Assembly: GCF_900110265.1 (NCBI RefSeq)
Contig: NZ_FODB01000008.1
Coordinates: 1 to 64,000, forward strand
Length of the DNA stretch: 64,000 bases
Source: Vreelandella aquamarina
GTDB lineage: Bacteria; Pseudomonadota; Gammaproteobacteria; Pseudomonadales; Halomonadaceae
Direction: 5' to 3'
Position 1 is the first letter of the stretch; every line of letters starts with the position of its first letter. Position numbers and translations under genes: made by a program. The notes under the pieces are model-generated. The model ran no database searches, was not told the DNA's origin, and saw nothing but the letters and a program-made list of their open reading frames with translations. This document shows, piece by piece, positions 1 to 64,000 of this stretch.

Positions 1-2
1 TC

Positions 3-134
3 TTCGGGATCATCAAACACGTGATGGGGTTCCGGCAGTTCTCGCTACGCGGACTGGATAAGGTCAGCGGCGAGTGGCGATTGGCCACCATGGCGTGGAA
101 TATCAAGCGGATGCACCGGTTGACGGCGGGCTGA
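3..134 (+). CDS. Transposase C-terminus, IS1182 type (partial)
   Basis: Only the last 43 codons are present, in frame from the window edge to TGA at 132-134. They read as the end of the DDE transposase domain of IS1182-like elements: FG-I-IK near the start, then GFRQFSLRGLDKV, SGEW and MAWNIKRM. The FG..K and RGL-KV..EW..A-N pattern is the conserved C-terminal block of this family. The protein would cut and rejoin the element ends. The active-site Asp residues lie upstream, outside the window. Whether the full gene is intact cannot be told. Confidence 0.75.
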   Translation, partial: FGIIKHVMGFRQFSLRGLDKVSGEWRLATMAWNIKRMHRLTAG

Positions 135-220
135 GGGCTCGCCGCGCCCAACCGGCCAGCAGGCAAGGCGTCAGAACCGCCTTGCAGAAGCTGAGGGGCA
201 GGTTAAGAGCCACACAACAG

Positions 221-250
221 CACCAACACCAACACCAACACAGGGGGGGG
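221..250. repeat. CACCAA hexamer repeat followed by a G8 run
   Basis: Three and a half copies of the hexamer CACCAA (221-241) are followed by eight G residues (243-250). It lies in the non-coding tail of the insertion sequence, between transposase stop and pilT junction. It looks like a simple slippage-prone tract; no function is evident. Confidence 0.7.
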
Positions 251-283
251 TGAAGAACCCACGCCTCAGCTCATCCATTAACC

Positions 284-502
284 TCAAGTCCGACAGACTG
301 CTAGGTGCTCTTCATAGTCGCGGCGCTGCCGATCGTTCATGATGTCGTAGATCAGCCGCCGAACGTCGCTGTTCTCCATGGCGGGCACATTAAGCCGACG
401 AATATCGCCATCAACACGTATCATGGGAGGCAGACCCGCCGAAAGGTGCAAGTCGGATGCATTCTGCTTTGCCGAGAATGCCAGCAGTTCGGTAATATCC
501 AT
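284..502 (-). pseudogene. pilT: pilT N-terminal fragment, cut by the insertion sequence
   Basis: Reading leftward from 502, the first 67 codons match the start of PilT, the twitching-motility retraction ATPase: MDITELLAFSAKQ, SDLHLSAGLPPMIRVDG, and IYDIMNDRQRRDYEE. After that the reading frame runs into insertion-sequence DNA and stops after five foreign codons. Normal PilT has about 345 residues, so the whole RecA-like ATPase core (Walker A, Walker B) is missing from this copy. It is divergent from yggS with 33 bp between the starts, the usual gammaproteobacterial arrangement. The rest of pilT may survive beyond the left edge. Retraction of type IV pili is probably lost unless another PilT (for example PilU) covers it. 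Confidence 0.88.
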
Positions 503-535
503 CTCTCTTTCCCAGCTGCGGTAAGGTGCTTGAGT

Positions 536-1234
536 ATGACAGACAACGCGCTCCCCGAGTCACTTGCATCTGCGCGTGAACGCCTGCGCCGGGCGCTTGA
601 GGATGCCGGACGCTCGCCCACCAGCGCCACCCTGCTGGCGGTGAGCAAAACCAAGCCCGCCGAGATGCTGCGCGAAGCGTGGCAGCACGGCCAGCGCGAG
701 TTTGGTGAAAACTACCTGCAAGAGGCGCTGGATAAACAAGCGGCGCTTGAGGATCTTGACGGCATTGTGTGGCACTTCATTGGCCCACTGCAATCGAACA
801 AGACCCGCGCTGTGGCCGAGCAGTTTGCCTGGGTACACAGCGTTGACCGGTTAAAGATCGCCAAACGCCTGAGCGAACAGCGCCCGGCAGCGTTACCGCC
901 GCTAAACGTATGCCTGCAGGTCAATATTAGCCGCGAGGCCACGAAATCCGGCGTGCTGCCCGAGGGTACCTTGGCACTGGCCCAAGAGATTGCCGCCCTG
1001 CCAGGCCTCGCCCTGCGCGGGCTGATGGCGATTCCCGCCCCGACGGAGACGCTAGAAGCACAACGCCAGCCGCTGGCAGCGCTGCGCCAGCTATTAGAAG
1101 AGCTCCAAGCGGCACTGCCTGAAGCACCGCTGGATACGCTCTCGATGGGTATGAGCGACGATTTAGAAGCGGCTGTCTTAGAAGGCGCCACGCTGGTACG
1201 TTTAGGCACCGCCATTTTTGGCGCTCGGGGCTAA
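536..1234 (+). CDS. yggS: YggS-family pyridoxal phosphate homeostasis protein
   Basis: A 232-residue protein of the YggS/PLPBP family, which binds pyridoxal 5'-phosphate in the cytoplasm and balances free PLP and some amino-acid pools. It has no known catalytic reaction. Visible family motifs are LLAVSKTKP with the PLP lysine near residue 40, FGENYLQEA, WHFIGPLQSNK, the VNIS strand, MAIPAP and the phosphate-binding end SMGMSDDLEAA followed by VRLGTAIFGAR. The reading frame is open upstream into pilT, but homology starts at ATG 536. It is followed by proC and yggT, a common trio. Confidence 0.93.
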   Translation: MTDNALPESLASARERLRRALEDAGRSPTSATLLAVSKTKPAEMLREAWQHGQREFGENYLQEALDKQAALEDLDGIVWHFIGPLQSNKTRAVAEQFAWVHSVDRLKIAKRLSEQRPAALPPLNVCLQVNISREATKSGVLPEGTLALAQEIAALPGLALRGLMAIPAPTETLEAQRQPLAALRQLLEELQAALPEAPLDTLSMGMSDDLEAAVLEGATLVRLGTAIFGARG

Positions 1235-1322
1235 CTACGGTTCACACAGCACGCGGCTCACACAACTCACGGTTTACTTTACACGCTGCAAGACGCAGCC
1301 ATTTGCGAAAAAGGATACCCCC

Positions 1323-2150
1323 ATGGCGAGCAAGATCACCTTCATTGGCGCAGGCAATATGGCCGGTGCCATTATCGGCGGCCTGATCGAAAGCGGTGTC
1401 TCACCTAGCGACATCACCGCCACGGCCCCCAACGAAAGCGAACTGGCTCCGCTGAAGGCGCGCCTGGGTATTCATACCCACACCGACAACAGTGCAGCGG
1501 TTAACGGTGCAGATGTGGTCGTGCTGGCGGTCAAACCGCAGATCATGCGCGGCGTTTGTGAAGCCCTGCGTGAAAGCGTTCAGCAGCAGGCGCCGCTGGT
1601 AATTTCCATTGCTGCAGGCCTGGATGCCAACACCATCGACCAGTGGCTGGGCGGCGGCAACGCCCTGGTGCGTTGCATGCCCAACACCCCGTCACTGGTC
1701 GGCATCGGTGCCAGCGGCCTGTACGCCAACGCGGCGGTCAGCGATGCCCAGCGCACCCTCGCCACGCAGCTAATGGAAGCCGTGGGTATTGTCGAGTGGG
1801 TCGAGGAAGAGCGTTTACTAGATGCGGTGACCGCGGTTTCCGGCAGCGCCCCGGCTTACTTCTTCTTAATGTTTGAAGCCATGGAAGAGGCCGCCGTGAA
1901 GCTCGGCCTGCCTGCTGAAACCGCCCGCCGCTTGGCCATTCAAACCGCCCTAGGCGCGGCTACTATGGCCCAGCGCAGCGATAAAGACCCGGCCACGTTG
2001 AAGCAGAACGTGATGTCGCCGGGCGGCACCACCGAGCGCGCTATTGCGCATATGGAAGATGCGCACCTGCGCACGATCATTGCCGACGCCATGCAGGCCT
2101 GCGCCGCGCGCGCCGATGCCATGTCCAAAGAGCTAAGCGGTAACGATTGA
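1323..2150 (+). CDS. proC: Pyrroline-5-carboxylate reductase
   Basis: Catalyses the last step of proline synthesis: NAD(P)H-dependent reduction of 1-pyrroline-5-carboxylate to proline. The 275-residue length fits ProC. Seen: the dinucleotide-binding FIGAGNMAGAII at the N-terminus, VKPQ near residue 65, the SIAAG strand, RCMPNTP, and the C-terminal substrate block AVSGSAPAYFF and SPGGTTE. ATG 1323 was chosen because the Rossmann motif follows at once; the frame is open upstream without homology. Proline is also a compatible solute in salt-tolerant bacteria, but nothing here shows osmotic control. Confidence 0.95.
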   Translation: MASKITFIGAGNMAGAIIGGLIESGVSPSDITATAPNESELAPLKARLGIHTHTDNSAAVNGADVVVLAVKPQIMRGVCEALRESVQQQAPLVISIAAGLDANTIDQWLGGGNALVRCMPNTPSLVGIGASGLYANAAVSDAQRTLATQLMEAVGIVEWVEEERLLDAVTAVSGSAPAYFFLMFEAMEEAAVKLGLPAETARRLAIQTALGAATMAQRSDKDPATLKQNVMSPGGTTERAIAHMEDAHLRTIIADAMQACAARADAMSKELSGND

Positions 2151-2250
2151 GTCTTACGTAGGCAACCGACCGTGAATCACACCATAAGAACGAGATGAAC
2201 TGCAGGCACGCCGCTCATCTCAAGAACGACATTTTTTAGGAGAAGCCGCA

Positions 2251-2844
2251 ATGGGAAGTCAATTAGGCAGCGCCGGGTTAATGCTGGTGAACTCGCTGAT
2301 CAATATTTATCTGTTTCTGTTAATGCTGCGCTTTTTGCTGCAGGCATCCCGGGCGGATTACTACAACCCGCTCAGCCAGTCGGTGGTGAAAATCACCCAG
2401 CCTGTTGTTGGTCTGTTTCAAGGCTTCCTCGGCCCCGTGGGTGGGCGCTTTGACCTCGCCACGCTGGCGGCCGGTTTCGTGCTGAAAGTCGTCAGTATGA
2501 TTGCCATTTTCATGGTGATCGGCGTGGGTATGCCGCCCATTGCAGGGCTGCTGATTGCTGGGGTGGCCGCGCTGGCCAACGCCATCTTGAAGATCTACTT
2601 CTTTGCCATGATCGTGATGATCATTCTGAGCTGGGTCGCGCCGAATGCCAGCCACCCCGGCGCGCTGCTGGTGATGCAGTTGGTCGAGCCGATCATGGCT
2701 CCGGTGAGAAAGGTGATTCCGCCGCTAGGCATGATTGATCTTTCGCCGATCGTGGTCTTTATCGCCATTAACCTAGTAGACGGCTTAGTGGTTGGCTCGC
2801 TGATCCGCGCGGCGGGCATCTCGGGCGCACTCGTAGGCCTATAA
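2251..2844 (+). CDS. yggT: YggT-family membrane protein
   Basis: A 197-residue inner-membrane protein with two YggT (Ycf19-like) repeats. Each repeat has two hydrophobic helices, with the first starting around [16 protein letters not shown] and the second copy around [15 protein letters not shown]. The pattern NPLSQ...ITQPV in the first half is echoed by [23 protein letters not shown] in the second. The family is linked to osmotic shock tolerance, cell division or cofactor assembly in various bacteria, and its exact job is unsettled. An AGGAGA ribosome site lies about 8 bases before ATG 2251. It follows proC by 100 bp. Confidence 0.9.
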
Positions 2845-2879
2845 AGGCCCTATCGACTCGACTATCGCCCCGAGCTTAC

Positions 2880-2907
2880 TTTTTGCAGGACTTATTTTTG
2901 CAGGACT
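2880..2907 (+). repeat. Direct repeat of TTTTTGCAGGACT before metX
   Basis: Two exact copies of TTTTTGCAGGACT (2880-2892 and 2895-2907) separated by TA lie just upstream of the metX start at 2918. The second copy brings CAGGA 13 bases before the ATG, so the repeat may be a duplicated ribosome-binding region. No riboswitch is recognisable in the 73-bp gap. Confidence 0.6.
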
Positions 2908-2917
2908 AGCGCTTTCG

Positions 2918-4114
2918 ATGCCTGATTCAGACACTCTTGCTTATGACGACCGGCCAGCGGACTCCGTTGGCCTTGTGACCCCTCACGTGGTTAAGTTCGA
3001 GACGCCGCTGCCGCTTGCCTGCGGCAAGACGCTGCCGGAGTACGAACTAATCTATGAGACCTACGGCACGCTGAACGCCGAGCGCTCAAACGCGGTGCTG
3101 ATTTGCCACGCACTGTCGGGGCATCATCACGCTGCGGGCTACCACACGGCCGAGGATCGCAAACCTGGCTGGTGGGATGCCCATATCGGCCCCGGCAAAT
3201 CCATCGACACCAATCGCTTTTTCGTGGTGTCGCTGAACAACCTAGGCGGCTGCCACGGCAGTACTGGCCCGGCGAGCCATAACCCGGACACCGGCCGCCA
3301 GTGGGGTCCTGACTTCCCCGTGGTCACGGTGAGCGATTGGGTCACCAGCCAAGCGCGCCTCGCCGATCATCTGGGCATTGAGCGCTGGGCAGCGGCAGTG
3401 GGCGGCAGTTTGGGCGGCATGCAGGTGCTGCAGTGGACGATCACCTACCCCGAACGGGTTGCCAATGCCGTCGTCATTGCGGCCACGCCGCGCCTCTCGG
3501 CGCAGAACATCGCCTTCAACGAGGTCGCCCGCCAAGCCATCCGCTCAGACCCGGAGTTCTTCGACGGCTGGTACGCCGAGCACGACACCGTACCCAAACG
3601 GGGGCTGAAGCTGGCCCGCATGGTCGGGCATATCACCTACCTCTCCGAAGATGCCATGGGCAGCAAGTTTGGCCGCGACCTGCGCAGCGACGACTTGAGT
3701 TTTGGCTTCGACGTCGAGTTTCAGGTGGAGTCGTACCTGCGCTATCAGGGCGATACCTTCTCGACCGCCTTTGATGCCAATACCTACCTGCTAATGACCA
3801 AAGCGCTGGACTACTTCGACCCGGCGGCCAGCTGCGACGGCGATCTTGCCTGCGCCTTGGCACCAGCGCAGTGCCCCTTTTTGATCGTCAGCTTTACCAC
3901 CGATTGGCGCTTCCCGCCGTCGCGCTCCCGGGAGTTGGTGGATGCACTAACGCGCGCGGGCAAATCGGTGAGCTATGCCAACATTGAATCGCCCCACGGG
4001 CACGATGCCTTCTTATTGCCAGAACCGCGTTACCAAGCGCTGTTCAGCGCCTTTATGGGCCGCGTCGCACGAGAGCAGCACATCGACGCCGCAGGCGCGG
4101 AGGAGACACGCTAA
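2918..4114 (+). CDS. metX: Homoserine O-acyltransferase (MetX)
   Basis: Activates homoserine for methionine synthesis by transferring an acyl group. In gammaproteobacteria that pair metX with metW the donor is usually succinyl-CoA, but sequence alone does not settle succinyl versus acetyl. It is a 398-residue alpha/beta-hydrolase-fold enzyme. Seen: [25 protein letters not shown], the nucleophile elbow [12 protein letters not shown] (Ser of GGSLGG), the Asp region [10 protein letters not shown], and the catalytic His in [10 protein letters not shown] near residue 365. Its stop overlaps the metW start by one base, indicating translational coupling. Confidence 0.94.
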
Positions 4115-4710
4115 TGCGCACGGATCTTGAACTGATTTACGACTGGGTTCCCCAAGGTGCACACATCCTTGACCTCGCCTGCGGCGACGGCGTTTTGCTG
4201 GAGCGGCTGGCCCAAGAGAAAGGCGTGACCGGCTACGGGTTGGAGATCGACCCCGACGGTATCACCCAGTGTGTGGCGCGCGGCGTCAACGTCATCGAGC
4301 ACAACCTGGACGATGGCCTGAGTAGCTTCTGCGACAATAGCTATGACCAAGTCATCATGACCCAGGCACTGCAAGCGCTGCGCCGCCCGGATAAGATGCT
4401 TGATGAAATGCTTCGAGTAGCCGAGGAGGGCATCATCACCTTCCCTAACTTCGCCTACTGGCGTCACCGCATTCACCTGGGGCTGCGCGGCTACATGCCG
4501 GTATCGAAATCGCTGCCCCACGCGTGGTACGACACCCCCAATATCCACCTCTCGACGTTTAACGACTTCGAGCATCTATGCAAAGAGAAAGGCTTGGTGA
4601 TTGTTGACCGTGCCGTAGGAGTGGGCGACCACAAGGGGCACTGGACCTCGAAGTGGTGGCCGAACCTGTTTGGTGAAATCGCCATTTTCCGAGTGCGCCG
4701 ACGCGCCTAA
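4114..4710 (+). CDS. metW: Methionine biosynthesis protein MetW
   Basis: A 198-residue class I methyltransferase-fold protein found next to metX. Seen: the SAM-binding motif ILDLACGDGVLLERL near residue 20, the acidic end of strand two in YGLEIDPDGI, and DQVIMTQALQALRRPD. MetW is thought to be needed with MetX for full acyltransferase activity, with no established methylation reaction. ATG 4114 overlaps the last base of the metX stop (TAATG), so the two are co-translated. Confidence 0.93.
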   Translation: MRTDLELIYDWVPQGAHILDLACGDGVLLERLAQEKGVTGYGLEIDPDGITQCVARGVNVIEHNLDDGLSSFCDNSYDQVIMTQALQALRRPDKMLDEMLRVAEEGIITFPNFAYWRHRIHLGLRGYMPVSKSLPHAWYDTPNIHLSTFNDFEHLCKEKGLVIVDRAVGVGDHKGHWTSKWWPNLFGEIAIFRVRRRA

Positions 4711-4746
4711 TACCGCACTTACCTCACCCATGAGAGGAGACACGCT

Positions 4747-5208
4747 ATGGCTATCGCGACACTGCGACGCTTTTCACTGCTAACGCTGCTAATGGGGACG
4801 CTGCTCAGCGCCACCCAGGCAGCGGCCGAGCAGATGGTGCGAGTGGGCGAGTACGAAATCCACTACAACGCCATTGAAACGCGCTTTCTCACACCAGAAG
4901 TGGCGCAGGCGAACAGTATCCAGCGCAGCATCGGGCACGGCTTAGTGAATGTCAGCGTGCGCGAGCGTCAGCCAGATGGCACCACGCGACCGGTCAACGC
5001 TAGCGTTGAAGGCTACGTTAGCGACCTCACCGACACCCGCGAACCGCTCAGCTTTCGCACCGTGCACGATGGCGATGCCACCTACCATCTGGCCACGTTC
5101 ACGCTGCGCCAAGACGAGCCGATGCGCTTCAATCTCGACGTGCGCTACGACCGCAATGAAAACCCCGAGCCGGTGAGCTTTATCCAGCGCTTTTATATCG
5201 AACGCTAA
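4747..5208 (+). CDS. DUF4426 periplasmic protein
   Basis: A 153-residue protein with a clear signal peptide (Arg-Arg then SLLTLLMGTLLSATQAAA, cleavage likely after AAA near residue 27), so it is exported to the periplasm. The rest matches the DUF4426 family seen beside metXW in Pseudomonas: VGEYEIHYNAI, RFLTPEVA, and a C-terminal beta-rich half ending FIQRFYIER. The function is unknown. GAGGAG lies eight bases before ATG 4747. Its stop codon overlaps the stop codon of sfsA on the other strand. Confidence 0.85.
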   Translation: MAIATLRRFSLLTLLMGTLLSATQAAAEQMVRVGEYEIHYNAIETRFLTPEVAQANSIQRSIGHGLVNVSVRERQPDGTTRPVNASVEGYVSDLTDTREPLSFRTVHDGDATYHLATFTLRQDEPMRFNLDVRYDRNENPEPVSFIQRFYIER

Positions 5209-5933
5209 CCCCGTACCGGTAGCGCCCGCGCCAAGCGGGCCGCTACCGGTACGCCCTGCTGCCATTCCACCGTGACGCCGTACGCCAACACTTCCACGCC
5301 CGCCTCTACCGCATCGGCTAACGCTGCCGCATAGGTAGGGTCGATATGCGTCGCCGGTGCCACGTCCGCAATCCCCTCATGGGCCACGCAAAACAGCAGC
5401 ACCGCCCGCTTACCCTGCTCAGCCAGCGCAGCCAACGCGTGCAAATGCTTGGTGCCGCGCACGCTCACGGAGTCGGGAAAGTAGCCATGCCCATCCGCCT
5501 CTTTCAGCGTGACTTGCTTGACCTCCACATAGGCAACCCCCTTCTCAGGGTCATCCAAGCGAAAATCGAGCCGCGCTTCGCCGACCTTTACCTCGCGCTT
5601 TAACGTTCGATAGCCCGACAGCGGCGGTATATCTCCGGCCTCAATGGCACTTTCGACCCATCGATTAGCACGGCCTGTGTGCACCGATGCCAGCGCCGTT
5701 CCACCATCTGGCTCGGGCAGCTCTATCCACTCCCAGGTCCACCCAAGCTTGCGTTTAGGGTTATTACTGGGCGACAGCCATACACGGCAGCCGGGTACGT
5801 TCACCGCCTTCATCGAGCCAGTATTCGGGCAGTGGGCCACCACTTCCTCACCGCTGTCCAGGCGGACATCGGCCAGAAAGCGCTTATAGCGGCGCAGCAG
5901 AATGCCGGGCACCAGCCCTGGATAGGTCATCAT
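5205..5933 (-). CDS. sfsA: SfsA-like DNA-binding/nuclease-fold protein
   Basis: A 242-residue SfsA homologue (sugar fermentation stimulation protein A). In E. coli it is linked to maltose metabolism, and structures of the family show an OB-like DNA-binding part joined to a nuclease-like fold; its real role is unclear. Seen: LLRRYKRFLADV, HCPNTGSM, WLS.SNNPKRKLGWTWE, the conserved LDFRL and YVEVKQVTL, and FPDSVSVRGTKHL. The start overlaps the stop of the aminotransferase gene (ATGATGA), so the two form an operon. The 3' end carries a strong inverted repeat (5212-5253). Confidence 0.92.
   Translation of the reverse strand: MMTYPGLVPGILLRRYKRFLADVRLDSGEEVVAHCPNTGSMKAVNVPGCRVWLSPSNNPKRKLGWTWEWIELPEPDGGTALASVHTGRANRWVESAIEAGDIPPLSGYRTLKREVKVGEARLDFRLDDPEKGVAYVEVKQVTLKEADGHGYFPDSVSVRGTKHLHALAALAEQGKRAVLLFCVAHEGIADVAPATHIDPTYAAALADAVEAGVEVLAYGVTVEWQQGVPVAARLARALPVRG
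5212..5253. terminator. Long hairpin at the convergent end of the DUF4426 gene and sfsA
   Basis: CGTACCGGTAGCG (5212-5224) is the exact reverse complement of 5241-5253, and the inner arms CCCGC and GCGGGC extend the stem to about 18 bp with one bulged base around the loop GCCAA. It begins four bases after the DUF4426 stop and lies inside the last codons of sfsA. There is no T run on either side, so it is not a canonical intrinsic terminator. It may mark or protect the 3' end of the metXW transcript. Confidence 0.55.
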
Positions 5934-7090
5934 AAGCGGCTCACAAAACGCGCGATGCGCACCACCGCCTCCTGCAGACGTGCCACGTCGTTGGTGAACG
6001 CGATGCGCACATGATGCTCGCCGCCCTGAACCGCAAAGTCGATGCCGGGGGTGATGGCGACGTTCTCCTCCACCAACAGGCGCTCGCAGAACGCTTGACT
6101 GTCGCGGCTGTAGCGGGAGATATCCAGCCAGAGATAGAACGCCCCCTGGGGTGGTAGATCAGGCGCAAGCCCTAGCTCGGCCAGGCCATCCAGCAGCACC
6201 TGGCGACGCTGTTTGAGGGTGGCGCGACGGGTTTCCAGAATATCCCGACACTCGGGAGTAAACGCTGCCAGCGCCGCATGCTGGGAAGGTGTTGGCGCGG
6301 CAAGGAACACATTTTGTGCCAGCCGAGTCAGCGGCTCGACAGCCTGTTCTGGCGCCACCAGCCAGCCCAATCGCCAGCCGGTCATGCCGAAGTACTTGGA
6401 GAAACTATTCACCACAAAGGCGTCATCCGACAGCGACGTGGCCGATAGCGGCGCGTCATCGTAATTCAGCCCCTGGTAAATCTCATCGACGATGACATCA
6501 CCGCCCTTGGCGGCTACCGTGTCGCTCACCTTCGTGAGCGCCTCGGCATCCAACGTATGCCCGGTAGGGTTGGAAGGGCTTGCCAACATCGCTAACCGCG
6601 TCTTGGCCTGCCAGTGCCGCTCAATCAGCGGCGCGGTGAGCTGCCAACCGCTGTCACGCCCAACGGGCACGGTATCAATTTCCGCGCCCGCCAGGGCCAT
6701 AAAGTGGCGGTTACAGGGGTAATTAGGGTCGGCCATTAATACCCGGTCGCCGCATTCGACCAACAGTTGGCTAGCCAGCAGCAGCGCGCCAGAAGCGCCG
6801 GGTGTGACCAGAATACGCGCAGGGTCCACCTTGGCATTAAAGTGTTCGGCATAGTGCCCAGCGATGGCTTCACGTAACGACGCCAAACCGGCAGCGGGGG
6901 TGTAGCGCGTTTTTCCCTCGGCAAGCGCCTGCTGACCCGCCGCCACAATGGGTGCGGGAGTGGCAAAATCAGGCTCTCCCACTTCCAGATGAATCACGTC
7001 ATGCCCAGCCGCCTCACGTGCCTGAGCCATTTCTAGTAAGTGCATCACGCGAAAAGGCGCAACGTGATCGACACGCGAATTCCAGGCCAT
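5930..7090 (-). CDS. Class I/II pyridoxal-phosphate aminotransferase
   Basis: A 386-residue fold-type I aminotransferase of the AspC/AlaA-like group. Seen: VGEPDFATP, RYTPAAGLASLREAIA, LVTPGASGALLL, DPNYPC, SPSNPTG, the PLP-contacting DEIYQGLNY, the Schiff-base lysine in NSFSKYFGMTGWRLGW near residue 235, and the carboxylate-binding Arg in VRIAFTND near the end. The substrate cannot be assigned by eye; aspartate, alanine or aromatic amino acids are all possible. It is divergent from dksA and overlaps sfsA by four bases, as in Pseudomonas. Confidence 0.9.
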   Translation of the reverse strand: MAWNSRVDHVAPFRVMHLLEMAQAREAAGHDVIHLEVGEPDFATPAPIVAAGQQALAEGKTRYTPAAGLASLREAIAGHYAEHFNAKVDPARILVTPGASGALLLASQLLVECGDRVLMADPNYPCNRHFMALAGAEIDTVPVGRDSGWQLTAPLIERHWQAKTRLAMLASPSNPTGHTLDAEALTKVSDTVAAKGGDVIVDEIYQGLNYDDAPLSATSLSDDAFVVNSFSKYFGMTGWRLGWLVAPEQAVEPLTRLAQNVFLAAPTPSQHAALAAFTPECRDILETRRATLKQRRQVLLDGLAELGLAPDLPPQGAFYLWLDISRYSRDSQAFCERLLVEENVAITPGIDFAVQGGEHHVRIAFTNDVARLQEAVVRIARFVSRL

Positions 7091-7276
7091 AACGGCTCCT
7101 TCACCTAGCAGTAGTTAAACCATGACGCAGGTCGCACACGATGTGGGACCATGGTCGAAAGCGCACTATTATGCTTGCATCGCGCGCAATTTTCAGCTAA
7201 ACAAGCATCCCTTTGGCGTGAGATCGTGACACACGCTCATGGTCGATCAGCAGTCACATACGTAAGGGGCACTCCC

Positions 7277-7714
7277 ATGCCAGTAGCGGAAAAGAAACCG
7301 GAAGCGTCCAAGTCCTTCATCCCGTATGAGCCGGCACCGGGTGAAGAGTATATGAACGAGAAGCAGCTCGCGCACTTCCGCCAGCTGCTTCTGGACTGGA
7401 AACAGGACCTCATGGAAGAGGTGGATCGTACCGTACGCCACCTGCAGGAAGATGCTAACAACTACGCCGACCCCGCTGACCGCGCGACGCAAGAAGAGGG
7501 CTTTAGCCTTGAACTGCGTACCCGGGATCGCGAGCGTAAGTTGCTGAAGAAGATCAACGAAACCATCGAGAAGATCGACGAAGACGATTACGGCTTCTGC
7601 GAAGCCTGCGGCGTGGAAATTGGCATCCGCCGTTTGGAAGCACGCCCCACCGCCACGCTTTGCGTTGACTGCAAAACCCTGGCCGAGCTGAAAGAGAAGC
7701 AACTGGGCGGTTAA
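7277..7714 (+). CDS. dksA: RNA polymerase-binding transcription factor DksA
   Basis: A 145-residue DksA that enters the secondary channel of RNA polymerase and works with ppGpp to retune rRNA and amino-acid promoters. Seen: the coiled-coil with the Asp-rich tip (ADPADRATQEE near residue 70), and the zinc finger CEACGVEIG...CVDCKTLAE with all four cysteines (CxxC-x17-CxxC). ATG 7277 was chosen because the DksA-type N-terminus starts there; an AAGGGGC site precedes it. The open frame reaches 7151 but without homology. A strong terminator follows. Confidence 0.96.
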   Translation: MPVAEKKPEASKSFIPYEPAPGEEYMNEKQLAHFRQLLLDWKQDLMEEVDRTVRHLQEDANNYADPADRATQEEGFSLELRTRDRERKLLKKINETIEKIDEDDYGFCEACGVEIGIRRLEARPTATLCVDCKTLAELKEKQLGG

Positions 7715-7749
7715 GTACCAAACGCCTCGTCATCCTAAGATGACAGCCA

Positions 7750-7776
7750 ACGGGCACCCTTGAGGTGCCCGTTTTT
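7750..7776 (+). terminator. Intrinsic terminator of dksA
   Basis: ACGGGCACC (7750-7758) pairs with GGTGCCCGT (7764-7772) around a five-base loop and is followed by TTTTG. It lies 36 bases after the dksA stop and before gluQ, so dksA can be transcribed as a single unit. Confidence 0.9.
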
Positions 7777-7832
7777 GTTTGTCATCTTGTGCTCTTCTCA
7801 TCGCTACGCAGTTTCCCAAACGACGGGTTGCC

Positions 7833-8732
7833 ATGACCGCCACCACTCACTATCGAGGGCGCTTTGCCCCCACCCCTTCCGGGCCGCTGCACCTTGGCTC
7901 GCTGGTTGCCGCTTTAGGCAGCTATTTGGATGCCCGCGCCGCTAGCGGCCAGTGGCTGGTACGCATCGAAGATATCGACCCGCCACGCTGCCCAGAAGGC
8001 GCGGACAGCACTATTTTGCGCCAGCTAGAGGCCTTTGGACTAACGTGGGATGGGGAGGTGATATGGCAAAGCCATCGTCATGATGCCTACCAGCACGCGC
8101 TGGATCAGCTCGTTGAACAGGGGCTGGCGTATCCATGCAGTTGCTCGCGCAAGCAGTGGCAGGCCTTTGACATCTACCCCGGCTGGTGCCGAAACGGCGT
8201 GTGCGATGCCACCAAGCCGGTCGCATGGCGCTTGCGCAGCGACCTCGCCAAACGCCCCGTAGGTTGGAATGATCGGCTGTTCGGCGAGCAGCACTTCGAC
8301 CCCGCCGAACTGGGCGACGTAGTATTAAAGCGCAAAGATCAATTATGGGCCTACCAGCTCGCGGTGGTGGTGGATGACGCCCACCAGGGCATTACCAATA
8401 TCTTGCGCGGGTACGACCTGCTGGATAACACGCCTTGGCAGCAGCAGTTACAGGCAGCGCTAAGCCTACCAACACCTCGTTACCTGCACCTACCATTAGT
8501 GGTAACTACGGATGGCCAAAAGCTCTCCAAGCAGAACCTAGCACCCGCCCTAGCCGAAGAGAGCACCGGGATACGCCGCCAGCTCTTTCAGGCGCTGCAG
8601 CTACTCGACCAAGCGCCACCGCCAGCGCTTGTCGATGAATCGCCGGAAGCGCAACTACGCTGGGCAATAGAGAACTGGTCGGTGTCACGCCTGGCACCGC
8701 TTGCCCATCGCCCCACTCCACCGGAGCAGTAA
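7833..8732 (+). CDS. gluQ: Glutamyl-Q tRNA(Asp) synthetase
   Basis: A 299-residue shortened glutamyl-tRNA synthetase that attaches glutamate to the queuosine base in the anticodon of tRNA-Asp. Seen: [20 protein letters not shown] (HIGH-like region), the zinc site CSCSRKQW...[21 protein letters not shown], and the KMSKS-like KLSKQN near residue 230. The anticodon-binding domain of true GluRS is absent, as expected. ATG 7833 was chosen by the start of homology. The gene often follows dksA in gammaproteobacteria. Confidence 0.94.
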
Positions 8733-8733
8733 G

Positions 8734-8910
8734 ATGTACATCTACCGCATCATGCTATTTCTTGTGTTTGGCGGCTACCTGCTATCACCGCTGTTTATGG
8801 ATGGCTGGGGCGACCCGAGCGTGGCCTGGTACCGCCCTTTTGCGATTTGGGGCGTCCTGATTGCCCTGACGCTATGGCTTGAGCAGAAGAGGAAGTTAGA
8901 TGAACGCTGA
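8734..8910 (+). CDS. cbrX: Small membrane protein upstream of cbrA (CbrX-like)
   Basis: A 58-residue protein with two predicted membrane helices (residues about 5-20, IMLFLVFGGYLLSPLF, and about 35-50, FAIWGVLIALTLWLE). It ends in a charged tail, KRKLDER. GGAG lies seven bases before ATG 8734, and the gene starts one base after the gluQ stop. Its last 11 bases overlap the cbrA start, so it is translationally coupled to the kinase. This is the position and size of CbrX in Pseudomonas. Its biochemical job is not known; being made together with CbrA suggests it acts on, or tunes synthesis of, the kinase. Confidence 0.78.
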   Translation: MYIYRIMLFLVFGGYLLSPLFMDGWGDPSVAWYRPFAIWGVLIALTLWLEQKRKLDER

Positions 8911-11845
8911 GCTGATAGGCGTTGTATTACTGGGGCTTAGCTACCTGGGGCTGCTGTTTGGCTGCGGCATGGCCGTCGAGCGGGGCTGGGTGCCAGTGCG
9001 TATTACTCGCCACCCGATGGTGTATACCCTAGCGCTCGGCGTATACGCCAGCGCCTGGGCAATTTATGGCAGCATCGAATTAGCCGCGAATGCCGGGTTT
9101 GGCTACCTCGCTTACTACCTAGGGCCAGCGGGAGCTTTCTTACTCGCCCCTGTGCTGCTGGTACCGATTCAGCGCATTACTCGCACTTACCAGCTCTCTT
9201 CGTTGGCGGATCTGTTCGCCTTTCGCTACCGCTCCCGCTGGGCGGGAACGCTTGTCACGCTGCTTAGTCTGATTGCCGTACTACCGCTGCTGGGCATTCA
9301 AGTACACACCTTGAGCGACGCCGTGCAACTGCTAACCGGCAGCCGCTACAGCTCAGCGGTAGCGCTGCTGTTTTGCGCGGTCATTGCAGGCTGCGCCGTG
9401 CTGTTTGGCGCCCGCCACAGCCATCGGCACCGCCACGATACACTGCTGAGCGTCATCGCCTTCGAATCGGTGATCAAACTACTGGCCATGCTCGGGCTCG
9501 GTGCCATTGCCTTATGGTGGGTGTTTAACGGCCCTCAAGATTTACAGCGCTGGCTGGAAGGCCCGGGCGCGGCACTCCAGAGCGCCACCCCACAGCTAGA
9601 AGCCCCCCAGTGGCGCACGCTTCTGCTACTGTTTTTCGCGGCGGCCTTTATGATGCCGCACCTATTTCAGATCACCTTTGCCGAAAGCCTCTCTCGCCAT
9701 ACCTTGCTGCAGGCGAGCTGGACCTTGCCACTCTTTTTGCTACTGATGGCGCTACCGGTGCCGCTGATCTTATGGGCGGCGCAGTCGGCCAACGAGAGCG
9801 TGCCGCTCGCCGCTTACGCGGCGTATCTGATGACCGAGCACTGGTGGGTCGGCGCACTGGCGTTTATCGGCGGCCTAGCGGCCGCCAGCGGTACCATGAT
9901 GATGATCGCGCTCGCACTCTCCGGCATGGTATTGAACCACATCGTGCTGGTCGCCCGCCCGCCAGAGGCGCGTAGCGACCTCTACGGTTGGCTGCTGTGG
10001 CTGCGCCGTGCGCTGGTAGGGGCCGTAATCTTCGGCGGTTGGCTATTTGCTGAAAGCGTCGGGCGTTACCACTCTCTCACTAGCCTTGGGCTGGCTGCCT
10101 TTGTGGGCATGGCCCAGTGCCTACCGGGGCTGCTGGCGCTACTTTACTGGCCCGGCGCGAACCGCAAAGGCATGATTGCTGGCCTTATCGGTGGTATTGG
10201 CGTCTGGCTATGGGGGCTGTGGCTGCCGTTGCTATTCGACATCACCATGCCCGCGCTCCCGTTCACTCTGCTGATGCCCGCCGATGCCCCCGCGTGGTAC
10301 AACGCCACGCTGATTTCGCTAGCGGTGAATATCGTCCTGCTGATTGTGGTGTCGCTGTTTACGCGCATCTCAGAGGGCGAGCGTTCGGCGGCAGAAGCCT
10401 GCTCGGTGGATGCGGTCATCCGCTCGAAACGCCTACCGCTGGAAGCCGCCACGGCGGGTGACTTCCCCGCCCACTTAGCTCAGGCACTTGGTGATGAAGC
10501 CGCCAGTCGCGAGGTGGACCGCGCCTTAAAAGCGCTCAACCTGACCCCGCAAGAGCGCCGTCCCTATGCGCTGCGCCGTTTACGCGACCGCATTCAAGCC
10601 AACTTATCAGGGCTCATGGGGCCGTCGGTGGCGCGGGATATCGTGGATAGATACCTGCCCTATCGCCACGACGATGCTCCCGTCACCGATGATATTCACT
10701 TTGTAGAGAGCCGCTTAGAAGCCTACCGCTCGCGCCTCACCGGGCTTGCCAGAGAACTCGACGGGCTGCGCCGCCACCACCGTCAAACCCTAGCCTATCT
10801 GCCGGTGGGGCTGTGCGTTTTGGGCGACGACGATGAGCTTCTGATGTGGAACCAAGCGCTCTCCCAGCTCTCCGGCATCAGCGGCGAAAGCGTGATCGGC
10901 TCCCGACGCGACAGCCTGCCGCCGCCCTGGCCCACCCTACTGGGCAGCGTGCTGAATGCCAGCCAAACACCGCTGTACAAACAGGCGGTCACGCTGCACG
11001 GCAAAGACTACTTTTTGACGCTGCACAAAGCGGTGCTCAGCGGCCACGATAGTCGTGGCGGCAGCGTCATTCTGGTAGAGGATCACACCGAGATGAAATG
11101 GCTGGAAGAGGAGCTAGTGCACGCCGCGCGGCTCGCCTCCATTGGCCAGCTCGCCGCTGGTGTAGCCCACGAGATTGGCAACCCGATTACCGGCATCTCA
11201 TCGCTGGCGCAAAACCTGCGCTACGACACCGAAGACCCGGCGCTGCTGGAAACCGCCGACCAAATTCAGCAGCTCACTCAGCGGGTGACTAAAATCGTCA
11301 ACTCCCTGGTGGGATTTGCCCATGGCGGACGCCCCGCGCTACCGCTTCCCGCCGCGCCAGCATCGCTGAAAACGGTCAGCGAAGATGCGCTGCACTTGAT
11401 CCATTTAGCCCGCTCAGGCGAGGATGTCACCTTTACCAACGCCTGCCCAAGTGACATTGTGGTGCGCGGTGATGCACAGCGCCTGACCCAAGTCATGGTA
11501 AATTTACTGAGCAACGCCAAGGACGCCTGCCAGCCACAGGGTACGGTACGTATTGAGGCAGGCACCCAGGCCAGCCACGCTTGGTGGCGCGTCGTCGATG
11601 ACGGCCATGGGATTGATCCCAGCGTTAAACACCGTCTGTTCGAACCGTTCACCACCACCAAACCCCCGGGTGAAGGCACCGGACTTGGGTTATCGTTGGC
11701 GTATCAAATTATCAATGAGCACCAAGGCAAAATAGAGGTCGCTTCACCACCTCCCGGAAAGCCTCGCGGCACGGCCATTACGCTATGGCTACCGCTTTAC
11801 CAACAGGATGATCACTTGCCCCATGCCCAGGATACTGATTGTTGA
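8900..11845 (+). CDS. cbrA: CbrA-type transporter-like sensor histidine kinase
   Basis: A 981-residue inner-membrane protein. Residues 1 to about 500 form a sodium:solute symporter-like domain with about a dozen hydrophobic helices. A linker and a PAS-like segment (about 630-720, [17 protein letters not shown]) follow. Then come HisKA ([19 protein letters not shown], phospho-His near residue 757) and HATPase with N box [10 protein letters not shown]1 DDGHGID and G2 [10 protein letters not shown]. In Pseudomonas CbrA senses carbon/nitrogen status, and its transporter domain can take up histidine. It would phosphorylate CbrB, whose gene overlaps its 3' end. AGAGGAAG precedes the ATG. Confidence 0.94.
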
Positions 11846-13205
11846 AGATGAAGCGATTATTCGCAGCGCGCTAAAGCGCTTACTGGAACGTCATCACTAC
11901 AGCGTCAGCGAAGCGGCCAGCGCCGAAGAGGCCCGTACGCAGCCGCTCAGCGACTTTGACCTCATCATCAGCGACCTGCGCCTGCCGGGGGAGCCGGGCA
12001 CGACGCTCATTGAGCTAGCGGCCCCCGCCCCGGTATTGATCATGACCAGCTACGCCAGCATGCGTTCGGCGGTGGATGCGCTCAAGCAGGGCGCCGTTGA
12101 TTATGTTGCCAAGCCCTTCGACCACACCGAGCTATTGGAAACGGTTGAACGCATTCTGCATAAGCAGTCGATGCAGCAGGGCACGCCGCCTGATATCACC
12201 GACGGAGGTGGCGGCCGTCAAACCATGATTGGCGACTGCATCGCCATGCAGGAGGTTTACACGCGCATTCGTAAAACCGCGCCTGCGGACGTCACCGTGC
12301 TCATCCAAGGCGAATCAGGCACTGGCAAGGAGCTGGTCGCGCGCGCCATCCATCAGCAGAGCAAGCGCGCCAAAGCGCCGCTGATTTGCGTGAACTGCGC
12401 GGCGATCCCCGAAACGCTGATCGAGTCCGAGCTGTTTGGCCATGAGAAAGGAGCGTTTACCGGTGCCAGCGCGGCGCGCACCGGCTTGGTCGAAGCCGCC
12501 GACGGCGGCACGCTTTTTCTCGATGAAATTGGCGAGCTGCCCCTGGACGCCCAGGCGCGATTGCTGCGGGTACTGCAAGAGGGCGAAATCCGCAAAATTG
12601 GCTCCGTGGAAACCCGCCATGTGGACGTTCGCTTGATTGCCGCCACTCACCGTGACCTGCGCGCGCTTTCCAAAAGCGGCGAGTTCCGGCTTGATTTGTA
12701 CTACCGGCTGAACGTGATGCAGATTGCCCTGCCACCGCTACGCGAGCGCGAAGATGACGTACTTAAAATCGCCGACATCCTGCTGGAAAAGGCCTGCAAG
12801 CGCCACGAGCGCCCCGGGCTGCGGCTCTCTAGAGCGGCTCGTCAGGATCTACGCGACTACCCCTGGCCCGGTAACGTGCGCGAGCTTGAAAATGCTCTGG
12901 AGCGCGGAGTTATTCTCGCCGAAGGGCATTTGATTCACCCCGATGATTTGGGACTTGGCCCGGCGACTAACCGACCTCACCCACCTGCCGTTAGCCCTGG
13001 GGCTTCCACAAATGACGACGCCACGACGGCTGACGAAGACGACCTTTCCCTCGAAGATTACTTCCAGCATTTTGTGCTGGAACACCAGGACCAAATGAGC
13101 GAAACCGAGCTGGCCCAGAAACTAGGTATTAGCCGTAAAAACTTATGGGAACGTCGCCAGCGACTGGGCATTCCGCGGAAAAAAACTGCCCGCCGCCAGA
13201 ATTAG
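11823..13205 (+). CDS. cbrB: CbrB, NtrC-family sigma54 activator
   Basis: A 460-residue response regulator. The receiver domain has ILIVEDEA, the phospho-acceptor Asp in [10 protein letters not shown], and the conserved Lys in VAKPFDH. The AAA+ domain carries Walker A GESGTGKE, the sigma54-contacting loop GAFTGA, Walker [13 protein letters not shown], and the arginine region [10 protein letters not shown] Fis-type helix-turn-helix lies at the C-terminus ([23 protein letters not shown]). ATG 11823 gives the family N-terminus and overlaps cbrA by 23 bases. The intact GAFTGA loop means it should work with sigma54; a sigma54-type promoter lies 230 bp downstream. Confidence 0.94.
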
Positions 13206-13296
13206 CGTACCGATTGGCTGTTTTTGCAGGGGCTACCCCCTGATCATAAGACTAACGTCCAATAGATTGATTTTCATAAGAAATACTCAAAATATC

Positions 13297-13360
13297 GTTA
13301 CCCAGACACTGTTACCTTCCCACACAACGAAGCGAAAAATAGGGTCAAAAACGGGTAACA
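13297..13360 (+). promoter_or_regulatory. Candidate CbrB upstream activator sites
   Basis: GTTAC occurs at 13297-13301 and as TGTTAC at 13310-13315; the inverted half-site GTAACA lies at 13355-13360. They sit 75-140 bases upstream of the sigma54 promoter at 13435, the normal distance for an NtrC-type activator. My recollection is that CbrB sites in Pseudomonas are TGTTAC/GTAACA palindromes. The half-site spacing here (39 bases) looks wide, so the pairing is a guess. Confidence 0.45.
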
Positions 13361-13434
13361 CTTTCCCTTCCAATTAGTTCCCTGGCCCACCCAAAAATCG
13401 CCAAACCATTGAAATACATAACGTATCAAATGAG

Positions 13435-13450
13435 TGGCACGGCGAGTGCA
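13435..13450 (+). promoter_or_regulatory. Sigma54 (RpoN) promoter of the CrcZ-like RNA
   Basis: TGGCACGGCGAGTGCA has the invariant GG (13436-13437) and GC (13448-13449) separated by exactly ten bases, with the full TGGCAC minus-24 element. Transcription should start about 12 bases later, near the G run at 13459-13461. It lies in the gene-free stretch after cbrB and faces the A-rich RNA region. Confidence 0.82.
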
Positions 13451-13458
13451 ATATTACT

Positions 13459-13945
13459 GGGTAAGAAGAACAAACTGGGCAGCGCGGTTAGTCGCTAACA
13501 AAAACAACATGACACCGCCCCGACCTGAGCCAAAACAAAAACAACAAGGCCAGGTAGAGATAACGGCACGAACAAGAACAACAGGCTTGAGTCTCATGAC
13601 TTGCACGCGCAGCACAGGGTTACCTAGCGGAGCCAAGCAAACGCGCAGCAAACAATAACAATACACAGCAAGTGCCCAAATAAGGACGCGACGTACACAA
13701 GGTCTGCACCCAAACAACAACAATAGCAGCATAGGTGTACACCCCCGGAGCCAATAACAACTCGCCGGGAGAGAAAAGTTCGCGGTTGGATTATTGTTTT
13801 GAATACGAGGCGGTCGGAATCAGAGTGGTTCTTTACGCCTGCCGACTGCGGTGCGTATTCAGGGCGATGTGCCATCATGAATAAAAACAGCAGCATGGAT
13901 GCTGATTGTCTGCTTTATAGGGGAGGCTCACGTAGCCTCCCCTTT
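13459..13945 (+). ncRNA. crcZ: CrcZ-like Hfq-sequestering small RNA (candidate)
   Basis: No plausible protein gene fills 13206-14102. From the predicted sigma54 start to a hairpin at 13919-13943 the plus strand holds eight matches to the Hfq/Crc motif AANAANAA: starting at 13463, 13497, 13535, 13571, 13651, 13713, 13753 and 13880. About 0.1 would be expected by chance in this length. Pseudomonas CrcZ lies at exactly this place between cbrB and pcnB, is driven by CbrB and sigma54, and titrates Hfq to relieve catabolite repression. GAATACG (13801-13807) and CGTATTC (13854-13860) pair to close a structured 3' part. Both ends are predictions; about 485 nt would be longer than the roughly 400 nt of Pseudomonas CrcZ. 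Confidence 0.8.
13919..13945 (+). terminator. Hairpin ending the CrcZ-like RNA
   Basis: AGGGGAGGCT (13919-13928) pairs perfectly with AGCCTCCCCT (13934-13943) around CACGT. The following T run is short (TTT, then CC), so termination may be partial. Some read-through into pcnB is possible. Confidence 0.65.
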
Positions 13946-14102
13946 CCGCGTTTACGGGTGGCATTGACATCAGGTCCGACGGCTCATTGCAAACCGCTCT
14001 TTGCAAGCCCCAGGGGGTCGGATACACTCAACCCTTTACCGTCCTCCATACGGTCACGTTTTTCGAAACTGTTTTCGATACACTGCGAGTCGATATCGCC
14101 GC

Positions 14103-15491
14103 ATGTTTAAAGGATTTACCCGTTTATTACATAGCCCGGGAGAGCACTTGAAATCCCTGCTCGATTCCCCTGAGAGCGCCTCTGATGCGCTCAGTCCTCG
14201 TATTATTCCGCGCTCCGAGCATCCCGTCTCTCGTCAGCAAATCAGTGAAGCCGCGCTCAAGGTGCTGTACCGCCTCAATGGGGCTGGTTTCGATGCCTAT
14301 CTTGTCGGTGGCTGCATTCGCGACGCGCTGCTGGGCAAAATGCCGAAAGACTTCGATGTTGCCACCAACGCAACGCCCGAGCAGGTGCGCGACCTATTTC
14401 GCAACTCACGCCTGATTGGCCGCCGCTTCCGCATCGTTCACGTGCGCTTTGGCCGCGAAGTCATCGAGGTGACCACCTTCCGTGGTAAACCCCAGGACGA
14501 GCACGGCGACCATATCGCTCACCAGTCGGACGATGGCCTGCTGCTGCGGGACAACGTGTGGGGCAATATCGAAGAAGACGCGCTGCGCCGTGACTTCACC
14601 GTCAATGCGCTCTACTACAATATTGCTGATTTCACGATCCACGACTTTGCCAACGGCGCGCGGGATATTGAGTCACGCACGCTGCGGCTGATCGGCGACC
14701 CCACGACCCGCTACCGTGAAGACCCGGTACGGATGCTGCGCGCGGTTCGCTTTGCAGCCAAGCTCGACTTCACCATCGAGCCCGCCACCGAAGCGCCGAT
14801 GTACGACTTGGCGCCGCTGCTGCTGCAAATTCCACCTGCGCGCCTGTTTGATGAAGTGCTCAAGCTGTTTATGGCGGGCCACGGATTAATCACTTTCCGC
14901 CTGCTCAGCCATTACAATCTGTTTGGCATGCTCTTCCCGGAATCAGAAGAAGCCATGGCCGATGCCGCTTGGGCAGAAGAGCTGATTGAACAAGCGTTGA
15001 CCAATACCGATAAGCGTATTGCTGACGGCCGTCCAGTCACGCCAGCGTTCTTATTAGCGGCTTTTTTATGGGCACCTGTGGCCCATCGCCAAGCGGCGCT
15101 TGAGCGCGAAGGTATGCCCGCCGTGCCTGCATTACAAACAGCAGCGCAAGAGGTTGTCTCGCGTCAGCTGCAGCATATTTCGATTCCCAAGCGCTTTGGT
15201 ATCCCCATGCGTGAAATCTGGGAGCTGCAAGCACGCTTGCCGATGCGCCGGGGCAAACGGGCTTTCCAAACCCGCGAGCATCCGCGCTTCCGTGCTGCTT
15301 ATGACCTCCTGTTGCTACGTGAACAGGCGGGTGAAATTCCCCGTGGGCTGGGCGACTGGTGGACGGCATTTCAGAAAGGCGATGAGCACGAACAGCTCCG
15401 CCTACTGCAAAAAGTCGGCAGCGATCCTGCCAGCCAAGGTGACCGCCGGCGCAAAAAACGCCGCAAGCCGCGGAAGGCGAACAGTGAATAA
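14103..15491 (+). CDS. pcnB: Poly(A) polymerase I
   Basis: A 462-residue PcnB that adds poly(A) tails to RNA 3' ends and promotes decay. Seen: the nucleotidyltransferase motif YLVGGCIRDALLGKMPKDFDVATNA near residue 65 with the metal-binding Asp pair, the RNA-binding block RRDFTVNALYY, and YREDPVRMLRAVRFAAKL typical of class II polymerases. A basic tail (RRRKKRRKPRKA) closes the protein. ATG 14103 was preferred over the longer open frame from 14001 because the family starts there. The start codon of folK lies inside its last codons. Confidence 0.94.
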   Translation: MFKGFTRLLHSPGEHLKSLLDSPESASDALSPRIIPRSEHPVSRQQISEAALKVLYRLNGAGFDAYLVGGCIRDALLGKMPKDFDVATNATPEQVRDLFRNSRLIGRRFRIVHVRFGREVIEVTTFRGKPQDEHGDHIAHQSDDGLLLRDNVWGNIEEDALRRDFTVNALYYNIADFTIHDFANGARDIESRTLRLIGDPTTRYREDPVRMLRAVRFAAKLDFTIEPATEAPMYDLAPLLLQIPPARLFDEVLKLFMAGHGLITFRLLSHYNLFGMLFPESEEAMADAAWAEELIEQALTNTDKRIADGRPVTPAFLLAAFLWAPVAHRQAALEREGMPAVPALQTAAQEVVSRQLQHISIPKRFGIPMREIWELQARLPMRRGKRAFQTREHPRFRAAYDLLLLREQAGEIPRGLGDWWTAFQKGDEHEQLRLLQKVGSDPASQGDRRRKKRRKPRKANSE

Positions 15492-16011
15492 CGCCATTCG
15501 TAGTTACATCGGCCTTGGTAGCAATTTGGAGAACCCCAAAGGTCAGGTGCAGCAGGCGCTTCAAGAGCTAGCTGCCCTGCCCTTGTCTCGGCTGGTGGCT
15601 AGCTCGTCACTCTACGCCACCCCCCCTGTAGGCCCTCAAGACCAGCCTGACTTTATCAACGCGGTCGCCTGCCTCGAGACGCATCTTTCGCCTTTGGCAC
15701 TGCTGGATCAACTGCAGGCGCTGGAGCAGCGCCATCGCCGGCGGCGGCTGCGCCACTGGGGGCCGCGCACGCTGGATTTAGACCTGCTGCTCTACGGCGA
15801 ACTCACGCTTCATCAGCCACGCTTGACCGTTCCCCATGGGCAGATGCACGCCCGCGCTTTCGTGTTAGTCCCACTGGTGGAAGTGGCCACAGCGCTTCAG
15901 CACCCCATCACCCTACATCAGCAGCCGCTTAATCACTGGCTAACAGCTGTAAATATGAGCGATATTCGGCACTTAAATGATACCGGCGTCACCGCGACTG
16001 CTACCATCTGA
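15484..16011 (+). CDS. folK: HPPK, 6-hydroxymethyl-dihydropterin pyrophosphokinase
   Basis: A 175-residue enzyme that transfers pyrophosphate from ATP to 6-hydroxymethyl-dihydropterin in folate synthesis. Seen: SYIGLGSNL at the start, SLYATPPVGPQDQPDFINAV, the ATP/metal motif GPRTLDLDLLLYG (the two catalytic Asp residues), and VPHGQMHARAFVLVPL. The start is GTG 15484, which overlaps the end of pcnB by eight bases and places the SYIGLGSN motif at the usual residue 5-12. The next folate enzyme, folP, is at 32883 on the other strand. Confidence 0.94.
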   Translation: MNNAIRSYIGLGSNLENPKGQVQQALQELAALPLSRLVASSSLYATPPVGPQDQPDFINAVACLETHLSPLALLDQLQALEQRHRRRRLRHWGPRTLDLDLLLYGELTLHQPRLTVPHGQMHARAFVLVPLVEVATALQHPITLHQQPLNHWLTAVNMSDIRHLNDTGVTATATI

Positions 16012-16165
16012 CACAAATCTCGACACCACGCCCCCAATCAGGTAACAATTGCCGGTTACGCCACATCGCGCAGGCAGGGACGCTGCGATAATAATGGCCG
16101 AGCAAAGCAGGCGCGTCACACCCCCCTGCCGCATCGGCCCCATAAAGATTGAATGAGAGCACGCC

Positions 16166-16957
16166 ATGAAAACCGTCACCCTGAGCACTCTGCAGGCGTA
16201 TAAGCGCGCCGGTGAAACGTTCAGTTGCCTGACTGCTTACGATGCCTCCTTTGCCCATGCCGCTAGCGCGGCAGGTATTGATGTCCTACTGGTAGGCGAC
16301 TCCCTGGGCATGGTTCTGCAAGGCCATAGCAGCACCCTCCCTGTGACTATTGACGACATCTGCTACCACACCCGCTGTGCAGCACGTGGCAAAGGCCACA
16401 GCCTGCTAATGGTCGACCTGCCGTTTATGAGCAACGCCACCACCGAGCGCTTGTTGGAAGATGGCGCGGCACTCATGCGCGCAGGTGCGGAGCTGGTGAA
16501 GGTAGAGGGCGAGGCGTGGATGGCCGACGGCATACGCGAACTGACGCGCCGTGGCGTACCGGTGTGCGCCCACTTAGGCTTAACGCCGCAAACCGTTTAC
16601 CAGTTGGGCGGTTATAAAGTGCAGGGCCGCGAGGCCGAGCAGGCAGAAAAAATCATTAATGATGCCAAAGTGCTGGTCGAGGCGGGAGCGTCGGTCATCC
16701 TATTAGAGTGCGTGCCCGCTAGCCTTGGCAAAGCGGTTACCGACGCCCTCGATGTCCCAGTCATCGGTATTGGCGCAGGCCCGGATACCGACGGCCAGAT
16801 TCTGGTAATGCACGACGTGCTGGGCGTTACCCATGGCCGCACACCGCGTTTTGTGAAGAACTTTATGGCGGACGCACACTCTATTCAAGGTGCGTTTGAG
16901 CAGTACCATGAAGCGGTCAAAACCCGCACGTTTCCCGCTCTGGAACACTGTTTTTAA
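16166..16957 (+). CDS. panB: Ketopantoate hydroxymethyltransferase
   Basis: First step of pantothenate synthesis: adds a hydroxymethyl group from 5,10-methylene-THF to 2-ketoisovalerate. The 263-residue protein shows LTAYDASFA, the metal-binding DVLLVGDSLGMVLQGH, DLPFMS, VKVEGE with the catalytic Glu region ILLECVP, and VIGIGAGPDTDGQILVMHD. GAGAGCACGCC precedes ATG 16166. panC follows directly, giving a panB-panC-panD order, which supplies coenzyme A. Confidence 0.96.
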   Translation: MKTVTLSTLQAYKRAGETFSCLTAYDASFAHAASAAGIDVLLVGDSLGMVLQGHSSTLPVTIDDICYHTRCAARGKGHSLLMVDLPFMSNATTERLLEDGAALMRAGAELVKVEGEAWMADGIRELTRRGVPVCAHLGLTPQTVYQLGGYKVQGREAEQAEKIINDAKVLVEAGASVILLECVPASLGKAVTDALDVPVIGIGAGPDTDGQILVMHDVLGVTHGRTPRFVKNFMADAHSIQGAFEQYHEAVKTRTFPALEHCF

Positions 16958-16978
16958 GTGAGTGACAGCGAATCCCCT

Positions 16979-17839
16979 ATGCGCACTTTGCGAGATATTA
17001 ACGAGCTACGCGCCACTCTGCGCGACTATCGCCTAAAGGGCCAGCGCATTGCGCTGGTGCCTACCATGGGCAACCTGCACGCTGGGCATTTGGCACTCAT
17101 TGCGACCGCCCGCCAGCATGCAGATGTGGTCGTCTCCAGTCTGTTTGTTAACCCAATGCAGTTTGGCCCTGGCGAAGATTTAGACGCCTACCCGCGCACG
17201 TTTGAAGCTGACCAGCGCCAGCTCACCGAAGCAGGCTGTGATCTGCTGTTTGCCCCGACAGTGAGCGCCCTTTACCCCAACGGCTTGGATGCGCAAACCC
17301 GTGTTCACGTGCCCGAGGTCGGCGAAGGGCTTTGCGGTGGCTCACGCCCTGGGCATTTTGACGGTGTCTCCACCGTAGTGAGCATGCTGTTTAACCTAGT
17401 GCAGCCAGATGTCGCTTGCTTTGGTGAAAAGGACTACCAGCAGCTGGCGGTGATCCGCAAGCTGGTGGCTGATCTGCACATGCCCATCGAGATTATTGGC
17501 GTGCCGATTGTGCGCGCCGACGATGGCTTGGCGCTCTCCTCACGTAATGGCTACCTCAGCGAGCAGGAGCGCGCCATAGCGCCCACGCTCTACCGTACGC
17601 TGTGCGAGCTACGTGATGCGCTGGCCCAAGGCGAATCCGCCGAACAGGTACTACAACGGGGTAAAACCGCGCTGTATGATGCCGGTTTTACGCCGGACTA
17701 TCTTGAGCTGCGGGATGCCACCCTAAAACCTGTGGCGGTCTCCACGCGCCATGCCGTGCTCTTAGCCGCCGCCAAGCTCGGCCCAGCCCGGCTTATCGAC
17801 AATCTCAGCGTGCAGCTTCCTAGCGCTGCCACTGACTAG
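16979..17839 (+). CDS. panC: Pantothenate synthetase
   Basis: Joins pantoate and beta-alanine with ATP to give pantothenate. Seen: [15 protein letters not shown] (ATP HIGH-like motif), [55 protein letters not shown], and [14 protein letters not shown] 16979 places PTMGN at residue 28 as in the family, giving 286 residues. A GTG at 16958, directly after the panB stop, is an alternative that adds seven residues; neither has a clear ribosome site. It is coupled to panB. Confidence 0.94.
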
Positions 17840-17872
17840 CCCGTCAGGCTAGCTCTTTACCCAGGAGTTTCT

Positions 17873-18253
17873 ATGCATACCATTATGCTCAAAGCCAAGC
17901 TGCACATGGCCCGCGTTACCCACGCCGTTCTCAATTACGAAGGCTCGTGCGCCATCGACGGCGAACTGCTGGATATGGCCGGTATCCGCGAAAATGAACA
18001 GATTCAGATTTATAACGTGGAGAACGGCGAGCGCTTCACCACTTATGCCATTCGTGGCGAAGAGGGGTCACGTTTGATCTCGATCAACGGCGCAGCGGCG
18101 CACCTAGCCTCGCCAGGGCACCGCATCATTATTTGCAGCTACGCCCACTACTCAGAAGCCGAACTTGAAAACCATCAGCCTGCGCTGGTGTATCTCCAAG
18201 AAGGCAACCACGTTAGCCATACCAGCAACGCCATTCCGGTCCAATTGGCATAA
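17873..18253 (+). CDS. panD: Aspartate 1-decarboxylase precursor
   Basis: Makes beta-alanine from aspartate for pantothenate. The 126-residue proenzyme cuts itself between Gly24 and Ser25 to form a pyruvoyl group; the site YEGSC is intact at residues 22-26. Also seen: [12 protein letters not shown] at the start (active-site Lys9), [17 protein letters not shown], and [26 protein letters not shown] stands before ATG 17873. It lies 33 bp after panC and ends at a terminator. Confidence 0.96.
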
Positions 18254-18283
18254 GCTAATCATCTGAGAATGCGTTGTTATTTA

Positions 18284-18309
18284 ACGGGCCGTTGATCGGC
18301 CTGTTTTTA
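18284..18309 (+). terminator. Terminator of the panBCD cluster
   Basis: ACGGGCCG (18284-18291) pairs with CGGCCTGT (18297-18304), one pair being G-T, around TTGAT, followed by TTTTATT. It is 30 bases after the panD stop. Confidence 0.85.
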
Positions 18310-18465
18310 TTTGCCAAAAAAGCGTATTGCCGCAATGCACAACCTTCCCCTATGCTGATAGCCAAGCCTGTCAATACACGCTAATAACGATGTTAATAAC
18401 AACGGATAGGCAGCGACGTCTATCTGCCATAGGAACGATGCAACACTTACTCAAGGAGTCATCGT

Positions 18466-19644
18466 ATGCAAGACGTGGTCATTGTGGCGGCACGCCGCAC
18501 CGCCGTAGGTAGCTTTGGTGGATCACTCGCTGGTATTCCTGCCAGCGACCTGGGCGCACTAGTGATTAAAGATATTATGGCTTCCACTGGGGTGGCTCCT
18601 GCGCAAATCGATGAAGTGCTACTGGGCCAAGTGCTCACCGCAGGCGTTGGCCAAAACCCGGCGCGCCAAGCAGCCATCAAGGCAGGCCTGCCAGACACCG
18701 TACCGGCCATGACGATCAACAAAGTATGTGGCTCTGGCCTCAAAGCGCTGCACCTGGCGACTCAAGCCATCCGCTGCGGCGATGCCGAGATCGTGCTGGC
18801 CGGTGGTCAGGAGAACATGTCCGCCTCTCCCCATATTCTGCCGAACTCGCGCAACGGCCAGCGCATGGGCGACTGGAAGGCTATCGACTCCATGGTGCAT
18901 GATGGCTTGTGGGATGCGTTCAATAACTACCACATGGGCATCACGGCCGAGAACCTGGCAGAGAAATATGGCATCACGCGAGAAGCCATGGACGAATTTG
19001 CCGCCACTTCCCAGCAAAAAGCTGCTGCCGCCATCAAAGAGGGCAAATTCAAAAGCCAGATTGTCCCGGTCGAGGTGCCGCAGCGTAAAGGCGACCCGGT
19101 GGTCTTCGATACCGACGAAAACCCTCGTGAAGTCACGGCAGACAAGCTGGCCGGGATGCGTCCTGCGTTCAAGAAAGACGGCACCGTGACGGCGGGTAAC
19201 GCCTCGTCGCTGAACGACGGCGCGGCCGTGGTTATGCTCTGCTCGGCGGAAAAAGCCAAAGAGCTTGGCCTGGAGCCCCTAGCCCGCATTGCCGCCTACT
19301 CCAACGCAGGCGTCGACCCGGCCATCATGGGGATCGGGCCGGCCCCCGCCACCCGTCGCTGCCTAGAAAAAGCGGGCTGGAGCTTGGATGACCTGGACCT
19401 CGTTGAAGCCAACGAAGCCTTCGCTGCTCAAGCGCTGTCGGTCAATAAAGAGCTGGGCTGGGACACGTCGAAGGTGAACGTCAACGGCGGCGCCATCGCG
19501 CTAGGTCACCCTATTGGTGCGTCGGGCTGCCGCGTGCTGGTGACACTGCTCCACGAAATGATCGCCCGCGATGCCAAAAAAGGCTTGGCGACGCTATGTA
19601 TTGGCGGTGGCCAAGGGGTTGCACTGGCGATTGAGCGTCCGTAA
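18466..19644 (+). CDS. phaA: Acetyl-CoA C-acetyltransferase (beta-ketothiolase)
   Basis: Condenses two acetyl-CoA to acetoacetyl-CoA, or runs in reverse. This is the entry to polyhydroxybutyrate in Halomonas and also used in fatty-acid and ketone catabolism. The 392-residue protein has the nucleophile Cys in [15 protein letters not shown] near residue 89, GGQENMS, NEAFAAQ, the active His in [15 protein letters not shown] near residue 349, and the second Cys in LCIGGGQG near residue 379. No phaB or phaC is adjacent, so the symbol phaA (versus atoB) is a choice. CAAGGAG precedes ATG 18466. Confidence 0.9.
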
Positions 19645-19671
19645 CACCTCTTAAGCGGAACGTAGAGAGAG

Positions 19672-19699
19672 TGCCCCCGCCACGCGGGGGCATTTTTTT
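19672..19699 (+). terminator. Terminator of the thiolase gene
   Basis: TGCCCCCGC (19672-19680) pairs with GCGGGGGCA (19684-19692) around CAC, followed by seven T. It stands between the convergent thiolase and MFS genes, and the T run serves the plus strand only. Confidence 0.93.
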
Positions 19700-19718
19700 C
19701 ACTGGTCTTGCCAAGCCA

Positions 19719-20888
19719 TTAGCGACGCCTCTCCCCCACAATGCGCGAGGGTGTGCGCCATACCAATAGCATCCCCAGCAGAAACAGCCCTGATGCCGCC
19801 CACATGGCCATGGGCAGGCTGGTGGTATCAACCACTTGGCCACCTACCATGGCTCCCAGGCCAATCGACATGTTGAACACGAACGCCATTAACGCCGTGG
19901 CGGCTTCCGTATTGGGCGCCGTGCGTAGTATCCATGTCTGAATACTCACTGATACGCTGCCAAATACAGCACCCCACAGCATTAACAGCAGCACGCCACT
20001 GGTCGGCTCTACGCCTACCACCGGGAAGATCGCCACAACCACCAGCAGTACGCTAGGAATCGCGAGCACCGCACGGTACGGGTGACGGCCAGCAAACATC
20101 CCTGCAACGATATTGCCCAAAATCCCCGACGCACCGTACAGCAGCAGCAGGCTTCCGACATGGCGCTGCGCGACCCCGCTGATCTCTTGCAAAATGGGAC
20201 TAATGAAGGTGTAGGCCGCAAAGTGACCCACCACAACAAACCCCGTGGTCAACACGGCTACCCGCACGCCACGATTCTTTAGCTGTTGCGCCAGCACCCG
20301 AAGCCGCACCGGCTCTCGGGGCGGCAGTGGCGGTAGCCAGCGCCAAAGCGCCAACGCCGTGAGCAAACTCAAGCCCCCCAAGGCACCAAAGGCCACACGC
20401 CAGTTACTGATATCACCCAGCAGCGTGCCCAGCGGCACGCCAAGCACCGAGGCCGCCGCCACGCCGCCAAAAATGATGGTCATGGCCCGCGACACCTGAT
20501 CGCTAGGCACCAGACGTGGCGCAATACTGCCCGCAATGGCCCAAAAACCGCCGATACTGATTCCCACCAACACTCGCGCCGCCAACAGTAGGGCAAAGTT
20601 GCTGGCCATGGCGGAGAGCACGCTGCCCAGCACCATCACTGCCATCATCAGCGTCAGCATGATACGGCGATCGAGACGCCCTACCGCCACCGGCAGCAGC
20701 GGCGCTGAAAACGCCGCCACGACGCCGGGCACCGTCACCATCAACCCTGCCATACCTGGGGTCACGCCCATCGATTCTGCCACCTGAGAGAGCAAACCGA
20801 TGGGTAGTTGCTCTGCGGTCACCAACAAAAAAATGCCGATCATCACGGCCACCACCGCCCACCAACGCGGCGATTCCTGCTGCTCCAT
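19719..20888 (-). CDS. MFS transporter, DHA1 (AraJ/NepI-like) family
   Basis: A 389-residue inner-membrane exporter of the major facilitator superfamily with twelve predicted helices. Seen: the N-terminal ITAEQLPIGLL-type start (LLVTAEQLPIGLL), the motif-A-like loop GRLDRRIML between helices 2 and 3, and RVLVGISIGGFWAIAG, which is characteristic of the DHA1 group containing AraJ, NepI and sugar-efflux proteins. The substrate cannot be told. It stands alone between the thiolase and pnp; the pnp hairpin lies directly upstream of its start. Confidence 0.85.
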   Translation of the reverse strand: MEQQESPRWWAVVAVMIGIFLLVTAEQLPIGLLSQVAESMGVTPGMAGLMVTVPGVVAAFSAPLLPVAVGRLDRRIMLTLMMAVMVLGSVLSAMASNFALLLAARVLVGISIGGFWAIAGSIAPRLVPSDQVSRAMTIIFGGVAAASVLGVPLGTLLGDISNWRVAFGALGGLSLLTALALWRWLPPLPPREPVRLRVLAQQLKNRGVRVAVLTTGFVVVGHFAAYTFISPILQEISGVAQRHVGSLLLLYGASGILGNIVAGMFAGRHPYRAVLAIPSVLLVVVAIFPVVGVEPTSGVLLLMLWGAVFGSVSVSIQTWILRTAPNTEAATALMAFVFNMSIGLGAMVGGQVVDTTSLPMAMWAASGLFLLGMLLVWRTPSRIVGERRR

Positions 20889-20923
20889 GCTATGTCCTCA
20901 CATTCCTGACCTATCAAAACGAC

Positions 20924-20956
20924 ACCGCCCCCACAGCCAAGGGCTGCGGGGGCGGT
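20924..20956 (-). terminator. Terminator of pnp
   Basis: A 15-base arm (20924-20938) pairs with 20942-20956 with one A-C mismatch and a three-base loop; nine GC pairs form the base. On the minus strand it is followed by GTCGTTTTG, a modest T run. It lies 21 bases after the pnp stop. Confidence 0.8.
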
Positions 20957-20977
20957 AAATCCTACGCTGAGCGCTCG

Positions 20978-23125
20978 TTAGCTAGCGACGTCCGCCTCGG
21001 CAGCTTCAAACGCTGCTTTCTCTTCTTCGGTGATCTCTTTGATCGAGAGCTTCACGCGGTTGCGGTTGTCAATATCCAACACCTTCACGATGACATCGTC
21101 GCCTTCGTTCAGGAAGTCGCGCACGTTATTGACGCGCTCCTGGACGATTTGCGAGATGTGCACCAGGCCATCGGTTCCCGGCATGATGTTCACGAACGCA
21201 CCAAAGTCGGCGATACGTACGACCTTGCCTTTGTACAGCTTGCCGATTTCCGCTTCGGCGGTGATCGCCAGTACGGTATCGATGGCTTTCTTGGCAGCGG
21301 CTTTGTCTTCGGCGTAGATGCGAACGGTGCCATCGTCATCAAGATCGATCGATGCGCCGGTGTCTTCGCAAATCTTGCGAATGGTGGCACCGCCCTTGCC
21401 GATGACGTCGCGAATCTTGTCCGGATCGATTTTGATCGTCGCCATGGAGGGGGCGTTTTCCGACACCTCGTTACGGCTCTGGCTGATCACGGCGTTCATC
21501 TGCGCCAGGATACCGATGCGCGCATCGTGGGCCTGTTGCAGCGCAGTCTCCATGATCTCTTCGTTGATGCCCTCGATCTTGATGTCCATCTGCAGGGCAG
21601 TGACGCCCTCTTCAGAACCGGCCACTTTGAAGTCCATGTCACCCAGGTGGTCTTCGTCACCCAGGATATCGGTCAGCACCGCGTAGCCGTCTTCGTCTTT
21701 GACGAGGCCCATGGCAATACCCGCCACCGGGGCTTTCAGCGGAACGCCCGCATCCATCAACGCCAGCGAGGAACCGCACACGGACGCCATGGAGCTAGAG
21801 CCATTGGATTCGGTGATTTCCGACACCACACGGATGGTGTAGGGGAACTCTTCTTCGGACGGCAGCATCGCTTGGACACCGCGACGCGCCAAACGGCCGT
21901 GGCCGATTTCACGGCGCTTTGGGCCACCCATGAAGCCCGCTTCACCCACCGAGTAGGGAGGGAAGTTGTAGTGCAGCATGAAGCGGTCTTTACGCTCGCC
22001 TTCCAGCGACTCGATGAGCTGCGAATCACGCAGCGTGCCGAGTGTTGCGACCGCAATGGCCTGGGTCTCACCACGGGTGAAGATGGCTGAGCCGTGAGTT
22101 TTCGGCAGCACGCCGACTTCGATGTTCAGCGGACGCACGGTGACGTTGTCGCGGCCATCGATACGCGGCTCGCCCTTGACCACGCGGGAGCGCACCACAC
22201 GCTTCTCAAGCGCTGCGAACGCGCCTTTCACGTCATCCTTGCTGAACTTGCCTTCCGCTTCCTCTTCGCCTTCGGCAGCCGCTAATTGTTCGACGGCCGC
22301 GTCTTTCAGCGCTGCGAGTGCATCTTGGCGCTGCATTTTATCGGTGATGCGGTACGCCTCACCCACTTTGGCTTCAAAAGCATCGGCCATGGCCGTTTTC
22401 AAGGCAACGTTTTCTGCCGGCGCCTGCCACTCCCAGCGCGGCTTACCAGCGTCGGCAGTCAATTCTTTAATGGCGTCGATCGCGACTTGCATCTCCTGGT
22501 GGCCAAACAGTACGGCACCCAGCATTTCGTCTTCGAGCAACTCTTGCGCTTCGGACTCCACCATCAGCACGGCGTTTTCGGTACCGGCCACCACCATGTC
22601 CAGCTCGGAGGTGGTCAGCTCTTCGACGGTGGGATTCAGGAAGTAGCCTTGCTCTTCGTTGAAGCCAACACGGGCGGCACCAATCGGGCCATTGAACGGA
22701 ACGCCTGAGATGCTCAGCGCCGCCGAGGTGCCCAGCATGGCCGCGATGTCCGGATCGTGATTACGGTCGGTGGATAGAACGGTACAGATCACCTGCACTT
22801 CGTTCATGAAGCCTTTCGGAAACAGCGGGCGAATCGGGCGGTCGATTAAACGCGACGTGAGGGTCTCTTTCTCCGTCGGGCGGCCTTCACGCTTGAAGAA
22901 GCCACCGGGGATTTTACCCACGGCGTAGGTTTTCTCTTGGTAGTGTACCGAGAGCGGAAAGAAGGGCTGGCCTGGGTTGACGTCTTTCTTCGCCACCACC
23001 GTACACAGGACGACGGTGTCGTCCATGGTGACCATCACGGCACCAGTGGCTTGGCGAGCAATACGCCCAGTTTCGAGGGTGACGGTGCTGCGACCGTATT
23101 GGAACGTTTTTTTGACCGGATTCAC
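20978..23125 (-). CDS. pnp: Polynucleotide phosphorylase
   Basis: A 3'-5' exoribonuclease that phosphorolyses RNA and is part of the degradosome-type machinery. There are two RNase PH domains (the second with [23 protein letters not shown]), then a KH domain with [11 protein letters not shown] near residue 565 and an S1 domain ([28 protein letters not shown]) near residue 625. The start is taken as GTG 23125, because AAGGAA lies seven bases before it and the family begins [10 protein letters not shown]. The in-frame ATG at 23143 has no such site. It follows rpsO, separated by a terminator that probably lets part of the transcript through. Confidence 0.95.
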
Positions 23126-23225
23126 GGCTACTTCCTTTAACATTAATAGCTACTTGTCTTTTCGCTTGGGTCGTTTGACTCGCCACCATTCTAGGCGTTG
23201 ACGCGCCGTACGGCTACCAGAAACA

Positions 23226-23259
23226 AAAAACGGGCAGCCCACAAGGAGCTGCCCGTTTT
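23226..23259 (-). terminator. Terminator between rpsO and pnp
   Basis: AAAACGGGCAGC (23227-23238) pairs with GCTGCCCGTTTT (23248-23259). On the minus strand the stem is followed by TTTTTTG. It sits just after rpsO, as in E. coli, and would make pnp expression depend on read-through or its own promoter. Confidence 0.9.
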
Positions 23260-23279
23260 AGATCATGGCCGTTAAGAAC

Positions 23280-23549
23280 TTAACGGCGCAGACCCAGACG
23301 CTGAATCAGAGACTGATAGCGTTCGAAATCTTTACGCTTCAGGTAGTCCAGCAGCTTACGACGCTGGTTTACCATGCGGATCAGACCACGACGAGAGTGG
23401 TGATCCTGCTTGTTGGTCTTGAAGTGGTCCTGCAGGCCGTTGATGTTGGCGCTCAGCAGTGCAACCTGAACTTCAGGGGAACCGGTATCGTTATCGCCGC
23501 GGCCGTATTCGTTGACGATCTCGGCCTTTTTCTCAGCGGTTAATGCCAT
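23280..23549 (-). CDS. rpsO: 30S ribosomal protein S15
   Basis: An 89-residue primary 16S-rRNA-binding protein that nucleates the small-subunit platform. The family sequence is complete: the start [62 protein letters not shown] and the end [23 protein letters not shown] precedes the ATG. It lies between truB and pnp, the usual order. Confidence 0.97.
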
Positions 23550-23655
23550 CTGTCTCTCCAGTAAGCAATATGCCTAAAAATGAATGGGTGAGACCACGCA
23601 TATTTGCAGTCTCAAGCGACTATTTTCGCGCAAATCGCCACATCCTTGCAACGCT

Positions 23656-24576
23656 TTACGAGATAGCGACCGTACTTAACAGCCGCTTGGGGGCCACTTC
23701 CTGCGGCCCTTTTACAACGCCAAGGCCGATAAACGTCTCGGCGTAATAAAGTCGTGCTAGCGCATCTGGTGCTAATTCACCAATGGCTAGATGGGCAGAC
23801 TGCCCGTGGGCAAGCCTTCCAAACGAGGTGTCATCGACGCTAAGCGACGGCAGGTGATCGACCAGCACATCCACGGGCATCAGTTCCGCCTCGCGGTCGG
23901 CTTGGCTAGCCAGTGCTTCCAGTGCCTCGAGTGTCCACATCGCATCACCATCGAACGGCCCGGTTTTGAGCCGACGTAGCTGACTGATATGGGCACCACA
24001 GCCCAGCGCGTGGCCAATGTCTTCCGCCAACGTGCGGATGTACGTGCCTTTGCTGCAGCTGACTTCCAGCTCGAACGCCGTGCCCTCGAACGAAAGCAGG
24101 CGCGCATCATACACGCTTACCCGCCGCGCTGCACGCTCAACCTGCTTACCCTCGCGGGCCAGCTCGTAGAGCTTTTTACCCTGATGCTTCAGCGCCGAGT
24201 ACATGGGCGGCACCTGATCGATCTCGCCGCGAAAACGCGTCAAGACAGATTCGATGTCCTCGACCGCAAGGTTTGGCACCTCGCGCCGCTCCAGCACAGT
24301 GCCTTCGGCATCGCCGGTATCGGTGATCACCCCCAGTTCGACCCGGGTGCGATACATCTTGTCGGCTTCCAGCAGATGCGCGGAAAACTTGGTGGCCTCC
24401 CCCAGGCAGATAGGCAGCAAGCCTGTCGCCATCGGGTCCAGCGTGCCGGTATGCCCGGCTTTTTGCGCCTCAAAGAGACGGCGCACACGCTGCAGCGCGT
24501 GATTGCTGGAGAGGCCTTTCGGCTTATCCAGCAGCACCACGCCATTGACCGGTAATCCGCGACGGCGACGGGGCAT
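23656..24576 (-). CDS. truB: tRNA pseudouridine(55) synthase
   Basis: Makes pseudouridine 55 in the T loop of tRNAs. The 306-residue protein shows VNGVVLLDKPKGLSSN, the catalytic Asp in GHTGTLDPMATGLLP near residue 48, KMYRTRVELG, QVPPMYSALKHQGKKLYELAREG and CSKGTYIRTLAEDIG. Its ATG overlaps the last base of the rbfA stop (shared base 24576). It belongs to the nusA-infB-rbfA-truB-rpsO operon. Confidence 0.96.
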   Translation of the reverse strand: MPRRRRGLPVNGVVLLDKPKGLSSNHALQRVRRLFEAQKAGHTGTLDPMATGLLPICLGEATKFSAHLLEADKMYRTRVELGVITDTGDAEGTVLERREVPNLAVEDIESVLTRFRGEIDQVPPMYSALKHQGKKLYELAREGKQVERAARRVSVYDARLLSFEGTAFELEVSCSKGTYIRTLAEDIGHALGCGAHISQLRRLKTGPFDGDAMWTLEALEALASQADREAELMPVDVLVDHLPSLSVDDTSFGRLAHGQSAHLAIGELAPDALARLYYAETFIGLGVVKGPQEVAPKRLLSTVAIS

Positions 24577-24989
24577 TAGCGCGCCTCCTCACCTTGCTCT
24601 TCACTGCCGCCCTCGTCTTCCGCTTGACGGGCACGGTCAGAAGAGACCGCTTCGTCGATCAGCGATGAGAGGTGCTGGCCGCGCACCACACTTTCATCGA
24701 AATGAAAGCGCAGTTCGGGTACGTGACGCAGCTTGATGCGCTGGGCGATTTGGCTTCTCAGAAACCCTGCTGCACGTTTCAGTACCTGCAGGTTCTCCTT
24801 GATACGCTCGGGATCCTGTTCACCCAGCAGGGTGACGTAGATATCGGCGTAGCCAAGGTCACGACTAACGGTGGCCCCGCTCACCGTGACCATGCCCAAG
24901 CGCGGATCTTTCACTTCGCGTTGGATCAGTACCGCCAGCTCCTTTTGGAGCTGGTCGGCTACTCGGTCGGTACGCTTAAATTCGCGCAT
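24576..24989 (-). CDS. rbfA: 30S ribosome-binding factor A
   Basis: A 137-residue KH-type cold-shock factor that matures 16S rRNA at the 5' end of the 30S subunit. Seen: REFKRTDRVADQLQKELAVLIQ, VKDPRLGMVTVSG, DIYVTLLG, and the end ELRFHFDESVVRGQHLSSLIDEAV. The C-terminal tail is acidic (EDEGGSEEQGEEA). It starts 19 bp after infB and overlaps truB by one base. Confidence 0.95.
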   Translation of the reverse strand: MREFKRTDRVADQLQKELAVLIQREVKDPRLGMVTVSGATVSRDLGYADIYVTLLGEQDPERIKENLQVLKRAAGFLRSQIAQRIKLRHVPELRFHFDESVVRGQHLSSLIDEAVSSDRARQAEDEGGSEEQGEEAR

Positions 24990-25008
24990 GGTTGCTCCTC
25001 GCGCGGCC

Positions 25009-27549
<2,541 letters not shown>

Positions 27550-27576
27550 AGTGACCCTCCTCAGCCCGTGACCTGT

Positions 27577-29091
27577 TTACTGTGTGTTTGAATCCGATGT
27601 GTCATCAACTTCAAACCAGGGCGCACGGGCAGTCATGATCAGTGCCGCTGCGCGCGCTTCGTCCAACTCCTCGATATCGACCAGATCGTCGACAGACTGC
27701 TCGGCGAGATCTTCCATTGTGACGATACCGCGGCTGGCCAGAATGAAGGCCAGGTGGCGCTCCATACCGTCCATCTCCAGCAGGTCATCCGCTGGTTGGG
27801 CACCGTCCAGCGCTTCTTCCGAGGCAATCGCCATCGTCAGCAGCTCGTCTTTTGCGCGTGCACGCAGCTCTTCCACCAGCTCTTCGTCGAACTCTTCGAT
27901 TTCGAGCATCTCTTCCAGCGGCACGTAGGCAACTTCTTCCAGGGTGGTAAACCCTTCCTCCACTAGCAGGCGAGCGACCTCATCATCGACCCCCAGATGA
28001 TGAACAAAGGAATCCACCAGGCTGTCGATTTCCTGCTCGCGCTTGGACTCCGCTTCATCTTCGGTCATGACGTTGATCCGCCAGCCGGTCAATTCAGACG
28101 CCAAACGCACGTTCTGGCCGCTACGGCCAATGGCCTGTGCCAGGTTGTCCTGTGCCACGGCGACGTCCATAGCGTGCGCATCCTCGTCCACCAAGATCGA
28201 GGCCACGTCGGCCGGCGCCATGGCGTTGATCACCAGTTGAGCCGGGTTGTCGTCCCACAGAACGATATCTACACGCTCGTTTTTCAGCTCAGATGATACC
28301 GCCTGAACCCGTGAGCCACGCATACCGACGCAGGCACCGACCGGATCAATGCGGCGGTCGTTGGTTTTCACTGCGATCTTGGCACGTGAGCCGGGGTCGC
28401 GAGCAGCACCTTTGATTTCAATCAGCTGCTCGGCGATTTCCGGCACCTCAATTTTGAACAGCTCAATGATGAATTCAGGGCAGGTGCGTGAGAGTTGCAG
28501 CTGCGCACCGCGAGCGTCCGGGTCAACCTTGACCAGCAGCGCGCGAACACGCTCGTTCATCCGGTAGCGCTCGCCGGGGATCATCTCGTTACGCGGCAAA
28601 AACGCTTCGGCGTTTTCTCCCAGATCAATGATCAGGCCGTCACGGGTGGTCTTCTTAACGATACCCGCAACGAGTTCGCCTTCACGGTCAGCGTACTGAC
28701 GCACGACTTCGGCACGCTCGGCTTCGCGCACTTTCTGCACGATGACCTGCTTGGCAGTTTGCGCGGCGATACGCCCGAACACGGCGTTTTCGATCTTTTG
28801 CTCGACCACATCGCCCAGCTTCAGCGGCGGGTCGCGCTGCTCGGCAATGCTCTGCTTGATTTCATAGTCTGGCGTTTCGAATTCGTCATCTTCGACCACG
28901 GTCCAGTAGCGGAACGTATCGTAGTCACCGGTGCGGCGATCAATATGAACGCGCACATTGGCTTCTTCGTGCTCAAAACGCTTACGCGACGCGCTGGCCA
29001 GCGCGGCTTCTACCGCTTCGAAGATGACATCGCGGGGGACGCCTTTTTCATTAGAGATCGCGTCCACGACCATTAAAATTTCTTTACTCAT
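27577..29091 (-). CDS. nusA: Transcription termination/antitermination factor NusA
   Basis: A 504-residue RNA-polymerase-binding protein that promotes pausing, intrinsic termination and rRNA antitermination. Domain order: N-terminal polymerase-binding part ([16 protein letters not shown]), S1 (about 135-200, [21 protein letters not shown]), KH1 and KH2 ([30 protein letters not shown]), then two acidic helix-hairpin repeats (about 360-500) as in the E. coli type. It follows rimP and precedes infB, the standard operon. Confidence 0.96.
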
Positions 29092-29161
29092 GCGTTTGCC
29101 TCGCCAGAAAACCTGTCCTTTTGTGCATCATCCCGGCGCCTGCCGGAAGCCGCGACCCGTG

Positions 29162-29623
29162 TTATTCGTCGAACTGCGGGACAACGTGCGCAGAATCGAT
29201 GCTTTCGATAGGAAAGCAGTACTCTTCGCCTTCCAGTTGCAGTAGCACTTCATCGCCATCGACACCTGCGAGGAGCCCTTGGTATTTGCGTCGCCCATCG
29301 AACGCGACACGTAGCTTCAGAGCGACCTGGTGGCCCTGATAGCGGATAAAGTGATCCAGGGAGTAAAGGGGACGTGCCATGCCGGGCGACGAGACTTCCA
29401 AGCGGTATTCGCCGGGAATGGGGTCTTCCACATCCATCACGGCACTGACTTGGCGGCTAATATCAGCGCAGTCTTCCACGCTGACACCGCTCTCGCGCTC
29501 GATGTAAATCACCAGCCGCGAATGCTTGCCCTGGGAAATATGGTCGATACCCCATAGCTCGAAGCCCATGGCGGCAACGACAGGTTCGATCAGCGCGTGA
29601 AGCGCAGCGTGTTTTGTGGCCAC
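29162..29623 (-). CDS. rimP: Ribosome maturation factor RimP
   Basis: A 153-residue protein needed for maturation of the 30S subunit. Seen: IEPVVAAMGFELWGIDH, LVIYIERESGVSVEDCADISRQ, and PGEYRLEVSSPGMARPL, which are typical of RimP. The start is taken as GTG 29623: AGGAGC lies seven bases upstream and homology begins there. The open frame runs on to 29698 without homology. It heads the rimP-nusA-infB operon; a terminator and two tRNA genes lie upstream. Confidence 0.93.
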   Translation of the reverse strand: MATKHAALHALIEPVVAAMGFELWGIDHISQGKHSRLVIYIERESGVSVEDCADISRQVSAVMDVEDPIPGEYRLEVSSPGMARPLYSLDHFIRYQGHQVALKLRVAFDGRRKYQGLLAGVDGDEVLLQLEGEEYCFPIESIDSAHVVPQFDE

Positions 29624-29760
29624 AGACAAAGCTCCTATAGCCGTTGCATCAGGCACCTGGCCAGGAGTCGTAAGAAAAGCTAGGTGGCTGATTGGCATTA
29701 CCTGGGAATGTGTCTCTGGCTACTCGAACAACATCCGCTCTTGAGACACGCTTGGCTCGC

Positions 29761-29820
29761 AAAAAGCTCTTCATAAAAGCTGTTTACAAAAAACCAGTTA
29801 CAAAAAGCTACTAACAAAAA
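29761..29820 (-). repeat. Five-fold ~14-bp repeat of T-rich tracts
   Basis: On the plus strand A runs start at 29761, 29775, 29788, 29802 and 29816, each followed by GC or CC, giving a period of 13-14 bases. Read on the minus strand this is a series of GCTTTTTG-like units, the first being the T run of the terminator at 29817-29844. The stretch 29624-29948 holds nothing else but that terminator and presumably the rimP promoter. Confidence 0.65.
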
Positions 29821-29844
29821 GCCCCTTCACAGGAAGGGGCTTTT
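29817..29844 (-). terminator. Terminator after tRNA-fMet
   Basis: AAAAGCCCCTTC (29817-29828) pairs exactly with GAAGGGGCTTTT (29833-29844) around ACAG. On the minus strand it is followed by TTTTTGTTAG. It would end the secG-tRNA transcript before rimP. Confidence 0.9.
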
Positions 29845-29948
29845 CAAAAGAAACCTGTAGTACCATTTTAGCAACATGTCGCGAATTTTTCGCAGCTCAA
29901 AAGCACCTTAATACATGCCGTTGATCCTAAACCATGCTACTAGATAAA

Positions 29949-30025
<77 letters not shown>

Positions 30026-30172
30026 TCAATCTAGGTCGACGATAATAGACACTTGAAAGGCTTACGTCAAGAACTCATTCCAAGAACTTGTTTCAAAAAC
30101 TTTTTCAAATGCGTCTTTCGCCTCAGGTGCCAATCCTGACATTCTGGGAAGCTGGTAAACCAGCGAAACAGA

Positions 30173-30259
30173 TGGTGCCGAAGGCGGGACTTGAACCCGC
30201 ACGACCATACGGTCACTACCCCCTCAAGATAGCGTGTCTACCAATTCCACCACTTCGGC
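30173..30259 (-). tRNA. tRNA-Leu (GAG)
   Basis: An 87-base class II tRNA with encoded CCA. The acceptor GCCGAAG pairs with CTTCGGC, the anticodon loop is TTGAGGG (anticodon GAG, reading CTC and CTT), and a long variable arm follows. The T arm is CGGGTTCAAGTCCCG. It lies 34 bases after secG, a common arrangement in gammaproteobacteria. Confidence 0.96.
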
Positions 30260-30293
30260 ATCAGGGGAGGCTAAAGAAAGCGACATCAAGAAG

Positions 30294-30653
30294 TTACTCG
30301 CTGCTTTCCTCTAGCACTGGCGCGGTATTATCCATACTTGCAGGGGAGTCGTCAAGCATTGGAATGTTTTGCTGCTGTTCGATCAGCCGCGCATCAGGAA
30401 TACCGGCTTCCGGCGCTTGGCCTGCCTGAGTGGCAAAGTATGCTAGAGCCATCGAGGTCACAAAAAAGCCAGCGGCTAAAATACCGGTGGTACGCGACAG
30501 GAAGTTACCACTGCCCCGCGAGCCGAAAACCGTTTGCGACGCACCACCACCAAAGGCTGCGCCTGCTTCGGCACCTTTTCCCTGCTGGAGCAGGATGAGT
30601 ACAACCAAGGCGACCGCAATCACCACGTGAACCATAAGAATTGCAACTTGCAT
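30294..30653 (-). CDS. secG: Preprotein translocase subunit SecG
   Basis: A 119-residue inner-membrane subunit that assists SecYE in protein export. Two hydrophobic helices are seen (residues about 4-22, and 55-75), joined by the conserved loop LLQQGKGAEAGAAFGGGASQTVFG. The start is ATG 30653, where homology begins; the open frame is longer. It lies four bases after the tpiA stop and is followed by tRNA-Leu and tRNA-fMet. Confidence 0.95.
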   Translation of the reverse strand: MQVAILMVHVVIAVALVVLILLQQGKGAEAGAAFGGGASQTVFGSRGSGNFLSRTTGILAAGFFVTSMALAYFATQAGQAPEAGIPDARLIEQQQNIPMLDDSPASMDNTAPVLEESSE

Positions 30654-30657
30654 GGAG

Positions 30658-31407
30658 TTATCCTGCTGACTGACAAATGGCGTAGAAATCGTCGGTTTTA
30701 AGCGAGGCACCGCCCACTAAACCGCCGTCGATGTCCGGCTGGGCGAGCAGCTCAGCCGCGTTACTTGCGTTCATGCTACCGCCGTAAAGCAGTTTCAGCT
30801 GCTCGGCAAGCGACGCATCAAACCCTGCCTGATAGGCACGAATGCCTGCCATGACCTCTTGCGCCTGCTCTGGCGTGGCCGTACGGCCGGTACCTATCGC
30901 CCACACAGGCTCGTAGGCAATAACGATTTGCAGACGCTGCTCTGGTGCTAAGCGAGCCATGATATAGCCTACTTGGCGCAACACAACGTCCATCGTGCGG
31001 CCTGCATCGCGCTCTTCCAGCGTTTCACCCACGCATAGAATAGGCGTCAGCCCAGTATCAAGGGCTGCCAACAGACGGTCAAACACCTGCTCGTCGCTTT
31101 CGCGGTAAAGCTGGCGGCGCTCAGAATGCCCCACCAACACGTAGGCCACACCAAACTCTTTGAGCATGCTACCGCTCACTTCCCCGGTATGTGCCCCGGA
31201 GTGATGAGGATTAAGCGTTTGCGCCCCTAACTGCAGCGGCGTGTTGCTGAACGCATGGCGCGCAGCGTCTAGATAGGGAAACGGCGGAATGACCACCACG
31301 TCGATATTGGCGGGCAGCGCAGCAGAAGCAAACGTTTTGCCAAACGACTCAATCAACGCCGCAGAACCGTTCATTTTCCAGTTACCGGCGATTAATGGCG
31401 TACGCAT
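30658..31407 (-). CDS. tpiA: Triosephosphate isomerase
   Basis: Interconverts dihydroxyacetone phosphate and glyceraldehyde 3-phosphate in glycolysis. The 249-residue protein has GNWKMNGS with the catalytic Lys, the electrophilic His in VGHSERR near residue 96, the catalytic Glu in AYEPVWAIGTG near residue 168, and the phosphate loop YGGSMNASNA. It lies four bases before secG and 129 bp after glmM. Confidence 0.96.
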   Translation of the reverse strand: MRTPLIAGNWKMNGSAALIESFGKTFASAALPANIDVVVIPPFPYLDAARHAFSNTPLQLGAQTLNPHHSGAHTGEVSGSMLKEFGVAYVLVGHSERRQLYRESDEQVFDRLLAALDTGLTPILCVGETLEERDAGRTMDVVLRQVGYIMARLAPEQRLQIVIAYEPVWAIGTGRTATPEQAQEVMAGIRAYQAGFDASLAEQLKLLYGGSMNASNAAELLAQPDIDGGLVGGASLKTDDFYAICQSAG

Positions 31408-31536
31408 GGATAATCCTCACTCAAGGTGGAGCAAAATGGTATAGGAGCCGCCTTGTCAAGACAACCGCTGTTGCAAGCCCAGTGACAAGCAGGACGCGCT
31501 CTGCCAAGCAAGGACGGCTATTCACGACCCAGCATG

Positions 31537-32886
31537 CTAGCCGAGTAGCGCCTGCACTTGACCTGCCAGCTTATTAGCTAAGCGATCCACATCCAAATGA
31601 GCGCGTCCTTCCACCATTACGCGGATTAATGGCTCGGTGCCGGATGGGCGCAGCAGTACCCGCCCTTGGTCCCCTAATTCAGCCTCTAATGCAGCCACAG
31701 CATCCAACAGCGGTTGGGCAGCCATAACCTCTTTGGCATTCGACCCTGCGGGCAAGCGCACATTAACCAGTGATTGCGGCACTTTTTCCAGCCCTTTCAG
31801 CAGCGATGGTAACGGTTTTTGCTCCCGCACCATTAACCCCAGCACCTGCAAGGCTGACACAATACCATCACCGGTCGTTTGTACGTGGCCACAGACAATG
31901 TGTCCCGACGCTTCGCCGCCCAGCTCCCAGCCGTTGGCTGCCATCATTTCCATCACGAAGCGGTCGCCTACTTTGGCACGCTGGAACGGGATACCGAGCC
32001 GGTCTAATGCCATCCCCAGGCCGAAGTTACTCATCAGCGTGCCGACCACTCCGCCTTCCAGAAGGCCGCGCTCAAAACGGTCACGGGCGATTAAGTACAA
32101 AATATCGTCGCCATCGACCTCACGACCATCCGCATCAACGAGCAGTACACGGTCGCCATCGCCATCGAAAGCAATGCCTAAATCCGCCCCTTGCTGAATT
32201 ACCGCCGCCCGCAGCGCTGCTGGGTGTGTCGATCCCACATGGTGGTTGATATTTAATCCATCTGGCGCGGCGCCAATCACGCTCACTTCCGCCCCTAGCT
32301 CGCGAAAAACGCTGGGCGCGATATGGTAAGTGGCACCGTGGGCGCAATCCAATACCACTTTCAGTCCGTGCAGACTAAGTCGGTCCGGCAGGGTAGATTT
32401 ACAGAACTCAATATAGCGGCCTGCGGCATCGTCAATGCGTGCCGCCTTACCTAGCTGCGCTGCATCGGCGGTGGTCAACGGGGCTTCCAGCATCGCTTCA
32501 ATGCGGCCTTCCACGTCATCCGGCAGCTTTTTGCCTTCTGCGGAGAAAAACTTAATGCCGTTATCGTCAAACGGATTATGAGAAGCTGAAATCACAATGC
32601 CCGCATCCGCCCGGAAGGTACGTGTGAGATAAGCGATCCCAGGCGTGGGCATCGGCCCTAACAGGGAAACATCCACACCGGCGGCTGAAAGCCCCGCTTC
32701 CAGCGCCGACTCAAACATATAGCCAGAAATACGCGTGTCTTTACCAATTAATACCCGCGTGCGGCCCTTTTCACGGCGCAGCACCTGCCCAGCGGCCCAC
32801 CCCAACTTGAGCATAAAATCAGCGGTAATCGGTGACTGCCCAACGGTACCGCGAATACCATCAGTACCAAAATAGCGTCGTGTCAT
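31537..32886 (-). CDS. glmM: Phosphoglucosamine mutase
   Basis: Converts glucosamine 6-phosphate to glucosamine 1-phosphate for UDP-GlcNAc, peptidoglycan and LPS. The 449-residue protein shows [10 protein letters not shown], the phosphoserine loop [19 protein letters not shown] (Ser near 103), the metal loop [19 protein letters not shown] and the phosphate-binding [15 protein letters not shown]. The start overlaps the folP stop by four bases. Confidence 0.96.
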
Positions 32887-33800
32887 AACGAGAGTTCCTT
32901 ATCAACGGGCGGCTCACAGCCCTCTTGTAGCACCGCCCAAGCCATATTCACAGCATCCACTGTAGGCCCAACATCATGCACTCGTAGAATGCTCGCCCCA
33001 CGTTCAACCGCCATAGCCGACAAAGCCAAGCCGCCAGCTAACCGCTCTTCTACCGGACGACCCAGTACTTTGCCAATCATGCTTTTACGTGACATGCCTA
33101 CCAATATCGGCAGATCAAGCGCGAGCAGCGACTCCATATACTTGAGCAAACGCAGATTATGCTCGACGGTTTTGCCAAACCCAAAGCCAGGGTCGATCAA
33201 AAGACGATGACGGCGCAGCCCTACTGCTTCACAAGCATCGATACGCTCGGATAAATACGCCGCGACCGCACGCTCTACGGGCTCGCTGTACTCAGGAGAG
33301 TGCTGCATGTTCTGCGGCTCGCCCTGGCGGTGCATCAGACACACAGGCAAACCGCTGCTGGCAGCAGCTGCCAGTGCGCCCTCGCGCTCTAGCGCACGCA
33401 CATCGTTAATCATCCCCACCCCTAAGGCGCTGGCTTCACGAATTACCGTGGCGCTGCTGGTATCCACCGATACCAACGCATCTAGTTCGCGCACCAGAGC
33501 TTCCACTACGGGTGCGACACGGTCTAGCTCTTGCTGCTCAGAAACCGCCATAGCGCCTGGACGGGTCGATTCGCCGCCCACATCAATCAAGGCAGCGCCT
33601 TCGGCCAGCATGCGCTCGGCGTGGCGTAGCGCATCGTCTAAGGCAACATGCTGACCACCATCGGAGAACGAATCAGGCGTGACGTTCAAAATACCCATCA
33701 CCCGTGGAAACGAAAGATCAAGCGTATGGCGCCCACAGCGCAGCTGCAAAGCACTCTCTGCTTGGCGCGAAGGCGATGAAGGGTCAACGTTCGGTGTCAT
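32883..33800 (-). CDS. folP: Dihydropteroate synthase
   Basis: Joins para-aminobenzoate to the dihydropterin pyrophosphate in folate synthesis; it is the target of sulfonamides. Seen: [66 protein letters not shown] and the R-x-H end RVHDV. ATG 33800 (305 residues) was chosen over the frame start at 33869, which overlaps the ftsH terminator hairpin. It is followed by glmM with a four-base overlap. Confidence 0.95.
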
Positions 33801-33854
33801 GCTACCGCCTAAAAATAGAAAAGAAACGTAACTGCTATTGGCCCACAGCATAAC

Positions 33855-33883
33855 AAAAAGGCGCCCCAATATGGGACGCCTTT
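33855..33883 (-). terminator. Terminator of ftsH
   Basis: On the minus strand AAAGGCGTCCC pairs with GGGGCGCCTTT (one G-T pair) around ATATT, followed by TTTTTG. It begins 24 bases after the ftsH stop and separates ftsH from folP. Confidence 0.85.
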
Positions 33884-33907
33884 GCTAACACCAGCAGTAT
33901 GGCTTGA

Positions 33908-35905
33908 TTAAGGACCTGCCGGGCCACCTAGCGGGTCAGATGGGCGACGGCGAGGCTCATCGTCATCCTCTTCGCCTTCATCGCTTGACGCGTTAGGTGC
34001 TTGCTCATCCGCTTTCGCTTCTGGCTTATCGTCGCTGATGCGCATTCCACCACCAGAGGAGTCACCGTCGTTCCAGCCTTCCGGCGGACGCGGGTCACGT
34101 CCTTCCATGATGTCTTTAAGCTGGCTGGCGTCGATGGTTTCAAACTTCATCAGCGCTTCTGCCATGGCATCCAGCTTGTCGCGGTTGTCATGCAGAATCT
34201 GACGCGCCTGCTCGTAACACTCATCGATAATCTTGCGCACTTCTTTATCAAGACGCGTGATGGTTTCGCCAGATTTCAGCTTACCGCCGCCCTGACCAGG
34301 GCCACCGAGGAACTGGTGAGACTCGTCCTCATCGTACATGATCGGCCCCATCTCATCCGAGAGACCCCATTTGGCCACCATGTTGTGAGCCAGCTCAGTG
34401 GCACGCTTGATGTCGTTAGATGCACCAGTGGTCACACCGTTAGCACCCAGCGTCATCTCTTCGGCAATACGACCGCCAAACAGCGAGCAGATCTGGCTGA
34501 TAATTTGCTGGCGCGACAGGCTGTAGCGATCCTCTTCCGGCAGGAACATCGTCACACCCAGCGCGCGGCCACGGGGAATAATCGTCACCTTGTAGACCGG
34601 ATCGTGCTCAGGCATGACCAAGCCAATAATCGCGTGGCCTGCTTCGTGATAAGCGGTATTGAGCTTCTCTTTATCGGTCATGACCATGGATTTGCGCTCA
34701 GCGCCCATCATGATCTTGTCCTTGGCCAGCTCAAGCTCTTCCATGCCTACCAGGCGCTTGTTACGACGCGCCGCAAACAGGGCAGCCTCGTTCACCAGGT
34801 TGGCCAGGTCGGCACCGGAGAAGCCAGGCGTACCACGGGCAATCAGCTGCGGCTTCACGTCATCCGCCAGCGGCACCTTGCGCAGGTGAACGCCCAGAAT
34901 ATGCTCACGGCCACGGATATCCGGCAAGCCCACGGTTACCTGACGGTCGAAGCGGCCCGGGCGCAGCAGCGCGGGGTCAAGAACGTCCGGGCGGTTGGTG
35001 GCGGCGATGACAATAATGCCCTCGTTGGCTTCAAAGCCGTCCATCTCGACCAGCAGCTGGTTCAGCGTCTGCTCACGCTCATCATTACCACCACCCATGC
35101 CGGTACCGCGCGAGCGGCCAACAGCATCGATTTCGTCGATAAAGATAATGCAGGGCGCCTGCTTCTTGGCCTGTTCGAACATGTCGCGTACGCGGGACGC
35201 ACCCACACCGACGAACATTTCAACGAAGTCGGAACCCGAGATGGAGAAGAACGGCACTTTAGCTTCGCCCGCGATAGACTTGGCCAGCAGCGTTTTACCG
35301 GTACCGGGCGGGCCCACCATCAGTACGCCGCGGGGAATGGTACCCCCCAGACGCTGGAACTTGGTCGGGTCGCGCAGGAAGTCGACCAGCTCTTCTACTT
35401 CCTCCTTCGCTTCGTCGCAGCCTGCGACATCTGCAAAGGTGGTTTTGATCTGATCCTGGGAGAGCAGCTTCGCCTTGGATTTGCCAAAGCTCATCGGGCC
35501 ACCCTTGCCACCACCGGCACCGCCTTGCATCTGGCGCATGAAGAACATGAAGATCGCCAGAATGAGCAGGATCGGGAAACTGGCAATCAGTAGCCGCGTC
35601 CAGATGCTTTGCTGCTCCGGCGCCTTGCCGACCACCGTGACATTGTTGCTCAGCAGGTCGTCGATCAGCTTGGGATCTTCTGCGGCAGGGCGGATGGTCT
35701 GGAACTGCGAACCATCGATCCGCTCACCGGTGATGGTATACCCATCGATGGTGACGCTGCGGATCTGCTGATTTTGCACCTGCTGCACAAACTGGGAGTA
35801 GTTAGTGGTTTGCGGTGCGCTTTCCGTACTGAAATTATTGAACACTGTCAGTAGAACGGCCGCGATGACCAACCACAGAATCAGGTTCTTCGCCATATCG
35901 TTCAA
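33908..35905 (-). CDS. ftsH: ATP-dependent zinc metalloprotease FtsH
   Basis: A 665-residue membrane-anchored AAA+ protease that degrades misfolded membrane proteins and regulators such as sigma32 and LpxC. Two N-terminal membrane helices (about 5-25 and 105-125) flank a periplasmic loop. Then come Walker A GPPGTGKT, Walker [12 protein letters not shown], the SRH block [19 protein letters not shown], and the zinc motif HEAGH near residue 421. The C-terminal tail is acidic and disordered. The first codon appears to be TTG 35905, seven bases after GAGGG; the family start MAKNLILW corresponds to ATG 35896. Confidence 0.96.
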
Positions 35906-36013
35906 GGGGCTACCCTCATTACAAGAATCCGTCAGTTAACCGTTAGTACTCAGACCTTACACTAGAGTTTAACGTTCAACCATTGCCAAAGCGCATAACG
36001 CCCTGGGCCATCT

Positions 36014-36047
36014 GTGTCACGCTCGTCCAATGTGCATAATGTGACAC
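36014..36047. repeat. Inverted repeat upstream of ftsH
   Basis: GTGTCAC (36014-36020) and GTGACAC (36041-36047) form an exact seven-base inverted repeat with a 20-base spacer, in the 213-bp gap between rlmE and ftsH. It might be an operator or a weak hairpin. I see no sigma32-type promoter in this gap. Confidence 0.35.
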
Positions 36048-36118
36048 ACCTTACGCCTGCCTGTCTGGCAATCGTGGTGATAAATCGTCGCTATCGTGGC
36101 CATGCACGCGGTCACTTG

Positions 36119-36781
36119 CTAACCGCGAAAGCCTTCGGCCAGAAAATAGACTTCTCGTGAACGGGCCCGTGAAGCATCCGGCTTACGGGTCACTACGCGC
36201 TGAAAGCTGCCGCGCAGCTCCTTCAAATAGGTGTCGAAGCCCTCCCCCTGAAACACTTTGACCAGAAAACGCCCCTTGGGCGAGAGCGTTTCACGCGCCA
36301 GCTCCAGAGCAAGCTCGACAAGGTACATGGCCTGTGGCTGATCGATGGCTGCCATACCACTCATATTGGGGGCCATGTCCGACATAACAAGGTCTACCGG
36401 ACGATTTCCCAGGCGCTCAAGAATCGCGTTAAGTACGCTCTCCTCGGTAAAATCGCCCTGAATAAAGTCCACCCCTGCCAGCGCATCCATCTCCAGAATA
36501 TCAGAGGCGATGACCACGCCCTCTGGCCCGACTTTTTCGGCGGCGATTTGGCTCCATCCACCGGGGGCTGCCCCCAGATCAATGATCGTCATACCATTAC
36601 GAAACAGTTTATCCTTCTCATCCAGCTCTAGCAGCTTATAGCTCGCCCGGGAGCGGTAGCCATCCTGCCAGCTCTGTTTTACGTACTGGTCGTCGAAATG
36701 TTCTTTCTTCCAGTTGTTGCTGGTTTTGCTCACTGAATGTTTACGGCTTGGAGGCTTTTGCTGCATGTGGGAATCTGACAC
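36119..36781 (-). CDS. rlmE: 23S rRNA (uridine(2552)-2'-O)-methyltransferase
   Basis: RlmE/FtsJ methylates U2552 in the A loop of 23S rRNA, a late step of 50S assembly. The 220-residue protein has the N-terminal K of SNNWKKEHF, the [15 protein letters not shown] catalytic Lys region, the SAM motif [28 protein letters not shown] and the active Lys in [12 protein letters not shown]. It is divergent from yhbY and upstream of ftsH, as in E. coli. Confidence 0.96.
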
Positions 36782-36880
36782 TGGAATAAGAGATGGGTGC
36801 GTTCACGTGATTGCTTTCACTTAGCGGCATTTCACCGTAAGATGGAACGTTAAGCGCTAACCGGGATACCGCAAGATACC

Positions 36881-37207
36881 ATGAGCTTGTCACAGGCACA
36901 AAAGAAAGCATTTCGTAGCATTGGCCACCATTTGAACCCCGTGGTCACCGTTTCTGAGAACGGCGTCTCCGAAAACCTGCTCGCAGAACTCAGCCGCGCG
37001 CTCAACGACCACGAGCTGATCAAAGTGAAGCTCGCCCTGCCCGAGCGGGATGATCGCGCCGCGATGATCAACGAGCTGCTGGCTGACAGCAAGGCCGAGC
37101 TGGTGCAGACCATTGGCAAAATGGCGCTGCTTTATCGCCGCAACCCAAAGGCTAACCCCAAGCTCTCCAACGTTACCCGCTTCGAAAACCATCACGGGCG
37201 GCACTAA
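36881..37207 (+). CDS. yhbY: YhbY-family ribosome-assembly RNA-binding protein
   Basis: A 108-residue protein with a CRM (KH-like) domain that associates with pre-50S ribosomes. Seen: the opening LSQAQKKAFRSIGHHLNPVV, GVSENLLAELSRAL, the GxxG-like and basic helix regions, KVKLALPERDDRA, and IGKMALLYRRNPKANPK. The extension after residue 95 is short and basic. It is divergent from rlmE and convergent with greA across a bidirectional terminator. Confidence 0.93.
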   Translation: MSLSQAQKKAFRSIGHHLNPVVTVSENGVSENLLAELSRALNDHELIKVKLALPERDDRAAMINELLADSKAELVQTIGKMALLYRRNPKANPKLSNVTRFENHHGRH

Positions 37208-37251
37208 AGCACACAGTACTATGCTGACACGGTGCCAAGCGCCGCTAAGCT

Positions 37252-37290
37252 AAAAGGCCCGAAGCAGCTACCTGCATCGGGCCTTTTTTA
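37252..37290. terminator. Bidirectional terminator between yhbY and greA
   Basis: AAAGGCCCGA (37253-37262) pairs with TCGGGCCTTT (37277-37286) around a 14-base loop. T runs follow on both strands (TTTTTTA on plus, TTTTAG on minus), so it can serve both convergent genes. Confidence 0.88.
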
Positions 37291-37309
37291 TGGCGCTATC
37301 CGCACAATA

Positions 37310-37786
37310 TTAGAGGTGTTCAACACTCTCAATTTCGTACTCAACGTCGCCGCCGGGCGTTTTCACCACCACCACATCGCCCTCTTCTTTACCAATCAGC
37401 GCGCGCGCAATGGGTGAAGTGACCGAAATACGCCCCGCTTTAATGTCGGCTTCATCTTCGCCAACAATGCGATAGGTAACGCTGGCATCACTATCCAGGT
37501 TCAAGAGCGACACAGTCACCCCAAAAATCACCTTGCCGGTTTTCGGCAGCTTGGTGACATCAATCACCTGGGCGCCAGAGAGCTTACTCTCGATTTCCTG
37601 AATACGGCCTTCAATAAACCCCTGTTGTTCACGGGCGGCGTGGTACTCGGCGTTCTCCTTGAGATCGCCGTGTTCACGCGCTTCAGCGATGGCCGCAATC
37701 ACCTGAGGGCGAGCTTCGCCCTTCAAGTGGTTGAGCTCTTCGCGAAGACTTTTTTCTCCCGCTACCGTCATCGGGACCTTGTTCAT
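37310..37786 (-). CDS. greA: Transcription elongation factor GreA
   Basis: A 158-residue factor that inserts a coiled coil into RNA polymerase and triggers cleavage of backtracked RNA. Seen: the N-terminal coiled coil starting [19 protein letters not shown], the tip residues in [21 protein letters not shown] (Asp and Glu of the DLxEN motif), and the C-terminal FKBP-like domain with [14 protein letters not shown]. It overlaps carB by four bases, so it is the last gene of carA-carB-greA. Confidence 0.96.
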
Positions 37787-40700
37787 TGACTTGCTCCTGC
37801 ATGCAGATCCTGAAGGCGCCGCACCGTAATCTCCCTACCGTACTCTAGCGCCATGCAAACAGCATTAGCGCCCGCCAAGGTGGTCGCATAGGGCACCTTG
37901 CGCGCGAGAGCAGTACGGCGAATGATCGAAGAGTCGTTGATTGCCTGACGACCTTCGGTGGTATTCACGATGTAGGCGATTTCGTCGTTCTTCAGCAGAT
38001 CGACGATATGGGGACGGCCTTCGTAGACTTTATTGACGTGCTCCACGGGCAGCCCGGCGGCTTCGAGGGCCGCAGCGGTACCGCGTGTTGCACATAGCGT
38101 GAAGCCCAATGTTAGCAGAGAACGGGCCACTTCGATAATCCCCTGCTTATCAGGCTCACGCACCGACAGGAACGCTTTACGGTCGCCATCCAGCGCCGGG
38201 ATCGCCTCGCCCGCGCCCAGCTGCGCCTTGAAAAAGGCTTCCGCGAAGGTATCGCCCGAGCCCATCACTTCACCGGTGGATTTCATTTCCGGCGAGAGAA
38301 TTGGATCAACGCCCTGGAACTTGTTGAACGGGAAGACCGCTTCTTTGACGCTATAGAAGTGCGGCACTATCTCACGTTCGAAGCCCTGCTCGGCCAGCGT
38401 CTTACCAGCCATGCAGCGCGCGGCAATCTGCGCCAGCGAGGTGCCGATGCACTTGGAAACAAACGGCACGGTACGCGATGCACGAGGGTTGACCTCGATC
38501 ACGTAGATCTCGCCCTCCTGCCAGGCCAGCTGCACGTTCATCAGGCCTTTGACGCCCAGCTCCACGGCCATTTTCTTGACCTGCTCACGCATCTCGTCCT
38601 GCACGTCGGCAGGCAGCGAGTAAGGCGGCAGCGCGCAGGCGGAGTCACCGGAGTGAACGCCCGCCTGCTCAACGTGCTGCATGATACCGCCAATCACGAC
38701 CTGCTGGCCGTCAGAGACCGCATCGATATCCACTTCCACCGCCGCGCTCAGGAAGTGATCCAGCAGTACCGGAGAGTCGTTAGAGACCTTCACCGCGTTG
38801 GTCATGTAGTTTTCGAGCTCAGAGGCATCGTAGACGATCTCCATGGCACGGCCACCTAGTACGTAGCTGGGGCGCACGACCAGCGGGTAGCCGATCTTCT
38901 CGGCCTTGGTGAAGGCTTCTTCGAAGCTCCGGGCCGTGGCGTTGGGCGGCTGCTTCAGGTCGAGCTTGTCGATCATCACCTGGAAGCGCTCGCGGTCTTC
39001 GGCGCGATCGATGGCGTCCGGCGTGGTACCGATGATCGGCACGCCTGCGGCTTCCAGCTCGCGAGCCAGCTTCAGCGGGGTTTGGCCACCGAACTGGACG
39101 ATGACGCCCACCGGCTTCTCCTTGTCGGCGATTTCCAGCACGTCTTCCAGCGTCACCGGCTCGAAGTAGAGACGGTCGGAGGTGTCGTAGTCGGTGGAGA
39201 CGGTTTCCGGGTTGCAGTTGACCATGATGGTTTCATAGCCGTCGTCGCGCATGGCGAAGGCGGCGTGCACACAGCAGTAGTCGAACTCGATACCCTGACC
39301 GATACGGTTCGGGCCACCGCCCAGCACCATGATCTTCTGGCGATCCGACACGTCCGCTTCGCACTCCTCTTCATAGGTGGAGTACATGTAGGCGGTATCG
39401 GAAGCAAACTCGGCGGCACAGGTGTCCACGCGCTTGTACACCGGGCGAATGCCTGCTGCCTGACGCGTCTTGCGGAACTCCTTCTCGGAGACGCCCAGCA
39501 GCTTCGCCAGCCGCGCATCGGAGAAGCCCTTGCGCTTGAGCTGGAACAGCTCACGCGCCGAGAACTCTGCCAGGGCGCGCTTGGACACGGCGGCTTCGGT
39601 GAGAATCAGGTCTTCCATTTGCACCAGGAACCAGCGGTCGATGTTGGTCAGCGCAAAGATCTCTTCCACGCTCATACCAGCGCGCATAGCATCAGCCACA
39701 AAGAAGATACGCTCGGCACCCGCGGCCTGCAGCTCGCCCTTAATCTGGGCCATCGTTTCATCGGTGAACTCGGTGATGATCGGGTCGAGGCCGTCGTTAC
39801 CGGTTTCCATACCGCGCAGCGCTTTTTGCAGCGACTCTTGGAACGTGCGGCCAATCGCCATCACTTCACCCACCGACTTCATCTGGGTGGTCAGGCGGTC
39901 GTTCGCTTGGGGGAATTTCTCGAACGTAAAGCGCGGAATTTTGGTCACGACATAGTCGATGGACGGCTCAAACGACGCTGGTGTTTGACCGCCAGTAATA
40001 TCGTTCTGCAGCTCGTCAAGGGTGTAACCCACCGCCAGCTTCGCGGCGATTTTAGCAATCGGGAAACCGGTGGCCTTCGATGCCAGCGCCGACGAGCGCG
40101 ACACACGCGGGTTCATCTCGATCACGACCAGACGACCGGTTTTCGGGTCCATACCGAACTGCACGTTCGACCCCCCGGTTTCCACGCCGATCTCGCGCAG
40201 CACGGCCAGAGAGGCGTCGCGCATGATCTGGTACTCTTTATCGGTCAGCGTCTGGGCAGGCGCGACGGTAATCGAGTCGCCGGTGTGTACGCCCATGGGG
40301 TCGAAGTTTTCGATGGCGCAGACGATGATGCAGTTGTCGTTGCGGTCACGCACCACTTCCATCTCGTACTCTTTCCAGCCCAGCAGCGACTCGTCGATGA
40401 GCAGCTCGTGGTTGTTGGAAAGTTCGAACCCGCGGGTACAGATCTCTTCGAACTCTTCCTTGTTGTACGCCACGCCGCCGCCGGAGCCGCCCATGGTGTA
40501 GGAAGGACGGATGATGGTCGGGAAGCCCAGCTCCGCCTGAATCTCCCAGGCCTCGTCCATGGTGTGCGCCACTTTGGCCTTGGGGCACTCCAGGCCAATG
40601 CGCTTCATGGCTTGGTCGAACAGGTCGCGGTCTTCCGCCATGTTAATGGCGTCGGCGTTGGCGCCGATCATCTCAACACTGTACTTAGCAAGTACGCCAT

Positions 40701-41013
40701 GTTTTTCAAGATCCAGCGCACAGTTCAGCGCGGTTTGGCCGCCCATGGTGGGGAGAATGGCGTCCGGGCGCTCGACTTCGATAATTTTCTCAACCGCCTG
40801 CCAGGTGATTGGCTCGATGTAGGTGGCATCGGCCATGGCAGGGTCGGTCATGATGGTGGCCGGATTAGAGTTGACCAAAATAACCCGGTAACCCTCTTCG
40901 CGCAGCGCTTTACACGCCTGAGCGCCAGAGTAGTCGAATTCGCAGGCCTGGCCGATGACAATCGGACCAGCGCCAATGATAAGAATGCTATTGATATCGG
41001 TACGCTTAGGCAT
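37783..41013 (-). CDS. carB: Carbamoyl-phosphate synthase large subunit
   Basis: Makes carbamoyl phosphate for pyrimidines and arginine from bicarbonate, ammonia (supplied by CarA) and two ATP. The 1076-residue protein is an internal duplication: two ATP-grasp halves, with [19 protein letters not shown] near the start repeated as [18 protein letters not shown] near residue 560. [10 protein letters not shown] and [16 protein letters not shown] contribute to the nucleotide site. The last 140 residues form the allosteric MGS domain. It follows carA by 75 bp and overlaps greA. Confidence 0.97.
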
Positions 41014-41088
41014 AACGGTTCCCGCAAAAAGTGGTGACGATGAGCATCAAAACGGCGTAACTAGGCAATGAGAGGCAGCGCGGCTAAC

Positions 41089-42249
41089 TTAGCGGCGCGC
41101 CTGCATCATGGCGATAAAGCGATCAAATAGCGGCGCTACATCGCGCGGGCCAGGGCTGGCTTCCGGGTGGCCCTGAAAGCTAAACGCCGGGCGGTCGGTA
41201 CGCTCAATGCCCTGCAGGGTGCCATCGAACAGCGAGCGGTGCGTGGCACGTACGTTGCTGGGCAGGGAGGCTTCATCGGCGGCAAAGCCATGGTTCTGGC
41301 TGGTGATCATCACCGTGCCGGTATCTAGGTCTTGTACCGGATGGTTAGCACCATGGTGGCCGTGGCCCATCTTGACGGTTTTGGCACCGGAGGCCAGCGC
41401 CAGCAGCTGGTGGCCCAAGCAAATGCCGAACACCGGCGTGTCGGTTTCCAACACTTCCTGGATCGCTTTGATGGCGTAGTCACAGGGCTCGGGGTCGCCG
41501 GGGCCGTTAGCCAGGAACACGCCATCCGGGTTCATCGCCAGCACCTCTGCCGCAGGCGTTTGCGCCGGCACCACGGTCAAGCGGCAGCCGCGCGCCGCCA
41601 GCATACGCAGGATGTTGAACTTCACGCCGTAATCAAACGCGACCACATGGTAAGGGCGCTCGCCCTGGCTCGCATCCGCATAGCCTTCGCCCAAGGCCCA
41701 CTCGCCTTCCGACCACTCGTAAGCCTCTTTGCAGGAGACTTCCTTGGCTAAATCCATGCCCTTCAAGCCCGGAAATGCCTTCGCCGCCGCCAGCGCCCGC
41801 TCGACGGCATCCTCACCTTCTGCATCGGCACCCGCCAGAATCGCACCGTTCTGGGCACCTTTATCGCGCAAAATACGCGTCAGGCGGCGGGTATCGATAT
41901 CCGCAATACCCAGCACGTTTTGGCTTTTCAGGTAATCAGAGAGGGTTTGCTCAGAACGGAAGCTACTGGCCAGCAGGGGGAGATCGCGAATTACCAAGCC
42001 AGCTGCCGCAATCGAGGCGGACTCTACATCTTCAGAGTTAATGCCAGTGTTGCCGATGTGCGGGTAAGTCAGGGTGACGATTTGGCGGGTGTAAGAGGGG
42101 TCGGTGAGGATTTCCTGGTAGCCGGTCATGGCTGTATTGAACACCACCTCACCGCTTGTGACTCCATCCGCGCCAATGGCAGTTCCATGAAACACACTGC
42201 CATCTTCCAGGGCCAATATCGCGGGTTTGCTCAATGCGGGGTTATTCAA
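41089..42249 (-). CDS. carA: Carbamoyl-phosphate synthase small subunit
   Basis: The glutamine amidotransferase subunit that feeds ammonia to CarB. Seen: [44 protein letters not shown], the nucleophile Cys in [20 protein letters not shown], and the catalytic His-Pro-Glu in [11 protein letters not shown] near the end. The start is unclear: TTG 42249 has GGGAGA eight bases before it and is used here; ATG 42264 adds five residues and has no ribosome site; homology proper begins at a TTG at 42234. A hairpin with a T run lies 90 bases upstream. Confidence 0.94.
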
Positions 42250-42334
42250 GACAAGTTCTCCCATGCTGGTGGGAGCCTGTGGGCGCAGGCTCGGCGATCC
42301 GGTTGTCGGCGTTTGCGTGCAAACGTCGGGTCGT

Positions 42335-42382
42335 AAAAAAGCGGGACGAAGCCGATAATAAAAAATCGGTTTCATCCCGCTT
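42335..42382 (-). terminator. Intrinsic terminator in the carA leader (possible attenuator)
   Basis: In the 369-bp gap between dapB and carA, 42339-42356 pairs with 42365-42382 on the minus strand: an 18-bp stem with one mismatch and one G-T pair, followed by TTTTTT. It may simply end the dapB transcript, but it lies only 70-90 bases before carA. A short reading frame (ATG, 11 codons, [11 protein letters not shown]) ends inside its first arm. That is the layout of transcription attenuation, which is known for carAB in Pseudomonas aeruginosa. The rest of the gap (42383-42618) shows no gene; a promoter is expected there but I cannot place it. Confidence 0.75.
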
Positions 42383-42618
42383 GTTGTTCTCTTTCCTTGG
42401 CCTTCATAACGGTGTTAGCCATGGCGCAGCATTTAGCTGACTACTTTTCCCACTTAACGGCCAGTGCAACAAGCGCGGTGCTCTCTCTACAGCTCTTCAC
42501 TACTGTAGATATTTTGCTGCTCTTTGCAGCCACTGGGCCAAAATTTTTGGAATGTTACAGCATTTAGCGCACCAGGGCCAGCGCTTTATGCCGACCTTGT
42601 CTAACACAAGCCCACGGC

Positions 42619-43458
<840 letters not shown>

Positions 43459-43465
43459 CTAGAAA

Positions 43466-43498
43466 CAAAAAAGGTGGCCGCGATTATAGCAGACCACC
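43466..43498 (-). terminator. Terminator of the DUF2218 gene
   Basis: On the minus strand GGTGGTC pairs with GGCCACC (one T-G pair) around a 12-base loop containing TATAAT, followed by TTTTTTG. It is 40 bases after the DUF2218 stop and directly before dapB. The TATAAT in the loop might also be a dapB minus-10 box, but I see no matching minus-35. Confidence 0.6.
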
Positions 43499-43538
43499 CT
43501 TAGCGATGCGGCGCTAACGGCAGCGCCTTCATGCACTT

Positions 43539-43820
43539 TCAATTCTCCCAGACAATCTCCAGCGACTCGTCTTTCGCCATACGCATTAGATGGCTCTCGA
43601 CCACGCCCTCTAGCTGGTCCAAGTGCTCTTCTTCCAGGGTTTCGATGGAGACCAGTAGCCGATCAGGTTCGGCGTGCATCAGGCAAGTACCGCTGGCAAA
43701 CACGATCTTGGCGTCCTGCTCACTGTGCTCCACCTCAAGCTTATGCGCCCAATGTTTACACAGGCGGTTGATCAACCGCGCGCCGGATGGGGTGGCAATT
43801 TCTGCTCGGGATAAAGGCAT
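43539..43820 (-). CDS. DUF2218 domain protein
   Basis: A 93-residue cytoplasmic protein of the DUF2218 family: TPSGARLINRLCKHWAHKLEVEH, then a beta hairpin IVFASGTCLMHAEPDRLLVSIET and a closing helix LEGVVESHLMRMAKDE. The family is small and has no established function; the conserved CKHWAHK segment is its signature. ATG 43820 (MPLSRAEI) is the likely start, with GAGAG upstream; the longer frame begins at 43853. It stands alone between dnaJ and dapB, with its own terminator. Confidence 0.8.
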   Translation of the reverse strand: MPLSRAEIATPSGARLINRLCKHWAHKLEVEHSEQDAKIVFASGTCLMHAEPDRLLVSIETLEEEHLDQLEGVVESHLMRMAKDESLEIVWEN

Positions 43821-43939
43821 AGAGATCTCTCCATATAGGTGGCGGGTGAGCACCCACTAGCCTAATCCCCACCGCGATAAGAACCAAGCGTTGCATGAGA
43901 ATTCGTTGCAACGGTGCAGCCACCTAGCTACACGCAACA

Positions 43940-43970
43940 AAAAACCAGCACCCAATGGATGCTGGTTTTT
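43940..43970. terminator. Terminator downstream of dnaJ
   Basis: AAAAACCAGCA (43940-43950) and TGCTGGTTTTT (43960-43970) form an 11-bp stem around CCCAATGGA. Both strands end in T runs; on the minus strand TTTTTTGTTG follows, ending the grpE-dnaK-dnaJ transcript. Confidence 0.92.
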
Positions 43971-44008
43971 AGCGTTGCTACACAAACTGTATGAAATAGA
44001 TAAAGACC

Positions 44009-45148
44009 TTACGGCTTCATCTCTTCAAAGAACTTCTTCACGCTGTCGAAGAAGCCAGTCTTTTTCGGCGAGTGGCTATGACTATTGCTGTCATCAAAGC
44101 TCTTTTGCAGCTGGCGAAGCAGGTCTTTCTGCTCGTCGTTGAGGTTGACGGGCGTTTCCAACACTACTTTGCACAGCAGGTCGCCGGGGGCACCGCCGCG
44201 TACCGGCTTCACGCCTTTGCCGCGCAGGCGGAAGAGTTTGCCGGTTTGGGTTTCCGGCGGGATCTTCAGCTTCACGCGACCATCTAGCGTGGGCACTTCC
44301 AGCTCGCCACCTAACGCTGCATCAACAAAGTTGATCGGCACGTCGCACTGCAGGTGCTTACCGTCACGCTTGAAGATGTGGTGCGGCTTAATGGACACCT
44401 GAACGTACAGATCGCCCGCCGGGCCACCGTTCACGCCGCTCTCGCCTTCGCCGTTGAGACGAATACGGTCTCCCGTATCCACACCCGGCGGAATCTTCAC
44501 CGAGAGGGTGCGGGTTTCGCGCACGCGCCCTTCGCCGTTACATTTGTGGCACGGCACTTTGATGTGCTGGCCACTGCCGTGACAGGTCGGGCAGGTTTGC
44601 TGAACCGCAAAGAAGCCCTGCTGCATGCGTACTTGGCCGTGACCATGACAGGTCGGGCAGGTCTCTTTGGTGGAGCCCGGCTCGGCGCCGCCACCGTCAC
44701 AGCGGTCACACTCAATATGACGCGGGACGCGAATATCCACCGTGGTGCCCGCCACTGCGCTCTCTAGATCCAGCTCTAGGTTGTAGCGCAGGTCGGAACC
44801 CCGTGCAGGTGCGTTGGGCCCACGACGACGGCCACCGCCGCCACCGAAGATATCGCCAAACACATCGCCGAAGATATCGCTGAAATCGCCAGCGCCGCCG
44901 CCACCGAAGCCGCCGCCCTGGCCATCCACACCGGCATGGCCGAACTGGTCGTAGGCCGCGCGCTTCTCACCATCGCTCAGAACTTCGTAAGCTTCCGACA
45001 CTTCGCGGAATTTTTCCGCTGCGGAGGTATCGTCCGGGTTTCGATCAGGGTGGAATTTTTGCGCCAGACGGCGATAGGCCTTTTTGATCTCTTTCTGATC
45101 GGCCCCTTTTTCGACACCCAGGACTTCGTAATAATCGCGTTTGGACAT
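44009..45148 (-). CDS. dnaJ: Chaperone DnaJ
   Basis: A 379-residue Hsp40 that delivers substrates to DnaK and stimulates its ATPase. The J domain carries the HPD triplet ([10 protein letters not shown] near residue 33). It is followed by a Gly/Phe-rich linker (about 75-110) and a zinc domain with four CxxCxGxG-type repeats ([32 protein letters not shown], about 145-210). Two C-terminal substrate domains complete it. It is the last gene of the heat-shock operon, 109 bp after dnaK. Confidence 0.97.
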
Positions 45149-45206
45149 GGGTCCTACGCCTCCTGGTTAGCTACACACTATAGGCGTCTCGGCCGCGGAA
45201 ACAGCA

Positions 45207-45228
45207 ACGCGGGAGTTGCCTCCCGCGT
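45207..45228 (-). promoter_or_regulatory. Hairpin between dnaK and dnaJ
   Basis: ACGCGGGAG (45207-45215) pairs perfectly with CTCCCGCGT (45220-45228) around TTGC. No T run follows on the minus strand, so it is not a normal terminator. It may act as an RNA-processing or stability element that sets dnaK and dnaJ levels apart. Confidence 0.5.
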
Positions 45229-45257
45229 CACCACTTTCCTTGGCAGAAAGAGGTGGG

Positions 45258-47189
45258 TTACTGCTTCTTCTTGTCGTCGTTGACTTCTTCGTACTCGGCG
45301 TCAACCACGTCATCGTCCTGCTTGGTGTTGGCTTCTTCAGCACCTTCACCACCCGCCTGGGCCGCTTCTGCCTGTTCGGCGTACATCTTTTGCGCCAGCT
45401 GGCCGGAGACTTCGGTCAGCGCATCCAGTTTCTTCTGGATGTCGTCCTGGTCATCGGTTTTCACCGCTTCTTCCAGTTCGGCGATGGCGTTTTCGATGGC
45501 CTGTTTCTCGTCATCGGTGGCCTTATCGCCCGCTTCTTGAACGGTCTTACGGGTGGCGTGAATCATGCCGTCCGCTTGGTTACGCAGCTGCACCAGCGCT
45601 TCAAACTTTTTGTCTTCGTCCGCGTGGGCTTCGGCATCACGTACCATTTGCTCGATCTCTTCATCGGAGAGGCCGCTAGACGCCTTGATGACGATGGACT
45701 GCTCTTTACCGGTCGCCTTGTCTTTGGCAGACACGTTCAGAATACCGTTGGCATCGAGGTCGAACGCCACTTCGATCTGCGGCACACCGCGCGGTGCCGG
45801 CGGAATGTCGGCGAGGTCGAAGCGACCCAGCGACTTGTTCTGCGACACTTGCTTACGCTCACCCTGAACGACGTGAATGGTCACGGCGGTCTGGTTGTCA
45901 TCCGCGGTCGAGAAGGTTTGCGTCTTCTTGGTCGGGATGGTGGTGTTCTTGTCGATCAGCGGCGTCATCACGCCACCCAGGGTTTCGATACCCAGGGTCA
46001 GCGGGGTAACGTCAAGCAGCAGAACGTCTTTTACGTCGCCACCCAATACACCGCCCTGAATCGCAGCGCCCACGGCAACCGCTTCATCCGGGTTCACGTC
46101 TTTACGGGCTTCTTTACCGAAGAAGTCTGCCGCTTTCTTCTGAACCAACGGCATGCGGGTCTGACCGCCGACCAGGATCACTTCGTCGATTTCAGAAGCG
46201 GATAAGCCTGCATCTTTCAGCGCCATTTTGCACGGCTCGAGCGAACGCTGTACCAGGTCTTCGACCAGCGACTCCAGTTTGGCACGAGTCACCTTCACGT
46301 TGAGGTGTTTCGGGCCAGTGTTGTCGGCGGTGATGTACGGCAAGTTCACATCGGTCTGCTGGGCGCTGGAAAGCTCGATTTTGGCTTTCTCGGCGGCTTC
46401 TTTCAGACGCTGCATGGCCAGATTGTCACCAGACAAATCGATACCGCTGTCCGACTTGAACTGATCGACCAGATAGTTGATCAGCGCGAGGTCGAAATCT
46501 TCACCACCCAGGAAGGTGTCACCGTTGGTTGCCAATACTTCGAACTGCGTTTCGCCATCCACGTCGGCGACTTCGATGATGGAAATATCGAAGGTACCAC
46601 CACCCAAGTCGTAGACTGCGATGGTTTTGTCGCCACGGGCTTTGTCCATGCCGTAGGCCAGAGCAGCAGCGGTCGGCTCGTTGATGATACGCTTGACGTC
46701 TAGACCGGCAATGCGGCCTGCATCTTTAGTAGCCTGACGCTGGCTGTCGTTGAAGTAGGCCGGTACGGTGATGACCGCTTCGGTGACCGCTTCGCCGAGA
46801 TAATCTTCGGCGGTTTTCTTCATCTTCTTCAGCACTTCCGCGCTCACCTGCGGCGGCGCCATTTTTTTGCCTTTTACTTCTACCCACGCGTCACCGTTGT
46901 CGGCTTCGGCGATTTTGTAGGGCACCATCTTGATGTCTTTTTGAACGACGTCGTCTTTGAAGCGACGGCCGATCAGACGCTTGATGGCGTAAAGAGTGTT
47001 TTCCGGGTTAGTCACGGCCTGGCGCTTGGCGGCCTGGCCTACCAGGATTTCACCGTCGTCGGTGTAGGCAATGATAGAAGGCGTGGTACGACCGCCTTCG
47101 GCGTTTTCAATGACTTTAGCGCTATCACCATCGAGCACGGCCACACAAGAGTTAGTGGTGCCCAGGTCGATTCCAATAATGCGTCCCAT
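45258..47189 (-). CDS. dnaK: Chaperone DnaK (Hsp70)
   Basis: A 643-residue ATP-dependent chaperone. The nucleotide-binding domain starts [20 protein letters not shown], with [21 protein letters not shown], the phosphate loop [12 protein letters not shown] and VGGQTRMP. The linker VLLLDVTP leads to the substrate-binding domain and a lid, and the end is acidic ([18 protein letters not shown]) like E. coli DnaK. GAGG lies nine bases before the ATG. A second sigma32-type promoter lies just upstream. Confidence 0.98.
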
Positions 47190-47275
47190 AGCAAAAACCT
47201 CGAATTCAGTTGTTACAAAACTAAAAAATTTGCTCTTTAAACAAGTTGCGGGCTTATCCCGCGGGGTTGACCTTT

Positions 47276-47303
47276 ATTTGGGGGCCGCTTGCCGCATTTC
47301 AAG
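47276..47303 (-). promoter_or_regulatory. Sigma32-type promoter directly upstream of dnaK
   Basis: On the minus strand CTTGAAA (47303-47297), a perfect minus-35, is followed after 13 bases by CCCCAAAT (47283-47276), one base off the CCCCATNT minus-10. Start is expected near 47268, about 80 bases before dnaK. The minus-35 lies inside the loop of an inverted repeat, TTGCCGCA/TGCGGCAA. Confidence 0.75.
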
Positions 47304-47334
47304 GGCTTTTTTTGCGGCAATGCGTCAACGCGGC

Positions 47335-47964
47335 TTAATTCGCTTTTTGGCTGACCACGACCATGGCAGGACGCACGAGGCGGCCGTTCAACAGATAGCC
47401 TTTCTGCATCACATCCATCACGGTGTTGGGGTCGAGCTCTGGGTTCGGCACCATCGCCATGGCTTCATGCACCTGTGGATCGAAGGGCTCGCCCTGAGGC
47501 TCGATGCTTTCGACGCCAAACTTGCTCAGCACGTCGAGCTGCATCTTGAGGGTCATGGAGACACCTTCGCGATGCGCCTCGGACGCATCGTCCTGCATGC
47601 TTTCCAGCGCTTTCTCCAAGCTATCCACCACGGGCAGCAGCTCTTTGACAAACTTCTCTAGGGCAAACTTGCGCGCCTTTTCGGCTTCTTGCTCCGCCCG
47701 GCGGCGAACATTCTGAGCTTCGGCAGCAGCCCGCAGCGCTTGGTCTTTGGCTTCCGCCAGGCTCTGCTCGAGTTCTTCTACCTGAGCGGCCAGCACGTCG
47801 GCTTCGGGGCTACTAGCGCTATCTTTCAGCGGTGCATCGTCATCGATCAACCCTTCCAGTTCGCCTTCCACCAACCGTTCTTCGGCAGACTGGTCGGTGA
47901 CCTCTGCTTCCTGCTCTTGGCGTGCCAGCTCATCTTCCAACGGGGTTTGCGGTTCTTTTGCCAT
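47335..47964 (-). CDS. grpE: Nucleotide exchange factor GrpE
   Basis: A 209-residue dimeric factor that releases ADP from DnaK. An acidic, disordered N-terminus (about 1-60) leads into a long coiled coil (VEELEQSLAEAKDQALRAAAEAQNVRRRAEQE). The beta domain at the C-terminus has PFDPQVHEAMAMVPNPELDPNTV and VLQKGYLL-type QKGYLLNGRLVRPAMVVVS. CAGGAGC lies before the ATG at 47964. It opens the grpE-dnaK-dnaJ operon and is divergent from recN. Confidence 0.96.
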   Translation of the reverse strand: MAKEPQTPLEDELARQEQEAEVTDQSAEERLVEGELEGLIDDDAPLKDSASSPEADVLAAQVEELEQSLAEAKDQALRAAAEAQNVRRRAEQEAEKARKFALEKFVKELLPVVDSLEKALESMQDDASEAHREGVSMTLKMQLDVLSKFGVESIEPQGEPFDPQVHEAMAMVPNPELDPNTVMDVMQKGYLLNGRLVRPAMVVVSQKAN

Positions 47965-48043
47965 GCCTTGCTCCTGAAATAAGTAACGGTGCCGGTGGCG
48001 GCCACCTGAGGTAAGTAGCGGGTGTTAACCACGTATGCAGCCT

Positions 48044-48071
48044 ATATGGGGGCCATCAAAGCCATCTCAAG
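48044..48071 (-). promoter_or_regulatory. Sigma32 heat-shock promoter of grpE-dnaK-dnaJ
   Basis: On the minus strand CTTGAGA (48071-48065) is followed after 13 bases by CCCCATAT (48051-48044). This matches the sigma32 consensus CTTGAAA-N13-CCCCATNT at all but one position. Start is expected near 48036, about 70 bases before grpE. Confidence 0.85.
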
Positions 48072-48098
48072 AGGGGCATTGAAGTGAGTTATCGACTA

Positions 48099-48114
48099 CT
48101 GTATAAAACAACAA
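48099..48114 (+). promoter_or_regulatory. Possible LexA box of recN
   Basis: CTGT-N8-ACAA with an A/T-rich centre lies 50 bases before the recN start, one base from the CTGT-N8-ACAG consensus. recN is SOS-controlled in many gammaproteobacteria. A GGATA-AG-TATCC inverted repeat lies just downstream at about 48119-48132. Confidence 0.45.
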
Positions 48115-48163
48115 TTATTGGATAAGTATCCAGCTTCTGTGCCGCACCGCCTCAGGAGGCCTT

Positions 48164-49837
48164 ATGCTTACGCAGCTAGCGATCCAAGACTATGCGATCG
48201 TTGATCGTCTCGAACTCGACCTCACCCGTGGCATGACCGCCATTACGGGGGAAACCGGGGCGGGTAAATCCATTCTACTGGGTGCTCTGGGGCTCTGCCT
48301 GGGCGAGCGCGCCGATGCGGGTAGCGTGCGCCACGGCTGCGAGCGAACCGACCTCTCCGCCCGTTTCGATATCCAGCACCTGCCCGCAGCAGCCGAGTGG
48401 CTCGACGCCCGCGAGCTGCCTGCCGATGAGTGCCTCTTGCGTCGCGTGGTTACTGCCAACGGGCGCTCCAAGGCGTGGATCAATGGCCACCCAGCGACCA
48501 TTGCCGATTTGAAATCTCTGGGTGAACAGCTGATTCAGATTCATGGCCAGCATGCCCACCAAGCCTTGATGCGGGAAGAGACGCACTTGGCGCTACTGGA
48601 TGACTACGCCGGGCTTCGCGAACGCAGCCAGCAGCTAGCCGAGACGTTCCGCGAGTGGCGCAGTGCCCGCCGTCGGCTGAAAAAACTCAGTGAAGAGGGC
48701 AGCGAAGTCGAGGCCAAACGCCAACTGCTGCGCTATCAAGTCGAGGAGCTGGACCAGTTGGGCCTTGCCGAAGGCGAGCTGCAAACCTTGGAAGAGGAGC
48801 AGCACACCCTGGCCCACGCCGAAGAGACCCTACGTGAAACCCAGTTTGCCGCCGACTGCTGCGAAAGCGATGAAGGGGGCGCGCTGTCGCTTCTCAACCA
48901 AGCCTACGCCCACTTGAGTGCGCTGCCCGGCAGCGATAAAGGCACGCTGGCCAATACGCTCACCATGTTGAGCGATGCCCGAATTCAAGTCGAAGAAGCC
49001 GCTAGCGAGCTGCACCGATTGGCCAGCACCACCGAACTGGACCCAGAGCGACTGGCGTGGGTCGAGGAGCGCATGGGCGACGTACACCGCATTGCCCGTA
49101 AGCACCACGTCGCTCCCGAAGAGATTTGCGCGCTGCATGCCCAACTCAAACAAGAGGTGGCGCAGCTCGAAGCCAGCGATGACGATCTAGAAGCTCTCAG
49201 CAGTCAAGTGGCCGAGTACCGCGAGCGTTACCGCAGCGAAGCCAAACAGCTCACCGAAGCACGCCAAAAGGCTGCTGTTCGCTTGGGCAAAGAGGTGCAG
49301 CAGCAGTTGGCCTTCCTGGCCATGGGCAAAGCACGTTTCGACGTGGACGTCACCCCACGCGAAACGCCTTCCCCCGAGGGCTTGGACCATGTGCAATTCC
49401 TGATCAGCGCCAACCCGGGCCAACCCGCCCGGCCGCTCACCAAAGTCGCTTCCGGTGGCGAGCTGTCGCGCATCAGCCTGGCCATTCAGGTGGTAGCGGC
49501 GTCGCATTCGACGATTCCGAGCTTGGTCTTCGATGAAGTGGACGTGGGTATTTCTGGGGCAACGGCGGAAATCGTCGGCCAACTGCTACGTAAACTAGGC
49601 GAAAACGGCCAGGTAATGACCGTGACCCACCTGCCTCAAGTGGCTGCCCAGGCGCACCAGCATCTGCACATCGAAAAGCGCGCCAAGCGAGACACCACGC
49701 TCACCCACATGGCGCTGCTGGACGAACGCGGCCGGATTAGCGAGCTGGCGAGGATGCTGGGCGGCGTGACACTTTCCGACCAGACCCTGGCCCATGCACG
49801 TGAGATGCTTCACGCCAGCCAGCGCCCTCCTCACTAA
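48164..49837 (+). CDS. recN: DNA repair protein RecN
   Basis: A 557-residue SMC-like ATPase that holds chromatids together during double-strand-break repair. The N-terminal half has LTQLAIQDYAIVDRLELDL and Walker A TGETGAGKSILL (residues 28-36). A long coiled coil occupies about 160-370. The C-terminal half has the ABC signature VASGGELSRISLAIQ near 427, Walker B PSLVFDEVDVGISG, and the D/H-loop MTVTHLPQVAAQAHQHL. Divergent from grpE, as in E. coli. Confidence 0.96.
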   Translation: MLTQLAIQDYAIVDRLELDLTRGMTAITGETGAGKSILLGALGLCLGERADAGSVRHGCERTDLSARFDIQHLPAAAEWLDARELPADECLLRRVVTANGRSKAWINGHPATIADLKSLGEQLIQIHGQHAHQALMREETHLALLDDYAGLRERSQQLAETFREWRSARRRLKKLSEEGSEVEAKRQLLRYQVEELDQLGLAEGELQTLEEEQHTLAHAEETLRETQFAADCCESDEGGALSLLNQAYAHLSALPGSDKGTLANTLTMLSDARIQVEEAASELHRLASTTELDPERLAWVEERMGDVHRIARKHHVAPEEICALHAQLKQEVAQLEASDDDLEALSSQVAEYRERYRSEAKQLTEARQKAAVRLGKEVQQQLAFLAMGKARFDVDVTPRETPSPEGLDHVQFLISANPGQPARPLTKVASGGELSRISLAIQVVAASHSTIPSLVFDEVDVGISGATAEIVGQLLRKLGENGQVMTVTHLPQVAAQAHQHLHIEKRAKRDTTLTHMALLDERGRISELARMLGGVTLSDQTLAHAREMLHASQRPPH

Positions 49838-49919
49838 GCTCAACCAAACTCAACCAAGCCCACGCCAAGCCTTTGCCCTTCGCCGGGCGAAGGCAGCGCT
49901 TCGGCCATCACGCGACCTA

Positions 49920-49974
49920 CAAAAACGCCCCTGAGGCGCCAGATGAACTACTCTGGCACCCCAAGGGCGTTTTC
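49920..49974. terminator. Terminator between recN and fur
   Basis: AAAACGCCC near 49922 pairs with GGGCGTTTT ending at 49973, with an inner stem built from GGCGCCAGA and TCTGGCACC (imperfect). T runs follow on both strands (TTTTC on plus, TTTTTG on minus), so it can serve both genes. Confidence 0.78.
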
Positions 49975-49987
49975 ATGTGGCAGCGGA

Positions 49988-50440
49988 CTACTTGCGGTTC
50001 GTGGGGCCACTGTCCTGGCGCGTAACGTCCGACCCACGGGGGCGTACGTACAGCACCAGAGCATGGTCCACTAGCTCGTAGCCGTGCTCTTCGGCGATCT
50101 CTTGCTGGCGACGCTCGATGATGTCATCGACAAATTCGATGATCTCACCGCTTTCCAGACACACCATATGGTCGTGGTGGTCTTCTTGGGTCATCTCGAA
50201 TACTGCATGGCCACCGTCAAAGTTGTGACGAATCACAAGGCCCGCTGATTCAAACTGAGTCAGCACGCGGTAGACAGTTGCCAGGCCAACATCCTCGCCC
50301 GCATCAATCAGTGTTTTATACACTTCTTCTGCGCTAAGGTGGTGTTGGCCCGAAGCATTTTCGAGAATCTGCAGGATCTTGACGCGCGGCAGGGTCACTT
50401 TCAGCCCGGCTTTGCGTAGTTCATGGTTCTGATCGGCCAT
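49988..50440 (-). CDS. fur: Ferric uptake regulator Fur
   Basis: A 150-residue iron-responsive repressor that binds Fe2+ and shuts off uptake genes. The winged helix is ELRKAGLKVTLPRVKILQIL with recognition helix VGLATVYRVLTQFESAGLV. The metal sites are in HDHMVCLESGEIIEF and the HHDH cluster. The second CxxC seen in E. coli Fur is absent, as in Pseudomonas Fur. ATG 50440 was chosen where homology starts; the frame is open far upstream, over bamE. Divergent from bamE, the usual arrangement. Confidence 0.96.
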   Translation of the reverse strand: MADQNHELRKAGLKVTLPRVKILQILENASGQHHLSAEEVYKTLIDAGEDVGLATVYRVLTQFESAGLVIRHNFDGGHAVFEMTQEDHHDHMVCLESGEIIEFVDDIIERRQQEIAEEHGYELVDHALVLYVRPRGSDVTRQDSGPTNRK

Positions 50441-50512
50441 GGTTGCTCTTCGCAGTAACAGGTTAGGTCGGGTATCATCGACCGAAACCACGATAGTGAA
50501 GAACAGGCTCAA

Positions 50513-50977
50513 ATGCAAAAATTGACTCGTATCATTACCCTTTCCGTCGCCCTGACCGTTGTCAGTGGCTGTAGCTATGTCGGCGTTTATAAGCGTGACA
50601 TCCCCCAGGGCAACCTGATCACCCAGGAGATGGTCAGCCAGCTCCAACCGGGCATGACTCAAGAGCAGGTAGCCTACGTAATGGGCCGCCCACTGCTGGA
50701 AGCGCCCTTCGACTCCCGCGAATGGGACTACGTTTACCGCATCGATAAAGCCTATGGAGGTGTTGAGCAGCGCCGCGTCACGCTCACGTTTGATGATGCG
50801 AGCCGACTGGTCAACATTGAGCAGGAGGGAGACCTATCCCGCGACCTGCCGGTGAGCACAGACCGCGGTATGGGGCCGGCCGTTGAAGGTGCCGACCCGC
50901 TAGATGCACTGCCCAGCCAGCGAACACCCACGCCGGAAACCGCCCCCGAGCCGCAGCCGATCATCACTGGCGAGTAA
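50513..50977 (+). CDS. bamE: Outer-membrane assembly lipoprotein BamE
   Basis: A 154-residue lipoprotein of the BAM complex that inserts beta-barrel proteins into the outer membrane. The signal peptide ends in a lipobox VVSGC (Cys near residue 20). The SmpA/OmlA domain follows: VYKRDIPQGNLITQEMVSQLQPGMTQEQV, MGRPLLEAPF, and WDYVYRI. The Pro-rich tail after residue 125 is longer than in E. coli BamE. Divergent from fur. Confidence 0.95.
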   Translation: MQKLTRIITLSVALTVVSGCSYVGVYKRDIPQGNLITQEMVSQLQPGMTQEQVAYVMGRPLLEAPFDSREWDYVYRIDKAYGGVEQRRVTLTFDDASRLVNIEQEGDLSRDLPVSTDRGMGPAVEGADPLDALPSQRTPTPETAPEPQPIITGE

Positions 50978-50985
50978 GCGCCAGG

Positions 50986-51297
50986 CTACTGCTCTTTGGC
51001 CTGACGCTTGGCCCGCTCTAGGCGGGCCGCCTTCGGGTCGATCTGCAGCGGGCGATACACCTCCACACGGTCGCCCTCGCGCAGCGGCTCTTTTTCCGGG
51101 TGGCGAATGGCTTTGCCAAAGATGCCTAGCGGCGCCTGTGTAAAGGTGTCGCTAGGCACTTCTTGGAACAGGCTGGGCAAGTCCGCCATCTCCACCGCTT
51201 GGCGCGCGGTGGTGCCTTCCGGCACCGTTAGCGCCACAATGCGCTGTTTATGGGGTAGCGCAAAGGCGACCTCTACCTTGAATAGGCTATCGGCCAT
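50986..51297 (-). CDS. rnfH: RnfH-family ubiquitin-like protein (RatB)
   Basis: A 103-residue beta-grasp (ubiquitin-like) protein that accompanies ratA. Seen: KVEVAFALPHKQRIVALTVPEGTTARQAVE, VGIFGK-like PLGIFGKAI, and LREGDRVEVYRPLQIDPKAARLERAKR, the family signature. Its molecular role is unproved. ATG 51297 lies inside the end of ratA, giving an 11-base overlap. Confidence 0.92.
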   Translation of the reverse strand: MADSLFKVEVAFALPHKQRIVALTVPEGTTARQAVEMADLPSLFQEVPSDTFTQAPLGIFGKAIRHPEKEPLREGDRVEVYRPLQIDPKAARLERAKRQAKEQ

Positions 51298-51721
51298 AGA
51301 GCTCGTCTGCGCGCTTGGTAAAGGCATCCACCAGCTGTCCGGCAATTTGCTGAAACAGCTTGCCAAACGCCATGCTGAGCAGCCGGTTGGCAAACACAAA
51401 CTCCATTTCCAGGCTTACCTTGCAGGCATCTTCGCCCATCGGCGTAAACAGCCAGCGTCCTTTCAACTGTTTGAATGGCCCCTTTACCAGCGACAGCTCG
51501 ATGCGCTCGGGAGCGAATAGGTTGTTGCGGGTGGTAATGGTTTGCTCCACCCCGGCGCGCCCCAGGGTCATTTCGCCAATCAGGTGGTCGGCGTCGTGCT
51601 CAAGTAAACGCGCCCGACGGCACCCCGGCAGGAACTCGGGATAGCGTTCGAAGTCATTGACCAAATCGAACATTTGTTGGGGGGTGTGCCGCACCAAGGC
51701 GGTACGATTAACGGTTGGCAT
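51287..51721 (-). CDS. ratA: RatA-type START-domain protein
   Basis: A 144-residue protein of the polyketide-cyclase/START fold. In E. coli RatA (YfjG) has been reported to bind 50S subunits and block 70S assembly; homologues are also linked to coenzyme Q transport (Coq10). Seen: ALVRHTPQQMFDLVNDFERYPEFLPGC, and the C-terminal SMAFGKLFQQIAGQLVDAFTKRA. ATG 51721 (MPTVNRTAL) is the family start. Divergent from smpB and coupled to rnfH. Confidence 0.92.
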   Translation of the reverse strand: MPTVNRTALVRHTPQQMFDLVNDFERYPEFLPGCRRARLLEHDADHLIGEMTLGRAGVEQTITTRNNLFAPERIELSLVKGPFKQLKGRWLFTPMGEDACKVSLEMEFVFANRLLSMAFGKLFQQIAGQLVDAFTKRADELYGR

Positions 51722-51848
51722 TGACCTCTCCGCTGACTTCACAGTGCCCAAAGCGTATCATGGGAAACATTTTTTCAGACCTTGAATGGTATCACGCCTC
51801 CCCGCATAACGAAGGGGGATGCTACTGACAGATCAACGATGAGGTTCC

Positions 51849-52340
51849 ATGGCCACTAAGAAAGGTAACAGTAAGGGCCCCGGCAGCAGTGTCATTGCCC
51901 AGAACAAGAAGGCACGGTTTGAGTACCATATCGACGAAACCTTCGAAGCGGGTTTAGCGCTGGCTGGCTGGGAAGTGAAAAGCCTTCGCGCTGGTAAAGC
52001 GCAGCTCACCGACACCTACATTTTAATTCGCAACGGCGAAGCGTTCCTGCTGGGCAGCCATATTATGCCGCTGAACACGGCCAGCACCCATGAAATTGCT
52101 GACCCCACGCGAACTCGTAAGCTGCTGCTTCACCGTAAAGAGATCGCCAAAATCTTTTCGGTCACCCAGGACAAGGGCCACACTTGTGTACCGCTCAAGC
52201 TCTACTGGAAGCGCAACAAGGTGAAGTGCGAGCTGGCGCTGGTGACCGGTAAGAAAATCCATGATAAGCGGGCCACTGAGAAGGACCGCGACTGGAATCG
52301 CCAAAAAGGTCGAATTATGCGGGAACATAACAAGGCATAA
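51849..52340 (+). CDS. smpB: SsrA-binding protein SmpB
   Basis: A 163-residue OB-fold protein that binds tmRNA and guides it to stalled ribosomes. Seen: [72 protein letters not shown], and the basic C-terminal tail that occupies the mRNA channel ([10 protein letters not shown]). The tmRNA gene begins 44 bases after its stop. Confidence 0.97.
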
Positions 52341-52384
52341 CTGGTCAATTAGCGATGAGCACGTTAGAATGCGGCTCTGACTAA

Positions 52385-52764
52385 GGGGGCGACATGGTTT
52401 CGACGCCGGTGACAAACCCTGCGGTGCATGCCGAGAGCGTGATGTATCTCGTAAATACCACATCACGAAAAATAGTCGCAAACGACGAAAACTACGCTCA
52501 AGGCGCGCTGGCAGCTTAAACCCTGCTAGCTTCTTGTCTGGCCCCAAGGTGATGTGCCTATTCATCACTGCGGGGATATGAGCTAAAGCTGATAGGACCG
52601 CGGTTGGCGGTGTCTTCTCGTCAACCGTTAAACTTTAGAAGGCTCGCGTGGCTGAATCCTGACCGTCGGAGTCAGTCGCGCTAAAGCAAATGACGGAATC
52701 TAAGCATGTAGAGCCAATGGGCGCGTGCTGGCGGACGCGGGTTCAATTCCCGCCGCCTCCACCA
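52385..52764 (+). ncRNA. ssrA: tmRNA (transfer-messenger RNA)
   Basis: A 380-base tmRNA. The 5' GGGGGCG pairs with CGCCTCC before ACCA at the 3' end; the T arm is GCGGGTTCAATTCCCGC. The mRNA part encodes the tag ANDENYAQGALAA followed by TAA at 52478-52519, with resume codon GCA. CCA is encoded. It frees stalled ribosomes with SmpB and marks the unfinished protein for degradation. Confidence 0.98.
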
Positions 52765-52808
52765 CCTACCTAAATTCAGATGCTTCCATATAGGTCTGAA
52801 TGACGCTG

Positions 52809-52836
52809 AAAAGCCCGCCCCGTGCGGGTTTTTTTG
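52809..52836 (+). terminator. Terminator of tmRNA
   Basis: A stem of AGCCCGC with GCGGGTT around CCCGT is followed by seven T in all. It lies 47 bases after the tmRNA CCA end. Between them ATTCAGA and TCTGAAT form a seven-base inverted repeat (about 52772-52799). Confidence 0.88.
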
Positions 52837-53009
52837 TGCCTGTATGCTTTCGCATCACTCTATACAGCATTGCGCACCGTGTATGCCTGTGTGCATGCCG
52901 CCCCCCTCCTGTGTGTTGATCCCCCCTACCGGCCTTCGTCTTGATTTCTCACGAGTGCTGAGACGGCTGGAAGTGGCTTTCATTGTGCCGATAAGCCGTG
53001 TCTAGCACA

Positions 53010-53038
53010 TTGACTGGTAATGGTAGGGTTACTTATAG
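53010..53038 (+). promoter_or_regulatory. Candidate nhaD promoter in a 400-bp upstream region
   Basis: The stretch 52838-53250 holds no gene. TTGACT (53010-53015) and TTATAG (53033-53038) are spaced by 17 bases, giving a plausible sigma70 promoter with a 200-base leader. The leader becomes notably A/T-rich after 53050. No riboswitch fold is recognised. Confidence 0.4.
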
Positions 53039-53250
53039 CCGACTATCGTCTAACTAATTCAGCCTAAATTCATTACATTATCTGGCGAAATTTACTATTA
53101 GCGAAACGGATAATTTCCAAAAAAAAGACGCAATAACTTATTTATCACAGTCTTTCATTCGGTTTTATTCCGTATTGCAGCGCAATATCGCTTGCTAAAC
53201 TAGCGTCGCTTATTCCCCCTTCTTTTAACCATTATAAGGATAAACACACT

Positions 53251-54729
53251 ATGATGACGTTACATCATGACCCAGGCCAGCTTCGAGTGACTCGTTGCTG
53301 GCCTTTTTTGTTAGCGGCCTTATTATTTTTTATTAGCCCAGCCGCTTTCGCGGTCACAGGTGAGATTGATTTAACCACCTCTGCGGTAGGGTTCTTCGCG
53401 GTGGCAATCTTTGTCCTGGCCTATTCCTTGGTCATGGCCGAAGAGAAAATCCACATGCGCAAATCCAAGCCTGTGTTGGTGGCCGCCGGTATTATTTGGG
53501 GACTCATTGGCTGGGTATATGTCCAGAACGGCATGTCGGATACGTCCGAGTACGCGTTTCGCGTGACGCTTCTGGAGTTTACCGAGCTAATGTTGTTCCT
53601 GCTGGTCGCCATGACGTATATCAACGCCATGGAGGAGCGCCGAGTATTTGATGCGCTGCGCTCTTGGATGCTGCGCAAAGGCTTTAACTATCGTACGCTT
53701 TTTTGGCTAACGGGCGGCCTTGCCTTTATTCTTTCTCCGATTGCCGACAACTTAACCACTGCGCTGCTAATGTGTGCCGTCATCACTAAAGTAGCCGAAG
53801 GCGACAAACGCTTTATTAACCTTGCTTGTATCAATATTGTGGTCGCAGCAAACGCAGGCGGTGCTTTTAGTCCGTTTGGCGATATTACAACGCTGATGGT
53901 ATGGCAGGCCGGTCTGATTGAATTCCAGGAGTTCTTTATCCTGTTTATTCCGTCGCTGGTTAACTTTCTGATCCCAGCGATGGTAATGAGCCTGTTTATT
54001 AAAGATCAAAAGCCCAGCAGCGTATATGAGGATGTACAGCTCAAGCGCGGAGCGCGACGCATTATTGCGCTCTTCTTGCTGACCATTGGCACAGCGGTGC
54101 TGTGTCATACACTGCTTAACCTTCCGCCCGTGCTGGGCATGATGACCGGCCTAGGCTACTTACAGTTTTTTGGTTACTACCTACGCCAGAGCCTACCCCG
54201 TTCACTGGAACGCAAGCGGGAACGCTATAGCCGCCTGGGTGACAACAAAAAGCTGGAACAGCTAGGGGGCGTCGTGCCGTTTGATGTCTTCAACCGCGTT
54301 GCTCGGGCAGAGTGGGACACACTGCTGTTTTTCTACGGGGTAGTGATGTGCGTCGGTGGCCTTGGCTTTATGGGTTACCTGGGGCTGCTTTCAGAAGCAC
54401 TCTACACCGGCTGGAACGCTACGTGGGCGAATATTGCGCTAGGGGTAGTGTCTGCAGTGGTTGATAACATCCCGGTCATGTTCGCCGTACTTACCATGGA
54501 ACCTGAAATGTCTCATGGGCACTGGCTGCTAATCACGTTGACGGCGGGCGTAGGTGGTAGCCTGCTATCGATTGGCTCAGCCGCTGGCGTGGCCGTGATG
54601 GGTCAAGCGCGCGGTTCTTATACCTTTATGGGGCACTTGCGCTGGTCGCCCGTGATTTTGCTGGGGTATATCGCCAGTATCCTGGTTCATATGTGGCTCA
54701 ATGCCGAAAGCTTCGCGCTGTTTGGCTAG
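53251..54729 (+). CDS. nhaD: NhaD-type Na+/H+ antiporter
   Basis: A 492-residue inner-membrane antiporter that expels sodium (and often lithium) in exchange for protons, important for salt and alkali tolerance. The N-terminus resembles a cleavable signal (residues about 18-36, ending AAFA). About a dozen helices follow. Motifs of the ion-transporter superfamily are seen: LSPIADNLTTALLM (helix break with Asp and Asn), ANAGGAFSPFGDITTLMVW, and near the end VVDNIPVMFAVLTM and GGSLLSIGSAAGVAVMGQ. These are the family's conserved Asp/Thr/Ser positions. AAGGA precedes the ATG. Single gene with its own terminator. Confidence 0.94.
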   Translation: MMTLHHDPGQLRVTRCWPFLLAALLFFISPAAFAVTGEIDLTTSAVGFFAVAIFVLAYSLVMAEEKIHMRKSKPVLVAAGIIWGLIGWVYVQNGMSDTSEYAFRVTLLEFTELMLFLLVAMTYINAMEERRVFDALRSWMLRKGFNYRTLFWLTGGLAFILSPIADNLTTALLMCAVITKVAEGDKRFINLACINIVVAANAGGAFSPFGDITTLMVWQAGLIEFQEFFILFIPSLVNFLIPAMVMSLFIKDQKPSSVYEDVQLKRGARRIIALFLLTIGTAVLCHTLLNLPPVLGMMTGLGYLQFFGYYLRQSLPRSLERKRERYSRLGDNKKLEQLGGVVPFDVFNRVARAEWDTLLFFYGVVMCVGGLGFMGYLGLLSEALYTGWNATWANIALGVVSAVVDNIPVMFAVLTMEPEMSHGHWLLITLTAGVGGSLLSIGSAAGVAVMGQARGSYTFMGHLRWSPVILLGYIASILVHMWLNAESFALFG

Positions 54730-54750
54730 CCTTAGTAGGTAAACACGCTA

Positions 54751-54785
54751 GCCCGCCCAGCGCTCGTGCACTGGGCGGGCTTTTT
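54751..54785 (+). terminator. Terminator of nhaD
   Basis: GCCCGCCCAG (54751-54760) pairs exactly with CTGGGCGGGC (54771-54780) and is followed by TTTTT. Its last bases touch the stop codon of the EAL remnant on the minus strand. Confidence 0.93.
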
Positions 54786-54900
54786 AATACGCTTCGAAAA
54801 GATATTCAATGGGCGTGGGTCGCCCAAATAGATAGCCCTGATAGCGGTAGCAACCGTGGCCTTTCAACCAGTCGAGCTGCGTTAATTGATAAACACTCAC
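54784..54900 (-). pseudogene. C-terminal remnant of an EAL-domain phosphodiesterase
   Basis: Minus-strand frame ending in TAA at 54784. The last 38 codons contain QLDWLKGHGCYRYQGYLFGRP, then TPIEYLFEAY. This is the closing piece of EAL domains (QL..L...GC...QGYLFGRP.P...FE). Upstream the frame is stopped (TAG at 54904-54906) and runs into the next gene, so the catalytic part of about 220 residues is gone. It has no start signal and is most likely a decayed leftover. Confidence 0.7.
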
Positions 54901-55475
54901 GTTCTATGCTGCTGTCGAAAGCGGGCAAAAAGATCCATGGGCGACCACTTTCCTTGTAACCACGGCGCTAGTAAACGTGTTGAAAGCGGGATAAACACAA
55001 ACACCATAACGGGAGTCAGCATCATGGTACTCATCAGCACCCGCGGAATGAGCGGCCACTCGGCTAACACACTGCCAAACGCCCACTGAAACAGTAGTGA
55101 AATGGGAAAAAACGCCAGCCAGACGGCTACGGCTTGCTTCCAGCGCGGTGGGGTAGCTCCAGGGCTTACCTTAAACCACGCATCCAAGCCTGTTGCCCGG
55201 TGCTCATGGGGCGCATCGTAAAGGCCTTTACCCCGCTCAAGCCAAGCATGGCGAGAGGCCGAATGCTCCCAAGCAGAAAGGGTTTCCTGGCTGTCAAAGC
55301 GAAAAATGATCTGATACTCATCATCTTCTTTAGGGGGCGCCAATACACCGGACCCCAAGTAGCCAGGAAAGTCAGCAGCGAGTTCACGACCTTCATTTAG
55401 CCAACGGTTAAAGTCTTGGTAGCGACTATTCGCGACGCGACGAGCCACCATCAATGTGACAGGTGAGGCAGACAT
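54897..55475 (-). CDS. ABM-domain membrane protein
   Basis: A 192-residue protein. Residues about 1-100 resemble the antibiotic-biosynthesis-monooxygenase (ABM) ferredoxin-like fold: VTLMVARRV, YQDFNRWLNE, FPGYLGSGVLAPP, YQIIFRFDSQETLSAWEHS. Two membrane helices follow (about 125-145, AVAVWLAFFPISLLFQWAF; and 155-175, VLMSTMMLTPVMVFVFIP). Such proteins are common and mostly uncharacterised; quinone or small-molecule oxidation is possible but unproved. ATG 55475 has AGGAGA eight bases upstream. Its stop lies directly beside the EAL remnant. Confidence 0.82.
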   Translation of the reverse strand: MSASPVTLMVARRVANSRYQDFNRWLNEGRELAADFPGYLGSGVLAPPKEDDEYQIIFRFDSQETLSAWEHSASRHAWLERGKGLYDAPHEHRATGLDAWFKVSPGATPPRWKQAVAVWLAFFPISLLFQWAFGSVLAEWPLIPRVLMSTMMLTPVMVFVFIPLSTRLLAPWLQGKWSPMDLFARFRQQHRT

Positions 55476-55591
55476 GGGTAATCTCCTAATGTGTAAGCAG
55501 CTGCTGCCGGGTAGGCGAGCTGCAAGCATTCAGGCGGGTAGTCCTGAAGCATGTGCCACATTATACAGGCAATATTAATGCCATGTATGTA

Positions 55592-55975
55592 TCACCGGCG
55601 CGGGATTGGATGACGCTGCTCGCCACGCTGAAACGCTCGAACATGCTGATAAATATCAATGGCACTTTGAATGGCATCGGCCTCTAACGCATCTGGCTCA
55701 ATCACCGGGCCATCCACACCGCCATTTTTTCGCATTATTTCATCAACATCGGCGCGATAGCGATCCAGCAAATGCTTAATATTCATGCGGATTCGGTGTA
55801 GCTCTAAATTAAATGCTTGGCGCTGTTCGGTGCGCTTAAAGACATCAAGAGGGTTTTCTGCAGACTCAATCAAGCTATCTAAGGTGTTGCACACTAAACG
55901 CTCGGCGGTGTTTAAATTAGGTATGACGGAGTAAACAAGCTCATTCAGCGTCATTTTTGCATTATATTGGGGCAT
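55592..55975 (-). CDS. Hypothetical protein
   Basis: I do not recognise this 127-residue protein. It is mostly helical with no signal peptide or membrane segment. Seen: MTLNELVYSVIPNLNTAERLV near the start (ATG at 55954 is an alternative start), KRTEQRQAFNLELHRIRMNIKHLL in the middle, and an Arg/Pro-rich end. There are no enzyme motifs. It starts eight bases after the DUF2835 gene and is probably co-transcribed with it. Confidence 0.65.
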   Translation of the reverse strand: MPQYNAKMTLNELVYSVIPNLNTAERLVCNTLDSLIESAENPLDVFKRTEQRQAFNLELHRIRMNIKHLLDRYRADVDEIMRKNGGVDGPVIEPDALEADAIQSAIDIYQHVRAFQRGEQRHPIPRR

Positions 55976-55983
55976 AAGCAGGC

Positions 55984-56211
55984 TCAGCGGCGATTAAGTG
56001 GAACAATATCGTGAAAACGACCTTGCTCGGTAAACGTTAACCGAAAAACACCATGAACCCCCTCCTCCCCCACCACGCGTCTAAGCGCTTGAGCAGGGAA
56101 AACAACCCAGCGACCATCTACACTTCGTGTACGCACATTGTCGTACTGCCCTTCATAGTGGGCAAGGCATTCGTTGACACTTAGATGAATAATGACGTCT
56201 ATTGAGAGCAT
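55984..56211 (-). CDS. DUF2835 family protein
   Basis: A 75-residue protein that matches the DUF2835 family: a beta strand with SIDVIIHLSVNECLAHYEGQYDNV, RSVDGRWVVFPAQALRRVV, and GVFRLTFTEQGRFHDIVPL. The pattern Y-G-x(3)-V ... G-R-x-V-x-FPA is the family mark. The function is unknown. ATG 56211 is favoured over the frame start at 56271. It is divergent from the SprA-like gene and precedes the hypothetical gene at 55592. Confidence 0.75.
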   Translation of the reverse strand: MLSIDVIIHLSVNECLAHYEGQYDNVRTRSVDGRWVVFPAQALRRVVGEEGVHGVFRLTFTEQGRFHDIVPLNRR

Positions 56212-56283
56212 AACGTTGCGCAATTCGGCTGGCTCGCAGATACTCCATACTAACTGAAATGGCCTAAACATCGGTAATCGCTT

Positions 56284-56910
56284 ATGGATATTTCTGCTTT
56301 AAATGCGTTTTCCGGCTCCACTGCGACTTGGTCGGCTTCCAACCTGCCTACTCCGCGGGTAGAGCGGAACGAGACTGGCAGTCAACGCTCTAAGGCCGAC
56401 GGCCCGCTTTCCAACGCTGAGCCAAGCAAAGAGACAGACGAGCGTACAGAGAGTAGCGAAAAGACGGCGGGCCCTACTCGCCCTGATGGCACTCCGTTAG
56501 CCCCGGAAGAGATTCAGCAACTTGAGCAGTTAAAGCAGACAGATCGAGAAGTGCGCCAGCATGAAATGGCTCATCAAACAGCAGGCGGGCCCTACACAGG
56601 CGGTGCCTCTTACGATTATGAGGTCGGCCCAGACGGCAAACGCTATGCAGTAGCCGGTGAGGTGCCGATTGATTACGGTCCGGTTCCTGGCGATCCACAA
56701 GCTACAGTCGAAAAGATGCAGACAGTGATTGCAGCCGCCATGGCACCAGCTGATCCATCGCCAAAGGATCTGCAAGTTGCCGCTCAAGCACGGCAGTACT
56801 TACTCGAAGCAAAGCTAGAGGCCGCACAAAAACAGAGCGAGATGAACCAAGCGCGTGGCGAGCATGATAGTGAGCCTGCCAATGACGAGCCGCCCGAGCA
56901 GGCGGCTTAA
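56284..56910 (+). CDS. SprA-related putative metalloprotease
   Basis: A 208-residue protein. Residues 1-75 are polar and disordered. The middle carries REVRQHEMAHQTAGGPYTGGASYDYEVGPDGKRYAVAGEVPID, where HEMAH is an HExxH zinc-protease motif near residue 93, followed by the G-Y-x-Y-x-x-G-P-D-G-K-x-Y-A-V block of the SprA-related family. The third metal ligand is probably the Glu of GEV. A helical tail rich in Ala, Gln and Glu ends it. No signal peptide is seen. Activity and substrate are unknown. It is divergent from the DUF2835 gene. Confidence 0.8.
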   Translation: MDISALNAFSGSTATWSASNLPTPRVERNETGSQRSKADGPLSNAEPSKETDERTESSEKTAGPTRPDGTPLAPEEIQQLEQLKQTDREVRQHEMAHQTAGGPYTGGASYDYEVGPDGKRYAVAGEVPIDYGPVPGDPQATVEKMQTVIAAAMAPADPSPKDLQVAAQARQYLLEAKLEAAQKQSEMNQARGEHDSEPANDEPPEQAA

Positions 56911-56930
56911 ACGCTAAATCATTTGAGCAA

Positions 56931-58730
56931 CTATAGCGTGGCTAACGCTCGCCACTCATGACGCTGGGTCCAATGTGTTAGCCACTCTGATACGGCTTCT
57001 GGTGGCATTGGCCGAGCAATACCATACCCTTGGGCTAACTCACATCCCAGCGCCATTAGCGCCTTGGCATGCTCAAGCGTCTCTACGCCTTCGGCCAGCA
57101 TTGGGCGTTTAAATCGATTCGCCATATAAATAACGCTTTCGACAATGGCCATATCATCCTGGTCGCTCAGCATATCGCGCACAAAGCTTTGATCAATTTT
57201 AATTAGATTGACAGGCAGTTGGCGTAAATGAGTTAACGACGAAAACCCAGTACCAAAATCATCAATGGCAAAACTGACTCCTAGCGCTTGGCAACTAGCC
57301 ATATTTTTTAGCGCAGCTTTCACATCATGCATTGCCGCACTTTCCAATACTTCCAGCTTTAACAGTGAAGGCGACACCGTGGGGTAGCGGGCAAGCAGCT
57401 CTGCTAAGCGTTGGCTAAAGTTGCTCGCCAAAAGGTGCGTAGGGCTGATATTGACGTTAATCGGCATTTCAATACCGTCATTTTGCCACTGAGTCAGCTG
57501 TTGTAGCGCATGCTCTAACACCCACTCGCCTAGATCCACTTCCAGCGGGGTGGCATCTATAGTTGACAAAAACTGCCCAGGAGATAACAGCCCACGTTCG
57601 GGATGTTGCCAGCGAATTAATGCCTCAACACCCACAACCTGGCCGCTGCGCATATCTACCTGCGGCTGATAGAAAAGTCGTAGTTCGCCATGCTTTAGTG
57701 CATCCATAAAGCGCTGACGCTGCTCATGGCGTACCTGAAGCAGAAGGTCATGGGTAGGATCAAAAAGGTGGTAGGTATCCCGGCCGCGCTGCTTGGCGCG
57801 ATACATAGCTTGGTTGGCATGGCGCAAAAGCACATCGCCTTGAGCATGATCGCTTGGGTAAGAAGTAACGCCTAAACTGGCAGTCAGGTAAATTGCTTGG
57901 CCTTCAACGATTAGCGGTTGGCGAATGGAGGCCAACAGCTTTTCAAAAAACGAGTCCTCGACACCATGGTGAAGCAGCAGTACAAACTCATCACCGCCGA
58001 TACGAGCAAGTACATCATCACCAAACAGTAGATGGCTGATGCGTTGTGCAAATGCCGATAACAAAGCATCACCTACCGGAGGGCCAAGACGGGCATTAAT
58101 GGCGTGAAAGTGATCAATATCCAGAGAACAAATCGCCAGCGGCAGTTGTCGACTTTCTGCGTGCTGGATGGACTCTTGAATGAGCTGGGTCAGCAGCTGC
58201 AGGTTTGGCAGCCCTGTTAACGCATCAAAATAGACTTCACGGTTCAAGTGACGGGCGTGGGAAGGAATGGCAGAAAGATCTGCCAGCACAATCACATGAT
58301 GATCAATTCGACCCTGCTCATCCCGTACCCGGTTAATTGACATCATACCGGGGTAAAACTGCCCGTCGTGGCTACGATAACTAATCTGACTTTTACTGCG
58401 GTCACGCAGTTGAAGCTCCTCGCGTAACAGACGCGTGGTGCGACTATCATCAAGTGGCAAAATGCTAAACGCTTCCGGCGACCGGCCTCGAACTTCACTT
58501 AGCGACAACCCCGTTAATTCGCAGAAGGCTGGATTAGCATCCACCACAAGATTATCAGCATCGGTAATGATGATGGCCTCATTAGCGTAACGAAATGCCG
58601 ATTCAGCAGGCGCTAAAAGCGTACTAGAATCGGTCACTGACATTGTGGCGGCGCTAAACGGCCAAGATACTGCTTGGGCAGCGGGGTGAGGCAAAGACTG
58701 CTCCTTCGAGTCGTTCAAGGGCGGGCGCAT
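56931..58730 (-). CDS. PAS-GGDEF-EAL c-di-GMP protein
   Basis: A 599-residue cytoplasmic protein without membrane helices. It has a PAS domain (about 40-150: AIIITDADNLVVDANPAFCELTG), then a GGDEF domain (about 165-330) with LTGLPN and an intact GGDEF core, and an EAL domain (about 340-590) with QPQVDMRSG, EALIRW, NVNISP, IDDFGTGFSS, IKIDQSFV, EGVET and QGYGIARP. All residues needed for c-di-GMP hydrolysis appear present. The product-inhibition RxxD site is not seen before GGDEF. It probably adjusts the sessile/motile switch; the PAS signal is unknown. Confidence 0.9.
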   Translation of the reverse strand: MRPPLNDSKEQSLPHPAAQAVSWPFSAATMSVTDSSTLLAPAESAFRYANEAIIITDADNLVVDANPAFCELTGLSLSEVRGRSPEAFSILPLDDSRTTRLLREELQLRDRSKSQISYRSHDGQFYPGMMSINRVRDEQGRIDHHVIVLADLSAIPSHARHLNREVYFDALTGLPNLQLLTQLIQESIQHAESRQLPLAICSLDIDHFHAINARLGPPVGDALLSAFAQRISHLLFGDDVLARIGGDEFVLLLHHGVEDSFFEKLLASIRQPLIVEGQAIYLTASLGVTSYPSDHAQGDVLLRHANQAMYRAKQRGRDTYHLFDPTHDLLLQVRHEQRQRFMDALKHGELRLFYQPQVDMRSGQVVGVEALIRWQHPERGLLSPGQFLSTIDATPLEVDLGEWVLEHALQQLTQWQNDGIEMPINVNISPTHLLASNFSQRLAELLARYPTVSPSLLKLEVLESAAMHDVKAALKNMASCQALGVSFAIDDFGTGFSSLTHLRQLPVNLIKIDQSFVRDMLSDQDDMAIVESVIYMANRFKRPMLAEGVETLEHAKALMALGCELAQGYGIARPMPPEAVSEWLTHWTQRHEWRALATL

Positions 58731-58881
58731 ACGTCTCTGCTCTCCTCGTATAAGCTGGTTAAATTTAATGACTTTCGGTTATATTAACACCGTCTTGCTA
58801 CAGATGTTTTAGATTAAATAGCGTTAAATCAACGTGCTACTTTAGCCTCAGCAGACATAAGCCAACGCCCCTCTCTCTCAC

Positions 58882-58908
58882 AAAAAGGGAACACCGGGTT
58901 CCCTTTTT
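58882..58908. terminator. Terminator downstream of the chemoreceptor gene
   Basis: AAAAAGGGAAC (58882-58892) pairs with GTTCCCTTTTT (58898-58908). On the minus strand TTTTTG follows the stem, ending the chemoreceptor transcript. The remaining 150 bases up to 58730 show no gene and should hold the promoter of the PAS-GGDEF-EAL gene. Confidence 0.88.
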
Positions 58909-58927
58909 CGCGTTTTACTTAGCGCCA

Positions 58928-60871
58928 TTAACTGTAGGCAAGCTGCTGACTATGGCGTGGCGATATTTCTGCAACGCGGAAACGGCTAACCAGCGTGGTC
59001 ATTTCTTCAGCCTGGTCATCTAGCGAGCGGCTTGCCGTGGCGACTTGCTCAACCAAAGAAGCATTCTGCTGGGTAACATCTTCAAGCTGTGCCATCGCAT
59101 GGCTAATCTGCTCAACTCCCGCTGACTGTTCATGGCTAGCTGTCGCAATCTCATCTACCAGTGTCGCCACCTGCTGCACACGCGCAGCAATTTTTTCCAG
59201 TGTGTCACTTGTCGTGGCAACTAACGCTTCACCTTCGTTAATACGCGCTACGTTATTGTTGACCAAGTGGCGGATCTGGCTAGCCTCTTCGGCACTGCGG
59301 CTTGCCAACTTGCGTACCTCATCAGCGACTACTGCAAACCCTCGCCCATGCTCGCCCGCACGCGCCGCCTCTACCGATGCGTTCAGTGCCAATAGGTTAG
59401 TTTGAAAGGCAATATTATCGATGGCCGTTACGATGGTTGTCACTTGCTCATTCGCCTGATGAATGTGCTGCATTGCCTGCCGGGCCTGCATTGCCACCTC
59501 AGTAGCTTCTTGTGCCTGGTTAGCAACATCACCGGTCATGCGCTGCGCCTGATGCGCATTATCTGCATTCTGACGCACGGTGGCGGTCATCTGCTCCATA
59601 CTGGAAGCTGTCTGCACGAGTGACGCTGACTGCTCCTCAGTGCGCTGAGCAAGATCTTGGTTACCCTGAGCAATTTCATTGCTGGCAAGCGCTACCGACT
59701 GTGCATTGCGCTTCATTTCAGCAATCAACTGTTCTGTTTGCGCTGACGCATCGTTTACCGCTTGATAAAGCCTAGAAAGCTCATCACTACCGGGCACCGG
59801 CAGGCGCTGCGTCAAGTCATCGCCGCGCTCGGCAATGCTTACCAACGCTCGCTGAAGCGGTCTCGTCATGGTGCGAACAATGAGTATTGCCATGCCAATG
59901 GCAATTACAGCAGCCACTACAGCAATCGCTAAGTACCACCATAGATCTCGCTGTGCTTGGCGCTTAAGCTCATCAGCGGTGCTCACGATAGATGCAGACA
60001 CGCTATCTTCAAGCGCCTTTAAGCGGCCAATTTTTACTGTTTGCCAATCGAACCACTCTTCTGGGTTTACCCCGAAGCCTGCCGTTTGCTGAATCGCTAG
60101 TGCGCGCCGCTCCAGCACGCGCTCAACCTCCGGGCCACTCAAAGCTGTCTCCAGTGCCTCACGGTTAGCAGCACCAGATAAGGCACGAAAAGTTTCTAGA
60201 AATGCACGTTCCTCACCTATTAATGACAAGAGACGCTGCAGGGTCGCTTCAGGCATCGCATCGGCAGCAAATACATTTGAAAGAAGCGCACGCTCAATAC
60301 CTGCCAAATTTTTTGCCTCTAACAAATTATAATAGGCTGCCAGTTGACGGGTAATCGCGCCCTCTCCCGTTAGGTGGGCAAGCTCGCCAACGAGTACCAT
60401 CAGCAAGCTATTAAGCCCTGTATAGTGGCCTAGCGCTTCCGGTGTTGCCACACTAAGCAGGTCTACCTGGTCACGCAGCGACTGGTTTTGCTGCCATTGT
60501 TGCTCAACCGCAGCCAACTGCGAGCTGATCGTGGAGGTCAGCAGCGTTGCATCAAGTTGATCACGCTGTTGGAAAAAAGCTTCCGCAGCAGCATCCGTAT
60601 CTGAACGCTGCTGGCGCAACCGATCTCCGAACACCTTCCCCTGGCTGCCTAAAAAGCCAGCCGTCATGCCGCGCTCCTGCTGCACTTGATGTACCCAGCC
60701 CCCTGCCTGTTGAGCCAGTGCAGTTAGTGCTTGCATACGTGACAGCTCGTTAACCACTGCCTGCCGGGCAATGGCACCACTGGCAGCAAACCATCCCAGC
60801 GCTATCAAAGGCAGCACCAATACTAGGGCAAACTTAAACCGCATCGGTAAGCGGTGGAGAATCTCTTTCAT
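58928..60871 (-). CDS. Methyl-accepting chemotaxis protein with NIT domain
   Basis: A 647-residue inner-membrane receptor. Helix 1 lies near residues 10-35, a periplasmic NIT (nitrate/nitrite-sensing type) domain at about 45-290 with [19 protein letters not shown] and a W..W segment near [11 protein letters not shown], and helix 2 at about 305-335. HAMP follows with MTRPLQRAL and DDLTQRLPV. The signalling hairpin has [40 protein letters not shown]. No CheR-binding pentapeptide is seen at the end (HSQQLAYS). ATG 60871 is preferred to TTG 60889. The ligand is unknown; nitrate is only a family suggestion. Confidence 0.92.
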
Positions 60872-61068
60872 CGCGTTGCTTAGCCTCAATTTACATCGTT
60901 CAGGGAGGTAAGCGGCGTACTCGTTTTTTTATTGGCCTATATAGACTCTTTATTTACCAAGTTTGCCGCATTTTGCCGGGCAATTAAATACGATTAGCTG
61001 ACAAAACAGTCCGAGTGTATAGCGATAAGAAAAAATATACCTTGACCTGTATCACCCTGGCAGCTCAC

Positions 61069-61548
61069 TTAACAGGCTGGACCTGCCGCCCCTAAAAAGC
61101 GTTGCTGCCAATAGTCGATATCCAGCGGTACGCTTACCACGGCACAGCCGCTACCGGGAGCGTGAATCATCTGGCGGTTACCGCCGTAGATGCCCACGTG
61201 GGTAGCTTTATGGCCATCGCCGAAAAACAGCAGGTCGCCGGGACGTGGGGCATCTACTTGGGGAAGCGCACGAAATTGGCTATCGGCAGTGCGTGGCACG
61301 CAAATGCCTGCGGCTCGGTAGGTCATTTCAACTAACCCTGAGCAGTCCAGGCCATCCGGAGAGTTGCCGCCAAAGCGGTAAGGAGTACCAATCGCCTGCT
61401 GCGCATGGGAGAGAATCAACGCGCGCTCCATCGAGATGCCCGATGGCAGGCTGGGCGCGGGGGTCATAGCTACGTCTTTACTGGCACACCCTGCCAAGAG
61501 CAGCAGCATGAGCAGCGCACAAAGAGATGAACAGCGACTCAATGACAT
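61069..61548 (-). CDS. NlpC/P60 cell-wall hydrolase lipoprotein
   Basis: A 159-residue lipoprotein with a signal peptide ending in lipobox LLAGC (Cys near 21). The NlpC/P60 domain has IGTPYRFGGNSPDGLDCSGLV with the catalytic Cys, GDLLFFGDGHKATHVGIYGGN with the catalytic His, and a third polar residue in MIHAPGSG. It would cut peptide stems in peptidoglycan (Spr/MepS-like endopeptidase). It is short, about the size of E. coli MepS. It stands alone. Confidence 0.92.
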   Translation of the reverse strand: MSLSRCSSLCALLMLLLLAGCASKDVAMTPAPSLPSGISMERALILSHAQQAIGTPYRFGGNSPDGLDCSGLVEMTYRAAGICVPRTADSQFRALPQVDAPRPGDLLFFGDGHKATHVGIYGGNRQMIHAPGSGCAVVSVPLDIDYWQQRFLGAAGPAC

Positions 61549-61621
61549 GGCAACGCTCCAAAAAACGTGTTGCTCTTATCATGGCCTAAGCGCCGTTGAC
61601 CCGCTACTGCATCACTCGCCG

Positions 61622-61786
61622 TTAACGGCCTATCCACTCGATAAACGTGCTTTCGCCTAGTGCATGGCGCTCGTGGCGCAGGCGGCTCATCGCCGCATAG
61701 GGCAAATCCATCACTAAGCCATTGCTAAGCGGCTGTTCCAGCACTTGGCGCAGCAGCGCATTGCATACGAACAAGTGTGCATGCAT
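61622..61786 (-). pseudogene. Possible remnant of a histidine-phosphatase (CobC-like) gene
   Basis: The stretch 61549-61884 has no normal gene. On the minus strand a 54-codon frame (ATG 61786 to TAA 61622) reads HLFVCNALLRQVLEQPL, then VMDLPYAAMSRLRHE. This resembles the end of alpha-ribazole-phosphatase-like proteins (strand, then xxLRxLL..PL, then (D/E)xPYAAxSRL). The RHG active site and the catalytic second His are missing. There is no good ribosome site. I take it as a decayed fragment, but it might be a small real gene. Confidence 0.4.
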
Positions 61787-61884
61787 CACCTAAGCGAGTT
61801 ATGAAGTGTTAACGCCATAGTGATGTTTTGATATGACAGCGGCAGGACACTCTCGTGACGCCTTGATTACGGCTGCGTGACAAC

Positions 61885-63639
61885 CTAGCGACAGCCACCT
61901 ACACAGCAGCCGCGCCGCTCCACAAACAGGCTGTTACCCGCGGTTTTCTTGGCCTGGTGCTTGAGTTCCGAGAGCTGCGCGGCGATCTCCAGCGCCTTGC
62001 AAGGGGCGGGGTCGGTAATCGGTTTAACCGCAATGGAGACACTGACAAAGGGGAAGAACGTCACGCCTCCCTGACGGCTCTCTATCGAAATACCCCCTTG
62101 CTGGCGGTCTTTTTCTTCGTAAAATCCAGGCGCCATCACTTCAAAAGAGTGAAGGATTTGCTGGCAAACGTTTTTCCAATGGCCCAGCGGTAGCAGCATC
62201 ATAAAGTCATCGCCGCCGATATGACCGATAAAGCCACCCGCACTCTCTACCTGGGCCTGTAGCAGCCTTGAGAGCGAAATAATCACGTGGTCGCCGCGGG
62301 CGTAGCCGTAGGCATCGTTAAACGCTTTGAAGTTATCTAAATCCACATAGCCAGCCGCAAATCCGCTGCCTTGGGCTAAATAGGAGGCTAGGGTTTCGTT
62401 AATCAGAATATTACCGGGCAGCCCAGTGAGCGGGTTCGCGTGGCGCGCTTGGCGCACTTGAATCGCGGTAATTTCCCGCAGCAGGTCGACGATATTGCCC
62501 ATGCCGAGGTAATGACCGTCGCTATCGACGATGACGAAATCTTCCTGTTCGATGTCGCGGCTGTCGGTGAGCTGCTGGCTAAGCGCCTCCAGGGAGAGAT
62601 CCGCATCCGCGACGATCATTTTAGGGTCAGCAATCTCCAGCACGCAGCGCTTGGCGTACATCGCGTGACTGTACTGATTGGTGAACAGCGTGAGGAAGGC
62701 ATTGCGGCGCACCACCGCCACGGGAACGCCCTCTTCGATCACCGCCACGCAGCGCAAGCGCGGGTCCCCGCGAAAGCGCTCGGCCAGTGCTGGCACCAAA
62801 CAGCTCGCCGAGACGCTCTCAATGGGGCGTAAAATGGAGTGCGCGGTGCGACCCGCCGGACTTTTAAGCTGGGTCGTGGCAGGCAGGAGCGTATTGAGCT
62901 GCATGGGCGGCTGAAGGCTTGGCCGGGCAAAGTAAAACCCCTGCAGCAGTGCCAACCCGCGGTCTAGCTCCCATAGGCAGAGATGCTCGGCAGCCGTCTC
63001 GACCCCTTCCGCAATGAGCTGGCAATCCAGACTACGCGCCACATCCAAAATGGAGCGCAGAAACTCGCGCTTGGCAGGCTCTTGATCAATACCAGAGATA
63101 AAGTGGCGATCTAACTTGACGAAGTCGGGCCGCAGCTCTGACCAGTGGCGCAGGCTGGAGTGCCCGGCTCCTAAATCATCCAGCGCCACCTGAAAGCCCA
63201 TATCGCGGTAGTGGTCCACCGCTTGACGCATCAGTTCGTAGTCGTGAATCGGCACGTGCTCGGTCAACTCAATGACCACGCGCTCAGGGGGCAGGCCGCT
63301 CTCTTGAATAAAGCTCAGCGTCAGCCCCTCGCGGAAGTCACGCTCCACGATGGTTAACGGCATCACGTTGAGAAACAGCAGCCCCGGCAATTCAAGCTCG
63401 GCAAAGCGGCGAATGGCGAGCCGCCGACACAGCAAGTCCAGTTCAACCAGCAGGCCAGCCTGGGTCGCCACATCAAATAGCCGCAGAGGGGAGTGAAGCG
63501 GGGACGTTTTTGGCCCGCGGATCAGCGCTTCATAGCCATAAATGGCCTGCTGATTGGCGTCCACAATCGGTTGGAATAGCACGTGCAGCTCTTCTGCCGC
63601 AATAATTTGATTTAGCCACTGCGCTTCTTGTGCGGTCAT
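61885..63639 (-). CDS. EAL-CBS-GGDEF c-di-GMP protein
   Basis: A 584-residue cytoplasmic protein with the less common order EAL first. The EAL domain (about 15-250) has FQPIVD, YEALIRG, LFLNVMP, IELTEHV, LDDLGAGHSS, VKLDRHF, AEGVET and QGFYFARP, so hydrolysis looks intact. A pair of CBS motifs (about 270-400) could bind a nucleotide. The GGDEF domain (about 410-570) has NPLTGLPGN and a GGDDF core in place of GGDEF, so cyclase activity is doubtful. The Cys-rich tail (RRGCCVGGCR) is odd. It is probably a phosphodiesterase regulated by its C-terminal domains. Confidence 0.9.
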   Translation of the reverse strand: MTAQEAQWLNQIIAAEELHVLFQPIVDANQQAIYGYEALIRGPKTSPLHSPLRLFDVATQAGLLVELDLLCRRLAIRRFAELELPGLLFLNVMPLTIVERDFREGLTLSFIQESGLPPERVVIELTEHVPIHDYELMRQAVDHYRDMGFQVALDDLGAGHSSLRHWSELRPDFVKLDRHFISGIDQEPAKREFLRSILDVARSLDCQLIAEGVETAAEHLCLWELDRGLALLQGFYFARPSLQPPMQLNTLLPATTQLKSPAGRTAHSILRPIESVSASCLVPALAERFRGDPRLRCVAVIEEGVPVAVVRRNAFLTLFTNQYSHAMYAKRCVLEIADPKMIVADADLSLEALSQQLTDSRDIEQEDFVIVDSDGHYLGMGNIVDLLREITAIQVRQARHANPLTGLPGNILINETLASYLAQGSGFAAGYVDLDNFKAFNDAYGYARGDHVIISLSRLLQAQVESAGGFIGHIGGDDFMMLLPLGHWKNVCQQILHSFEVMAPGFYEEKDRQQGGISIESRQGGVTFFPFVSVSIAVKPITDPAPCKALEIAAQLSELKHQAKKTAGNSLFVERRGCCVGGCR

Positions 63640-63758
63640 ATGCCTGCTGCCCTATCAAACGTAAACTATCCCTATGATTTGTAACGCTCCATGAGGAAGG
63701 TTCTAGGGCAGCAAGCGTGCGTCATTGTGATGACATTTGTATGACAGACAGCGGTTCT

Positions 63759-64000
63759 CTACGAGTCGACAGGCACCTTAGGGGGCGGAAAGACCACGTC
63801 ACCGCCGCTGGCATCGAGCTGGCGAATATCCGTCGGGTTGCCCTGCTCATCCAGGCTTACCAGCCCAATGCCGCTGGCGTTCCATAGCCGCTCTCCGGCG
63901 CTGGCTTGGTCTGGGTCCCGGGGGTAGATGCTAAGCTTGCGCCGCTTGGTGAACCAGTTCAGCGGCGATAACGGCGCGTAGAGCCAACGGTTCAAACGGT
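63759..64000 (-). CDS. Hypothetical protein, cut by the window edge
   Basis: The frame is open to the right edge, so the start may lie outside; within the window the first possible start is TTG 63995. About 80 codons are visible: a basic/aromatic stretch (RWLYAPLSPLNWFTKRRKLSIYPRD), then ERLWNASGIGLVSLDEQGNPTDIRQLD and a Pro-rich end. I recognise no family. It points left, away from the edge, and is 119 bp from the EAL-CBS-GGDEF gene. Confidence 0.55.
   Translation of the reverse strand, partial: RLNRWLYAPLSPLNWFTKRRKLSIYPRDPDQASAGERLWNASGIGLVSLDEQGNPTDIRQLDASGGDVVFPPPKVPVDS

Follow-up and report, generated by a model that had tools for sequence, protein, structure and literature searches.

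Organization of the cbrB-pcnB locus

The window, by which we mean the whole stretch of 64,000 nucleotides of Vreelandella aquamarina DNA that was analysed, contains a gene which we take to be gluQ, followed by a small cbrX-like ORF, cbrA and cbrB (Table 1). The gap under study (13206–14102) is delimited by the cbrB stop at 13205 and by the start of the pcnB frame, as used here, at 14103. The CbrB protein is 60–64% identical to the proteins encoded at loci L002, L003 and L005–L008, and the two further transporter-kinase proteins of the window's genome (G000) have just 31–34% identity to the cbrA product. The small ORF upstream of cbrA has no Pfam or NCBIfam match, its homologues, 44% and 69% identical, being found at the equivalent site of two further genera; the name cbrX is an inference by analogy with the locus described in the accessible part of PMC6591292. 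A blastn comparison of the whole gap with plasmids gave no match. Elsewhere in the window (23493–23617, minus strand) an Rfam S15 ribosomal leader is detected barely above its cut-off (45.1 versus 39.5 bits).

Table 1. Features of the cbrX-pcnB region, in window coordinates
Feature	Position	Strand	Basis or remark
Small membrane-protein ORF upstream of cbrA, at the position of Pseudomonas cbrX	8734..8910	+	ORF list
cbrA, predicted sensor kinase, transporter-like N-terminus	8900..11845	+	HisKA and HATPase_c domains
cbrB, sigma-54 response regulator	11808..13205	+	Response_reg and Sigma54_activat domains
Putative CbrB subsite F, TGTTAC, 125 nt upstream of sigma-54 box	13310..13315	+	sequence match, no binding data
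Putative CbrB subsite R, GTAACA, 80 nt upstream of sigma-54 box	13355..13360	+	sequence match, no binding data
Sigma-54 promoter, TGGCAC-N6-TGCA (TGGCACGGCGAGTGCA, GG-N10-GC)	13435..13450	+	
Predicted CrcZ-type RNA, ~486 nt	13460..13945	+	promoter and terminator positions
CA motif 1, AAGAAGAACAA	13463..13473	+	
CA motif 2, AACAAAAACAA	13497..13507	+	
CA motif 3, AACAAAAACAACAA	13534..13547	+	
CA motif 4, AACAAGAACAA	13571..13581	+	
CA motif 5, AACAATAACAA	13651..13661	+	
CA motif 6, AACAACAACAA	13713..13723	+	
CA motif 7, AATAACAA	13753..13760	+	
CA motif 8, AATAAAAA	13880..13887	+	
Halomonadaceae hairpin module: 15-bp outer stem (13793-13807 with 13854-13868) and 6-bp inner stem	13793..13868	+	
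Terminator-like hairpin and short T run	13920..13945	+	read from sequence
pcnB, poly(A) polymerase, downstream neighbour	14103..15491	+	NCBIfam TIGR01942, E 1.8e-162

Features of the predicted RNA

The GG-N10-GC sigma-54 promoter put forward in the original prediction is indeed read at its place, and the start of the RNA, 11 nt after the promoter GC, is inferred from it. The Hfq CA motif is given in the accessible part of PMC3480352 as AAnAAnAA, with C or U preferred. Our recount agrees with the eight motifs previously claimed on one strand, as eight merged AANAANAA clusters are found on the plus strand between 13463 and 13887, with one hit on the opposite strand. The chance expectation of about 0.1 that had accompanied this claim is too low: from the A content of the gap 0.71 sites are expected, at even base use 0.22, and 100 dinucleotide shuffles of a 969-base stretch (which extends 72 bases into the pcnB frame) yield 0.79 clusters, with a maximum of 3. 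The observed excess is nevertheless about tenfold. The terminal hairpin, announced as having 10 bp, consists of GGGGAGGCT-CACGT-AGCCTCCCC (13920–13942), with 9 bp, or 10 if a flanking A-T pair is included, and is followed by TTTCC.

The predicted RNA has a fold z-score of −3.6, with 1 of 100 shuffles equally good. We have aligned it with RNAs predicted in a chosen subset of genomes, which excluded L244 on account of a doubtful promoter call and gave 61 extracted sequences in total. A terminator-like hairpin is present in 56 of the 61, window included, the five lacking it having been dropped, and the predicted lengths range from 320 to 554 nt. Within the predicted fold of the window RNA the bases of the CA motifs have a mean probability of 0.90 of being unpaired; across the 56 predicted RNAs the mean is 0.91 for CA motifs against 0.59 for other A's, the motifs having the higher value in 56 of 56.

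A covariance search of the region with the Rfam CrcZ model, which had been suggested as a check, came out below the cut-off. No Rfam family matches the gap at its gathering score, and a permissive search gives for CrcZ (RF01675) 12.8 and 12.1 bits (E 0.76 and 1.3), against a gathering score of 95. RF01675 has no hit in the whole window genome, and likewise none in 14 control genomes. As a positive control, among 16 loci the model recovers five pseudomonad loci with 272–350 bits (L003 from Pseudomonas, L007 from Serpens and three from family f21), the other 11 giving nothing above the cut-off; since the three f21 loci are matched, we take f21 as Pseudomonadaceae. Because the covariance model fails to match, membership of RF01675 as modelled (12.8 bits versus 95) is rejected for the window RNA.

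Conservation within the family

A cbrB match at E ≤ 1e-150 is found in 112 of the 151 genomes of the family. We have read 78 gaps, from 69 family genomes (L082–L150), the window and eight named loci, among which L001 (a duplicate of L130) and L004 (Halomonas maura) belong to the window's family. The window genome shares its family (f1) with Litchfieldella anticariensis, and the gap of G029 is identical to that of the Litchfieldella locus L001. In 76 of the 78 cases pcnB adjoins the gap, 71 of these being from the window's family when L001 and L130 are counted apart. Every one of the 76 contains 5–11 sense and 0–3 antisense clusters, above all 100 shuffles of its own sequence, so that the loss of motifs in relatives with kept flanking genes, which would have spoken against the original prediction, is not seen. 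The two gaps without pcnB on the locus have 0 clusters (L002, a MAG contig) and 1 cluster (L146, from G024). The latter genome is the one exception (genus g24; L146, L246, L256, L257): cbrA-cbrB is present and a CA array is detected neither beside cbrB nor beside pcnB, but cbrB and pcnB lie far apart on the contig.

According to the portion of PMC6296734 that is available, the CbrB subsites are TGTTAC (F) and GTAACA or GTAACg (R), and no single subsite is essential for activation. Upstream of the sigma-54 site, TGTTAC is present in all 68 cbrB-bearing family gaps scored, mostly at 123–126 nt (range 114–139), and GTAAC[AG] likewise in 68 of 68, at 79–81 nt, where shuffles predict 0.26 gaps with both. 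This scoring omitted L001–L008, L146, which has no array, and L130, whose gap is that of L001; among the omitted loci, L003 and L005–L008 are from other families, L001 and L004 from the window's family, and L002 is without pcnB. In the three f21 loci F stands at 124–125, R1 at 102–103 and R2 at 81–82 nt upstream, the Halomonas layout thus being the f21 layout minus the middle R1, with agreeing F and R2 positions. As a feature of membership, a sigma-54 promoter with CbrB subsites is therefore satisfied with respect to F and R2, R1 being absent.

On a separate matter, the Rfam 'P36 sRNA' model (RF01679) matches upstream of crcZ at L190:194-256, L170:2537-2599 (minus strand), L191:167-227 and L003:7477-7537. 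Since each of these four matches holds one F and two R subsites, RF01679 may describe there an activator-binding region rather than an RNA.

Upstream of the terminator lies a hairpin module in which 98.7% of cells pair in an alignment (A1) of 41 of the 56 aligned sequences, the module-less L245 being among those left out. Three pairs of the inner stem change on both sides (0.9 in shuffles, with 6 of 500 as high), and 9 of the 15 outer-stem pairs never vary among the 41 sequences; as far as the alignment goes, the outer stem is supported by conservation, not by covariation. The module model (R1) has one match per genome in 18 of 18 family genomes and matches 1 of 372 other genomes of the order (E 0.004). 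Over 54 loci a strong match is obtained only at two named Halomonadaceae loci, and there is none at the g17, g18 and g24 loci, the module not being seen in L245 (g17). Judged from these comparisons, a near-invariant 3' hairpin marks the predicted Halomonadaceae RNA. A coding sequence was also considered for the module and is not favoured, because its lengths vary by non-multiples of three.

Protein partners and candidate targets

The proposed search of the genome for hfq and crc found both genes, and RpoN is encoded as well. The Hfq protein (L155, 82 aa) aligns over residues 1–77 with 1u1s, presumably the P. aeruginosa Hfq (E 1.1e-39), and has F in place of Y25. This residue matters in P. aeruginosa Hfq, the Y25D variant failing, as stated in the accessible part of PMC4063720. 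The suggestion that Hfq might act alone, made when no crc was visible in the window, is not supported, because a crc gene is present at L154:1492-2256; all 151 family genomes have a Crc match at E ≤ 1e-40, residues having been checked only in that of the window. The assigned protein has E values of 7.5e-76 to 2myi, which is labelled Exodeoxyribonuclease III and which we take to be P. syringae Crc, and of 2.4e-73 to 4jg3 (Catabolite repression control protein). As the ExoIII-type 2jc5 follows closely (E 4e-66), the score alone leaves Crc versus ExoIII undecided. At three positions that we assume to be catalytic, it departs from the ExoIII of the same genome, with QN for QE, GTWH for GDFN and SEFAP for SDHAP.

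The same protein is above the NCBIfam cut-offs of the exodeoxyribonuclease III models TIGR00633 and TIGR00195; since this occurs despite the changes at presumably catalytic residues, Crc may be hidden in annotations as a nuclease. Also, the 471-aa ORF located where RpoN is matched has a sigma-54-like promoter ~76 nt in front of it (L287:15410-15425, plus strand), from which RpoN autoregulation is possible.

We have scanned the called gene starts (−40 to +20) in 1,014,115 bases of the window genome, comprising 869 called genes. AANAANAA occurs 34 times in sense against 14 in antisense (p 0.003) and AAYAAYAA 15 against 4 times (p 0.01); the gene caller is crude, and the scan window was chosen on the first batch. 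This batch had 17 versus 8 and 8 versus 2, respectively, and the second batch alone has 17 versus 6 (p 0.017) and 7 versus 2 (p 0.09). None of six other 60-nt windows has a sense excess at p < 0.05, and the CA-motif excess at called starts is moderate. Among the 15 AAYAAYAA hits, seven are above an NCBIfam cut-off (malE, eda, mgsA, paaK, 3-hydroxyacyl-CoA dehydrogenase, mutY, and carA with a doubtful start), six match below cut-offs only (a sugar hydrolase hit by the BglA, TreC and TreS models, a UrtD/LivG-like ATPase, a tartronate-semialdehyde-reductase-like protein, a YciA-like thioesterase, a GST-like protein and a ClC-like channel) and two have no family. The hits mix catabolic and non-catabolic genes.

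The locus outside the family

CbrB is matched at E ≤ 1e-130 in 292 of the 390 genomes of the order. The 40 downstream regions that we have read were drawn, not at random, from the best listed matches. Among these best listed 40, pcnB is the neighbour in 35, which represent 23 families, and in 35 of 35 the sense clusters (2–18) exceed the antisense ones (0–6), with shuffle p ≤ 0.03 in 29 and not in 6. As to the subsites in front of the best sigma-54 site, 27 of the best listed 40 have both F and R, 7 have R alone and 6 have neither.

Tandem CrcZ-like copies are observed within the cbrB-pcnB gap of L166, L159, L180, L186, L187 and L194, from other families of the order, with three sigma-54 promoters in L166 and two in the other five, each having at least one CbrB subsite and then CA motifs. 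At L158, L161, L162 and L195 (families f6 and f8), cbrB is without a downstream pcnB and there is no clear CA array (0–2 clusters).

Genomes without CbrAB or CbrA

Thirty-nine of the 151 family genomes have no cbrB match at 1e-150. Twenty of these, the ones listed by name, and the cbrB-bearing G024 make up the 21 family genomes examined via pcnB. Eighteen of the 20 are cbrB-free and two (G006, G057) carry cbrB. Upstream of pcnB there are 5–11 clusters in 20 of the 21, and none in G024. CbrB was not found in the 18 genomes, from seven genera (best hits 43–45% identity, E 2e-97 to 8e-88), and neither was CbrA, for which the best hits, with 30–35% identity, are the class of protein that the window genome has in addition to CbrA. 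In eight longer upstream regions, one or two per cbrB-free genus, gluQ precedes the array in seven, and cbrX, cbrA and cbrB are detected in none of the eight.

In 17 of these 18 genomes the best sigma-54-like site scores 9 or 10 of 10 (in L244 it scores 8 and the promoter is uncertain), and both CbrB subsites together are found in none of the 18, one genome having F and another R. All 18 have an element GCACCA (1.4 expected) no more than 250 nt upstream of the best sigma-54 site, 17 of them at 132–144 nt. It is also present in 38 of 69 cbrB-bearing gaps (6.0 expected; L130, left out of the 68 of the subsite count, was restored here), at 132–134 nt in 35 of the 38. The element is absent from the window and, among the matches listed, none of the 38 is from the window's genus. 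With respect to NtrC as its activator, the perfect dyad GCACCA-N5-TGGTGC is found in 4 of 10 genomes, a comparison that is uninformative because a reversed control pattern is equally frequent (4 of 10). Seven sigma-54 promoters with an ORF downstream were found in 60 own-genome stretches, and none of the seven has GCACCA at the crcZ distance.

In a PcnB tree of 69 sequences the cbrB-free genomes form two clades, of 13 (support 0.978) and 5 sequences (support 1.0), between which cbrB-bearing genera stand. At least two losses of cbrAB are probable on this tree, which, being of a single gene, falls short of proof.

An eighth genus (g7: G030, G057, G006; L333, L334, L335; case INTERMEDIATE) has cbrB, 58–68% identical, directly after gluQ, and cbrX and cbrA are absent from all three loci; in G030, the only g7 genome searched as a whole, the best CbrA hit is 33% identical. 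Since G030 (L150) keeps F and R before the array without cbrA, the subsites, as motif matches, track cbrB and not cbrA. The accessible part of PMC6296734 describes CbrB as barely dependent on phosphorylation, which would fit a CbrB without CbrA in g7.

Interpretation of the locus

We consider it very likely that 13460–13945 corresponds to a CrcZ-type RNA which, driven by CbrB and sigma-54, sequesters Hfq with Crc and thereby relieves catabolite repression, where expression, Hfq binding, direction of control and signal are all inferred from Pseudomonas; the decoy mechanism of CrcZ is that of P. aeruginosa, as described in the available portion of PMC4063720. What supports this reading at the level of sequence are the parts of the locus, their conservation, the agreement between subsites and cbrB, the largely unpaired state that folding predicts for the motifs, and the motif excess at called gene starts. 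Among the features of the functional kind, those present besides the promoter are the position between cbrB and pcnB, several AANAANAA motifs (eight) unpaired in predicted folds, and genes for Hfq, Crc and RpoN elsewhere in the genome. The evidence thus favours the original proposal of a CrcZ-type RNA outside Pseudomonas, through family conservation, subsites in 68 of 68 gaps, unpaired motifs, the three partner genes and the moderate start-site excess, and supports a positional and, by inference, functional counterpart of CrcZ that is not RF01675.

On a poor carbon source CbrA and CbrB would become active, and CbrB would bind F (13310) and R (13355) and activate the sigma-54 RNA polymerase at 13435–13450. 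The transcript of ~486 nt would then present eight mostly single-stranded A-rich motifs to the distal face of Hfq, which would bind together with Crc; Hfq and Crc would in this way be pulled off catabolic mRNAs, whose ribosome-binding sites carry CA motifs, and these mRNAs would be translated, malE, eda, paaK, the sugar hydrolase and 3-hydroxyacyl-CoA dehydrogenase being candidates. Against this reading count the lack of transcript data, the failure of the Rfam model, the missing R1, the short T run of the terminator, the F for Y25 in Hfq, the overlap of Crc and ExoIII scores, the moderate start-site excess, with mutY, a ClC-like channel and carA (its start doubtful) among the AAYAAYAA hits, and G024.

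Transcription not being shown, and single shuffles reaching 7–8 clusters in some A-rich relatives, the A-rich stretches could be thought an effect of composition, a spacer or a 5' leader of pcnB, without any regulatory RNA. This we find hardly credible, as the 76 pcnB-adjacent gaps have strand asymmetry and an excess over every shuffle, subsites and promoter are regularly spaced, and cbrB-free genomes lose the CbrB subsites and keep the array. Very unlikely, too, is an RNA specific to Halomonadaceae whose main role resides in the 3' module, as a domain for protein binding or base pairing, with A-rich motifs that merely recruit Hfq as for an ordinary Hfq-dependent sRNA. The strong conservation of the module, with its invariant outer-stem pairs, and its distribution (18 of 18 family genomes, 1 of 372 others) do speak in its favour, yet the g17 and g18 loci that the model misses, L245 included, keep 5 and 7 clusters, and it is the CA array, not the module, that is common to the cbrB-pcnB loci of 23 other families; also, 5–11 Hfq sites would seem more than one base-pairing sRNA needs.

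Finally, the RNA may be real and bind Hfq while its output is a general titration of Hfq, affecting stress, storage or PHA metabolism, and not carbon catabolite repression. We regard this as very unlikely: physiology data are lacking and non-catabolic genes are among the start-site hits, but the 15 AAYAAYAA hits also comprise genes of sugar and aromatic catabolism, and the CbrB subsites link the promoter to the CbrAB system. The reading as a CrcZ-type decoy relieving catabolite repression is thus the one that we retain.

Relation to known systems and significance

The window RNA resembles CrcZ of Pseudomonas in its cbrB-pcnB position, sigma-54 promoter, F and R2 distances, several CA motifs and the presence of Hfq and Crc genes. 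According to the accessible part of PMC4063720, CrcZ has 407 nt and six A-rich stretches, compared with a predicted ~486 nt and eight clusters here. Unlike CrcZ, it has no significant RF01675 match, lacks the middle CbrB subsite and has an extra 3' hairpin module, and some relatives of the window hold the RNA gene without CbrAB. CrcY and CrcX, second copies of the decoy in Pseudomonas and Azotobacter, are the same kind of RNA under CbrB; in contrast, the 3' module is matched once per Halomonadaceae genome (18 genomes), and the extra copies at the six other-family loci sit in tandem inside the cbrB-pcnB gap. With CsrB and RsmZ it shares repeated protein-binding motifs that would sequester a translational repressor, these being A-rich Hfq sites rather than GGA hairpin loops.

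In the parts available, a 2022 review presents CbrAB as unique to Pseudomonadaceae and the cbrA-cbrB-crcZ arrangement as described only in Pseudomonas and Azotobacter (PMC8871633), and a 2018 study has CbrAB as exclusive to pseudomonads (PMC6296734). No description of an RNA of this kind in Halomonadaceae was found in literature titles and the starts of abstracts; as most subscription journals are outside this coverage, its absence from print is not shown. The accessible parts of PMC5073097 (cbr transcripts in a marine community), PMC13414033 (engineered sRNA in Halomonas) and PMC13022988 (CbrA structure) contain no such Halomonadaceae RNA.

CbrB, the CbrB subsites and the CA-motif array are now placed in many families of the order and in Halomonadaceae, and what is new with respect to CrcZ is the 3' module and an RNA gene that persists where CbrAB is gone. 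Very probably the gap encodes a small RNA that soaks up Hfq and so switches on the use of poorer foods, transcription and Hfq binding being inferred. Halomonadaceae are used as producers of PHA and ectoine, and with the array and CbrB found in them carbon catabolite control there becomes directly testable.

On balance, we lean towards the view that in this family the decoy RNA is the conserved node and the sensor is exchangeable: at least two lineages, comprising seven genera, would have lost cbrX-cbrA-cbrB and the subsite pair and kept the CA array and a sigma-54-like promoter, presumably under another sigma-54 activator acting via GCACCA, and a further genus would keep cbrB and its subsites, cbrA having been lost from the locus. 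If this is true, catabolite control in such genera would answer to a different signal. The genera free of cbrAB or of cbrA offer a natural experiment for studying the change of input of a global regulatory RNA.
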